The notes below the pieces were generated by a model. That model ran no database searches. It saw only the letters and a list, made by a program, of their open reading frames with translations, and was not told where the DNA came from. 40,815 nucleotides of DNA, from contig JADFLR010000037.1 in assembly GCA_022564295.1 (NCBI GenBank), positions 1 through 40,815 of the forward strand, in the 5' to 3' direction. Each line of letters opens with the position of its first letter. The stretch's first letter is position 1. Positions 1 to 40,815 of the stretch are shown here, one piece after another. The stretch is from Bacteroidota bacterium. Lineage in GTDB: Bacteria; Bacteroidota; Ignavibacteria; Ignavibacteriales; Ignavibacteriaceae. The translations under genes and the position numbers were made by a program.

Positions 1-268
1 CGATAGCTGGCAGCAAAATTACGGCGGCTGTACCAAGGAAAAATAACCCTTCGGTAGTTTGCTTGAAGAAAAGCTTATTAAAGAATACAATAGATTCGTG
101 AAAAAATACTGCTGCAAGTCCTGCAGCTATTCCGGTAATAACAGCAAAAACTGTGAATGTTGTATAATCGGGTATAGATAAATTAGCTACCTTTTCTTTC
201 AGGTAACCACGGAATTTTCTAAATTTTAGATAAGTCCTTTTTAATGGTCTATCGATATCTAATTTCAA
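1..268 (-). CDS. ClC-type chloride channel/antiporter, N-terminal part (cut by window edge)
   Basis: The open frame runs off the left edge, so only about 89 N-terminal residues are visible. A basic leader (about 40 residues, rich in Lys and Arg) is followed by a hydrophobic helix containing 'VITGIAAGLAAVFFHE', which resembles the first membrane helix of ClC-family channels and proton antiporters, and then by the start of a second helix. No ATG is available: the frame is closed by the TAG that ends the 3-hydroxyacyl-CoA dehydrogenase gene (281-283), and the first usable start is the TTG at 268. It is therefore probably co-transcribed with that gene. The family call rests on one helix and is moderate. 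Confidence 0.6.
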   Translation of the reverse strand, partial: MKLDIDRPLKRTYLKFRKFRGYLKEKVANLSIPDYTTFTVFAVITGIAAGLAAVFFHESIVFFNKLFFKQTTEGLFFLGTAAVILLPAI

Positions 269-280
269 TCTTTTCTCTAA

Positions 281-1132
281 CTAATCGTATTTAAAGAAAC
301 CCTCGCCTGTTTTTCTTCCTAATTTATTTGCAGCAACCATTTTTTTCAATAATGGGCAAGGTCTGTATTTGGAATCGTTGTACCCTTTGTAAAGCACTTC
401 AATTATTGCAAGGCAAACATCCAGTCCTATAAAATCAGCTAAAGTTAATGGTCCCATTGGATGATTCATTCCCAATTTCATTACAGTATCTATATCTTCT
501 TTAGAAGCTACACCTTCCATAAGAGCAAAAACAGCTTCGTTTATCATAGGCATCAAAATTCGATTTGCTACAAAACCAGGATAATCAAAAACCTCAACAG
601 GCACTTTCCCAAGTTTTTCAGAGAGTTCTTTTATTGTATTGAATGTTTCATCGCTTGTGGAATATCCCCTTATAATTTCAATTAATTTCATCATCGGAAC
701 AGGATTCATAAAGTGCATCCCTATAAATTTATCAGGTCGGTTAGAAACAGATAATTCCGTAATTGAAATAGAAGATGTATTTGAAGCAAATATAGAATCG
801 GATTTAATTAAAAGTTGTAAAGTATTGAAAATACTTGATTTTACATCCTTATTCTCATATATTGCTTCAATAACTAAATCAACATCTACAGGTGTATTTT
901 CAACTCCAATAATCTTAGTAATTCTACCAAGAATAGATTTTTTATCATCTTCAGAAATCATCTCTTTTTTAATCTGTCTGTCAAGATTTTTCGAGATCGT
1001 GGCAAGGGCTTTATCTGCTAATTCCTCTTTCATTTCCACAAGATTTACTTCAAATCCCTTCATTGCGAAGACGTGGGCTATTCCGTTACCCATCGTGCCA
1101 CCACCGATAACAGCTATTTTATTTATTTCCAT
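281..1132 (-). CDS. hbd: 3-hydroxybutyryl-CoA / 3-hydroxyacyl-CoA dehydrogenase
   Basis: This cytoplasmic enzyme oxidises or reduces 3-hydroxyacyl-CoA / acetoacetyl-CoA with NAD(P). The 283 residues are the usual length for the stand-alone family. The N-terminal Rossmann loop 'GGGTMGNGIAHVFA' lies at about residues 10-23. The catalytic 'GMHFMNPVPMMKLIEI' segment with its His follows near residue 142. The C-terminal helical dimerisation domain contains 'HPMGPLTLADFIGLD' and ends in 'GRKTGEGFF'. It lies 18 bases downstream of the thiolase gene, so the two probably form one unit for short-chain acyl-CoA interconversion (beta-oxidation or the butanoate route). The direction of the pathway cannot be told from sequence. 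Confidence 0.95.
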   Translation of the reverse strand: MEINKIAVIGGGTMGNGIAHVFAMKGFEVNLVEMKEELADKALATISKNLDRQIKKEMISEDDKKSILGRITKIIGVENTPVDVDLVIEAIYENKDVKSSIFNTLQLLIKSDSIFASNTSSISITELSVSNRPDKFIGMHFMNPVPMMKLIEIIRGYSTSDETFNTIKELSEKLGKVPVEVFDYPGFVANRILMPMINEAVFALMEGVASKEDIDTVMKLGMNHPMGPLTLADFIGLDVCLAIIEVLYKGYNDSKYRPCPLLKKMVAANKLGRKTGEGFFKYD

Positions 1133-1150
1133 CTCAAATTGTACCTAAAT

Positions 1151-2326
1151 TTAATAGTTTTTAACAATTAATGCCGATGCTTCCCCACCGCCGATGCAGA
1201 GTGAAGCCAAACCGTAAATCGAGTTTTGTTTTTTCATTTCATAAATAAGTGTAGTAAGGATTCTTGCTCCACTTGCTCCAATGGGATGACCGATAGCAAT
1301 TGCTCCCCCGTTCACATTTACTTTTGATGCATCAAGATCCAATAATTTATTTACAGCTAATGAAACAACTGCAAATGCTTCGTTTATCTCAAAGAGGTCA
1401 ATGTCATCTTTGGATAAGTTTGCTCTGTTCAGAACCTTTGCAATTGCATCTGCAGGTGCAGTTGTAAATTCAATTGGAGCCTTTGCAGACGATGATTGGG
1501 CAACAATTTCCACTAAAGGTTTCAAGCCGAGTTCTTTTGCTTTTTCTTCCGTCATTATCATTAATGCGGCTGCGCCGTCGTTGATTGATGAAGCATTTGC
1601 GGCGGTCACAACACCATCTTTTTCAAAAACCGGTTTTAGTGATGGAATCTTCTCAAATTTTACTTTTCCCGGTTCTTCATCATAATCAACAATAATTTCA
1701 TCTTTTCTGCTCTTGATTTTAACTGGAATTATTTCATCTTTATATTTTCCTGATTCCTGAGCAGCCAAAGCTTTCTTATATGATCCGATAGTGAACTCAT
1801 CTAACTCTTCCCTCTTAAAATCGAAATCGCGTGCGCAGGATTCGGCACAGCTTCCCATGTGGATATCGTTATAAACATCCCACAAGCCGTCTTTCACCAT
1901 TGAATCAATAATTTTTCCGTCGCCTAATCTGTAACCGGTTCGTGCTTTCTCCAGTAAATAAGGAGCATTACTCATACTCTCCTGCCCTCCGGCTATTATT
2001 ACTTCAGCATCTCCAGCAAGAATTGCCTGATGCGCGAGCATTACCGCTTTCAATCCGCTTCCACACATTTTATTTATTGTTAGAGTTTCTGTTTTGTTCG
2101 GAAGCCCGGCATAAATTGCTGCTTGTCTTGCAGGTGCCTGTCCCAGTCCGGCAGTTAAAACATTTCCCATAATAACTTCATCAACAAGTTTCACGTCTAT
2201 CTTCGTATCATCAATTACAGATTTAATTGCTATACTGCCTAACTGTACAGCCGAAAGTGATGAAAGAGTTCCATTAAAGGAACCAACTGGTGTTCTTTTT
2301 GCAGAGGTGATAACTATTTTTTTCAT
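1151..2326 (-). CDS. acetyl-CoA C-acetyltransferase (thiolase)
   Basis: This thiolase condenses two acetyl-CoA or cleaves acetoacetyl-CoA. At 391 residues it is full length. The acyl-accepting Cys sits in 'NKMCGSGLKAV' near residue 88. The catalytic His is in 'GGAIAIGHPIGASGAR' and the second Cys in 'LCIGGGEASALI' near the C terminus, so all three catalytic elements are present. It is the first gene of a pair with the 3-hydroxyacyl-CoA dehydrogenase. The substrate range (acetoacetyl-CoA versus longer 3-ketoacyl-CoA) is not resolved; the length and motif spelling favour the biosynthetic/acetoacetyl type (atoB/thlA-like). Confidence 0.95.
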   Translation of the reverse strand: MKKIVITSAKRTPVGSFNGTLSSLSAVQLGSIAIKSVIDDTKIDVKLVDEVIMGNVLTAGLGQAPARQAAIYAGLPNKTETLTINKMCGSGLKAVMLAHQAILAGDAEVIIAGGQESMSNAPYLLEKARTGYRLGDGKIIDSMVKDGLWDVYNDIHMGSCAESCARDFDFKREELDEFTIGSYKKALAAQESGKYKDEIIPVKIKSRKDEIIVDYDEEPGKVKFEKIPSLKPVFEKDGVVTAANASSINDGAAALMIMTEEKAKELGLKPLVEIVAQSSSAKAPIEFTTAPADAIAKVLNRANLSKDDIDLFEINEAFAVVSLAVNKLLDLDASKVNVNGGAIAIGHPIGASGARILTTLIYEMKKQNSIYGLASLCIGGGEASALIVKNY

Positions 2327-2430
2327 TTTTCACTCACTAATTACAAATTTTTAGATGCTAAAAATTAACGAAAATACTTCTAATAATCAGTGGGTAATAA
2401 AGATAAAATTGAGTGGCTTATAATACAACT

Positions 2431-3561
2431 TTAAGCTTTAACAGCTGGCCCAACGGTAAGTGCGGAAAGTTCAAAGATAATATTTGCGGTAAGAAGATTT
2501 ACATTGATATTATTTTTTATGTAAGACGATAACCTATCAATCTGAAAGACGGTATCTTTTAAATCAGCATCGGGGAATTTAGAATTGAATTTTTCGAGTG
2601 TTTCTTTATATTGTTCGAAAAAAAAGTGATCAATATTGAGTTTATATTTCTGAAGATCATTCAGCCAGGTAATTATCATTCGTATTATCAATTGGATATT
2701 ATCAGCACTCTGATCTACGAGCAATGATTTGAATTCCTCAAAAGCAGAGTGATATTTTCTTCCTAGTGAATACCGTAAAATTGAAATTGTTTTCTCACTG
2801 AGTAATTGGATATTCATCTCAAATAACTTTAGTGCTGTTGAAACCGAACCTCCTGAAAAAGGGGCTACCAATTCCGCTGATTTTCTATCAACTTCAAAAT
2901 TTTCAACAAGAATATTTACAATATCATCCAATGATAACGGATCGAAATTTATATTCCAGCATCTCGAACGAATTGTTTCTCTTAATCTTTCCGGATATGA
3001 AGTGATAAGTATAAATATAACTCCTTCGGGAGGTTCTTCTAAATTTTTTAGCAAAGCATTTTGTGCTGCTTCATTCATTTGGTGAGCAGATGTTATAATA
3101 ATAAATCTATAAGCGATATCACTAAAATCGAGAGAAAGATTTTTTTTAATTTCCCTGATACTGTTTATCTTTATTGCATTGGCTTTGGGAAGAGATATTA
3201 TATAATAAGGATTATCTATTTTTTTTTGCAGTTCTTCATGGAGCAATTCAATTTCATCTTTACTTAATTTATCAATAGGTCCATCAGATTCAGTTTCGCT
3301 TTTTCCGCGAGGTAATGGAAGGATGTACTTAAGATATGGTTCACTGAGGTTTGAAATCAATTTTAAAACTCTTTCTTTTTCATTTCCATCCAACAAAACC
3401 GAATTGACCAATTGAGCAAACCTAACGGTAATAGCTTCCTTGCCGACTCCTTCGAGACCTGTAAAGAGCAATGCATGAGGAATTTTAGAAGTGGAATTAT
3501 AATTGGAAAGGATGTTCTTCACCCGTTCCTGTCCGTGTATGTCATCAAATAAATTACGCAT
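2431..3561 (-). CDS. holB: DNA polymerase III subunit delta' (clamp-loader ATPase family)
   Basis: This is the clamp-loader subunit that helps load the sliding clamp. The 376-residue protein starts 'MRNLFDDIHGQERV', the standard start for this family, and has a P-loop 'GLEGVGKE' at residues 34-41. The sensor/partner-finger motif 'LRETIRSRCWNINF' and the preceding 'ALLKNLEEPP' are clear. The four-Cys zinc module usual after the first strand of clamp-loader ATPases is not visible; a segment with 'LKYILPLPRGKSE' stands in its place. No Shine-Dalgarno precedes the ATG: a seven-T run ending a hairpin (3562-3583) abuts it, which is odd. It follows the DUF2795 gene. Confidence 0.88.
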   Translation of the reverse strand: MRNLFDDIHGQERVKNILSNYNSTSKIPHALLFTGLEGVGKEAITVRFAQLVNSVLLDGNEKERVLKLISNLSEPYLKYILPLPRGKSETESDGPIDKLSKDEIELLHEELQKKIDNPYYIISLPKANAIKINSIREIKKNLSLDFSDIAYRFIIITSAHQMNEAAQNALLKNLEEPPEGVIFILITSYPERLRETIRSRCWNINFDPLSLDDIVNILVENFEVDRKSAELVAPFSGGSVSTALKLFEMNIQLLSEKTISILRYSLGRKYHSAFEEFKSLLVDQSADNIQLIIRMIITWLNDLQKYKLNIDHFFFEQYKETLEKFNSKFPDADLKDTVFQIDRLSSYIKNNINVNLLTANIIFELSALTVGPAVKA

Positions 3562-3583
3562 AAAAAAAGACGCCTCAGCGCCT
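3562..3583 (-). terminator. Terminator-like hairpin abutting the holB start
   Basis: On the minus strand, five bases after the DUF2795 stop, AGGCGC-TGAG-GCGTCT can form a six-pair stem (one G-U) with a four-base loop. It is followed by a run of T that leads directly into the holB ATG. This has the look of an intrinsic terminator or attenuator placed exactly at the start of the next gene. The stem is short, so strength is uncertain. Confidence 0.45.
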
Positions 3584-3587
3584 GAAT

Positions 3588-3809
3588 TTAGAATTCGTCT
3601 TCGTTGTAGAAAAAGTCTTCTTCTGAGGGATAATCCGGCCAGATATCTTCAATTGTTTCATATGGCTCATCTGTATCTTCGAGTTCTTTAAGATTATCTA
3701 TAACCTCGTAAGGAGTTCCAATTCTCTCAGAATATTCAATTAATTCTTCTTTTGTAGATGGCCAAGGCGCATCAATTAAATATGCGGCTAATTCAACTGT
3801 CCAAATCAT
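3588..3809 (-). CDS. DUF2795 family small acidic protein
   Basis: A 73-residue acidic protein. The first half, 'AAYLIDAPWPSTKEELIEYSERIG' in character, matches the DUF2795 pattern (a short helical domain with 'A.wP.tkeeLi.ya...g.p..v...L'). The rest is Asp/Glu-rich and ends 'FFYNEDEF'. The domain's molecular role is not known to me. It lies 21 bases downstream of the M23 peptidase gene and 26 bases before holB, separated from holB by a terminator-like hairpin. Confidence 0.8.
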   Translation of the reverse strand: MIWTVELAAYLIDAPWPSTKEELIEYSERIGTPYEVIDNLKELEDTDEPYETIEDIWPDYPSEEDFFYNEDEF

Positions 3810-3830
3810 ACTATTTATTTCACCGAGAAA

Positions 3831-4760
3831 TTATTTTTTTTGAGTTAATTCAATAAAGCCAAGGTCATCAAAGAAAAAACGTGATGGATTTAGCTTTCTA
3901 CCATTATGTGAAATTTCGTAATGCAGATGTGGACCGGTTGATAACCCGGAGTTCCCTGTTTTTGCAATAACATCACCACGCATAATTTTCTGCCCTCTTT
4001 TTACTAACACTTTGGATAAATGCGCGTAACGTGTACGGTACCCAAAACCATGATCAATTTCCATTTCAAGCCCATATCCTCCATTCCTACCAATATATAC
4101 TACCTTGCCTTTGCCGGGTGAATAAACTGGTGCTCCTGTATTAACAACGAAATCAATACCGGCATGCATCTTACGTATTTTCAGTATCGGATGGATCCGA
4201 ATACCAAATCGACTACCTATATATTCGCCCTTAGTTGGAACCATAGCTGGTATAGATTCAAACAGACTCATATTTGTTTTCATCTTACTTGCAATCTCTT
4301 CGTATTGCAACCTTTCAAATTCAAACTTATTCGTAATATTATCTATAAAGATAATAGCTTTTTCAAGATCAAGATCATTCGATGTAATTAAGAAGTCGAG
4401 CGAATTATCAAACGAGCCGCCACCCACACCAAGCAATCTTTCATCAGCCGATATTGGTTCAAGATTAGCTGCTATTCTTAAATTCTCTGTTTTCTCCCCT
4501 AAATCAATTAATTTTAGCTGCAGAGTTTCATATTTATCTGTTAGCTCAATCAACTTAGATTCTAAATATCTGTTTTCGTTTTTAACCGAGGCTAAATCAC
4601 CTCTTGTATTTGTAACAGAGCTAATAAAAAAGTAACCTCCAAATAGCAGGGTGGTAAATAATAGTGATGTTAACGATATATAAATAATCAGCTTGGATTT
4701 AAAGCTTTTAAGCTCTACAAATGCCAGCGAATTTTCTGAGAAATAGTAGTATTTTTTCAT
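3831..4760 (-). CDS. membrane-anchored M23 (LytM) family metallopeptidase
   Basis: A 309-residue peptidoglycan hydrolase or hydrolase regulator. A membrane helix spans about residues 24-47, with the basic N terminus inside. Residues about 55-100 are predicted coiled coil, followed by a linker. The C-terminal M23 domain carries 'HAGIDF' (His199, Asp203) and 'GPHLHYEI' (His278, His280), so the zinc ligands are complete and the enzyme could be active. The layout is that of periplasmic envelope endopeptidases of the MepM/EnvC style. A good sigma-70-like promoter lies just upstream (4773-4801), suggesting this gene starts its own unit reading into DUF2795. Confidence 0.92.
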   Translation of the reverse strand: MKKYYYFSENSLAFVELKSFKSKLIIYISLTSLLFTTLLFGGYFFISSVTNTRGDLASVKNENRYLESKLIELTDKYETLQLKLIDLGEKTENLRIAANLEPISADERLLGVGGGSFDNSLDFLITSNDLDLEKAIIFIDNITNKFEFERLQYEEIASKMKTNMSLFESIPAMVPTKGEYIGSRFGIRIHPILKIRKMHAGIDFVVNTGAPVYSPGKGKVVYIGRNGGYGLEMEIDHGFGYRTRYAHLSKVLVKRGQKIMRGDVIAKTGNSGLSTGPHLHYEISHNGRKLNPSRFFFDDLGFIELTQKK

Positions 4761-4772
4761 AATGAGGGGCGC

Positions 4773-4801
4773 AAATTAAAGAAATAATTGAAGTCTGTCA
4801 A
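4773..4801 (-). promoter_or_regulatory. Candidate promoter of the M23 peptidase gene
   Basis: On the minus strand TTGACA (801-796) is separated by exactly 17 bases from TAATTT (778-773). The -10 also continues into 'TTTG', as in Bacteroidota-type boxes. The predicted transcript start would fall only a few bases before the ATG at 4760, giving a very short leader with no Shine-Dalgarno. Based on sequence match only. Confidence 0.5.
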
Positions 4802-4817
4802 GAGTTGACTAACGTAT

Positions 4818-5831
4818 TTATTCAAAATCGTGTTCGAAGTAATCAATGCCTCTTTGTGCCATTGCATTTTTACTCTTAAGACGTGAATTAAGCCGGTTTT
4901 GGAATATTTTTGCTGCATCGTGACCATAGTGTTTTAATAAGTAGTTAAGTGCAATTACTTCTGAAATAACGGTAATATTTTTACCTGGCAAAATAGGTAG
5001 TCTGATGTAAAGTATTTCGACGCCTGAAATGAGGACAGTTTGTTCGCTTAAACCTGTTCGGGTATAATGCGTTTTTTCATCCCAAATCTCAAGCTCTACA
5101 ACAATTTCCAGTCGTTTTTGAAATCTAATAGCACGAATTCCAAACATTCTTTCTACATCAATAATGCCTAAACCACGGATTTCCATAAAATGTTTAGCAA
5201 TATTTGTACCGGCACCCATTAAAATGCCTTCGCCCTTTTTTGTAAGAATAATCACATCATCCGCAACTAATCGGTGTCCTCTTTCCACAAGGTCTAAAGC
5301 AACTTCACTCTTACCTACCCCTGATTTACCGACGAACAGCATTCCTGCACCATACACATCAACAAAGGAGCCATGTATTGTAATTCTTTCGGCAAATTGA
5401 TCATCAAGAAAATCGCTGATAAAATATGTTAACTTAGTTGTAGTATCGGAAGAACTGAAAAGAGGAATTTTATACTTTTTTGCCAGTTCCTTAAGGATAG
5501 TTGTCGGTTTATTTTTATTGCTTAAAATAATGCAGGGAATTTCAAACTTGAAAATATTTTCAAGTGATTTTTTTTGTTCGGATTTCGAAAGATGATTTAA
5601 ATATCTTAATTCCGTATTGCCTAAAACCTGAACACGTTGATAAGCAAAAAGTTCCACAAACCCGGCTAACGCTAATCCGGGTCTGTGTAAATTTTGATCG
5701 AATATTTTTCTGCTAAAGTCGCAGGATTTTGATAATAATTTTAATTTGAATAATCGCTTTGTTTTTTCATAAAAGAACTCAACTGTTATTGAGTCTTTAC
5801 GAGTTATCGATTTATCATTAATATTGATCAT
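4818..5831 (-). CDS. hprK: HPr(Ser) kinase/phosphorylase
   Basis: This bifunctional enzyme phosphorylates and dephosphorylates a serine of HPr or an HPr-like protein. Over 337 residues, the N-terminal half is the family's DRTGG-like domain. The catalytic half contains His153 in 'IHGSFVD', the P-loop 'GKSGVGKSE' (168-176), 'LVADDVI' and the signature 'EIRGLGIIDVERMFG'. All expected elements are present. The ATG overlaps the TGA of the hpf gene by four bases (ATGA), so the two are translationally coupled. No HPr gene is in the window; in Gram-negatives such kinases often sit near nitrogen-PTS genes. Confidence 0.93.
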   Translation of the reverse strand: MININDKSITRKDSITVEFFYEKTKRLFKLKLLSKSCDFSRKIFDQNLHRPGLALAGFVELFAYQRVQVLGNTELRYLNHLSKSEQKKSLENIFKFEIPCIILSNKNKPTTILKELAKKYKIPLFSSSDTTTKLTYFISDFLDDQFAERITIHGSFVDVYGAGMLFVGKSGVGKSEVALDLVERGHRLVADDVIILTKKGEGILMGAGTNIAKHFMEIRGLGIIDVERMFGIRAIRFQKRLEIVVELEIWDEKTHYTRTGLSEQTVLISGVEILYIRLPILPGKNITVISEVIALNYLLKHYGHDAAKIFQNRLNSRLKSKNAMAQRGIDYFEHDFE

Positions 5832-6130
5832 TTTGCGTAAGTGGTTCTTTTCGATTTTAATTTTTTGAGCTGCCTCGATAACTTATCAACACTTGAACTG
5901 ACAGACTTTTTAAAATCATCTGAATTTTCTGCTGCATTAAAAGTTTGACCCGGAACATGAAGAACAATTTCAGATTTCTTAACAGAAGCTTTTACATTTT
6001 GATAACTAAGTATTATGTCGGCATGGAGAATATTGTCATTGTATTTTTGCAATGAAGAAACTTCTTCATTAATAAAGTCTTTCAAACTATCGTGAAGTTT
6101 GAATTTGCGAGCTGTTATTGAGATGTTCAT
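5828..6130 (-). CDS. hpf: short ribosome hibernation factor (HPF/RaiA family)
   Basis: A 100-residue cytoplasmic protein of the short HPF/YfiA class, which binds the 30S A/P-site region and silences ribosomes in stationary phase. It begins 'MNISITARKFKLHDSLKDFI' and has the beta-alpha-beta-beta-beta-alpha layout, with a Lys/Arg-rich C-terminal helix ('QLKKLKSKRTT'). It lacks the long C-terminal dimerisation domain. A clear Shine-Dalgarno (GGAGGATAAC) precedes the ATG. It overlaps hprK by four bases. The hpf-hprK neighbourhood resembles the proteobacterial rpoN-hpf-ptsN-hprK cluster. Confidence 0.9.
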   Translation of the reverse strand: MNISITARKFKLHDSLKDFINEEVSSLQKYNDNILHADIILSYQNVKASVKKSEIVLHVPGQTFNAAENSDDFKKSVSSSVDKLSRQLKKLKSKRTTYAK

Positions 6131-6144
6131 GTTATCCTCCAGTA

Positions 6145-7026
6145 TTATGATTTTGGGTGTGATTTTTTATAAGTTGATTTCAAACGTTCTACACTTACGT
6201 GTGTGTAGATTTGAGTTGTAGAAAGATTTTCATGTCCCAATAATTCTTTCACTGCGCTCAAATCCGCTCCTCTGTCAAGCATATGCGTGGCTGCACTATG
6301 TCGTAAAATATGCGGGCTTTTCTTTTTAATATCAGTAACCTTTGATAAATATTTATTGATTATTCTATAGACGAATCTAGGATAGATTCTGTTTCCTCCT
6401 TTTGTTTTAATTAATGGTTCATTGCTGCTTTGAAGATTTTTAATGTTAAGATATTCTTCTATTATTTCAATCGATTTTTGTCCCACTGGAACAATTCTAA
6501 TCTTACTTCCCTTCCCTTTTACCCTGAGGGTTTGGTTTTTAATATCAAGATCACCAAAATTCAAATCGCATAATTCCGATACTCGTAATGCACAGCCATA
6601 AAGCAATTCAAAAATAATTTTTATGCGCTCCGGTTCATCTTCGGCTTCATCGGCTAAATCATATATCTTCAAAATTGATTCTGTTGTGGTTACCTCCGGC
6701 AATTTTTTATTGCTGCGAGGGTTTTTAATATACGCAACTGGATTGGAAATAATTAATTGATTATGAAAAGCATATTTCAATAATCCTCTTACCGAAGCAA
6801 GTTTCCTCGATATGGACCTTTTCTCCAAACCAGTTTCACTTAACAGCATTAAATATTTTTTGATGAACCTTTCTGTTAAATCTTTTACAATAACTTTATT
6901 TCGTGAGTTACAAAATTCTATAAATTGATTTAGGTCAACCCGATATGCCCTAACTGTTTGGGGAGAATATCTTTTAATACTCTCAATGTAATCGAGATAT
7001 GAATTGATAAGTTTTTCTATCTTCAT
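6145..7026 (-). CDS. xerD: tyrosine recombinase of the XerC/XerD family
   Basis: A site-specific recombinase resolving chromosome dimers. It is about 293 residues, the usual size. The N-terminal SAM-like core-binding domain ('SYLDYIESIKRYSPQTVRAY') is followed by the catalytic domain with Arg in 'GCALRVSELCDL', Lys in 'GKGSKIRIVP', 'HILRHSAATHML' (His and Arg) and 'LGHENLSTTQIYTHV' (His and the Tyr nucleophile). The ATG at 7026 is preferred over the TTG one codon earlier (7029). It is 14 bases upstream of hpf, so probably the same operon. XerC versus XerD cannot be separated by eye. No dif site was identified. Confidence 0.88.
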   Translation of the reverse strand: MKIEKLINSYLDYIESIKRYSPQTVRAYRVDLNQFIEFCNSRNKVIVKDLTERFIKKYLMLLSETGLEKRSISRKLASVRGLLKYAFHNQLIISNPVAYIKNPRSNKKLPEVTTTESILKIYDLADEAEDEPERIKIIFELLYGCALRVSELCDLNFGDLDIKNQTLRVKGKGSKIRIVPVGQKSIEIIEEYLNIKNLQSSNEPLIKTKGGNRIYPRFVYRIINKYLSKVTDIKKKSPHILRHSAATHMLDRGADLSAVKELLGHENLSTTQIYTHVSVERLKSTYKKSHPKS

Positions 7027-7077
7027 CAAATGAACTTTTTCCCTTGCCTGAAAGGATTTACACGGCCTTTGAAATAC

Positions 7078-7509
7078 CTAACTCAATAAAGCAAAATTAT
7101 ATATATTTGTCAAATTATTTTCAATTCTTTTCATCTTCACACGGTCATTTTTCTTGATATCATCATATCCTTTTAAGTGCAAAATACCGTGAATTATCAA
7201 CCGCGTGAACTCTTTAGATAAAGATACTTTGTATTTTCGGGCAGATATTTTAGCATCATCAATCGAAATAAATATTTCACCGTCAAGCTCAAAATGGCTT
7301 CCTGAATAGTTAAAAGTGATTATATCCGTTGAGCAGTTGTGGTTTAAGAACTCTTTATTAACATTATGAATATCGTTGGCAGTAATAAAAGTTATGAATA
7401 AAGATTCAATGCTAAATTCCAAATCTTCTCTTAACAAGCCAACAAGTTTGTGAATGCGTGTTTTGTTTATCTTTTTAGTTGAAGATGAAACGTATAAATT
7501 TTTAATCAA
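7078..7509 (-). CDS. ybeY: endoribonuclease YbeY (rRNA maturation factor)
   Basis: This metal-dependent RNase takes part in 16S rRNA 3'-end maturation and ribosome quality control. The 143 residues match the family. 'STDIITFNY' and 'LDGEIFIS' are the conserved strand motifs. The metal site reads 'HGILHLKGYDD', with His107 and His111 present, but the third position of the usual HGxLHLxGYDH motif is Asp117 instead of His. Such replacement is seen in Bacteroidota relatives as I recall, so it need not mean loss of activity. The only start in frame is TTG at 7509, with no evident Shine-Dalgarno. Confidence 0.88.
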   Translation of the reverse strand: MIKNLYVSSSTKKINKTRIHKLVGLLREDLEFSIESLFITFITANDIHNVNKEFLNHNCSTDIITFNYSGSHFELDGEIFISIDDAKISARKYKVSLSKEFTRLIIHGILHLKGYDDIKKNDRVKMKRIENNLTNIYNFALLS

Positions 7510-7529
7510 TTTATTTTATTGTAAATAAT

Positions 7530-8108
7530 TTACCCTGGAAATTCTATTCCTATTTTTTTCAGAGAATCTGTTGTTGTTTTGGTATAACCAACATACCTCT
7601 TAGCACTAATTTCAAACTCATGTATTTCTTCTTTTGTTAAATCTCTAACAATTTTTGCAGGAACGCCAGCCACAAGTTTACCCGAAGGAACAACAAACCC
7701 GGGTCGTACAACCGCACCGGCTGCAACCATAGCATTTTCTTCAACAATTGAATCATCAAGTAAGACTGCACCAATACCGATTAAGCATAAATCATTTAAA
7801 GTACAACCATGTAACTTAACCGAATGACCAATTGTCACCTTGCTTCCAATATTTAAAGGGAATGCTCCGTTTGTAACATGCAGCATCGAGCAATCCTGAA
7901 TATTAGTGTAGTCACCAATTTTAATGTAATGAACATCACCACGGATAACACTATTATACCACACACTTGAGTGTTCACCTATTTCTACATCACCGATTAT
8001 TTTAACACCGGATGCGAGAAAAACAGTTTCATGAAGCTTTGGCAACAGATTTTTATAGGGAAATAGTTTTTGTTCTTTAATCAGTCTTTGTATTCCGGCG
8101 GCTGCCAT
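7530..8108 (-). CDS. gamma-carbonic-anhydrase-like hexapeptide-repeat protein
   Basis: A left-handed beta-helix protein made of hexapeptide repeats. Three metal-ligand histidines at the gamma-carbonic anhydrase spacing are visible in 'SMLHVTNG' and 'TIGHSVKLHGC'. The motif 'VWYNSVIRGDVHYIKIGDYTNIQD' is typical of the YrdA/PaaY group. The open frame reaches an ATG at 8123, but the ATG at 8108 (starting Met-Ala-Ala-Ala) is better placed, with 'GGAAAAGAGA' just before it. The start lies within the 3' end of the DUF3108 gene, so the two are coupled. Carbonic anhydrase activity is not assured for this subgroup. Confidence 0.85.
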   Translation of the reverse strand: MAAAGIQRLIKEQKLFPYKNLLPKLHETVFLASGVKIIGDVEIGEHSSVWYNSVIRGDVHYIKIGDYTNIQDCSMLHVTNGAFPLNIGSKVTIGHSVKLHGCTLNDLCLIGIGAVLLDDSIVEENAMVAAGAVVRPGFVVPSGKLVAGVPAKIVRDLTKEEIHEFEISAKRYVGYTKTTTDSLKKIGIEFPG

Positions 8109-8905
8109 TTGTCTCTTTTCCATTCCATTAATTCAATTGAAATATGTCCGATAATTACCTCAAGTTCTGCAGTAACGGGAACCTGGTATTCATCATTCGT
8201 AAACCATCCTTCATAATATCCTGTAAGTCCAAAGATACCCGTAAATCCTGTTTCACCGTCAATTCTAAAGCAATCTATTTCGTAACCAACTGCATCGATT
8301 GAGATATTTTGTTGATCAAAATAATAATTAATTCTTGTTGATGCTGTATCCCCGTTAATGAAACAAGGAACAACAACACTTCCATTTCTTTGGAGATTAA
8401 ATCTTGCAAAATATAGTAATGATAATCCGTCCTGATAGCTGCCGCTCAATTTTACCACCGTATCAAGTGATGCTTTTTGTTCATGGAGTTTGCCCTTTAA
8501 AATATGTACAAGATTATCTTCTTTGAAGAAGTATTTGGTGTAAGAAGTATCCCTTTCATTAAACGCAAATGCCTGAAAATAAACCGGGTGTAAGGTTGAA
8601 TCGAACCAACTTTCGTATATTTGGTGCAGATCTACAAAAGGCAGTCCTTCGTAAGAATCAATATAAGCTATAGATTTATAAATGATTTTTTCATCAACAG
8701 TATCTTTTGCATAAACTTTTGTTCTTAATTCTCCCAAATTCAAAAAAGCATATTTAATAATGTAGGTGAACTCATCACCAAGGTGTAGTTTATTATCGAG
8801 CGAAATATTTTTTTGAGTTATACTATCAATTTGTGAGTATGTGAATTGTATAAAACACATAAGAAATATATGGATGCATAATAATATTTTCAATCCATTA
8901 TTCAC
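8081..8905 (-). CDS. DUF3108 domain secreted protein
   Basis: A 274-residue protein with an N-terminal signal peptide (hydrophobic stretch about residues 5-22, ending 'FTYS'), followed by a beta-rich domain of the DUF3108 type: 'LHLGDEFTYIIKYAFLNLGE' at the start, then 'HQIYESWFDSTLHPVYF' and 'VGYEIDCFRIDGET'. Members are periplasmic or outer-membrane-facing proteins of unknown function. The start codon is GTG and overlaps the TGA of the S41 protease gene by four bases (GTGA), so the protein is made together with that protease. Confidence 0.8.
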   Translation of the reverse strand: MNNGLKILLCIHIFLMCFIQFTYSQIDSITQKNISLDNKLHLGDEFTYIIKYAFLNLGELRTKVYAKDTVDEKIIYKSIAYIDSYEGLPFVDLHQIYESWFDSTLHPVYFQAFAFNERDTSYTKYFFKEDNLVHILKGKLHEQKASLDTVVKLSGSYQDGLSLLYFARFNLQRNGSVVVPCFINGDTASTRINYYFDQQNISIDAVGYEIDCFRIDGETGFTGIFGLTGYYEGWFTNDEYQVPVTAELEVIIGHISIELMEWKRDKWQPPEYKD

Positions 8906-10503
8906 TTAAGTTTCGCAAGATCCTCCGCCTCATCAAAAAGAGTAACAGATTTGAGAAACTGAATGTCTATATCTAAAAGAACAGTATACCAACCTTCGTT
9001 TTTCCAGTAGTTACGTGCAACCTGTGCTTTTAGCCGTGTGAAGATATAAACTTTATCTTTATTAAATTCTTCTTCAACCAATTCAACATCTTTATCCATA
9101 GCAAAACGAATAAAGCTTTTTTCTTCTTCTGGACTAAAACTAAATTCTCTTCTAAACTTATCAAGATCATCTTTATATTTTGCTTTAAGGCGGTCGCCAT
9201 TCTTATCAAGATATTTAAGTACAAACTGATAGAACAAATTACTCCTTAACAAATCGCGAGTATAATTAGTTAGCTTTCCTGATTTTGTAATATAATCAGG
9301 TGTTATACCACCGCCACCGTATACAGTCCTTCCGCCGGAAGTCTTAAATTCCGGGCGTGAAGAATCTTGTTCGGCAGTGTGCTTAAGATTATCGCCTTCC
9401 TCTTCGTTTCGCTCTCCCAAATCAGAATAATAATCTTTTTTATTCTCATATCCTCTTTGTATCGATCTGCCCGATGGAGTAAAGTATTTAGAGATTGTAA
9501 TCCGAAGCGCTGAGTTATCGAACAGTGGGAATTGTCTTTGCACCAATCCTTTTCCAAATGATGTTTCACCAACAATCAATCCCCTGTCCCAATCCTGTAC
9601 TGCACCCGAAACAATTTCACTTGCAGATGCACTTCCCTGGTTTATTAAAACTATAAGCGGAATATCTTCGTAGGCGGATGATCTTTTGGCAAAGTAGTCT
9701 TCATCAAATTCACTTCTTCTTCCGCGAGTATAAACAATCTTTTTATCTCCGTTTATAAACAAATCTGCTATTTTTACAGCTTGATTAAGATAACCGCCGG
9801 GGTTGCCTCTTAAATCCAAAATTAGTTTTTTCATTCCGGTTGTATTTAAATCATTCAATGCATCATTAAGTTCGTCATAAGTTGTTTCGGAGAACCGGGA
9901 AACACTTACATAACCTATTTTATCATCATACATAAAATGTGTATCAACCGAATAGATTGGAATTTTATCTCGTGTTATTTTGTATTCTATACCTTCATCA
10001 ATTCCGTGCCTAATAATAGTTACTATTACTTTTGTTCCTGCTTTTCCTCTTAGTTTTTCTCTTACTTCATCATTCGTAATTCCTATACAATCTTCACCTT
10101 CTATTTTAACAATTCTATCGCCTGACATAATTCCAAGTGCTTCACTTGGACCTCCTGTAATGGGAGAAACAACTGTTAAAGTATCATTCACTACCTGGAA
10201 TTCAATTCCGATTCCTTCAAAGTCACCACGAAATGATTCTTCAATACTATCAAATTGTTTTGGAGGGATGTAAACAGAGTGGGGATCAAGTTGATCTAGC
10301 AATCCTTTTATAGCTTCTTCAACTAATTTTGGTGTATCAACTTCTTCAACATAAAATTTTTCAGTGTAGGTTAATACATCGTTAAATTTTCTTATGCCAT
10401 CGCGAAGGTTATCGCCTGAAAATATTTTCTCGATTTGAATACCGAGAACAATACCGGCAGTAAGTGCTATAAATAAAAAAGGATATTTAAATGAATTGCC
10501 CAT
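8902..10503 (-). CDS. ctpA: S41 family C-terminal processing protease (CtpA/Prc type)
   Basis: A periplasmic Ser/Lys-dyad protease of 533 residues. A membrane anchor or signal covers about residues 7-22. A PDZ domain covers about 95-170 ('GIGIEFQVVNDTL', 'SGDRIVKIEGED'). The catalytic S41 domain contains 'DLRGNPGGYLNQAV', the nucleophile region 'GSASASEIVSGA' (about 290-301) and Lys318 in 'SFGKGLVQ'. A roughly 150-residue C-terminal helical tail follows. The ATG has a good upstream GGAGA. It leads an operon with the DUF3108 protein and the hexapeptide protein. The substrate is unknown. Confidence 0.93.
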   Translation of the reverse strand: MGNSFKYPFLFIALTAGIVLGIQIEKIFSGDNLRDGIRKFNDVLTYTEKFYVEEVDTPKLVEEAIKGLLDQLDPHSVYIPPKQFDSIEESFRGDFEGIGIEFQVVNDTLTVVSPITGGPSEALGIMSGDRIVKIEGEDCIGITNDEVREKLRGKAGTKVIVTIIRHGIDEGIEYKITRDKIPIYSVDTHFMYDDKIGYVSVSRFSETTYDELNDALNDLNTTGMKKLILDLRGNPGGYLNQAVKIADLFINGDKKIVYTRGRRSEFDEDYFAKRSSAYEDIPLIVLINQGSASASEIVSGAVQDWDRGLIVGETSFGKGLVQRQFPLFDNSALRITISKYFTPSGRSIQRGYENKKDYYSDLGERNEEEGDNLKHTAEQDSSRPEFKTSGGRTVYGGGGITPDYITKSGKLTNYTRDLLRSNLFYQFVLKYLDKNGDRLKAKYKDDLDKFRREFSFSPEEEKSFIRFAMDKDVELVEEEFNKDKVYIFTRLKAQVARNYWKNEGWYTVLLDIDIQFLKSVTLFDEAEDLAKLK

Positions 10504-10896
10504 TTTATCTCCGATTAGAAAAGAATTTTAAAATTTTTTGATTGCTAACTTATTATACTAAATATAATAATCTTTAATGATTAAAAACATTGTTTTAGCA
10601 AGCAATAATTATACCTCATTATAATAAGTACTTTTTTGGGGATAATTAAATGTCCCAAATGTTATTTCGAAACCATCATTAATTGGTGGGAAAAACTTAC
10701 TATATGTTGTAAGTATTAGATTTCTCAGTCGCCGCATTTACTCCATATAGATAAGCTATTTCGAAATGACGATAATTTAGATTTAAGATGATTTCATTTT
10801 CACAAGATAAAAACGTCTGGATAGCAACGTCTAATTGGTTATCTTGAGCATGTAGTTTCCAAACAGAAAAAATAATTATTGCACAACAGCTTGAAA
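10504..10896. other. 393-base gap between lysS and the S41 protease: no gene seen
   Basis: No open frame of interest was found on either strand. The part next to the protease start (10504-10620) is very AT-rich and should hold its promoter. The middle has the feel of decayed repeat: TTTGGG/CCCAAA can pair at 10637-10660, the palindrome ATTTCGAAAT occurs at 10758-10767 with a near copy at 10664-10672, 'CAAGATAA' and 'TTATCTTG' form an inverted pair around 10802-10848, and 'AACGTCT' is present twice in direct orientation. No transposase remnant was recognised. Confidence 0.5.
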
Positions 10897-12399
10897 TTAT
10901 GCTTCCGGTTTCATTTGCGGAAAGAAAATTACATCACGAATAGAGGTTTGGTTTGTTAATAACATAACAAGCCGGTCAATTCCAACACCTAATCCGGCAG
11001 TTGGTGGGAAACCATATTCTAATGCTCTTAGGAAATCTTCATCAACCTGATGAGCTTCTTCGTCTCCTGCATCTCTTAGTTTTACCTGGTCTTCAAATCT
11101 TATTCTCTGGTCAATAGGATCGTTCAACTCTGAGAAAGCATTACATATTTCTCTACCGGCAACATAAGCTTCAAATCTTTCAACTAATCCTTCTTTGCTT
11201 CTATGCTTTTTTGCAAGAGGAGAAAGTATTAATGGATAATCAATAACAAACGTGGGTTGTATGAGTTCCGGTTCAATAGCTGCACCAAATATTTCATCTA
11301 TTAATTTTGCTTTTCCTTCTGCAGCTGAAATATCAACACCAAGATTTTTAGCAAGTCCCTTTAACTCATCATCAGTTGCATTTAATACATCAACCCCTGT
11401 TTTATCTTTAATAGCTTCAACAAAAGAAATTCTTTTCCAAGGAGTTTTAAAGTCTATCTGGTTTCCTTCATAATAAAATTCAAGTGTCTGAAAAACTGAT
11501 TTGCAAACATGAGTGGTCATTTTCTCAACAAATTCCATCATCCATTCATAATCTTTGTATGGAACATACAACTCCATCATAGTAAATTCCGGATTGTGCG
11601 TGCGGTCCATTCCTTCATTTCTAAAATCTTTTGATATTTCATAAACACCGTTAAATCCGCCAACAATTAATCTTTTAAGATAAAGTTCATCGGCTATTCT
11701 TAAATAAAGATCAATATTAAGTGAGTTATGATGTGTAATGAACGGTTTTGCTGCGGCTCCTCCGTAAAGTGGTTGTAGTATGGGAGTTTCAACTTCTATG
11801 TAATCCTGTGCATCAAGATAATTGCGCAGTGCTGTAATTATTTTGCTACGGTAAACGAAAGTATTTTTCACTTCCGGATTTACAATCAAATCAACATAAC
11901 GCTGTCTGTAACGTAATTCTTTATCAGTAAACTGATCGTAAATAATTTTGTTACCATCTTCATCTGTTGCTTCTTTTGCAATTGGCAGCGGTCTTAACGA
12001 TTTTGATAATAATTCCAGGGAAGTAACATGAACCGAGGTCTCTCCCGTTTTCGTTTTAAATATGTAACCTTCAATTCCAACGATATCGCCAATATCCATA
12101 AGCTTAAAAGCAGCATACTGATCACCAATTTCATCTTTACGAAGATACATTTGTATTCTACCTTTGTGATCCAAAATATGTGCGAAAGACGCTTTACCCA
12201 TTCTGCGGATCGCCATAATTCTTCCGGCAATCTTTACATTTCTTTTTTCATCTTCCTTATAATTATCTTTTATATCTTCCGAATCAGAATCCACGTCAAA
12301 TGAATAAGCATAAGGTTGAAAACCTTTTTCGTTTAGTTCATTTAACTCTTCATATCTTCTTTTAATTAATTCATTTACATCTTTAAGATTTGTTTCCAC
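10897..12399 (-). CDS. lysS: lysyl-tRNA synthetase, class II
   Basis: Charges tRNA-Lys. The 500 residues are the usual length. The N-terminal OB-fold anticodon-binding domain ('[21 protein letters not shown]') is followed by the class II catalytic core: motif 1 region '[21 protein letters not shown]', motif 2 '[20 protein letters not shown]' and motif 3 '[14 protein letters not shown]'. The start codon is GTG at 12399 with a strong GGAGG five bases before it. The gene stands alone, between a repeat-bearing gap and a gene-free gap. Confidence 0.96.
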
Positions 12400-12470
12400 A
12401 AAATCCTCCGAATCTGTTTACTTCAATAATTTATTTCAACATTTAATATTAACTAGCTTTGAGGAGACTA

Positions 12471-12627
12471 TCTCAAAAGTACTAACTAATTGTCATTCCC
12501 GTGTAAACCTGCCTACCGGACAGGCAGTCGGGAATCCAAAACTTTTATTACAATTTAGATTCCCACTTTTCCAGATAAGTCGGGCCAGGCAGTGGGAATG
12601 ACAATCTCCTATAATTTACTTTTGAGA
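12471..12627. repeat. Palindromic MITE-like element, about 157 bases
   Basis: The element is a nested inverted repeat. The outer arms TCTCAAAAGTA (12471-12481) and TACTTTTGAGA (12617-12627) are exact reverse complements. The inner arms ATTGTCATTCCC (12489-12500) and GGGAATGACAAT (12594-12605) are also exact. Inside is a short hairpin 'GCCTACCGGACAGGC' and a related degenerate copy 'GGGCCAGGCAG'. There is no coding frame. Symmetry and size fit a non-autonomous mobile element or a large intergenic palindrome. It lies between lysS and rluB, where it could also act as a transcript end for scp/rluB. No target-site duplication was established. Confidence 0.7.
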
Positions 12628-12664
12628 CAACTTCATAATATTAGTTTTTCTACTAAATAGTTCT

Positions 12665-13375
12665 TTAGGAATATTTTTTTATAAGTTTTTGTACTTCCGA
12701 TTTATTCATCTTTCTATATGTACCTAAAGGAATACCAGCTTTGATTCCTGCAAAACTTTTCCTGTTTAAACTTTTAACATTGTAATTCAATGCTTCGAAC
12801 ATTCTTTTTACAAAGTGATTCCTTCCTTCAACAATTTCAACTTCAACTACTTTTCTATTCTTCGGATTAGCAAAAGTTATCTTTACAAACTTGCCTCTTC
12901 TTCTATCGATAAAAACTCCTTTTAAAAGTTCCTTTTTATCAATTTCATCTAATTGTCTATCCAATTTCACTTCATAAGTTTTAGGCACTTTATTTTTTGG
13001 ATGAGTAAGTAAATTAGAAAAATCACCATCGTTTGTTAGAAGAAGAACACCGGTTGTGTTATAATCCAGCCTTCCTACCGGATAAATATTTTCTCTTGTC
13101 TTTATTAAATCCACAACGGTTTTTCTATTCTTCTCATCATTTGTAGTGCTAATGGTTCCCTTGGGTTTGTTGAGTAAATAATAAGCGTTCTTTATTGTTT
13201 TAACTCTTTCCCCGTCAATAAAAACTTCGTCTCTATCAGGATTTATTCTGTAACTTAACTCAATAATTACTTTGTTATTTACACTAACTCTTCCCTGCAG
13301 AATTAATTCTTCAGCTTTTCTGCGTGATGTGATTCCGCTTTCAGCAATATACTTATTGATTCTCTTTAGTGCCAT
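12665..13375 (-). CDS. rluB: pseudouridine synthase, RluB/RsuA family
   Basis: Isomerises uridine in rRNA. From the ATG at 13375 the protein is 236 residues: an N-terminal S4 RNA-binding domain ('MALKRINKYIAESGITSRRKAEELI') and the synthase domain with the catalytic Asp in 'GRLDYNTTGVLLLTNDG', then 'RNHFVKRMFEALNYNVKSL'. The frame is open up to 13411, but those extra residues overlap scpB and are not family-like. The start lies 23 bases inside the end of scpB. The order scpA-scpB-rluB is widespread in bacteria. Exact rRNA target (23S by RluB analogy) is inferred. Confidence 0.92.
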   Translation of the reverse strand: MALKRINKYIAESGITSRRKAEELILQGRVSVNNKVIIELSYRINPDRDEVFIDGERVKTIKNAYYLLNKPKGTISTTNDEKNRKTVVDLIKTRENIYPVGRLDYNTTGVLLLTNDGDFSNLLTHPKNKVPKTYEVKLDRQLDEIDKKELLKGVFIDRRRGKFVKITFANPKNRKVVEVEIVEGRNHFVKRMFEALNYNVKSLNRKSFAGIKAGIPLGTYRKMNKSEVQKLIKKYS

Positions 13376-14003
13376 CGTGTTCTTCCATTTCCTTTTCGGC
13401 TTCTTCTTCAATCGTATTCATTAATATTTGTCTTTTCTGTTCAATAAAATCTTCGTCGTTCATTATCTCTTCTATTTCGCGCGGCTTGGGAAGATCGAAT
13501 AGTGTATTTAATCCAAAATATTTTAAAAATTCATCGGTCGTAGCATAAAGTAAGGGTCTGCCGACAGATTCTGATCTCCCTTTTATTGCAATTAAATTTT
13601 TCTCAAGCAGCGAACTAATTATATGATCGGAATTCACACCTCTAATTGTTTCAAGTTCGGGTTTGGTTATCGGCTGTTTGTATGCAACAATAGAAAGAGT
13701 CTCAAGCGCTGCTGGACTTAACCTTCGCCTGGTTTTTTCAGATGATAAATAACCAACATATTTTGCATATTCTTCCAAAGTCGCAAAAAGATAGCCGTTT
13801 GCAATTTTAACAATTCTGAACGAATTATTTCCTTCGCTGTATTTTTTATTTAATTGTTCAACAACATTTTCAATATCTTTTGCGGTGATTTCTATATCTT
13901 CACCATCAATTCCTTTAATAGCGTTAATAATTTCAGCACATTTGAGTGAATCATCCGAAGAGAAAATTAATGCTTCAATTATTGAATTGTAAATCCTGTC
14001 CAT
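13353..14003 (-). CDS. scpB: segregation and condensation protein B
   Basis: ScpB is a kleisin-associated protein that forms the Smc-ScpA-ScpB condensin. The likely start is the ATG at 14003 ('MDRIYNSIIEALIFSSDD'), giving about 216 residues; the frame stays open to 14057 inside scpA. Two winged-helix domains are evident, with the conserved 'LSPAALETLSIVAYKQPITKPELETIRGV' in the middle. The C-terminal tail is acidic. It overlaps scpA and rluB at its two ends, so all three are translated in a coupled manner. Smc itself is not in the window. Confidence 0.93.
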   Translation of the reverse strand: MDRIYNSIIEALIFSSDDSLKCAEIINAIKGIDGEDIEITAKDIENVVEQLNKKYSEGNNSFRIVKIANGYLFATLEEYAKYVGYLSSEKTRRRLSPAALETLSIVAYKQPITKPELETIRGVNSDHIISSLLEKNLIAIKGRSESVGRPLLYATTDEFLKYFGLNTLFDLPKPREIEEIMNDEDFIEQKRQILMNTIEEEAEKEMEEHDGTKENQ

Positions 14004-14721
14004 TCTCAATCCTGTATAAAATAAAATCGTTATAGTTAGTTGATTCTTTAATTCCAACGCTGCTCATTTTAACCAACTCTAATAGAGCAATAAAAGTTAT
14101 TACTACTCTAATTTTTTCTTTCATATTTTCCACGAGTGTTAAAAAGTGTAATTCAGTTTTATCTTTAAATTGCGAAAAAATAAAATCAATCTGTTCATCA
14201 ATCGAAATATTTAGTTTACGTATCTGGTGAACCGGTTCCTCTTTGATTTCTTCAATCGCACGTTTAAATGCCTTAGCAAGATCATAAATAGATACATTCT
14301 TTAGTAGTATTTCATATTCCGGTGGAGTTTCGCTAACATCCGCATCAAAATTCCCTCTGAATTTTATTTTTCTTTGGTTCGATTCATAAAATGAAAGCTC
14401 TTCCGAAACTTCCTTGTATTTTTTATACTCAAGCAGAGCTTGTATAAGTTCTGCGCGGGGATCAATCTCATCGCCCTTCTCATCAATCTCTCTTGGCAGA
14501 AGCATTCTGGCTTTAATGTGCACAAGAGTGGAAGCCATCAAAATGAAATCGCCAGCAATTTCTAAATCCAATATTTTTATAAAGTTAACATACTCCAAGT
14601 ATTCTTTTGTAATATGCGAGATTGGAATATCGTAAATATTCAGTTCATCTCTTTTAATAAAAAATAATAAAAGATCGAGAGGTCCTTCAAATTGTTCCAA
14701 TTTAATTTTATACACAATCAA
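13975..14721 (-). CDS. scpA: segregation and condensation protein A (kleisin)
   Basis: The kleisin subunit of the bacterial condensin. The protein of up to 248 residues starts with the family hallmark 'LEQFEGPLDLLLFFIKRDELNIYDI', continues with 'FILMASTLVHIKARMLLP', and ends in a winged-helix ('VVITFIALLELVKM'). The start is TTG at 14721 or GTG at 14715; there is no ATG. The TTG overlaps the trpS stop by four bases, so scpA depends on trpS translation. It overlaps scpB by about 30 bases. Confidence 0.93.
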   Translation of the reverse strand: MIVYKIKLEQFEGPLDLLLFFIKRDELNIYDIPISHITKEYLEYVNFIKILDLEIAGDFILMASTLVHIKARMLLPREIDEKGDEIDPRAELIQALLEYKKYKEVSEELSFYESNQRKIKFRGNFDADVSETPPEYEILLKNVSIYDLAKAFKRAIEEIKEEPVHQIRKLNISIDEQIDFIFSQFKDKTELHFLTLVENMKEKIRVVITFIALLELVKMSSVGIKESTNYNDFILYRIENGQDLQFNN

Positions 14722-15698
14722 CCCATCTTCATTTTTTCTCTTACTTCAGCCATTGTATTCTGTGCTTCTGCTCTTCCCTTCTTTTCACCATCCGATAAAA
14801 TATCCTTTACTTCATTCATATTATCTTCATAATATTTACGCTTGTCAATTATCGGTTCTAAAAAAGAAGATATTTTTGATGCACAATTCATCTTGCAATC
14901 GAAACATCCCAACTCGCCCGATCTGCAATCTTTTTCTATTTCAGGAATTTCATCAGGATTAAACTTTTTGTGATAAGAAAACACCAGACAAATTTCGGGA
15001 TGACCGTGATCACCTTTCCTAATTTTCTGCGGATCAGTAACTGCTTTTTTAAGTTTTGCTTTTACAACTCCCGGTTCATCTGAAAGAAGAATTGTGTTGT
15101 TAAGTGATTTACTCATTTTAGCATCACCGTTAAGTCCCGGAAGTCGTGCAAACCTAGTTAACAACGGTTCGGGTTCAGGGAATACTTTCCCGTATTGGTT
15201 ATTAAATTTTCTTGCTATCTCTCTTGTTATCTCAACGTGTGGAACCTGGTCTTCGCCAACAGGAACAAAATCTCCTTTATAAAGAAGAATATCAGCCGAT
15301 TGTAAAACCGGGTAACCAAGATGCCCGTAGATTGTATGTTTAATGTGCAAATCTCTAATCTGATCTTTAAGAGTTGGATTTCTTTCCAAACGGTGTACGG
15401 TAATAAGCATGCTGAATATCAATTGCAGTTCAGTATGTTCTTTAATTTGCGATTGTCTGAACATAGGGCTTTTGTTTGGATCGAGACCTGCTGCCAGCCA
15501 ATCAATTAGCATATCAATTGTGTTTTGATAAACATCATCGGTATTTAAATCTGTTGTAAGAACATGATAATCAGCAATAAGATGAAAATTTTGATATTCA
15601 TCCTGAAGCTTTATCCAATTCTCCAACGCACCAACATAATGCCCGATATGGAGTTTCCCTGTCGGACGCATTCCGCTAAGTATTCTTTTTTTCTGCAT
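14718..15698 (-). CDS. trpS: tryptophanyl-tRNA synthetase
   Basis: Charges tRNA-Trp. The 326 residues match bacterial TrpRS. The class I signatures are 'GKLHIGHYVGAL' near the N terminus and 'AKMSKSLNNTI' around residue 200. A Cys-rich stretch 'CRSGELGCFDCKMNC' near residue 260 resembles the metal/Fe-S binding pattern of one TrpRS subgroup. It heads the trpS-scpA-scpB-rluB chain with overlapping ends. Confidence 0.95.
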   Translation of the reverse strand: MQKKRILSGMRPTGKLHIGHYVGALENWIKLQDEYQNFHLIADYHVLTTDLNTDDVYQNTIDMLIDWLAAGLDPNKSPMFRQSQIKEHTELQLIFSMLITVHRLERNPTLKDQIRDLHIKHTIYGHLGYPVLQSADILLYKGDFVPVGEDQVPHVEITREIARKFNNQYGKVFPEPEPLLTRFARLPGLNGDAKMSKSLNNTILLSDEPGVVKAKLKKAVTDPQKIRKGDHGHPEICLVFSYHKKFNPDEIPEIEKDCRSGELGCFDCKMNCASKISSFLEPIIDKRKYYEDNMNEVKDILSDGEKKGRAEAQNTMAEVREKMKMG

Positions 15699-15996
15699 AG
15701 TTTATAAATTATGAAAGAATTTAATACTAAAAATAACAATTATGGGGATATTTTCCTTCAAAATATCCAATTTCTAAGAAGGTTGAATAGATTTGTCCCC
15801 AAATGAGGCTTTAAACTTTTTTCTGTTTTTTGGAATATCGAACATCTACTCATCTCGGAGACGAAGTCTACGGATTAACGAATTTAGAATTTTGAAGTTT
15901 TCTAGTTACATCTTATCCCGATTATAATCGGGACGTTAATGGATATTCATCATTCATTTTATTTTAAAAGATACTTGTATAGCCACAAGAACATGA
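15699..15996. repeat. Gene-free gap with palindromes and decayed repeat
   Basis: There is no gene. Two clear symmetric elements are present: GGATATTTT-CCTTC-AAAATATCC at 15746-15768 and the perfect 18-base palindrome TCCCGATTATAATCGGGA at 15916-15933. Between them is a stretch around 15835-15900 with 'GAATATCGAACATC' and 'TTTAGAATTTTGAAGTTTT' flavour, typical of low-complexity intergenic repeat debris. No terminator with a T-tail is evident for the HNH frame that ends at 15997. Confidence 0.55.
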
Positions 15997-16533
15997 TTAG
16001 GAAAGATAAAGATAGGGCTTCCATTTCTCATCAATTTTGCCCACAACATTTTTTATAAACATAATATGACTCGGCTTAAAAGGTTTGAATTTCATTATCA
16101 TATCTGCTTCTTCGGGTGTACTGTCGCCTTTTTTATTATTGCAAACTGTACAGGCACTAATCAAATTATCCCAGGAATCAGTACCGCCACGTGCTTTAGG
16201 CACAATGTGATCAATAGTTAAACGAAGGTCGCCCCTTCCACAGTAAGCACATTTGTAAAGATCGCGTCTTAAAATATTTCTACGGGTTAATACAACACGT
16301 TTGTAGGGTACACGAACAAATCTGCTTAGTCTTATAACGCTTGGCCAGGGATACTGAATATTAACCGAGCGGACTTTTTTCTTATCATCATTAAGGATTA
16401 TTTCAGCTTTACCGAGGTAGCAAAGTATTATTGCTTTTCGGATGTTACATACCGTAAGAGGTTCGTAACTCTGATTCAGGATCAGAACCTTTGCATTAAG
16501 TCTCCCATTTGTTCGTTTTGCAAGTTCGAATGC
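15997..16533 (-). CDS. HNH endonuclease; start codon missing, possibly a pseudogene
   Basis: The open frame encodes a typical stand-alone HNH protein: 'AKVLILNQSYEPLTVCN' at the front, 'PWPSVIRLSRFVRVPYKR', then the zinc/HNH core with 'KCAYCGRG', 'TIDHIVPKARGGTDSWDN' and 'CTVCNNKKGD', ending 'KWKPYLYLS'. All core residues look intact over about 168 residues. However, between the in-frame TAA (16534-16536) and the core there is no ATG, GTG or TTG; only CTG (in 'VLIL') or ATC/ATT-type codons are available. The first standard in-frame start is a GTG at 16203, inside the HNH motif. A good 'AGGAGAG' lies just before the TAA and a 'GGGAG' six bases before an out-of-frame ATG. The start is unresolved. 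Confidence 0.7.
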   Translation of the reverse strand, partial: AFELAKRTNGRLNAKVLILNQSYEPLTVCNIRKAIILCYLGKAEIILNDDKKKVRSVNIQYPWPSVIRLSRFVRVPYKRVVLTRRNILRRDLYKCAYCGRGDLRLTIDHIVPKARGGTDSWDNLISACTVCNNKKGDSTPEEADMIMKFKPFKPSHIMFIKNVVGKIDEKWKPYLYLS

Positions 16534-16731
16534 TTACTCTCCTCTTATCTGTTTTTTGTGTTGAAAAATAAAATATGCTTTAAAAATAATTCTAACGATC
16601 AAAAGCACCAAGCTTATAATTAAGAATGTTATAAACCAAGTATTTGGTACTAATTTAATTATTACAAGAATCAGCAAAATTGAAATGATACTTATAGTAC
16701 CATAATTGATTATTTTATAATACTTTTTCAA
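16534..16731 (-). CDS. small two-helix membrane protein, unknown
   Basis: A 65-residue frame made of two hydrophobic segments (about residues 10-28 and 31-52) between basic ends ('MKKYYK' and 'HKKQIRGE'). I do not recognise the family. The stop codon lies in the same frame as the HNH nuclease that follows with no spacer, and the last codons supply its potential Shine-Dalgarno (AGGAGAG). It could be a real short protein or a by-product of the AT-rich region; the basic/hydrophobic layout favours a real one. Confidence 0.45.
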   Translation of the reverse strand: MKKYYKIINYGTISIISILLILVIIKLVPNTWFITFLIISLVLLIVRIIFKAYFIFQHKKQIRGE

Positions 16732-16914
16732 GAATAATTTATCTTAATCAGATATAAAAAATTTTAGCTTATTAAACTAATAATCAATTCAGTTAATTAC
16801 AATTAAATAAACTTGAAACTCATTTTTCAGACATGCAGGGTGGCAGTTATCTCACAATCAAAAATATCAGTAAAGTATTACAATTATGAGTTAACAATGA
16901 ATAATTCCAAGGTT

Positions 16915-17298
16915 TTAATTTGAATCCGTTTTATAAATTATTGCAACACATACAACATAATTTTCAGAATGACTGATTGAAATTTTCAAACTTTTATCAT
17001 CAGATAAAAACTCTTTTAATTTCCCACACATTGTTACACGAGGCATTCCTGTGGGTTCGTTGAATATTTCAATTTCCTGCCAGCTAAGCTTTTCTTGCCA
17101 GCCTGTAACAAGTGCTTTGTAAACTGCTTCCTTTGCGGCAAACCGCGCTGCAAAGTGCTGGTATTTATTTGCCTTGCTCTCGCAGTATTTAATTTCGGTT
17201 GGAGTATAAATTTTAGAAAGGAATCGATCACCATTTTTTTTAATGCTGTTTTTTATGCGATCAATCTCGATTATGTCAGTGCCAATACCAATTACCAT
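16915..17298 (-). CDS. acpS: holo-[acyl-carrier-protein] synthase
   Basis: Transfers 4'-phosphopantetheine from CoA to acyl carrier protein. The 127 residues fit the AcpS family. The Mg-binding N terminus reads 'MVIGIGTDIIEIDRIK', and the second signature is 'FAARFAAKEAVYKALVTGW'. 'LKISISHSENYVVCVAI' is the usual C-terminal strand. It lies 12 bases downstream of the MCE gene, probably last in that operon. Confidence 0.95.
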   Translation of the reverse strand: MVIGIGTDIIEIDRIKNSIKKNGDRFLSKIYTPTEIKYCESKANKYQHFAARFAAKEAVYKALVTGWQEKLSWQEIEIFNEPTGMPRVTMCGKLKEFLSDDKSLKISISHSENYVVCVAIIYKTDSN

Positions 17299-17310
17299 TT
17301 TATATTTATA

Positions 17311-18219
17311 CTACCAAATATTTGCATCAACCTTAACACCATCCTGTTGCAATTGATACAGAATCATTTTTGAAATCTGATTTAATAATTTAAATGTCTC
17401 GGTTATCTTTACAACGAGAGAATCGTCGTAAAGTATTTTACCAAGATTATTATTCCCTTCTAAAGTTTGAGCTGTAAGATAATTAAACTGGTTTACCAGG
17501 GAGTCTGATTTAATTAATAGTGACTTGAGTTTTGAAATTGAAACGTTGAGGTCTTCTTTGTTTTCATCAATAAATATTTTTGCATCTTCAGAAAATGCCG
17601 CAGTATTTTCTACAATAGTTGAAATATTTTCACGGTTTTCACTCAGCATTTCATTTAGTTTATAGGTAAGCCCGTTTAAATTCTTTAATGATGATTTCAG
17701 ATCAGTTTTAATCTCCTCATCTGTTAAATAACTGTTTACAGCGGTAAGAGAAATTTTAATATCATCAACGATAGTCATTAAATCATTTTTAACCGAGCCG
17801 ATTGTTTCCATCATTGTTGAAAAATCGGAAAGAAATTCGCCTCTGTGAAGTAAATCTAAATTTAGCTTTTCCTTTGAGATACCGGGTCTTATTTCAATTT
17901 TTTTACCACCCATTAAATCAACAGTAGCGAGCCAAAATACAGCATCCTTTCTAAGATCAACACTTTGATCTACGGAAATCTTTACTATTATTATATTTCT
18001 GTCTAACAAAATATCCTTTACAAAACCCTTTCTCAGTCCTCTTATTGTTACATCATCATCAAATTCAAGACCGCTTACATTATCGAACATCACATTGATC
18101 TCTACATCGCTGGATGTTCTTAGGAAATTTTTTGACCATCCCATTATCCAGATGAATACAATAAGGGATAAGAGTGTGGTGATCCCGACTTTTATTTCTG
18201 CTTTTCGTTCATTCCTCAT
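17311..18219 (-). CDS. MCE-domain (MlaD-type) lipid-transport protein
   Basis: A 302-residue inner-membrane-anchored periplasmic protein. It has one N-terminal helix (about residues 11-28, 'IGITTLLSLIVFIWIMGW'), a single MCE domain at about 38-115 ('VMFDNVSGLEFDDDVTIRGLRKGFV', 'GGKKIEIRPG') and a long helical tail. This is the layout of MlaD-like substrate-binding subunits that feed phospholipids or other lipids to an ABC transporter. The permease and ATPase partners are not in the window. Its start overlaps the preceding 122-residue protein gene by 11 bases. Confidence 0.88.
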   Translation of the reverse strand: MRNERKAEIKVGITTLLSLIVFIWIMGWSKNFLRTSSDVEINVMFDNVSGLEFDDDVTIRGLRKGFVKDILLDRNIIIVKISVDQSVDLRKDAVFWLATVDLMGGKKIEIRPGISKEKLNLDLLHRGEFLSDFSTMMETIGSVKNDLMTIVDDIKISLTAVNSYLTDEEIKTDLKSSLKNLNGLTYKLNEMLSENRENISTIVENTAAFSEDAKIFIDENKEDLNVSISKLKSLLIKSDSLVNQFNYLTAQTLEGNNNLGKILYDDSLVVKITETFKLLNQISKMILYQLQQDGVKVDANIW

Positions 18220-18577
18220 TTTTCAATGCGTATTTAATTAATTTATTTATATGAGAAAGTTCTTCAATATCAATCAAACTGTCTTGGAATGTTTGTTCTA
18301 AGTAATTAATCACAGTTTCTGTACGCTTATCAGGTAAATAGTCAGATGATTGAATGCCTGAAACATAAAAGCGCAGCAAAGATTTTAAAGAATCTTTTTC
18401 TATAGAATCCTTTACGTATTCAAGTTCAGTGTTCCAGCTATCTTCAATTGCAGTGAGGATAATCTCTTTGCCTGGCTCTAAAAATAACTCATCGAATTTA
18501 TTCTGTACCAGATATAAAATAACCGCAAGAACTATTGTAAAGATAATTATAAATTTAAGAAAACAACCTTTTTTCAA
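18209..18577 (-). CDS. small single-pass membrane protein, unknown
   Basis: The 122 residues begin with a basic tip and one hydrophobic helix ('FLKFIIIFTIVLAVILYLV', about residues 6-24), followed by a charged helical, presumably periplasmic, domain ('KELEYVKD'-like, rich in Glu/Asp/Lys). I do not recognise the family. It overlaps the CNNM gene by four bases and the MCE gene by 11, so the three are made together. A role as accessory to the MCE protein is only inference. Confidence 0.75.
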   Translation of the reverse strand: MKKGCFLKFIIIFTIVLAVILYLVQNKFDELFLEPGKEIILTAIEDSWNTELEYVKDSIEKDSLKSLLRFYVSGIQSSDYLPDKRTETVINYLEQTFQDSLIDIEELSHINKLIKYALKNEE

Positions 18578-19857
18578 TTCTCAGTTTCTTTTTCAATTAA
18601 AACTTTTTTTATCCTTTTACGATGAATTTCTTTCACAGTAAATTTGTATTTATTGAGCTTAAAAGAATAGCCCTCTTTCGGAATAGAACCTGCTCTTTTA
18701 AAAACTAATCCACCAATAGTTTCAAAGTCTGTTTCCTCAGTAATAACGTTGCTTCCTATTGCTTCATTAATTTCATCTATTGGAGTTTTACCAAGCACTA
18801 GATAACGATCTTCATCAATTTTTTTTATTATATCTTCTTCTTTATCGTATTCATCCCAAATTTCGCCAACAACTTCTTCAATAATATCCTCAAGCGTAAT
18901 TAAACCTGCTGTTCCACCGTATTCATCAACAACAATTGCGATATGGGTTTTCTTCGATTGAAATTCACGAAGTAAATTATTTATTTTTTTTGTCTTTGGT
19001 ACGAACATAACTTTTCGTGCAATTGCAGATAGATTTATTGCCTTACGAGGCTTACTATTTTTGATAAACGGGAGAATGTCCTTAGCGTAAAGAATACCAA
19101 CAATTGTGTCAAGGTCTTCATGATATAGTGGAAATCTGCTGTGCCCGGTTTCGTTTATTGTTGAAACAACATGTTCAAAACTCGCATCAGATTGTATAGC
19201 TTTAATATCTACCCGCGGTGTCATAATTTCCGAAGTCAGAATATTTCTGAATGATACAATGCTTTTAATTATTTCATGTTCTTCTTCTTCGAGAGTTCCC
19301 TTCTCCTGTACTAGATCCGATAACTCACCAATTTCATCCTTTGTTAAAACTGATTTGAGTTTATGAATATGAGTTTTTGAAGTTATTGCTTTTATAATTT
19401 CTGTTAGGGTTTCTGAGACCGGGTAGATCATTACATTTATCCAATAAAGAGGGATTACAGCTGCCTTAGTAAATCCAACAGATTTTTTTGATGCATATAC
19501 TTTTGGAAGCAATTCGCCAAATATGAGTATCAATAAAGTGAGAGCGATTATCTGGAAAGTAATTGCTAATTCTTCGATAATTCCAAACCGCGGAGCTAAC
19601 TCAATTGCGAGCGTAACAGCTATAATTGAAACTGCCACATTCACCACTGTGTTTCCAATGAGGATTGTAACTAACAATCTTCGTGGTTGTTCTAGAAGAG
19701 AGTTCACATAGTTTAAAATAAGGGGATGACCGCTGAATTGGGAATTTATTTTTCTTTTATCAAGTGAAAATAGCGCTACTTCCGACCCCGAAAAAAAAGC
19801 GGATGCACCAAGAAAAAAAATCATAGCAAATAATTTAACGGACCAATCAATATCCAA
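18574..19857 (-). CDS. CNNM/CorC family membrane protein (HlyC/GldE-like)
   Basis: A 427-residue protein with an N-terminal DUF21/CNNM membrane domain: four hydrophobic segments, 'GASAFFSGSEVALFSLDK' and 'ILIFGELLPKVYASKKS'. It is followed by a CBS pair (about residues 205-330: 'IMTPRVDIKAI', 'AIVVDEYGGTAGLITLEDIIEEVVGEI') and a C-terminal CorC/HlyC domain. The family is linked to Mg/Co transport or tolerance; in Bacteroidota the gliding-associated GldE belongs here. The start is TTG at 19857. It is first in a chain with the small membrane protein and the MCE protein. Confidence 0.9.
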   Translation of the reverse strand: MDIDWSVKLFAMIFFLGASAFFSGSEVALFSLDKRKINSQFSGHPLILNYVNSLLEQPRRLLVTILIGNTVVNVAVSIIAVTLAIELAPRFGIIEELAITFQIIALTLLILIFGELLPKVYASKKSVGFTKAAVIPLYWINVMIYPVSETLTEIIKAITSKTHIHKLKSVLTKDEIGELSDLVQEKGTLEEEEHEIIKSIVSFRNILTSEIMTPRVDIKAIQSDASFEHVVSTINETGHSRFPLYHEDLDTIVGILYAKDILPFIKNSKPRKAINLSAIARKVMFVPKTKKINNLLREFQSKKTHIAIVVDEYGGTAGLITLEDIIEEVVGEIWDEYDKEEDIIKKIDEDRYLVLGKTPIDEINEAIGSNVITEETDFETIGGLVFKRAGSIPKEGYSFKLNKYKFTVKEIHRKRIKKVLIEKETEN

Positions 19858-19889
19858 TCAGCATTACGCCTAATTTGTTAAACATAAAT

Positions 19890-20309
19890 TTAGAATGGAA
19901 GATCATCATTATTTTCAACCTGCGGTGGTTCCGAAGAATATGATTCCGTTACTTCTGCAGTTCCTGCCGAATCACCGCTTTTGGCTTCAAGTGGAATTAA
20001 TCTTTCAACAATAACATCGGTTGATGTTCTTTTGTTTCCATCCTTATCGTTATAATCACGCTTAGAAATTCTTCCTTCAATATAAAATTTCTTTCCTTTT
20101 TTTAAATTATCTTTATAATAATCGGAAAGATTAAAACCTGTTAAATTGTGCCAGGTAGTTTCATTCTGCCAATTGCCTTCTTTATCCTTAAAACTGCGAG
20201 TTGTAGCAATACTAAAGTTTGTAACAGAAAGATTGTTTGTGGTAAATCTTGTTTCGGCATCTCTGCCAAGATTACCAATAAGCATTACTTTGTTTAAAGA
20301 AAAAGCCAT
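19890..20309 (-). CDS. ssb: single-stranded DNA-binding protein
   Basis: A 139-residue SSB: an OB fold beginning 'MAFSLNKVMLIGNLGRDAETRF' and including 'WHNLTGFN', a short linker, and the protein-interaction tip 'NNDDLPF' at the very C terminus. A strong GGGAGGCG precedes the ATG. Its 5' leader holds a 22-base motif that recurs before tolQ (20323-20344 and 32182-32203). Confidence 0.95.
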   Translation of the reverse strand: MAFSLNKVMLIGNLGRDAETRFTTNNLSVTNFSIATTRSFKDKEGNWQNETTWHNLTGFNLSDYYKDNLKKGKKFYIEGRISKRDYNDKDGNKRTSTDVIVERLIPLEAKSGDSAGTAEVTESYSSEPPQVENNDDLPF

Positions 20310-20322
20310 CGTACGCCTCCCA

Positions 20323-20344
20323 CCAAATTATTAAATAATGATTG
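20323..20344 (-). promoter_or_regulatory. 22-base leader motif of ssb, shared with tolQ
   Basis: The motif is identical to the one at 32182-32203 except for one base, and sits at nearly the same distance from the start (13 versus 12 bases, the gap containing the Shine-Dalgarno). On the coding strand it ends in AATTTGG, resembling the 'TTTG' end of Bacteroidota -7 boxes. It is probably a promoter core or regulatory site. AT-richness makes some chance similarity possible. Confidence 0.4.
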
Positions 20345-20437
20345 ATTAAATATGATTGAAATTAGTAAATCTATAACAAATATTCCAATAATAAATATAA
20401 TTTTCAAAAAAAATATTTAGAGAAGTAATAACTAAAA

Positions 20438-20845
20438 TTACTTATGTTCTTTTATAATCCAGGCATCTTTGAATTTATCATCCTGCCACAGTTCATTTCT
20501 TATCTTTTCTGCTTCAATTCTGCTATTAAACAATTCTACTAAACGAACAGTATACAAATTTGAGATACTATTGTATTTAATTTTCAATTCTTTTTTTAGA
20601 GTTATTGCACTCTCTTCTGCAAAATCCTCCGCACTTGCTTTAGTTGTAAACGCTCCGATTTGAACAAAGAAATTAAAGTTTAAATCATTCTCTGCCTTAT
20701 CGATTTGGAAAGAATCTCCGGCGGGTACTTCATCAAAAACATATACACCGTTATCATCACTTTCCTCATCAGTGGCTTGTTTGGATGATGAACAACTAAC
20801 AGATAATAATAATAGAACACCGAATGTGAAAATCTTTAGAATCAT
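20438..20845 (-). CDS. SPOR-domain lipoprotein
   Basis: A 135-residue lipoprotein. The signal peptide ends in a lipobox 'LLSVSC' with Cys18. A short acidic linker is followed by a SPOR domain ('FNFFVQIGAFTTKASAEDFAEE' to the end, with 'YTVRLVELFNSRIEAEKI'). SPOR domains bind denuded septal peptidoglycan, so it likely sits in the envelope and follows division or remodelling sites. It is monocistronic in appearance. Confidence 0.85.
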   Translation of the reverse strand: MILKIFTFGVLLLLSVSCSSSKQATDEESDDNGVYVFDEVPAGDSFQIDKAENDLNFNFFVQIGAFTTKASAEDFAEESAITLKKELKIKYNSISNLYTVRLVELFNSRIEAEKIRNELWQDDKFKDAWIIKEHK

Positions 20846-20997
20846 AGTACAAGAATTATAATCAAAATCGGAACTGAATCAAAAAAGATTAGATATAAAT
20901 TATCAACAGAATATGATGATTTTATGCTTTCTGATGTAGATAAACAAGCATAGATTATTAGTAGTAAAAACCAAAGCTGCAATAAAAAAATAATTTA

Positions 20998-21029
20998 TTC
21001 TTTGCATAAAGATTATGTTTTGCAAAGAA
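20998..21029. repeat. Hairpin next to the SGNH gene terminator
   Basis: TTCTTTGCA (20998-21006) and TGCAAAGAA (21021-21029) form a nine-pair stem in AT-rich DNA, directly beyond the terminator that ends the SGNH gene. No coding content was seen in the surrounding 20846-21083 gap apart from these two structures. Confidence 0.5.
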
Positions 21030-21060
21030 AAATAATATCCCGTTATAAAACGAGATATTA
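21024..21060 (-). terminator. Intrinsic terminator of the TonB receptor-SGNH operon
   Basis: On the minus strand AATATCTCGTT-TTAT-AACGGGATATT gives an 11-pair stem (one G-U) followed by TATTTTTC. It lies about 25 bases after the SGNH gene stop, as expected for a Rho-independent terminator. Confidence 0.8.
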
Positions 21061-21083
21061 TCTATAATTATTTGAATTACATA

Positions 21084-22625
21084 TTATCTGTTTGTAACAG
21101 GCCAATTACTATCACCTGTTATCATTCTAACCATACTATTATAATAACCTGCGGGATAAATAGGAAAAGTACCAACAGAAATCTTACCTATTGGTATCCC
21201 TGGTAGAGTATTTAAATCTACAAGTGGAACATTAGCTTCAAATTTCTGATTTATTACCTTGATCCATTCATTTGCTATAATTCCATAACCTCTTGATGCA
21301 GGATGAACCCCATCATAACTGAAAGTTCCACCTGTAATAAAAGATGATGAAAATATACCTATACCATCTACTGGGATTGGGGTTGTAAGTAGAGTTTTTA
21401 GGAAAGTATTGATATCTACAACAGTAATGTCTCTGCTGCCAGCTTCTGAAGAAATAATTCCGTTAAAAGTAACCACTGCAACTTTTGCAATATCTATTTC
21501 ATCTGGATCCAGTACTAATGCATCCGGAAAGGGATTTTGAGGATGAAAACCAAAAGCTTGTGTTGTATCGATACCGCTACTAGGTGGAACCTCGATTCCA
21601 TTATCAACATAATATTTACCTGTTGGAAATCCGAGTAAAGAGGCATACGTTTGACCAAGTAAAGTAAATAATGTTGTGCCATTTCTTACTGCTGAAGAAT
21701 CTGCAAATCCTACCTTAAAAGGTAATCCCAGGTTAATACCAGTGCTACTTACATAAATTATGCCTGTGGCTGGAAGTCCAGCTGCAACTTGCTGTGCTGC
21801 AACAATTCCCCACGGAACACTACCTGATAATATGGGACCGACAGTTGTAAAGAAAGGTATTGATGAAACGTCCGGAATATTTGCCACAACAATATCTGCA
21901 CCTGTTGCTGCGAGGCTATCGAGCATTGGTCCATATAAAAGTGTAAAAAACTCTGGTTCTGTTGGTAGAGTTCCTGGAGGAAGTCCAGTTATACCTACAT
22001 TGGTACCGGAAGTACCACCACTTGCTGCATAACCCAGAACGTCATTGTTCCCGATCCAGGCAGTTATAAACGTAGGCTGTAAGTTTTTGGTCTGATTTAT
22101 TAAACTATTACCCAAAGCTGCATCTCTTAAAATCAAAGCAAAGAAAGGATTTCCTCTCGCTACGCTTTTTGCCACAAAATCGGTTTCATCTGCCATATCA
22201 AATAAAATAGAGCCGGGAATACCAAGATTGTTGTATGGTCTTGGAAGTGCTATATTTAAATTTGATGATGGAACAGGATCAACAGAAGGTTCAGAGATTA
22301 TTGTCGGAGCAAGATTTAATAACCTTAATCTGCCGCCAATACCGGGATTTTTTATAAGTGGCTGCTCAAATGAAGTTCTCTGAAATTGTTTTGAAAGTAT
22401 ATCTGGAAAACTGTTCTTCTGATCTCTTTCAGATAATGCATTTGATTGAAAGCCTGCTGTAAGACTGTTACCTACAGAAACATACATAGTAAAGTCTGCA
22501 GTACCCGGACTAAAAGGCGGCGGCGGAGTTACTACCACATCATCCTCCGAACAGCCCGAAAAGTAAAATACGGGGACAACTAAAGCTATTATTAGATATT
22601 TAATGTTTTTATTAAACTTTTTCAT
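21084..22625 (-). CDS. SGNH/GDSL-family esterase-like lipoprotein
   Basis: A 513-residue lipoprotein. The signal peptide ends 'FYFSGC' (Cys25), followed by a Pro-rich linker. The SGNH signature blocks are present: block I 'YVSVGNSLTAGF' with nucleophile Ser54; the Asn block 'WIGNNDVLGYA'; and the Asp-His block 'YDGVHPASRGYGIIANEW' near residue 446. A large, Gly/Pro-rich insertion lies between. It is probably an outer-membrane-attached esterase or acyl hydrolase. It follows the TonB-dependent receptor by 22 bases and shares its terminator, suggesting that it processes a substrate or ligand tied to that receptor. The substrate is unknown. Confidence 0.88.
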   Translation of the reverse strand: MKKFNKNIKYLIIALVVPVFYFSGCSEDDVVVTPPPPFSPGTADFTMYVSVGNSLTAGFQSNALSERDQKNSFPDILSKQFQRTSFEQPLIKNPGIGGRLRLLNLAPTIISEPSVDPVPSSNLNIALPRPYNNLGIPGSILFDMADETDFVAKSVARGNPFFALILRDAALGNSLINQTKNLQPTFITAWIGNNDVLGYAASGGTSGTNVGITGLPPGTLPTEPEFFTLLYGPMLDSLAATGADIVVANIPDVSSIPFFTTVGPILSGSVPWGIVAAQQVAAGLPATGIIYVSSTGINLGLPFKVGFADSSAVRNGTTLFTLLGQTYASLLGFPTGKYYVDNGIEVPPSSGIDTTQAFGFHPQNPFPDALVLDPDEIDIAKVAVVTFNGIISSEAGSRDITVVDINTFLKTLLTTPIPVDGIGIFSSSFITGGTFSYDGVHPASRGYGIIANEWIKVINQKFEANVPLVDLNTLPGIPIGKISVGTFPIYPAGYYNSMVRMITGDSNWPVTNR

Positions 22626-22647
22626 AATAAATCCTTTTATTTAATTA

Positions 22648-25023
22648 TTATAACGTTACAGTAATAGAAGCAATTAATTGCCTGCCTACAATTGAACCAC
22701 CAAATATTTGGTAAGCTTGCCTGTCAAACAAGTTTGTTACCGTCAAACCTACCCTATATCTCTGACTAATTTGATAACCAGCGGAAAGATTAAATAAATG
22801 GTATTCCGGTATTCTACCAGCAAATACTCCCGCAGCCCAATCAAAAGATTGTACTGAACGACCTGATAATTCAATATCAAAACCGTTCGGGTTTGTATAT
22901 CTAATTGAATAACCAAATTTATGTTTAGGATTATTTGGAAGCAGTTTATCACCTTCTTGTTGTTCCTTCACCTCAAAATCAAAATAAGACCAGTTTCCAG
23001 ATAAGAGGAATTCATCTGTTAAATAATAATTAAAACTAAATTCAAGCCCTCTTTCATTTACCCTGCCCGCATTAGTATAAGAAACAACAATAGCTGTTTC
23101 TCCGTCTGGTAAAATTGTTAATCCGGGTAATTGTTCTTTTACTACTTCAGATAATCCTGCAGGTGCACCGTTAAATGGGAATTCGGGATTTACACCTTGA
23201 AGTAAATCAGTTATAAAATCATTTACTTTATTGTAATAACCATCAAGAGTAATAAACAATTTGTTATCAAGGAAAATACCTTTATAACCAACTTCATATC
23301 CTTCAATTCGTTCAGGCACTAATTCAGTATTTCCCATAGCAAAAATAGATGTTTGCTCACCAGGAGCATTAATTCCTAGTGAACTAAGATCAACTCCTCC
23401 TGCTACAACTCTTAAAAAGTACTCTGAAATACTTGGGTATAGAAATGCTTTATTAAAAGAAACCCTTAAGGTGTGATTGGGAAGAAAAGACCAAACAGCT
23501 GCAACTCTTGGAGAGAATCTTGCTTCTTCGTAAGTAGTTCTATCAACACGACCCGTAACAACAAATTTTAATTGATTTATTGGTTTATATTCTAACTGTG
23601 CATAACCACCTGTAATAGTATAATCTCTGATTCCCACCATCGCTGTTTCCTTCATATCTACGTGACCTATCTTCTGCGATCCTCCCACAATAAATCTTAA
23701 TTTTTCCTGGAAAAATGAATAATTATACTGTGCTTCTATTTGATACAATGTGGAATTTTCTAGTAATATACCACCTGAAGATAAAGAATAAATAGGATTA
23801 GAATCGGGTGTTGTTCTAGCTTGACCCCAGGCTGAAATATATAAATTTTCCGAAGAGTAACTCAGCTTGCCCCAAGGTCTTGATCCCTCTAAAACATTTA
23901 ATCTTCCTATACCGGTTGTAAGAACATTATTCTCTAATATTGATATACCACCTTCAGCAGTAATTAAAGAGCCATTTGCAAATTGATAGTCCAATCTGGC
24001 AGATCCATATTTACGTTTTAAGCTTCCATCTACTATACTTCTTTTTTCTACTGTTGTATCTTCAAATGAAGAAGAAAGTCCTAAATATTCAAAAGGACGA
24101 ATAACTCTATTTTCATTCCAATTTTTACTTTGCAAATAACCAACATTTATTTTATAACTAAAACCCGCTCCTAATAATCCAGCATTGCGTATATCAATTC
24201 TGAACATATCAAGTTCGCCACCGGATAATTTTATTTTAGTACCGAGTGCCTGTTGTGGTGAAAGTGTAGTAATGCTAAGGACACCATTAAAAGCATTTGT
24301 TCCGTAAAGAGCTGAGCCAGGACCTCTAACAAATTCCACATTACTCACATCTTCTAATGGAAAAGAAATTGCTCCCCACTCTTGTTGTCCTAAAAATGCA
24401 GCACCTAAATCTCTACCATCAATAATGACTAAAACACGCCTGGTAACTGAACTATTGAATCCTCTTGTGTTTAGGTTATAATCATCTACACCACTTTGCA
24501 CAAGATCAACACCTGGTTGAGATTCTAAAAGTTTTGGAACATCGATTGAGTTGGATTTGAGTTTGATTTCATCCAAACCAATTACAGTTACTGCAGTTGG
24601 TGTTTCCGTAATTTTTTCATCTTTTCTGGAAGCAGCGTAAACCGTAACACTACCTAACTCTATCACTTCTACAGATAATTCAACATCTAATTGTACAGTT
24701 TGATCGGCTGTTACAACTACATCACTCCTTGTAATTGTTTGATAACTAATAAGAGAAAAAACCAAAGTGTATGTACCGGCAGGAACTTTTGTAATAGTAT
24801 AGTTTCCGTCAAGGTCGGCAGCAGCACCAATTGTAGTACCGCTTATTAATACATTAACCCGAATCAATGCCTCCCCGGTACTTTCATCTGTAATATGACC
24901 ATTTATTGTTCCGTTACCCTGTGCAAATAGCTGACAGGATAACAATAATATTATAACAATAGATGAAAGCAGTTGTTTATTAAAAACAACATTAAGGATT
25001 TGAAAATTGTATAAAATTCTCAT
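22648..25023 (-). CDS. TonB-dependent receptor with carboxypeptidase-regulatory-like domain
   Basis: A 791-residue outer-membrane receptor. A signal peptide (about residues 14-35, ending 'CQLFAQG') precedes a CarboxypepD_reg-like domain (about 38-118, 'GTINGHITDESTGEALIRVNVLISGT'). Next comes the plug ('VTVIGLDEIKLKS', 'LLESQPGVDLVQSG', 'VEFVRGPGSALYGTNAFNGVLSI') and the beta barrel, ending 'YRVGLTVTNLFDRQAYQIFGG' with a final hydrophobic strand. It belongs to the SusC-like/vitamin or siderophore-type receptors, without a SusD partner here. A good AAGGAGAG precedes the ATG. Its operon partner is the SGNH lipoprotein. The ligand cannot be told. Confidence 0.92.
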   Translation of the reverse strand: MRILYNFQILNVVFNKQLLSSIVIILLLSCQLFAQGNGTINGHITDESTGEALIRVNVLISGTTIGAAADLDGNYTITKVPAGTYTLVFSLISYQTITRSDVVVTADQTVQLDVELSVEVIELGSVTVYAASRKDEKITETPTAVTVIGLDEIKLKSNSIDVPKLLESQPGVDLVQSGVDDYNLNTRGFNSSVTRRVLVIIDGRDLGAAFLGQQEWGAISFPLEDVSNVEFVRGPGSALYGTNAFNGVLSITTLSPQQALGTKIKLSGGELDMFRIDIRNAGLLGAGFSYKINVGYLQSKNWNENRVIRPFEYLGLSSSFEDTTVEKRSIVDGSLKRKYGSARLDYQFANGSLITAEGGISILENNVLTTGIGRLNVLEGSRPWGKLSYSSENLYISAWGQARTTPDSNPIYSLSSGGILLENSTLYQIEAQYNYSFFQEKLRFIVGGSQKIGHVDMKETAMVGIRDYTITGGYAQLEYKPINQLKFVVTGRVDRTTYEEARFSPRVAAVWSFLPNHTLRVSFNKAFLYPSISEYFLRVVAGGVDLSSLGINAPGEQTSIFAMGNTELVPERIEGYEVGYKGIFLDNKLFITLDGYYNKVNDFITDLLQGVNPEFPFNGAPAGLSEVVKEQLPGLTILPDGETAIVVSYTNAGRVNERGLEFSFNYYLTDEFLLSGNWSYFDFEVKEQQEGDKLLPNNPKHKFGYSIRYTNPNGFDIELSGRSVQSFDWAAGVFAGRIPEYHLFNLSAGYQISQRYRVGLTVTNLFDRQAYQIFGGSIVGRQLIASITVTL

Positions 25024-25085
25024 AAATACTCTCCTTTTAATTTTGAGAAATAATTAATTAATTATATAGTAAATAAATAAAAAAC

Positions 25086-25589
25086 TTATTCAATCAAAAA
25101 TAATTCATCTCCTTTTTCTACAGCGCTGCCCTCGCTTACGAATATTTCTTTTATCTTTCCTGGTGAAGGCGCCTTCAAATCATTTTCCATTTTCATTGCT
25201 TCTAAAATTAATATTGAATCACCGGTATCAATTTCATCACCAGCATTTTTCTTAATCTTCAATACCACACCGGGCATTGGTGCCTTAATATTCAGACGAT
25301 GATTTGATGATGCTTTTGCATCTTCAACAAGCTTTGCTGCGCGTTCCTGTAATTCTGTTCTTGCAATGGAACTAATCTTCTTTCCTTTTACAAGAAGAGA
25401 ATACTTTTCATCATCAATTTTCTCACTACTAATTTCGTAAAAATTATTGTTAATACGAAGTAAATAAGTACAGTAATTTAAAGATTCTAAACCGTAATCC
25501 ACAACTTTTCCATCAATCGAAGCTTTTTTTTCATTAATTATATTAACTTTTTTTTTGTTCCCGTCTATTGTTATTACATATTCACTCAT
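25086..25589 (-). CDS. biotin carboxyl carrier protein (acyl-CoA carboxylase subunit)
   Basis: The 167 residues end in a biotinyl/lipoyl domain: 'IKAPMPGVVLKIKKNAGDEIDTGDSILILEAMKMEND', where Lys133 in 'AMKME' is the biotin site. The N-terminal ~90 residues are a separate small domain. It overlaps the biotin carboxylase gene by eight bases. This type of carrier (with the biotin domain at the end of a ~170-residue protein) is found in propionyl-, methylcrotonyl- and oxaloacetate-type carboxylases. The carboxyltransferase is not in the window. Confidence 0.9.
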   Translation of the reverse strand: MSEYVITIDGNKKKVNIINEKKASIDGKVVDYGLESLNYCTYLLRINNNFYEISSEKIDDEKYSLLVKGKKISSIARTELQERAAKLVEDAKASSNHRLNIKAPMPGVVLKIKKNAGDEIDTGDSILILEAMKMENDLKAPSPGKIKEIFVSEGSAVEKGDELFLIE

Positions 25590-27072
25590 ACATTTGCTCT
25601 TGCCATTTACTGATATTAACGGAATTATTTTTTTTAATTCTATGTGAAGATTGGGATTTTAAAAGTGCGGAAATTAATGCAGCGGCATCGGTTTCATCTT
25701 CACTATTTTCAAAAGAAGATTTCTTGTCTCCGCTGAGAAATTCATTTTCAACAAAATTAATATCAAAAGATCCATCGGTAAATACAGGATGTTTTAAAAT
25801 TAATTCGAGAAACGAAATATTTGAAGTGACTCCTGCAATCTGATATTCACTTAATGCCCGTTTCATCCTGTTTATGGCATTTTCCCGATCGGTTCCCCAC
25901 GTAATTAATTTAGAGATTAAAGGATCATAATGAATTGATATTTCAGAACCTTCTTCAAATCCTGAATCGAGCCGAACACCAGGACCTGAAGGTTGTTTGT
26001 AATGAAATATTTTTCCAACAGAAGGCATAAAATTTTCAGATGCATCCTCTGCATAAATTCGGCATTCCAATGCATGCCCCGAAATTTTGAGATCTTTTTG
26101 GTTGATGGTTAATTTGTTTCCCAATGCAATTGAAAATTGTTCCATAACTAAATCTACTCCTGTAATTAATTCTGTAACGGGATGCTCAACCTGCAATCGT
26201 GTGTTCATTTCGAGGAAGTAGAAATTTTTATCCTTATCCATAAGAAACTCAATGGTTCCGGCATTAAAATATTTGCAAGCTTTAGCTGCATTTATCGCTT
26301 CATTAGTTATCTTCTCTCTTGTTTTTTCATCTACGAATGAAGATGGTGCCTCTTCAATAATTTTTTGATGCCTTCGCTGTATTGAGCATTCTCTTTCAAA
26401 GAGATGGATGTAATTTCCTTTTTTATCACCTAATATCTGAACCTCAATATGTTTCGGCTGTTCAATAAATTTTTCGAGATAAACATCATCATTAGCAAAA
26501 GATTTTAGCGCAACACGTTTTGTTGTTTCATAAGCTGATTCGAATTCATCATCACTGTGTATTACTTTCATACCCTTACCACCACCGCCCGCAACAGCTT
26601 TTAATAATACAGGATAACCAATTTCATTAGAATTTTTTATCCCTTCTTTAACCGAAGATAATGGTTTGGTTGTGCCGGGTACTATGGGAACATTGTTCTT
26701 ATCCATTAATGTTCTCGCTTCGGTTTTATTTCCCATCATTTTTACAGAGTAAGATGATGGACCGATAAAATTAATTTTTGCTTTTTCACATGCTTCTATA
26801 AAATCGGCGTTCTCTGCAAAAAATCCATAGCCCGGATGAATTGCATCTGCACCAATCTTTTTAGCAAGAGCAATTATTTTATCTTTATTCAGATATGATT
26901 CCGATGCAACAGATGGACCTATGTAATATGATTCATCTGCAAGTAAGGTATGCTGTGCTGATTTATCTGCATCAGAATAAATCGCTGCAGAGGTTATACC
27001 CAAGTCACGGCAGGCACGAATTATTCGTACTGCAATTTCGCCCCTGTTAGCGATTAAAACTTTTTTAAACAA
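25582..27072 (-). CDS. accC: biotin carboxylase subunit of an acyl-CoA/pyruvate-type carboxylase
   Basis: ATP-dependent carboxylation of biotin on the neighbouring carrier. The 496 residues contain the N-terminal 'FKKVLIANRGEIAVRIIRACR', the ATP-grasp glycine loop 'AVAGGGGKGMKV' (about 163-174), 'RDCSIQRRHQK'-type 'ERECSIQRRHQKIIEEAPS', 'FLEMNTRLQVEHPVTELITG' and the C-terminal 'ISHYDPLISKLI'-like block. The family is clear; the acyl-CoA partner is not. A roughly 45-residue tail beyond the usual ~450-residue core is Ser/Asp/Lys-rich. Confidence 0.92.
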   Translation of the reverse strand: MFKKVLIANRGEIAVRIIRACRDLGITSAAIYSDADKSAQHTLLADESYYIGPSVASESYLNKDKIIALAKKIGADAIHPGYGFFAENADFIEACEKAKINFIGPSSYSVKMMGNKTEARTLMDKNNVPIVPGTTKPLSSVKEGIKNSNEIGYPVLLKAVAGGGGKGMKVIHSDDEFESAYETTKRVALKSFANDDVYLEKFIEQPKHIEVQILGDKKGNYIHLFERECSIQRRHQKIIEEAPSSFVDEKTREKITNEAINAAKACKYFNAGTIEFLMDKDKNFYFLEMNTRLQVEHPVTELITGVDLVMEQFSIALGNKLTINQKDLKISGHALECRIYAEDASENFMPSVGKIFHYKQPSGPGVRLDSGFEEGSEISIHYDPLISKLITWGTDRENAINRMKRALSEYQIAGVTSNISFLELILKHPVFTDGSFDINFVENEFLSGDKKSSFENSEDETDAAALISALLKSQSSHRIKKNNSVNISKWQEQMYE

Positions 27073-27080
27073 TTGAGTCC

Positions 27081-29429
27081 TTATTTTAGTTCAACTATGG
27101 TAATACCCTCTCCGCCGGCTTCAATAGGAGCAAAGTAATAATCTTTAACTTTATCATGTTTTTTCAAAATAGCAATAACGGTTTTCTTCAAAGCGCCGGT
27201 TCCTTTTCCATGTAAAATTTCTATTCTTTCCTGTCCCGATGCATAAGAATCATCTAAAAACTTTATAACTTTAAATTCCGTTTCATCAGGTTTTTCTCCG
27301 CGAATATCTAAACGGTATTCCCTCGTTTGGATTTTGTAATTATTATAAGATGACCTTTTCTCTTTTGAAGATTTTTCTTTTTCAAGCAAAAGCTCATTAA
27401 TATTTACTTTCATCTTCATTGTTCCAACCTGTACAACCGCTCTCTTTTTAATTTTATCTATTGAAAATATTTTGCCGGTTGCTGATGTATCCCTCAAACG
27501 AACAAAATCACTTATTCTAAAATCTGTTATTTCTTGCTCTAATTCAACATCAGGAACAAAAAGATTTTCATTTTTTTCCTTTATTTCACGTATCAATTCC
27601 TTCGATTTTTTTATTACTTCTTTGCTTGCTTGCGTTTCGCGAAGTTCTTTTATCACTTGTTCAATTTTCCTGTTCACACCTTCGAGATATTTTTCACCAT
27701 CTATTTTCACTTTTTTAAGTATTTCCTTTTTTTCTATTTCCAACTTTTCAAGATTTTTTTTGTAAAGATTAGATAATCCGGTTAAGCGTGTATTCTCTAA
27801 TTCACTCTCTTTTAATTTCTTTTCCAAAGCAGTTGATTTTGATTCAATTTCAACCAAAAATTCTTCTAATTTATGTTTATCGGTATCAATATTTTGGGCA
27901 GCTTCATTAAGCAGTTTGTCATCTATTCCTATTCGCTTTGCAACTTCGAAAGCATAACTTGAACCGGGAATACCAAGTTTGAATTTATAGGTTGGTGTAA
28001 GTTTTTCATTATCAAATTCCATTGCTGCATTCACAAACATTTTTTCATCGTGTGCAATAAGCTTTAAACTGCCATGATGTGTGGATGCAAACACCGTTGC
28101 TCGGCAATCTCTTAATCTCATTAAAACTGCCGAAGCAAGTGATGCACCTTCGGAAGGATCAGTGCCCGTGCCAATTTCATCTAAAAGTATCAATGAATTT
28201 TCATTAGCCTGTTCAAGAATATATTTTATGTTTTTTAAGTGCGAACTGAATGTTGAAAGATCATCTTCAATTGATTGTTCATCGCCGATATCAATTAATA
28301 TATTCTCGCATAAAGGAAAGTTCGAATCTGGATTAACCGGAATATGAATTCCCGATTGCACAAGCGCAGAAAGCAGACCAATTGTTTTTAGCACTACAGT
28401 TTTTCCTCCGGCATTAGGTCCTGTAATAACAACAATATTTTCATCTTCAAGTTTTAGATCTAAAGCAACAGTCCCCTTTCTTCCCAATTTCTTCAGCAAA
28501 ACAGGATGTCTGCCATCTCTTATTTCAAGATGTTTTCTTCCATTCAATTCAGGAAATGAGCCCATAACCTCCACAGAGTAATGTGCTCTTGCAAAAATGG
28601 AGTCTATCTCTGCAATCTCATCTAAAGAAGATTTAAGGTCATCGGCTACACTACCAATCATCTTTGTTAATTCTTTAAGAAGGCGTTCAATTTCTCTTCG
28701 CTCGGCAAATGTAAGTGAGATAATATCGTTGTTTAACTCAAGCGTTTGTTCCGGTTCTATATATACAGTGTGCCCTGTTGCCGATTCAGAATGAATAAAA
28801 CCTTTCAGATGCCTTTTGTGTTCGGCTTTGATTGGAATTACCATTCTTCCGTCCCGAAGAGTAAGATAATCATCCATTACCATCTTCTGCTCATTCAGGT
28901 CCTTCATAATTTTATTTATTGACCGAATAAGATCACTCTTTTTTTCTCTTATGCTTTTCCTTATCTCTTTCAGATTTTTGCTTGCATTTTCTTTCACCTC
29001 TCCGTTCTCATCAATCACTTTTTGAATATGATGCTCGAAAAGTTTATCAACAAACAACCAATTAGATGACTGTTTAAGTAAAGGTGCTATTTCTGAATTC
29101 TCTTTAATAAAATTGTACAGCAATCTTGAACAGGCAGCTAATTTTAATATATCCAATATCTTTTTAACTCTAAGCACCGTCCCCTCAATCTTACTTTTTG
29201 CAAGCTCTACGGAAAGATCAGATATGTATTCCAAAGGTGGTGGGAAATTCTCTGCAAGAATGTTTTTTGCTTCAATAATAAGCTTACCCTGCTGAAGCAC
29301 AGTTTTAATATCAGTAGAAGGTGTGAGTGAGAGAATTCTACTTTTACCGGGTTCGGTTATTGCGTAGTGAGAGATATAAGTGAGTATTTTGGGAAATTCA
29401 AGCTTTTCGAGTGTGGAATTATCTATCAT
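27081..29429 (-). CDS. mutS2: MutS2 family ATPase/endonuclease
   Basis: A 782-residue MutS2: an N-terminal core/clamp region, then the ATPase with Walker A 'GPNAGGKTVVLKTIGL' (about residue 337), Walker B 'SLILLDEIGTGTDPSEGA' and 'FASTHHGSLK'. A long Lys/Glu-rich coiled coil follows, and a C-terminal Smr nuclease domain ('LDIRGEKPDETEFKVIKFLDD', 'IEILHGKGTGAL'). It acts in anti-recombination or in collided-ribosome rescue as described for the family. It overlaps cvpA by four bases and is followed nine bases later by accC. Confidence 0.94.
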   Translation of the reverse strand: MIDNSTLEKLEFPKILTYISHYAITEPGKSRILSLTPSTDIKTVLQQGKLIIEAKNILAENFPPPLEYISDLSVELAKSKIEGTVLRVKKILDILKLAACSRLLYNFIKENSEIAPLLKQSSNWLFVDKLFEHHIQKVIDENGEVKENASKNLKEIRKSIREKKSDLIRSINKIMKDLNEQKMVMDDYLTLRDGRMVIPIKAEHKRHLKGFIHSESATGHTVYIEPEQTLELNNDIISLTFAERREIERLLKELTKMIGSVADDLKSSLDEIAEIDSIFARAHYSVEVMGSFPELNGRKHLEIRDGRHPVLLKKLGRKGTVALDLKLEDENIVVITGPNAGGKTVVLKTIGLLSALVQSGIHIPVNPDSNFPLCENILIDIGDEQSIEDDLSTFSSHLKNIKYILEQANENSLILLDEIGTGTDPSEGASLASAVLMRLRDCRATVFASTHHGSLKLIAHDEKMFVNAAMEFDNEKLTPTYKFKLGIPGSSYAFEVAKRIGIDDKLLNEAAQNIDTDKHKLEEFLVEIESKSTALEKKLKESELENTRLTGLSNLYKKNLEKLEIEKKEILKKVKIDGEKYLEGVNRKIEQVIKELRETQASKEVIKKSKELIREIKEKNENLFVPDVELEQEITDFRISDFVRLRDTSATGKIFSIDKIKKRAVVQVGTMKMKVNINELLLEKEKSSKEKRSSYNNYKIQTREYRLDIRGEKPDETEFKVIKFLDDSYASGQERIEILHGKGTGALKKTVIAILKKHDKVKDYYFAPIEAGGEGITIVELK

Positions 29430-29947
29430 CCTGTCGTATCCCGACCAATTAAAAAATCATTAATTATTTTTTTAGGTTCCGGCGTGTAATTGGTTAAAAA
29501 GTCAATAGTTGCAGGAATTACTTTATACGTAATATTGTAAAAAGCCGAAGATTCTTTAACTGATTTTCCCGGAATATCAAAAATATTTAAAAGGAGAAAA
29601 ACAGCACTAAGAAAATAAAGTAGTTGAATAATTCCTACAACACCGCCAACAACCTGGTTTATTAAATTATTCACTTTATCAAACGGATGAATGATCCTTT
29701 TTAAAAGAGTGAAAATTAGGATAACTCCAAAGAATATAGCAATTCCGCCTATAATTTGTGCAAGATAAATTTCAATACCGAAAGCATATTCAACCATTTT
29801 GCCAAGTTCATCTTTAAACAAAGTTGCTAAAACAATTGCAAGTCCAAACCCGATAAGACCAATTAATTTCCTAACAAATCCATCTTTAAAACCGAGGATA
29901 AATCCAACTAAAACGGTAATAATAATCATTAAATCGATTGAGTTCAA
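29426..29947 (-). CDS. cvpA: CvpA family membrane protein
   Basis: A 173-residue inner-membrane protein with about four hydrophobic segments. It starts 'MNSIDLMIIITVLVGFILGFKDGFVRKLIGLIG' in the manner of CvpA, whose first helix and 'G...G.vr.l' motif are diagnostic. A later 'NNLINQVVGGVVGIIQ' is also typical. CvpA proteins are linked to colicin V export and envelope stress; the real function is unsettled. It lies between yqeY and mutS2 with four-base overlaps, the usual cvpA-mutS2 order. Confidence 0.88.
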   Translation of the reverse strand: MNSIDLMIIITVLVGFILGFKDGFVRKLIGLIGFGLAIVLATLFKDELGKMVEYAFGIEIYLAQIIGGIAIFFGVILIFTLLKRIIHPFDKVNNLINQVVGGVVGIIQLLYFLSAVFLLLNIFDIPGKSVKESSAFYNITYKVIPATIDFLTNYTPEPKKIINDFLIGRDTTG

Positions 29948-30396
29948 TTTTCACCCAACACTTTTTCAACTATTTCTTTTATTACCCTCCCGTCAGCTCT
30001 ACCTTTCATTTCTTTAACTGCGGCACCCATAAGTTTTCCAAAATCTGCTTTTAATTTGGCACCTACTTTTCCAGCTATTTTTATCACTTCTTTTTCAATA
30101 TCTTTCTCACTCAATTGTTCGGGAAGATAACTCATAATTATTTGTAATTCTGTTTCTTCTGCTTTAGCAAGGTCTTCCCTCCCTCCTTTGTTAAACTGTT
30201 CAATCGATTCTTTTCTTTTTTTTGCGGCAGTACTTAACAACTTTATCTCCTCCTCCTCATTCATTTCTTTTCCTGAACCGTTCTTTTCAAATTCTAATAT
30301 AGATGCCCGGATAGATCTGATGGTTAGCAACTTTACTTTATCACCAGATTTCATCGCATCTTTTAAGTCCTGAATGATTTTATCATTTAGTGTCAT
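29944..30396 (-). CDS. yqeY: GatB/YqeY domain protein
   Basis: A 150-residue protein made of the YqeY fold, related to the tail domain of the amidotransferase subunit GatB. 'LNDKIIQDLKDAMKSGDKVKLLTIRSIRA' at the start, 'ELQIIMSYLPEQLSE' in the middle and 'GKLMGAAVKEMKGRADGRVIKEIV' at the end are family marks. It probably binds tRNA; the precise role is unknown. It heads the yqeY-cvpA-mutS2 set, directly after the exbD terminator. Confidence 0.92.
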   Translation of the reverse strand: MTLNDKIIQDLKDAMKSGDKVKLLTIRSIRASILEFEKNGSGKEMNEEEEIKLLSTAAKKRKESIEQFNKGGREDLAKAEETELQIIMSYLPEQLSEKDIEKEVIKIAGKVGAKLKADFGKLMGAAVKEMKGRADGRVIKEIVEKVLGEN

Positions 30397-30412
30397 CTTA
30401 TCCTCAATAATG

Positions 30413-30451
30413 AAAAAAGGCAGGAGGTTAATTGGGAACCATCCTGCCTTT
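30413..30451 (-). terminator. Intrinsic terminator after the tolQ-exbD-exbD operon
   Basis: On the minus strand AAAGGCAGGA(T)GGTT pairs with AACC(T)CCTGCCTTT around the loop CCCAATT and is followed by six T in total. It lies about 24 bases beyond the second exbD stop. This is one of the strongest terminators in the window and separates tolQ-exbD-exbD from yqeY-cvpA-mutS2. Confidence 0.9.
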
Positions 30452-30474
30452 ACAAATACATTTAATTTTACAGA

Positions 30475-30888
30475 TTATATTTTAATGTTTGCCGAATAAT
30501 TAATTCGTAAACAATATGCTTTTCGCAATTCCTGTTGAATATCGGTAACCAAGCCCATCCGTGCGCCCACATCCACTCTTAACGAAACAATAACACTTGG
30601 CAGTGCTTGCCTCTTTCCGTACATAATTACCTGAATATCATCAACCTCTACAATGCTGTCGTTAATCTGAATTTTACCCCCTTTACCGACCCAGATATAG
30701 GAAACAAGTCTCTTATTTTCAATCTTTTCAAGCGCTTCAGCATCAGGCAATTTGAACTCGACTAATAGTTCCACTTCACGCATAGTTGTGGTTACCATAA
30801 AAAATAATAGGAGCATAAAAATAATATCTGGCATAGAAGACGTTGGTATCTCCGTTTTTGAACTTGCTCGTTTTTTTTCAAATTTCAT
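30475..30888 (-). CDS. exbD: ExbD/TolR family protein (second copy)
   Basis: A 137-residue energy-transducing subunit. After a short basic N terminus a single helix (about 20-38) contains the proton-path Asp in 'TSSMPDIIFMLLLFFMVTT'. A compact periplasmic domain follows ('IWVGKGGKIQINDSIVEVDDI'). It belongs with TolQ/ExbB-type motors that energise TonB or Tol. It lies 16 bases after the first exbD, last in the operon before the terminator. Confidence 0.9.
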   Translation of the reverse strand: MKFEKKRASSKTEIPTSSMPDIIFMLLLFFMVTTTMREVELLVEFKLPDAEALEKIENKRLVSYIWVGKGGKIQINDSIVEVDDIQVIMYGKRQALPSVIVSLRVDVGARMGLVTDIQQELRKAYCLRINYSANIKI

Positions 30889-30904
30889 TAGAATTCCTTA
30901 GTAT

Positions 30905-31426
30905 TTATTTAACTGCTTCAGGTTCTGCTAATGATATAATAATCGGTATAGCATCTTTTACTTGTTTCTTTATTTCATCACTTAGATCTCTGTATTTCAT
31001 CCCAAACTTAGAATTAGAATATTCATCTCTTACTTCGAAGAAAGCCATTTTAATTTGATCCAGAGCCGATATGTATGCATGATAAGCTGTTTTTCTGTCA
31101 GTTTTCAAAGATACTATCAGTTTCTTTTTCTTAGGCAGCTCAATTTTTGAGATTATTCTTGGCTTAAGAGTACTTTTAATCTGAAATAAGGAAATTGGTT
31201 TACCATCTAAAAGTACATCATTATTTTCATTGATAAGTACTGCAGCCATCCTATCTTTTGAAACAGGCGGAGGATCGACATCAGATAATTCTGGTAATGT
31301 CATTCCAATTCCCGTATCAACATCAATTACAGTTGCAACAAGAAAGAAGATAAGCAGTAAAAATGCTATATCAGCCATTGAACTGCTGGGGATATTTGCT
31401 TCTAACGATCTTTTTTTTCTTAACAT
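30905..31426 (-). CDS. exbD: ExbD/TolR family protein (first copy)
   Basis: A 173-residue ExbD-like subunit. The membrane helix (about 17-36) with the key Asp is in 'PSSSMADIAFLLLIFFLVATVI'. The periplasmic domain is longer than in the neighbouring copy, with 'VLINENNDVLLDGKPISL' and a Lys-rich strand. Two unequal ExbD proteins next to one TolQ are common in Bacteroidota and may form a mixed dimer plug in the motor. It lies 50 bases after tolQ. Confidence 0.9.
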   Translation of the reverse strand: MLRKKRSLEANIPSSSMADIAFLLLIFFLVATVIDVDTGIGMTLPELSDVDPPPVSKDRMAAVLINENNDVLLDGKPISLFQIKSTLKPRIISKIELPKKKKLIVSLKTDRKTAYHAYISALDQIKMAFFEVRDEYSNSKFGMKYRDLSDEIKKQVKDAIPIIISLAEPEAVK

Positions 31427-31476
31427 AGCTTAAACTTTATAAATTGTTAATTAATTCTGATTAGTTGCGCTTAAGC

Positions 31477-32169
31477 TTATTTTTTTTGAATTTCATAAAG
31501 AGAATCAATCAACTCTACAGATGCTTCTTCCATATCACCAACAAGTCTATCAATAACCGAAATGAGATAGTTATAAAATACCTGGAGTATCATTGCAACA
31601 ACTAATCCGAAAAGAGTAGTTAATAATGCAACCGAAATTCCGTCGGCAACAACTGCAGGAGAAATTTGTGCAGCTTCTTTTATAGAATCGAATGCTTCAA
31701 CCATACCTTGTACCGTACCGGTAAAACCAAGCATAGGTGCAATTGTAATGAAAGTGGAAATCCATATCATGTTTCTTTCAAGGAAACCCATTTCAATTCC
31801 GCCATAAGCTATGATTGCTTTTTCTGCTGCTTCAAGACCCTCGTCGGCTCTCAATAAACCAGCATAAAAAACAGATGCTACCGGACCTCTTGTGTTAGCA
31901 CAAAGTTCTTTAGCACTTTCAATTCCGCCTTCATCAAGGGCTCTTTTAACATTAACGATGAATTTTTTAGTGTTTGTTTTTGATCTTGAAAGTGTCCAAA
32001 GTCGTTCAAAACTAAAAGCTAAACCTAAAGCCAAGCTGGCTAGAATAGGATACATAAAGCCACCGCCAGCTTCAAATTTTGTAGTTAACCAGTTCAAAGC
32101 ACCGCCGCCGTCATTTGTTGCCTGGGCGATAACATTATACAGAGATGCGTAAACGCCTGTAAAGTCCAT
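31477..32169 (-). CDS. tolQ: MotA/TolQ/ExbB proton channel protein
   Basis: The 230-residue stator-like channel protein of the Ton/Tol motor. Three membrane helices: about 35-55, 130-155 and 170-198. The second helix region carries 'ITIAPMLGFTGTVQGMVEAF', and the third region 'DGISVALLTTLFGLVVAMILQVFYN' is the family block. A Shine-Dalgarno GGAGGTAA precedes the ATG. The start of the protein is Gly- and Asn-rich. It is the first gene of the set with both exbD genes. The leader holds the motif shared with ssb. Confidence 0.92.
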   Translation of the reverse strand: MDFTGVYASLYNVIAQATNDGGGALNWLTTKFEAGGGFMYPILASLALGLAFSFERLWTLSRSKTNTKKFIVNVKRALDEGGIESAKELCANTRGPVASVFYAGLLRADEGLEAAEKAIIAYGGIEMGFLERNMIWISTFITIAPMLGFTGTVQGMVEAFDSIKEAAQISPAVVADGISVALLTTLFGLVVAMILQVFYNYLISVIDRLVGDMEEASVELIDSLYEIQKK

Positions 32170-32181
32170 AGACTATTACCT

Positions 32182-32203
32182 CCAAATAATTAAATAATGA
32201 TTG
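32182..32203 (-). promoter_or_regulatory. 22-base leader motif of tolQ, shared with ssb
   Basis: Differs at one position from the motif at 20323-20344 and ends 12 bases before the tolQ start, with the Shine-Dalgarno between. On the coding strand it ends TATTTGG. It is likely the promoter's proximal box or a regulator site. No further copy was seen in the window. Confidence 0.4.
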
Positions 32204-32328
32204 TATGGGAAGTAAATTACTCCAATAATTTTATTAAAAAAGCAGAACTACATTAAACATTTCATATTTGAAAGTCAAATTATTACTTTGATAAATTTTT
32301 TAGGAGAAATTGAAGAATTATTTGTAAA

Positions 32329-33018
32329 CTATAACGGAAATCTATTTTTTAACCTGATAATGTTTCCGGTTACAAAATTATAATTATTAAACAATGAATG
32401 TATTAACTCGCCAATTTCTTCGGGCTTCATCCAATTTTCAAAATCAGCATCCTTCATCCATCCCCTGTTAGCGGGTGTATCTATTATATAAGGTGCTATT
32501 GCATTTACAGAAAGATTTATCTCATTACCTTCTTCCGCCAAAGAATTAACAAGGTGTATCATAGCACCTTTTGATGCTCCGTAAGCAGCTTTTGCACTTT
32601 CAGGAAATAGACCAGTATAAGCTGCAGTAAAACAGATTGAGCCGGAATGTGAATCTTTAACAAGCAACGCAAAATATTTTGCGATAAGAAATGAAGTTGT
32701 AAGATTCATATTTATCATTTTCTCAAATTCATCTATATCAGTTTCCCAAACTTTTTTACCGCCGGCGAATCCTCCTACTGTGCTGAATAAAAAGAATGCT
32801 GTATCTTTGGAAGATTTTATGTGAGAAAATGCTCCCTTAATATTTTCCTCATTTGATAGATCTTCAATTTTTATTTGAACTATTGTGGGATCTGTATTTT
32901 CTTTTTTAAGATGAAAATCGAATAAATATATTTTATCGTAATCTTTGGTTTTTAATATAGGTGTTACACCTTTTCCCAATGCTCCATTTGAACCGAATAT
33001 TAGTAATTCTTTTCTCAT
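32329..33018 (-). CDS. short-chain dehydrogenase/reductase (SDR)
   Basis: A 229-residue NAD(P)-dependent oxidoreductase. The dinucleotide loop is 'GSNGALGKGV' (9-18) and the catalytic pair is Tyr146 and Lys150 in 'AAYGASKGAMIHL'; 'NAIAPYIIDTP' is the usual PG-loop equivalent. The short length and 'FDFHLKKE' after the second strand resemble the dihydropteridine reductase-like branch. The substrate is unknown. It follows the EEP-fold hydrolase gene with a three-base gap. Confidence 0.9.
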   Translation of the reverse strand: MRKELLIFGSNGALGKGVTPILKTKDYDKIYLFDFHLKKENTDPTIVQIKIEDLSNEENIKGAFSHIKSSKDTAFFLFSTVGGFAGGKKVWETDIDEFEKMINMNLTTSFLIAKYFALLVKDSHSGSICFTAAYTGLFPESAKAAYGASKGAMIHLVNSLAEEGNEINLSVNAIAPYIIDTPANRGWMKDADFENWMKPEEIGELIHSLFNNYNFVTGNIIRLKNRFPL

Positions 33019-33021
33019 CAG

Positions 33022-34068
33022 TTATTCCTTATTGATTAAAAACTTTGCTGTAACCGGAAAGTGATCGCTGTATCCTCCAAGGTATCGCCTTCCGCCGTAT
33101 GTCGGAAATGCTGTGCCTTTATATTTTCCGGATTGAGTGACAATAAAATGAGGTTTATAAATATTAAATGAATTACAGATATAATAAAAATCCGGATTGG
33201 TAATCAAATCACCCGAGATTATAATTTGATCAAGCATATTCCAATCACCGCGATATTTATATGTACCGAGTCCATCTTCATAAGCTTGATATGAAGTGTT
33301 GAATAACTCACTTTTTGTTTTAAATAAATATTCTATTTTTATTGAATCACATTTAAACGGATTTGCATTTAGTGTCTCAAGTATTGAAATGTTCGTCGGT
33401 TCATCATTAAAATCTCCGATGACAATTATTTTCGCATTCGGATTTACGGTAAAAATTTCATCAACCGATTTACGTAAAGTGGAAGCAGCAGTGATCCTGT
33501 TCGGCTCACTCAACTCTCTCCCCCGGCTGCGCGAAGGCCAATGATTAATATATACAGATAATGTATCAACAGATTTATAAATCAACTTAACATTTACAAT
33601 CGGGCGGGTTGGCCAATTATCTTTAAGATGCACTATATCACCTTTAACTGAAAGTAATTCGAATATATTGGAATTGTAAATTAAACCGTTGTCAATCCCC
33701 CGCTTATCTGGCGATTCAACATAAGCTATTTTATAATTCATATCGTCTAAATACCTTGTTATTAAACTATCAAGCATTGATTGATGTTCAACTTCGCATA
33801 CGCCTAATATATCAGGTCCGTTAGAATTATTCATTGATCGGATTACTCTTGCAAGATGATTTAGTTTAATATCCAATCTTTCATTGGTCCATTCCTTATC
33901 ACCGTCCGGTAAAAATTGTTCATCGTTTTTTTCGGTATCATCAATCGTATCAAAAAGATTTTCCAAATTCCAGAAAGCAATAAAAAGAGTATCATCTTTA
34001 CTTTGTGCAAAAGAAAGAGAGGAAAGAAAAATTAAATTGATAAGCAGGATTAAGTATAATTTTTTCAT
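33022..34068 (-). CDS. secreted endonuclease/exonuclease/phosphatase (EEP) fold protein
   Basis: A 348-residue protein with a cleavable signal peptide (about 1-21, 'LLINLIFLSSLSFAQ'). The DNase I-like fold is marked by 'IAFWNLENLFD' at the start of the mature part, the metal-binding Glu in 'ILGVCEVEH', 'INHWPSRSRGRE', 'VIGDFNDEPT' and the terminal 'GYSDHFPVTAKF'. Likely a periplasmic or extracellular nuclease or phosphatase; the substrate (DNA, phosphoinositide-like or nucleotide) cannot be inferred. It precedes the SDR gene. Confidence 0.88.
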   Translation of the reverse strand: MKKLYLILLINLIFLSSLSFAQSKDDTLFIAFWNLENLFDTIDDTEKNDEQFLPDGDKEWTNERLDIKLNHLARVIRSMNNSNGPDILGVCEVEHQSMLDSLITRYLDDMNYKIAYVESPDKRGIDNGLIYNSNIFELLSVKGDIVHLKDNWPTRPIVNVKLIYKSVDTLSVYINHWPSRSRGRELSEPNRITAASTLRKSVDEIFTVNPNAKIIVIGDFNDEPTNISILETLNANPFKCDSIKIEYLFKTKSELFNTSYQAYEDGLGTYKYRGDWNMLDQIIISGDLITNPDFYYICNSFNIYKPHFIVTQSGKYKGTAFPTYGGRRYLGGYSDHFPVTAKFLINKE

Positions 34069-34277
34069 ACCATATTATTTTAATAAATAGATGTGCAAAT
34101 TTATAAAAGTTGAATTGATAAAAAAATTTGTGCCAGAATTTTACTACACTATAAAAACTAAAATATTAAAAGTTCAACCACGAATTGTATAAATGTATCC
34201 TGCAAATAATCCCTTTTCCCTTCGATACCTTGGGCATTGCATTATTGTTAATGTTTTCCTTTATGCTCTGATTTGCT

Positions 34278-34425
34278 CCCTCCTTTAGGGCGTAGGATAT
34301 GTATTCCAAATATTATTTTTGGCTTTAGCCATAACTTGTATAATAGATTCATAAACTAAAACAAGTTGAGGTTAAAACCTCATCATTCTTTTATTCTTCT
34401 GTCTCCCACGTCTTGAAAGACGTGG
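34278..34425. repeat. Cluster of four short hairpins (REP-like debris)
   Basis: In order: CCCT-CCTTT-AGGG (34278-34290), GGCTTTAGCC (34321-34330), TGAGGTTAAAACCTCA (34367-34382, a perfect 16-base palindrome) and CCACGTCTT-GA-AAGACGTGG (34406-34425, nine pairs). AACTTGT (34333-34339) and ACAAGTT (34361-34367) form a further inverted pair. Each hairpin is different, yet they are evenly spaced over 150 bases. It looks like an intergenic repeat of the REP/structured type rather than a terminator, since no T-tails follow. Confidence 0.6.
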
Positions 34426-34492
34426 CAACTCATATTAGTTGAATAATTTTTTCCAATATTAACATTTTTCGATATGTTTATAAAATAAAAAA

Positions 34493-34684
34493 ATTATAGC
34501 TGGCTGGATAGATTGGATCGAAGAAAGTATTAAATGTCCTTTCTGCGGAGAGGAATTTATTGCGCTTTTCTGTGAAGATGGTGATCCAAACAGAATTCCA
34601 ATTATTATGGCAGGATTGGCAAGTGAAAAAGCAGTTTGCCTGCGTGGAGTTTTGAAGTTAGAGAACAGGCCTTCTGAAGGGTGA
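34493..34684 (+). pseudogene. orphan Cys-rich frame, probably a gene fragment
   Basis: A plus-strand open frame of about 63 codons reads 'GWIDWIEESIKCPFCGEEF' then 'ALFCEDGDPNRIPIIMAGLA', ending 'LKLENRPSEG' at a TGA (34682-34684). It contains a CPFCG knuckle and two more Cys, amino-acid-like composition and no low-complexity. A TAA lies close upstream and there is no ATG, GTG or TTG before the conserved-looking part, only ATT/ATA. I do not recognise the family. It is most likely the remnant of a small zinc-ribbon-type protein. Confidence 0.4.
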
Positions 34685-34821
34685 TATAATTTTGATTGAT
34701 ATAATCAATCTTTAAAATCTCAATCAGTTTAATAATCTTCATTTAATTTTAATCTCTGAAGAATGAAAATATTATAATAATAATTATCATAACTGATAAG
34801 AAAATGTTCTGAATAGTAGAA

Positions 34822-36057
34822 TTATCTAAGAAGAACTATTTTATGCTTAAGAATCTCCCTATCGGTCTGCAGCATAATTATATAAATTCCACTCGAAAGA
34901 GATTGTCCATCAAGCGAAAAGTTGTATTCTCCCTCATCCAATAATCCTGAATATAATGTTGTTACCTTTTCGCCAATACTGTTATAAATATGCAATCTTA
35001 CAAATGACTTATAATTGATTGCAATAACAACAGTAGTTTGAGGATTAAAAGGATTGGGATAAGATGATAAGTATTCTTCACCTGACCGGTCATGCTCATA
35101 TAGAATTCTAACTGTACCGTTATATTCAAAAGTACCGTCATTATCTATCTGCTTAATGCGATATATATAGTTCCCATACTGAATCGGTTTATCTTCATAT
35201 AAATAATTATGTGGCGAATTACTATTTCCCGCACCTTCTATAAATCCGATAGTCTCGTAAAAAGAATCTCCTTCAAAAGTTCTTTGTACCTCCCAGCCAA
35301 AATTATTTACTTCAGTGGCTGTTACCCAATTTAGTAAAACCTTTCCATCAGAAATTGTACCTGTAAAACTAACTAATTCTACAGGTGTTGGGCTGGCAAT
35401 TGCATCTTCAATAATTATCCTACCGTAACCATTCTCATAATCGTATGTTCCACCGTTGGAACCACTTCCCCTGGAAAGTAATCGTGCCTCATCAATACTG
35501 ATACCCAAATAATCCGATATGAAAGTAACCTGACCAGCAATATAGCCATTTGCAAAACTCGAAAGATTTCCGGTGGAAATTGGATCAATGGAGTAGAAAT
35601 CAATTTGATATCCGGTAACGTTTGAAGTAATGCCCGCGCCTGTAACGATTATAGGGCAGTCCTGTAAATTTCCTGTATATGTTTCAATATGACTATTACT
35701 ACCCGACGGCATTATTAATTTAACAGTTGGATGCTGATTTGCCAAAGATATGTAAGAGCTCAATCCTGTGGTTGATCGGATGATAATGTCATAATTGTTA
35801 TTTTCAGCGTAAGTAAAGGAAGAGGATACCGCATTATCGTAAAATAGGTCAACATTCCCACTGAACGACGATGAATTATAACTGGAATATCCATATAAAA
35901 AAGATTGTTTTACGTCTAAATCGTGCTGCCCGCCAAAACCGGAAATAAGAACGTTATGATTTGAACTTTGCTGTTGAGAATAAATTGGATTAGCTATACT
36001 TAAGCAAGTTAATACTAATATCCAGAATAATTTTTTATAGTTCCGATAAATATTCAT
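34822..36057 (-). CDS. T9SS-sorted secreted protein with a subtilase-like, possibly degenerate domain
   Basis: A 411-residue secreted protein. The signal peptide is about 1-27 ('LTCLSIANPIYSQ'). Residues 34-220 look like a short, degraded S8 subtilase: 'HNVLISGFGGQHDLD' at the start, 'NHPTVKLIMPSGSN'-like strands, then 'LSSFANGYIAGQVTFIS' where subtilases have GTSxAxPxVAG (Ser167 could match the nucleophile), and 'YDYENGYGRIIIEDAI' like the usual closing 'G.G.vna..A'. No clear Asp or His block was found. A fibronectin-like region (about 226-320) follows. The C terminus has 'SYPNPFNPQTTVVIAI' and 'LSSGIYIIML', the type A Por/T9SS sorting tail. Confidence 0.75.
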   Translation of the reverse strand: MNIYRNYKKLFWILVLTCLSIANPIYSQQQSSNHNVLISGFGGQHDLDVKQSFLYGYSSYNSSSFSGNVDLFYDNAVSSSFTYAENNNYDIIIRSTTGLSSYISLANQHPTVKLIMPSGSNSHIETYTGNLQDCPIIVTGAGITSNVTGYQIDFYSIDPISTGNLSSFANGYIAGQVTFISDYLGISIDEARLLSRGSGSNGGTYDYENGYGRIIIEDAIASPTPVELVSFTGTISDGKVLLNWVTATEVNNFGWEVQRTFEGDSFYETIGFIEGAGNSNSPHNYLYEDKPIQYGNYIYRIKQIDNDGTFEYNGTVRILYEHDRSGEEYLSSYPNPFNPQTTVVIAINYKSFVRLHIYNSIGEKVTTLYSGLLDEGEYNFSLDGQSLSSGIYIIMLQTDREILKHKIVLLR

Positions 36058-36111
36058 TTAAAAATAAATATCCCTCATTGAGTAATCCGATTACAGATTA
36101 TTCATTTTTTA

Positions 36112-36133
36112 TAAAAGCATTTTAAAAAAATGC
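36112..36133 (-). terminator. Terminator-like hairpin after the TerB-like gene
   Basis: On the minus strand GCATTTT-TTT-AAAATGC is followed by TTTTAT. It lies about 60 bases after the stop of the 137-residue protein. The stem is AT-rich and only seven pairs, so strength is uncertain. Confidence 0.45.
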
Positions 36134-36193
36134 CGTGATAATTATGTTAAAAAACAGTTTAAGTTTGTGTTACGATCAACAAATAAATAGCAT

Positions 36194-36607
36194 CTAAATT
36201 ATTGAATACAACGTAAGTTGTGTTGGAACGTTGGTATTAATTAGACAACTGCAATTTTTTACTTGTTCATTGAACCATTTTAAATCAACAGAATTAATTT
36301 CAGCGGAACGACGCAACCAATTTAATTCGGCATCAATTATTGATTTACCTGAGCAAGTAAGCTTTAGTCCATCTGCTATAAAGGATTTCGCAACTGCATA
36401 GCTGTTAAACTTTATCGGCTCTTCGCAAAGGCATGCGTTGTGTAAAAGAGTGTTTAATATCTCTTCACAAAACGAAGATGAAAATCCTAATCTTTTTCCT
36501 GCTTGTAAGATAATTGTTTTTTGTATTTTTGAGATGTGATTGTTTTTCCTGGCAAGTATCAGTAGTCCTCTCAGATAACTGCTTTTATCAATTACAGCTA
36601 TGTTCAT
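36194..36607 (-). CDS. TerB-like all-helical protein, unknown
   Basis: A 137-residue protein with no signal. 'SSYLRGLLILARKNNHISKIQKTIILQAGKRLGF' followed by 'SFCEEILNTLLHN', then 'YAVAKSFIADGLKLTCSGKSIIDAELNWLRRSAE' gives two helical halves of similar pattern, as in the TerB-like fold. The typical acidic metal-binding residues are not obvious. Several Cys (including a 'NCSCL' pair) are noticeable. Function unknown. Confidence 0.65.
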   Translation of the reverse strand: MNIAVIDKSSYLRGLLILARKNNHISKIQKTIILQAGKRLGFSSSFCEEILNTLLHNACLCEEPIKFNSYAVAKSFIADGLKLTCSGKSIIDAELNWLRRSAEINSVDLKWFNEQVKNCSCLINTNVPTQLTLYSII

Positions 36608-37046
36608 AGATCACCTCAATTAAAAAATAACGCCCTAACTCTATATCAATATCATTTTATAATTCAACTGATATTGCAGGAATAAAAGCAAATATTGATA
36701 AATGGAATTTTATTGCGTTGAAAGAAATAGTTCTTCACATAAAACGTTGCTTATTGCAATCGAAAACCAGTTTTGTTTACGGAGTTCTTCGAGAAATAGT
36801 TCTTCTAATTTTAATGAATTTTTATGGAAACTAAAAGTAGAAATTCTATACACATTAACCTCGCTTTAGTGAACAATAAGAATACTTGGCTAATCCTGTG
36901 CCAAAAAGAACTGTTTTTATGCACTGTTTGAATATTAACTTTGAATTTGTGTAAAAAATGATTAATACTAGTTAAAAAATGATTTTTGTTAAGATTTTTA
37001 CAGCATTTAAAACGAACTGTTCTGATAAAAATAAGTCCCAATATTA

Positions 37047-37081
37047 GAAAAAATTACAGGATGTTTAATTTTAGAACATCC
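37047..37081 (-). terminator. Terminator beyond the sigma-54 activator stub
   Basis: On the minus strand GGATGTT-CTAAAATTA-AACATCC is followed by TGTAATTTTTTC. It starts two bases after the TAA of the activator stub (37083-37085), exactly where the terminator of the original gene should be. Confidence 0.65.
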
Positions 37082-37082
37082 A

Positions 37083-37208
37083 TTAATTACCGGGTTTTTG
37101 TATTTCAAGTTTCTCCATCCGATTAAGTAAAGCGGTAGGCTGCAATCCAAGCTTCAACGATGCTACCATTTCACCTTTAATTATCCAATTACATTCTTTA
37201 AGTACTAG
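37083..37208 (-). pseudogene. 3' stub of a sigma-54-dependent activator (Fis-type HTH end)
   Basis: About 41 codons read 'VLKECNWIIKGEMVASLKLG' followed by 'LQPTALLNRMEKLEIQKPGN' and a TAA. This matches the end of NtrC/FhlA-type activators, whose Fis-like helix-turn-helix has the pattern 'vL..c.W.I.G..gAA..LGL.psTLr.RM.KLGI.rP'. The frame is closed by a TAA just upstream (37209-37211), and no AAA+ or receiver domain follows further upstream. The gene is therefore a remnant, most of it deleted. Confidence 0.7.
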
Positions 37209-37391
37209 TTAATCTCCCGCCACTATACTGCATGAAAAGATAATTAAACGAATTCCAAAAATGAGTTATTAATTTTGTTAACGAAATATTGAATAAAACT
37301 TATCTCAAACCTTTCATATAATAAACCATTTTTATTATTTTAAGGAAAAGAGTTAATCAACATTAAATCACAATAATCTTGAGGAGATGAA

Positions 37392-37952
37392 ATGGTTTCA
37401 ATAGTTTCTCTTTGGCTGCCTATACTACTATCTGCAGTTGCGGTTTTTTTAATAAGTTCAATTATTCATATGGTACTCCAGTATCACAAGAATGATTTTG
37501 TAAAACTTCCATCCGAAGAGCCGGTAATGGATGATTTGAGAAAAGCAAACATCCCACCAGGCGATTATCACTTTCCTCGTGCAAAGGATATGAAGGATAT
37601 GAATTCACCTGAGTTTGTTGAGAAAATGAAGAAGGGACCTGTTGGTTTTATGACAATAATGGAGAGTGGTTCGCCAAATATGGGTAAACAACTCTTTCTC
37701 TGGTTCATTTATAGTATTATAGTTGGAATTTTTGCCGCTTACATTTCCGGTAATGCATTAGCTCCCGGAGCACATTATCTTGCAGTATTCCGTTTTGCCG
37801 GAACTACTGCATTTGTAGGTTACAGCCTGGCTTTAATGCAAAATAGCATATGGTATAAACGAAATTGGGGCGCTACACTCAAATCTATGTTTGATGGATT
37901 GATTTACGCTTTATTCACAGCAGGAATATTCGGCTGGTTGTGGCCTGTTTAA
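37392..37952 (+). CDS. multi-pass membrane protein, unknown
   Basis: A 186-residue protein with a first helix at about 6-30 ('[23 protein letters not shown]'). A soluble loop of about 65 residues contains '[17 protein letters not shown]' and '[14 protein letters not shown]'. Three more helices follow at about 99-118, 128-147 and 162-184. I have a feeling of having seen it as an uncharacterised family in several phyla, but cannot name it. A GAGGAGA precedes the ATG by six bases. It is the first plus-strand gene and is separated from the next by a terminator-like hairpin. Confidence 0.8.
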
Positions 37953-37964
37953 TTTAAAATTGGA

Positions 37965-38005
37965 TTTCCGGCTGTCGCTACTAGTGTGGCAGCTGGGTTA
38001 TTTTT
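37965..38005 (+). terminator. Terminator-like hairpin after the membrane protein gene
   Basis: CCGGCTGTCGC pairs with GTGGCAGCTGG around TACTAGT-type loop bases (11 pairs, three of them G-U), followed by GTTATTTTTTCC. It lies just after the membrane protein stop and inside the upstream extension of the next open frame, which argues that the next gene starts further downstream. Confidence 0.6.
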
Positions 38006-38073
38006 TCCTTCTGACATCTATTTATTTTATCTTTATACAAGAAATTTACCTTGTTAAAATTTACGGATCCAAA

Positions 38074-39111
38074 TTGCAAAAACAATTATCTAACTGGAGT
38101 CCTCCAAATGATTGGCTAAAAATTAAAACCATTGATGCACACACTGCAGGTGAGCCGTTAAGAATAATCCTCTCAGGATTGCCTGAAGTAAAAGGTAAAA
38201 CCATCCTCGCAAAAAGAAAATATATGAAGGAGAATTTGGACCACTTAAGAACAACATTAATGTTTGAACCACGGGGACATGCTGACATGTATGGCGCAAT
38301 AATTACTGAGCCGGCAAACGAAGGTTCGGATTTTGGTGTTTTGTTTCTGCAGAACGAAGGTTACAGCACAATGTGCGGGCACGGGATCATTGCGCTTACC
38401 AAAGTTGTTGTTCAAACCAGAATGATTGAACCCATGGAACCAATCACTCAAATTAAAATTGATACACCTGCAGGATTAGTAACTTCATTTGCAAAAGTAA
38501 ATAACGGAAAGGTTGAATCGGTTTACTTTCATAATGTTCCATCTTTTGTTTTTACATCGAATCAGCAAATTGAAGTTTCAGGAATCGGAAAAATTAAATA
38601 TGATATTGCTTTCGGTGGTGCGTTTTACGCCTTTGTGAATGCAGATGAATTAGGAATCGGAATGAAAAAACAAAATTATAGGGAGTTGATTGAAAAAGGA
38701 ATGGCAATTAAAAAAACTGTTATGAAAAGCTATCCCATTAAACATCCTTTTGAGGAAGACTTAAACTTTCTCTATGGTACTATCTTTTACGGGGAATCTC
38801 ACAGTAAAGAAGCAGACAGCAGGAACGTTTGTATATTTGCAGAAGGCGAAGTTGACCGTAGTCCCACTGGAACTGGTATAAGTGCAAGAATGGCTTTGCA
38901 TTATGCGAAAGGAGAAATAAAAATAAATCAACAAATGGTTATTGAAAGCATCATCGGTACAAAGTTTACTGGAAGTGTACATCAAATAACTAAGTTTGGG
39001 AAATATGATGCGGTGATACCACAGGTTGCAGGTAATGCATACATAACAGGCAGGCACGAATTTCTAATTGATCCGGAAGATCCACTCAAAGAAGGATTTA
39101 TACTCCGATAG
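38074..39111 (+). CDS. trans-3-hydroxy-L-proline dehydratase (proline racemase superfamily)
   Basis: Dehydrates trans-3-hydroxy-L-proline to delta1-pyrroline-2-carboxylate. From the TTG at 38074 the protein is 345 residues, the family's usual length. It starts with 'WSPPNDWLKIKTIDAHTAGEPLRI'-type sequence, with Cys101 in 'STMCGHGIIAL' and Thr265 in 'DRSPTGTGISARMAL'. Proline racemase has Cys at both positions; Cys/Thr is the mark of the dehydratase. The frame is open to a TTG at 37960, but that extension crosses a terminator-like hairpin and is hydrophobic and unlike the family. The next gene begins two bases after its stop. Confidence 0.88.
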   Translation: MQKQLSNWSPPNDWLKIKTIDAHTAGEPLRIILSGLPEVKGKTILAKRKYMKENLDHLRTTLMFEPRGHADMYGAIITEPANEGSDFGVLFLQNEGYSTMCGHGIIALTKVVVQTRMIEPMEPITQIKIDTPAGLVTSFAKVNNGKVESVYFHNVPSFVFTSNQQIEVSGIGKIKYDIAFGGAFYAFVNADELGIGMKKQNYRELIEKGMAIKKTVMKSYPIKHPFEEDLNFLYGTIFYGESHSKEADSRNVCIFAEGEVDRSPTGTGISARMALHYAKGEIKINQQMVIESIIGTKFTGSVHQITKFGKYDAVIPQVAGNAYITGRHEFLIDPEDPLKEGFILR

Positions 39112-39113
39112 AT

Positions 39114-40064
39114 ATGACAAACAATCTTCCCTTCATATCCGATGAACAAGTTAAAAAGCTACTTCCGATGAATGAAGCAATTGAGTTGATGAAAAATGCT
39201 TTTATTCAAATCACTAATAAATCGGTAACAATCCCCCAAAGAATAAATCTCGATATGCCAGAAGTTAATGCTGATTCACTTATTATGCCTGTGTATTCGG
39301 TTGATGAAAAAAAATACGGAGTTAAAGTTGTTTCATTAAATCGGGATAATCCTTCAATAAATCTTCCATTCATTCACGCATTGATGATTTTGTTCGATGC
39401 AGAAAACGGAAAACCACTTGCTATACTTGATGCGGAAAACCTTACTGCTATCAGAACAGGTGCAGCTTCCGGTCTTGCAACACAATTGCTTTCAAATGCA
39501 AATTCAACCGTTGCAGCAATATTCGGAGCGGGAATTCAGGCAAGGTATCAGCTTCGTGCAATTTGTGAAGTAAGAAATTTAAAAACAGTTTTATTATTCG
39601 ATAAAAGCCTATCAAAAGTAGAATTGTTTAAGGATGAAATGGAACGTGAGATTAATATAAGCATAGAAATTTGCAGGGATGAGAATGTGCTAAAGAATGC
39701 ACAAATTATCTGCACTGCAACAACTTCGTCTGTTCCTATATTTGATGATAAATTTATTTCAGATGGCACACACATAAATGCAATTGGTTCATACCAGCCG
39801 GGTAATCGTGAAATTCCTTCTGCTACAATAACTCGTTCAATAATATTTGCTGATAGCAAAGACGCGTGCCTAAAAGAAGCAGGCGATCTGATCATACCAA
39901 AAAATGAAGGGATGGAATTCGAAGTAAGTGAGATCGGTGAAGTTTTACAAAATAAAAAATCCGGAAGATCATCTGAAGAAGAGTTAACTTTGTTCAAATC
40001 AGTTGGTAATGCTGCGCAGGATTTAATCTGCGCAATTCATATCTTTGAGAAGTATAAATTTTGA
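39114..40064 (+). CDS. ornithine cyclodeaminase/mu-crystallin family reductase (probable delta1-pyrroline-2-carboxylate reductase)
   Basis: A 316-residue NAD(P)-dependent protein. N-terminal 'FISDEQVKKLLPMNEAIELM', 'MPVYSVDEKKYGVKVVSLN' with the catalytic Lys, 'LDAENLTAIRTGAASGLA', the Rossmann loop 'AAIFGAGIQARYQLRAI' and 'INAIGSYQPGNREIP' are family marks. Ornithine cyclodeaminase, ketimine reductase and alanine dehydrogenase share this fold. Being two bases downstream of the 3-hydroxyproline dehydratase points to reduction of its product to L-proline. The activity is inferred from context. Confidence 0.88.
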   Translation: MTNNLPFISDEQVKKLLPMNEAIELMKNAFIQITNKSVTIPQRINLDMPEVNADSLIMPVYSVDEKKYGVKVVSLNRDNPSINLPFIHALMILFDAENGKPLAILDAENLTAIRTGAASGLATQLLSNANSTVAAIFGAGIQARYQLRAICEVRNLKTVLLFDKSLSKVELFKDEMEREINISIEICRDENVLKNAQIICTATTSSVPIFDDKFISDGTHINAIGSYQPGNREIPSATITRSIIFADSKDACLKEAGDLIIPKNEGMEFEVSEIGEVLQNKKSGRSSEEELTLFKSVGNAAQDLICAIHIFEKYKF

Positions 40065-40074
40065 CGGATACAAA

Positions 40075-40103
40075 TGTCATCCTTCCACAGGAATAGGATG
40101 ACA
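40075..40103. repeat. Perfect hairpin between the reductase and peptidase genes
   Basis: TGTCATCCT (40075-40083) and AGGATGACA (40095-40103) form nine pairs, extended inside by TCC/GGA. No T-run follows. The arm spelling (TGTCATCC) resembles the inner arm of the 12.5-kb palindromic element (TGTCATTCCC), so it may be debris of the same kind. The 40104-40189 stretch has no gene. Confidence 0.5.
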
Positions 40104-40189
40104 ATAAATAGAAAGTCTTTGTCGCACTGAGCTTGCCTGTAAGCCATTGGCGGATCTAAGTTTGACTTCAATAAAATATATATTACAAT

Positions 40190-40815
40190 ATGCTGATTAA
40201 AGAAAAAATAGAACAAGCCAAATTATTACTGAAAGAATTTGATATTGATTGCTGGATAACTTTTGTTCGTGAGAGTCAGATAAATGGGGATCCGACTTTG
40301 GCATTCCTCTCCCCTGCCGATGTTACTTGGCATTCGGCTTTCATCTTTTCAATAGATGGTAAAGCTCATGCAATTGTTGGTAAGTATGATCAGAAAACAA
40401 TTGAAGAAACAGGTGCTTATGATGAAGTAGTTGGATTCGTGGAAGGGATAAAAGAACCTTTTCAATCCTATATGAAAAAATTGAATCCAAAAAACATCGC
40501 ACTTAATTATTCGGAAGGGAGTGAGATTGCTGATGGAATTACGTACGGAATGTATTTAACACTATTTAATCTTCTTGATGAACTAGGAATGTCTGATAGA
40601 ATAATTTCTGCAGAAAGAGTTGTATCTGCACTGAGAGAAAGAAAATCACAAACAGAAATTAATTATATAAAAGAAGCAATAATAATTACTGAAGAAATAT
40701 TTAATGAAGTAACGAAATTCATCAAACCAGGAAAAACTGAAAAAGAAATTGCAGGATTTGTGAAATCCGAAGTTGAAAAACGAAATCTGGAATTTGCCTG
40801 GGAACCTTCGGTTTG
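40190..40815 (+). CDS. M24 family (Xaa-Pro aminopeptidase-like) metallopeptidase, N-terminal part
   Basis: The frame starts at the ATG at 40190 and runs off the right edge after about 208 residues. The visible part has the creatinase-like N-terminal domain ('IEQAKLLLKEFDIDCWITFVRE', 'HSAFIFSIDGKAHAIVG', 'PKNIALNYSEGSEIADGITYG') and the start of the pita-bread domain ('VVSALRERKSQTEINYIKEAI', 'FIKPGKTEKEIAGFV'). The metal ligands lie beyond the window. Such enzymes often cut before proline, which fits the neighbouring hydroxyproline genes. Confidence 0.85.
   Translation, partial: MLIKEKIEQAKLLLKEFDIDCWITFVRESQINGDPTLAFLSPADVTWHSAFIFSIDGKAHAIVGKYDQKTIEETGAYDEVVGFVEGIKEPFQSYMKKLNPKNIALNYSEGSEIADGITYGMYLTLFNLLDELGMSDRIISAERVVSALRERKSQTEINYIKEAIIITEEIFNEVTKFIKPGKTEKEIAGFVKSEVEKRNLEFAWEPSV

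Follow-up and report, generated by a model that had tools for sequence, protein, structure and literature searches.

What purpose is served by three genes crowded at the very end of a contig from an Ignavibacteria-type genome, and do they form a complete cassette or the edge of something larger? The window, that is, the whole stretch of DNA that was analysed (positions 1-40,815), is the entire contig C41 of genome G000, and it was studied within a comparison set of 97 genomes, G000 included. A sequence-only reading had proposed here a cassette for the salvage of 3-hydroxyproline from peptides, made up of a dehydratase, a reductase and a peptidase, and all three genes are present at the positions it gave them.

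The predicted dehydratase and reductase genes

The first gene, a racemase-family dehydratase gene (THD; 38074..39111, + strand), starts with TTG at 38074, as does the frame of its G034 orthologue at the matching place, and its product scores 395 bits for Pfam Pro_racemase. The best PDB match is 6r76, with 64.5% identity over 341 aa, an entry described in the available part of PMC9309405 as the T. litoralis T3LHypD structure. Read from TTG 38074, residue 101 is Cys (in MCGHG), while the position of the second catalytic Cys is occupied by Thr at residue 265 (in DRSPTGTG). This Thr is found in 10/10 full-length members of the group, the window included (two further members end before the position and are outside this count), and likewise in 12/12 named THD loci, a set that overlaps the ten. 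The Cys101/Thr265 dehydratase signature noted from the sequence alone is thereby borne out, no Cys being found at position 265, and the conservation of Thr265 led to the rejection of a Cys/Cys racemase or epimerase identity for THD. The NCBIfam equivalog cut-offs are missed by THD, both for proline racemase (406 of 556 bits) and for the T3LHyp dehydratase models (NF045511, 401 of 540 bits; NF047722, 241 of 550 bits).

The second gene belongs to the ornithine cyclodeaminase/mu-crystallin family (OCD; 39114..40064, + strand; 316 aa; Pfam OCD_Mu_crystall, 215 bits). The gap of two bases that had been reported between both genes is exact, with the THD stop at 39109-39111 followed by 'AT' and the OCD ATG at 39114. 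Its best PDB match is the P2C reductase 6t3e (38.9% identity, 218 bits) and the next is an alanine dehydrogenase (146 bits), while it scores below the cut-off of each of 14 NCBIfam models (NF004793, 223 of 322 bits; NF045512, 137 of 400 bits). The best PDB E-values of 4e-155 for THD and 1e-63 for OCD mean that these matches are not due to chance. THD is predicted to dehydrate trans-3-hydroxy-L-proline, and OCD is the predicted delta1-pyrroline-2-carboxylate reductase.

Under an alternative assignment, THD would be a racemase, an epimerase or a promiscuous enzyme, and OCD would reduce another imine, for example as an alanine dehydrogenase. In its favour, the available text of PMC4113996 reports that some PRS proteins combine epimerase with dehydratase activity, proline racemase ranks first for THD among the NCBIfam models by a small margin (406 vs 401 bits for the T3LHyp dehydratase, neither at cut-off), and OCD attains no NCBIfam threshold. 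This assignment is nevertheless very unlikely in view of the Thr that replaces the second catalytic Cys throughout the group, the identity of THD to a solved T3LHypD, the 218 bits of OCD against the P2C reductase as compared with 146 against alanine dehydrogenase, and the location of the Cys/Cys paralogue of G081 in a different, Pseudomonas-type-looking cluster. The pairing of both predicted enzymes, already suggested from the sequence, is supported by their distribution, since every one of the 7 genomes with OCD also belongs to the 12, out of 97, that have THD (p 6e-8, a value that ignores shared ancestry). OCD adjoins THD in only 4/12 THD genomes and was not found in 5/12. By itself, the THD/OCD pair represents known chemistry and adds one more member to an established pathway.

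The M24 peptidase gene and its linkage to the dehydratase

OCD is followed by a spacer of 125 bp (40065..40189, no strand) with short inverted arms, GTCATCCT and AGGATGAC. One further partial copy exists in G000 (contig C49; 57 bp, 77%). As no other match outside the window has an E-value under 0.01, and as other searches returned nothing beyond the copy in the window itself and overlapping loci, the spacer was rejected as a dispersed repeat. The third gene (40190..40815, + strand) encodes an M24-family peptidase, of which the N-terminal 208 aa are present, and runs off the end because the window is the entire contig; a truncation mutation was rejected, the cut being the contig end. Of the 208 positions in the Pfam M24 profile, the fragment covers just 2-43, at 21 bits by hmmscan (cut-off 23) and 24.4 bits when the genome was searched, so its identity leans on full-length relatives. 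Six relatives have M24 proteins that are 63-78% identical to it, and in four of them the gene adjoins THD (G001, the closest at 78%, together with G086, G087 and G081). The full-length G001 protein scores 162 bits for PF00557, and its best NCBIfam match is PepQ (119 of 630 bits), a score too low for a subfamily assignment. The M24 fold carries five metal ligands, and the region that holds them lies outside the window fragment; 4/4 motif patterns searched are matched by the G001 relative, whereas the strict patterns are matched in 2/4 cases on contig C55 of G000 and in fewer or none in some relatives. The window protein is predicted to act on Xaa-Pro peptides.

An M24 gene, of either one of two subtypes, stands in the cluster at 11/12 THD loci, the window included, the twelfth locus being truncated. 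The proposed linkage between dehydratase and peptidase is therefore conserved, and the absence of linkage that the sequence-only reading had considered was not found; of the three-gene order, the M24 part recurs (11/12), but OCD is beside THD in only 4/12. It might be argued that the M24 gene is a chance neighbour, as peptidases of this kind are general enzymes in almost all these genomes (at E<=0.001, 92/97 contain some M24 protein related to the fragment) and the 125-bp spacer separates it from OCD. Such a coincidence is the least probable of the alternatives weighed here, given that a close M24 orthologue (at least 63% identity) occurs in only 7/97 genomes, its own included, 5/7 of which have THD (p 2e-4, shared ancestry ignored), and that M24 genes of both subtypes adjoin THD.

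A wider gene island in relatives and a matching continuation on a second contig

In relatives, the cluster continues beyond the limits of the window with a second proline dehydrogenase (ProDH2) and an aldolase of the 4-hydroxy-2-oxoglutarate (HOGA) type, often with an aminotransferase of the alanine-glyoxylate (AGT) type and sometimes with a peptide transporter or HypD, the glycyl-radical 4-hydroxyproline dehydratase; a POT peptide transporter and an S37 peptidase are found in several of these clusters. In G000, contig C55 starts inside an M24 gene and proceeds with ProDH2-HOGA-EamA-S37, which is the gene order that follows M24 in G001, except for the missing AGT. ProDH2 lies there at C55:874-1800 and the HOGA-like gene at C55:1838-2713; the canonical proline dehydrogenase of G000 is at C45:81129-81950. 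By synteny, C41 and C55 may be neighbours in the genome. No match to AGT at E<=1e-60 or to HypD at E<=1e-100 was found in G000, whose best matches to the island-type P5C dehydrogenase (34%) and the POT transporter (39%) are each on another contig.

The HOGA-like protein has human HOGA1 as its best PDB match (213 bits; best DHDPS, 149 bits). The human residues Ser77, Asn78, Tyr168, Lys196, Ser198 and Gly222, whose active-site roles are discussed in the available part of PMC3188589, are kept in 30/30, and the Tyr140 position is Phe in 26/30, a change (Y140F) that in human HOGA1 is wild-type-like according to the same source. By comparison, Thr/Thr/Ala occupy positions 77/78/198 in two DapA proteins from these genomes. 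In a midpoint-rooted FastTree, given without supports, the HOGA-like proteins cluster with human HOGA1 and are separated from three DapA as well as from the DHDPS-family protein of G081 contig C38 (Thr77, Leu78, Ser198), and on this grouping an identity as DapA or as a Pseudomonas-type deaminase was rejected. The AGT-like protein scores 400 bits to 1vjo and 300 to human AGT.

ProDH2 has Thermus proline dehydrogenase as its best PDB match, with Leu at Thermus Tyr275 in 32/32 proteins (the G035 copy, split over two contigs, is left out of this count), while Tyr is present in 10/10 canonical proline dehydrogenases examined. We take this site to be that of the Tyr favouring proline over hydroxyproline (Tyr540 in PutA). 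This reading of the change builds on E. coli PutA, in which Ser and Ala mutants of Tyr540 were reportedly tested, Leu not being among them. Human HYPDH presumably has Ser at the equivalent position and, because ProDH2 has Leu instead, orthology to HYPDH is not claimed, although ProDH2 may well work like it. In a FastTree, ProDH1 and ProDH2 form separate groups, with a weak support of 0.384.

Both genes are distributed together. HOGA and ProDH2 co-occur in 30 genomes, with HOGA only in 2 (G081, G071), ProDH2 only in 3 (G042, G045, G054) and neither in 62 (p 2e-19, a value that ignores shared ancestry), and in each of these 30 genomes the two genes share a contig and a strand at a distance of no more than 600 bp, some of them being pieces at contig ends. 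AGT (E<=1e-60) is found solely in HOGA genomes (22/22), corresponding to 22/32 HOGA-bearing genomes. HypD exceeds its curated cut-off in 23/97 genomes, reaching 1314 of 1100 bits in one relative, and lies inside the island in several. Moreover, Stygiobacter electus 09-Me (L159) presents the order aminopeptidase P-THD-ProDH2-HOGA-AGT.

The gene identities, residues, co-occurrence and adjacency observed here suggest that the three genes are probably the terminal part of an island devoted to the use of (collagen-like) peptides that contain hydroxyproline. One arm of this island would serve 3-hydroxyproline and the other, of vertebrate type, 4-hydroxyproline. The cassette originally proposed thus holds as to its dehydratase signature, reductase pairing and M24 linkage, but a unit for 3-hydroxyproline only is too narrow, since the ProDH2, HOGA-type and AGT-type partners present in many relatives point at 4-hydroxyproline. 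A simpler account would limit the locus to 3-hydroxyproline salvage plus ordinary proline catabolism, ProDH2 being another proline dehydrogenase and the HOGA- and AGT-like proteins serving other carbon flux. It is in line with the established chemistry of THD and OCD, with the Thermus enzyme as best match of ProDH2 and with G086, which has THD-OCD-M24 without HOGA or ProDH2. HOGA-like genes also exist in other phyla, where, among the matches listed, Asn78 and Ser198 are kept in 23/23 and ProDH2 stands alongside in 0/23 (78 loci used of the best 80 of 221, L179 and L181 having been dropped as no HOGA frame was called). Because these residues are kept there with no adjacent ProDH2, they do not prove hydroxyproline use by themselves, and they were rejected as proof. 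Yet this simpler account is unlikely, as a canonical proline dehydrogenase is already present in 93/97 genomes, including all 33 with ProDH2, the Tyr-to-Leu change is present in all 32 copies compared, HOGA and ProDH2 pair almost exclusively with each other and are neighbours in 30 genomes, and HypD, which its NCBIfam model identifies as a 4-hydroxyproline enzyme, lies inside the island of several relatives.

In the island as we picture it, M24 peptidases would cleave imported peptides, presumably of collagen-like origin, at (hydroxy)proline residues. THD would convert trans-3-hydroxy-L-proline into delta1-pyrroline-2-carboxylate, which OCD would reduce to L-proline, to be directed towards glutamate by the canonical proline dehydrogenase. 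Trans-4-hydroxy-L-proline would be handled by the neighbouring genes, placed on C55 in G000, with ProDH2 putatively turned from proline to hydroxyproline as its substrate. The next steps, by a general P5C dehydrogenase and a putative aspartate-type transaminase, would yield 4-hydroxy-2-oxoglutarate, which the HOGA-type aldolase would split into pyruvate and glyoxylate, and in those 22 HOGA-bearing genomes the AGT-type aminotransferase would turn glyoxylate into glycine.

Comparison with known hydroxyproline pathways

We lean towards the broader view that Ignavibacteria carry a clustered vertebrate-type trans-4-hydroxy-L-proline route plus a trans-3-hydroxyproline route with genes for peptide import and cleavage, and that this would be a third bacterial 4-hydroxyproline route, its hydroxyproline dehydrogenase derived from a Thermus-type proline dehydrogenase by a Tyr-to-Leu change. 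Bacterial hydroxyproline papers, in their available parts, describe the epimerase route or HypD, and a limited literature search, mostly outside subscription papers, found no report of a bacterial HYPDH/HOGA route or of hydroxyproline work in this lineage. If true, the clustered dehydrogenase-HOGA-AGT set would stand beside the epimerase route and HypD, the anaerobic alternative, and would open bacterial counterparts of human HYPDH and HOGA1 to study. The available text of PMC13155685 describes the human HYPDH as a primary hyperoxaluria drug target whose structure had not been determined. The island also suggests the recycling of collagen-like necromass by some Ignavibacteria, and it matters more than the THD/OCD pair alone.

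The 3-hydroxyproline arm resembles the trans-3-hydroxy-L-proline pathway of T. litoralis (6r76/6r77 and 6t3e), which likewise combines a Cys/Thr dehydratase (64.5%) with an OCD/mu-crystallin-family reductase (38.9%) and is also present in bacteria and mammals (L3HYPDH, CRYM). Unlike in T. litoralis, the window genes are adjacent, tied to M24 peptidases and a 4-hydroxyproline-type set, and located in an Ignavibacteria-type genome. In Bacilli, a t3HypD cluster linked to an OCD-family reductase and peptidase families has been described (eLife 2014, PMC4113996), and the reductase and peptidases are shared partners; those named in the available part of that paper are DAAO, DHDPS, aldehyde dehydrogenase, OCD and MLD2, with no proline dehydrogenase/HOGA/AGT set among them.

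The Pseudomonas/Streptomyces-type route consists of an epimerase, a DAO-type dehydrogenase, a DHDPS-family deaminase and a KGSA dehydrogenase (PMC6608401 and PMC5144071, available parts). Like the island, it employs a PRS enzyme and one of the DHDPS family, but it begins with the epimerase and has no second proline dehydrogenase. Contig C38 of G081, where the Cys/Cys paralogue forms part of a separate cluster, is a likely instance of this pathway. As to the glycyl-radical HypD system, its gene is inside the island of relatives and absent from the G000 matches at the threshold given above.

Finally, vertebrate 4-hydroxyproline catabolism proceeds through HYPDH (PRODH2), P5CDH, AspAT, HOGA1 and AGT, with HYPDH and HOGA unique to the pathway and AGT as its final step (PMC8779045, available text), and the mammalian route leads to pyruvate and glyoxylate whereas the bacterial one leads to alpha-ketoglutarate (PMC5144071, available text). 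The island is like this route in its altered ProDH2, in its HOGA-type aldolase, which keeps the active-site residues of the human enzyme, and in its AGT homologue (22/32), and unlike it in that ProDH2 is short, Thermus-type and carries Leu, the genes are clustered, and HypD is linked to them in several relatives.

Genes at the right end of the window

The window spans all of contig C41, one of 59 in a 4.07-Mb genome (G000), and ends on three plus-strand genes: a proline-racemase-superfamily gene (THD, predicted trans-3-hydroxy-L-proline dehydratase; 38074-39111), an ornithine-cyclodeaminase-family gene (OCD, predicted delta1-pyrroline-2-carboxylate reductase; 39114-40064) and an M24 peptidase gene that starts at 40190 and is cut off after 208 aa where the contig stops (40815). 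The sequence-only reading was correct in its description of the three genes, of the two bases between the THD stop and the OCD start, and of Cys101 and Thr265 in THD, numbered from the TTG start at 38074; the frame of the orthologue in the relative G034 also has a TTG start at the matching place. The OCD–M24 spacer (40065-40189) contains inverted arms, GTCATCCT/AGGATGAC, and has one partial copy elsewhere in the genome (57 bp, 77%).

Directly upstream of THD lies a 186-aa apparent membrane protein (37392-37952), for which no match was found in Pfam or NCBIfam; in G034, a 76% homologue (L064 2240-2800) and the dehydratase are roughly 3 kb apart. Further upstream, a minus-strand gene (34822-36057) encodes a 411-aa secreted-looking protein; judged only by eye, its C-terminus (SYPNPFNPQTTV...) looks like a sorting domain.

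THD matches PDB 6r76 at 519 bits (64.5% identity over 341 residues), 6R76 and 6R77 being structures of the T. litoralis trans-3-hydroxy-L-proline dehydratase (PMC9309405), while the top PDB match of OCD is the delta1-pyrroline-2-carboxylate reductase 6t3e (218 bits, 38.9% identity; next match, 146 bits). Against these assignments, neither protein reached an NCBIfam equivalog cut-off; THD scored 406 of 556 bits with the proline racemase model and 401 of 540 and 241 of 550 with the T3LHyp dehydratase models. Thr occupies the second catalytic position in 10/10 full-length THD members, counting the window's and leaving out two truncated before that position. According to the available text of PMC4364671, Cys-Cys marks racemases or epimerases and Cys-Thr dehydratases, and the dehydratase/reductase pathway occurs in mammals, bacteria, and archaea; a dehydratase cluster in Bacilli has already been tied to an OCD-family reductase and peptidase families (PMC4113996, in part). 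Because of these structure matches, class rule, and precedents, the dehydratase–reductase step proposed earlier is sound, but not new.

Distribution of the pair and the M24 peptidase

Across 97 genomes (G000 and 96 relatives), THD is present in 12 and OCD in seven, all seven among the 12 (Fisher p 6e-8, ignoring shared ancestry). OCD adjoins THD in four of the 12 (the window, G001, G086, and G056), lies elsewhere in the genome in three (G081, G082, and G087), and was not found in the other five within this search. One further match to THD, on contig C38 of G081, is a Cys/Cys paralogue and stands outside the 12.

An M24 gene shares a same-strand cluster with THD at 11/12 loci, counting both subtypes: the M24 subtype in G000, G001, G086, G087, and G081, and an aminopeptidase-P type (~464 aa) in G067, G085, G075, G093, G056, and G082. 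At the twelfth locus, in G034, the contig end falls inside THD. Among the best 80 of 221 named loci, whose species partly overlap the 97-genome set, 12/12 THD loci have an M24 gene. The window's fragment scored 21 bits (cut-off 23) in one Pfam search and 24.4 bits in another; close relatives of it (63-78%) occur in six other genomes, adjoining THD in four, and the top NCBIfam model for the G001 protein is PepQ (119 of 630 bits). Both the chemistry and the gene linkage support the salvage route drawn earlier, from peptide cleavage at proline to L-proline, but it makes up just one portion of a larger island.

An island with a predicted 4-hydroxyproline arm

G001 carries, in sequence, THD, OCD, M24, ProDH2 (a second proline dehydrogenase), genes for a DHDPS-family protein and a class-V aminotransferase, EamA, and an S37 peptidase; the arrangement is identical in CP070637.1 (Ignavibacterium sp. 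bin94; probably the same genome). Contig C55 of G000 starts within an M24 gene, followed by ProDH2, the DHDPS-family protein, EamA, and S37, and on this synteny is taken as the continuation of C41. However, the M24 pieces at window 40190-40815 and C55:1-299 (L054) differ (299 bp, 82% identical), which suggests two M24 genes in tandem, a duplicated gene broken by the assembly, or else that the contigs are not neighbours. The best reading of the island is that it serves hydroxyproline-containing peptides. Homologues of a 137-aa protein encoded at window 36194-36607 lie close to the island in both G001 (L055 14350-14781) and G081 (L058 2505-2933).

The DHDPS-family protein has human mitochondrial 4-hydroxy-2-oxoglutarate aldolase, HOGA1, as its top PDB match (213 bits; best DHDPS, 149). 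HOGA1 Ser77, Asn78, Tyr168, Lys196, Ser198, and Gly222, for which roles are reported in the available text of PMC3188589, are retained in 30/30 island members, whereas two DapA proteins of the genome set carry Thr at positions 77 and 78 and Ala at 198. Phe replaces Tyr140 in 26/30 bacterial proteins, and human Y140F is as active as the wild type (PMC3188589, same text). The island aminotransferase scores 400 bits against 1vjo, annotated as an alanine-glyoxylate aminotransferase (AGT), and 300 against human AGT.

Canonical ProDH is present in 93/97 genomes, including 33/33 with ProDH2, which is therefore an extra enzyme. The position of Thermus Tyr275, which we take to be that of E. coli PutA Tyr540, holds Leu in 32/32 ProDH2 and Tyr in 10/10 canonical enzymes examined (10 of 93); Leu also recurs in 49/49 ProDH2 of named loci, an overlapping set among the matches listed. 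Ser or Ala mutants of PutA Tyr540 reportedly lose the preference for proline over hydroxyproline (Ostrander and colleagues, in 2009), and human hydroxyproline dehydrogenase (HYPDH) has Ser there.

Of the 97 genomes, 30 have both ProDH2 and HOGA, two only HOGA, three only ProDH2, and 62 neither (p 2e-19). AGT (E<=1e-60) is present in 22 genomes, every one of which has HOGA (p 2e-14), and 11/12 THD genomes have HOGA (p 1e-5); all three p-values ignore shared ancestry. ProDH2 and HOGA lie within 600 bp on the same strand in 30/30, some being pieces at contig ends. Some results weigh against the 4-hydroxyproline reading: G086 has THD, OCD, and M24, with neither HOGA nor ProDH2 found; G000 has no AGT at E<=1e-60, a best match of only 34% to the island-type P5C dehydrogenase, and POT transporter matches of 39% on other contigs.

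The named set comprised the best 80 of 221 HOGA relatives, 78 with a called reading frame. Among the matches listed, an Ignavibacteria-like group (n=55, delimited by locus number, with most titles naming Ignavibacteria, Melioribacter, or Bacteroidetes) has ProDH2 in 49/55 loci and AGT in 37/55. The 23 others (L169, L171-L173, and L175-L195 except L179 and L181), titled mostly Nitrospirae, Atribacteria, Desulfobacterales and other Deltaproteobacteria, Chloroflexi, and Clostridia, include some short loci and show, among the matches listed, ProDH2 in 0/23 and a distant AGT relative in 3/23. Since Asn78 and Ser198 are nevertheless kept in 23/23 of their listed aldolases, the aldolase signature by itself is no evidence for hydroxyproline use; linkage to ProDH2 is.

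Comparison with known 4-hydroxyproline routes

The glycyl-radical 4-hydroxyproline dehydratase HypD exceeds its cut-off in 23/97 genomes, with none in G000. Compact islands at L066 (G090) and L164 contain HypD activase, HypD, aminopeptidase P, a POT transporter, M24, ProDH2, HOGA, AGT, and P5C dehydrogenase; apparently, radical and dehydrogenase routes coexist in one genome there.

A different arrangement is seen in G081 (L068, C38:200000-216000; 4925-9705), where the Cys/Cys racemase-family gene is flanked on one side by a DHDPS-family/aldehyde-dehydrogenase-like pair and on the other by a D-amino-acid-oxidase-like gene (both "-like" names given by eye). By its look, this cluster resembles the Pseudomonas-type 4-hydroxyproline pathway, in a genome that also has the Cys/Thr dehydratase.

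As far as the accessible texts go, 4-hydroxyproline yields pyruvate and glyoxylate in mammals and alpha-ketoglutarate in bacteria such as Pseudomonas (PMC5144071), an epimerase route is described in Streptomyces (PMC6608401), and, of the enzymes in the vertebrate pathway, only HYPDH and HOGA belong to it alone, AGT catalysing the final step (PMC8779045). Because of the HOGA1-like aldolase, the AGT-like aminotransferase, the extra ProDH2 with Leu, and their co-occurrence and adjacency, the island's 4-hydroxyproline arm is read, from sequence comparison, as vertebrate-type. The literature matches listed include no bacterial report of such an arm, which is weak evidence as they mostly do not cover subscription papers. 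Beside a 3-hydroxyproline pair already known, the vertebrate-type arm is the part of the island that could be new.
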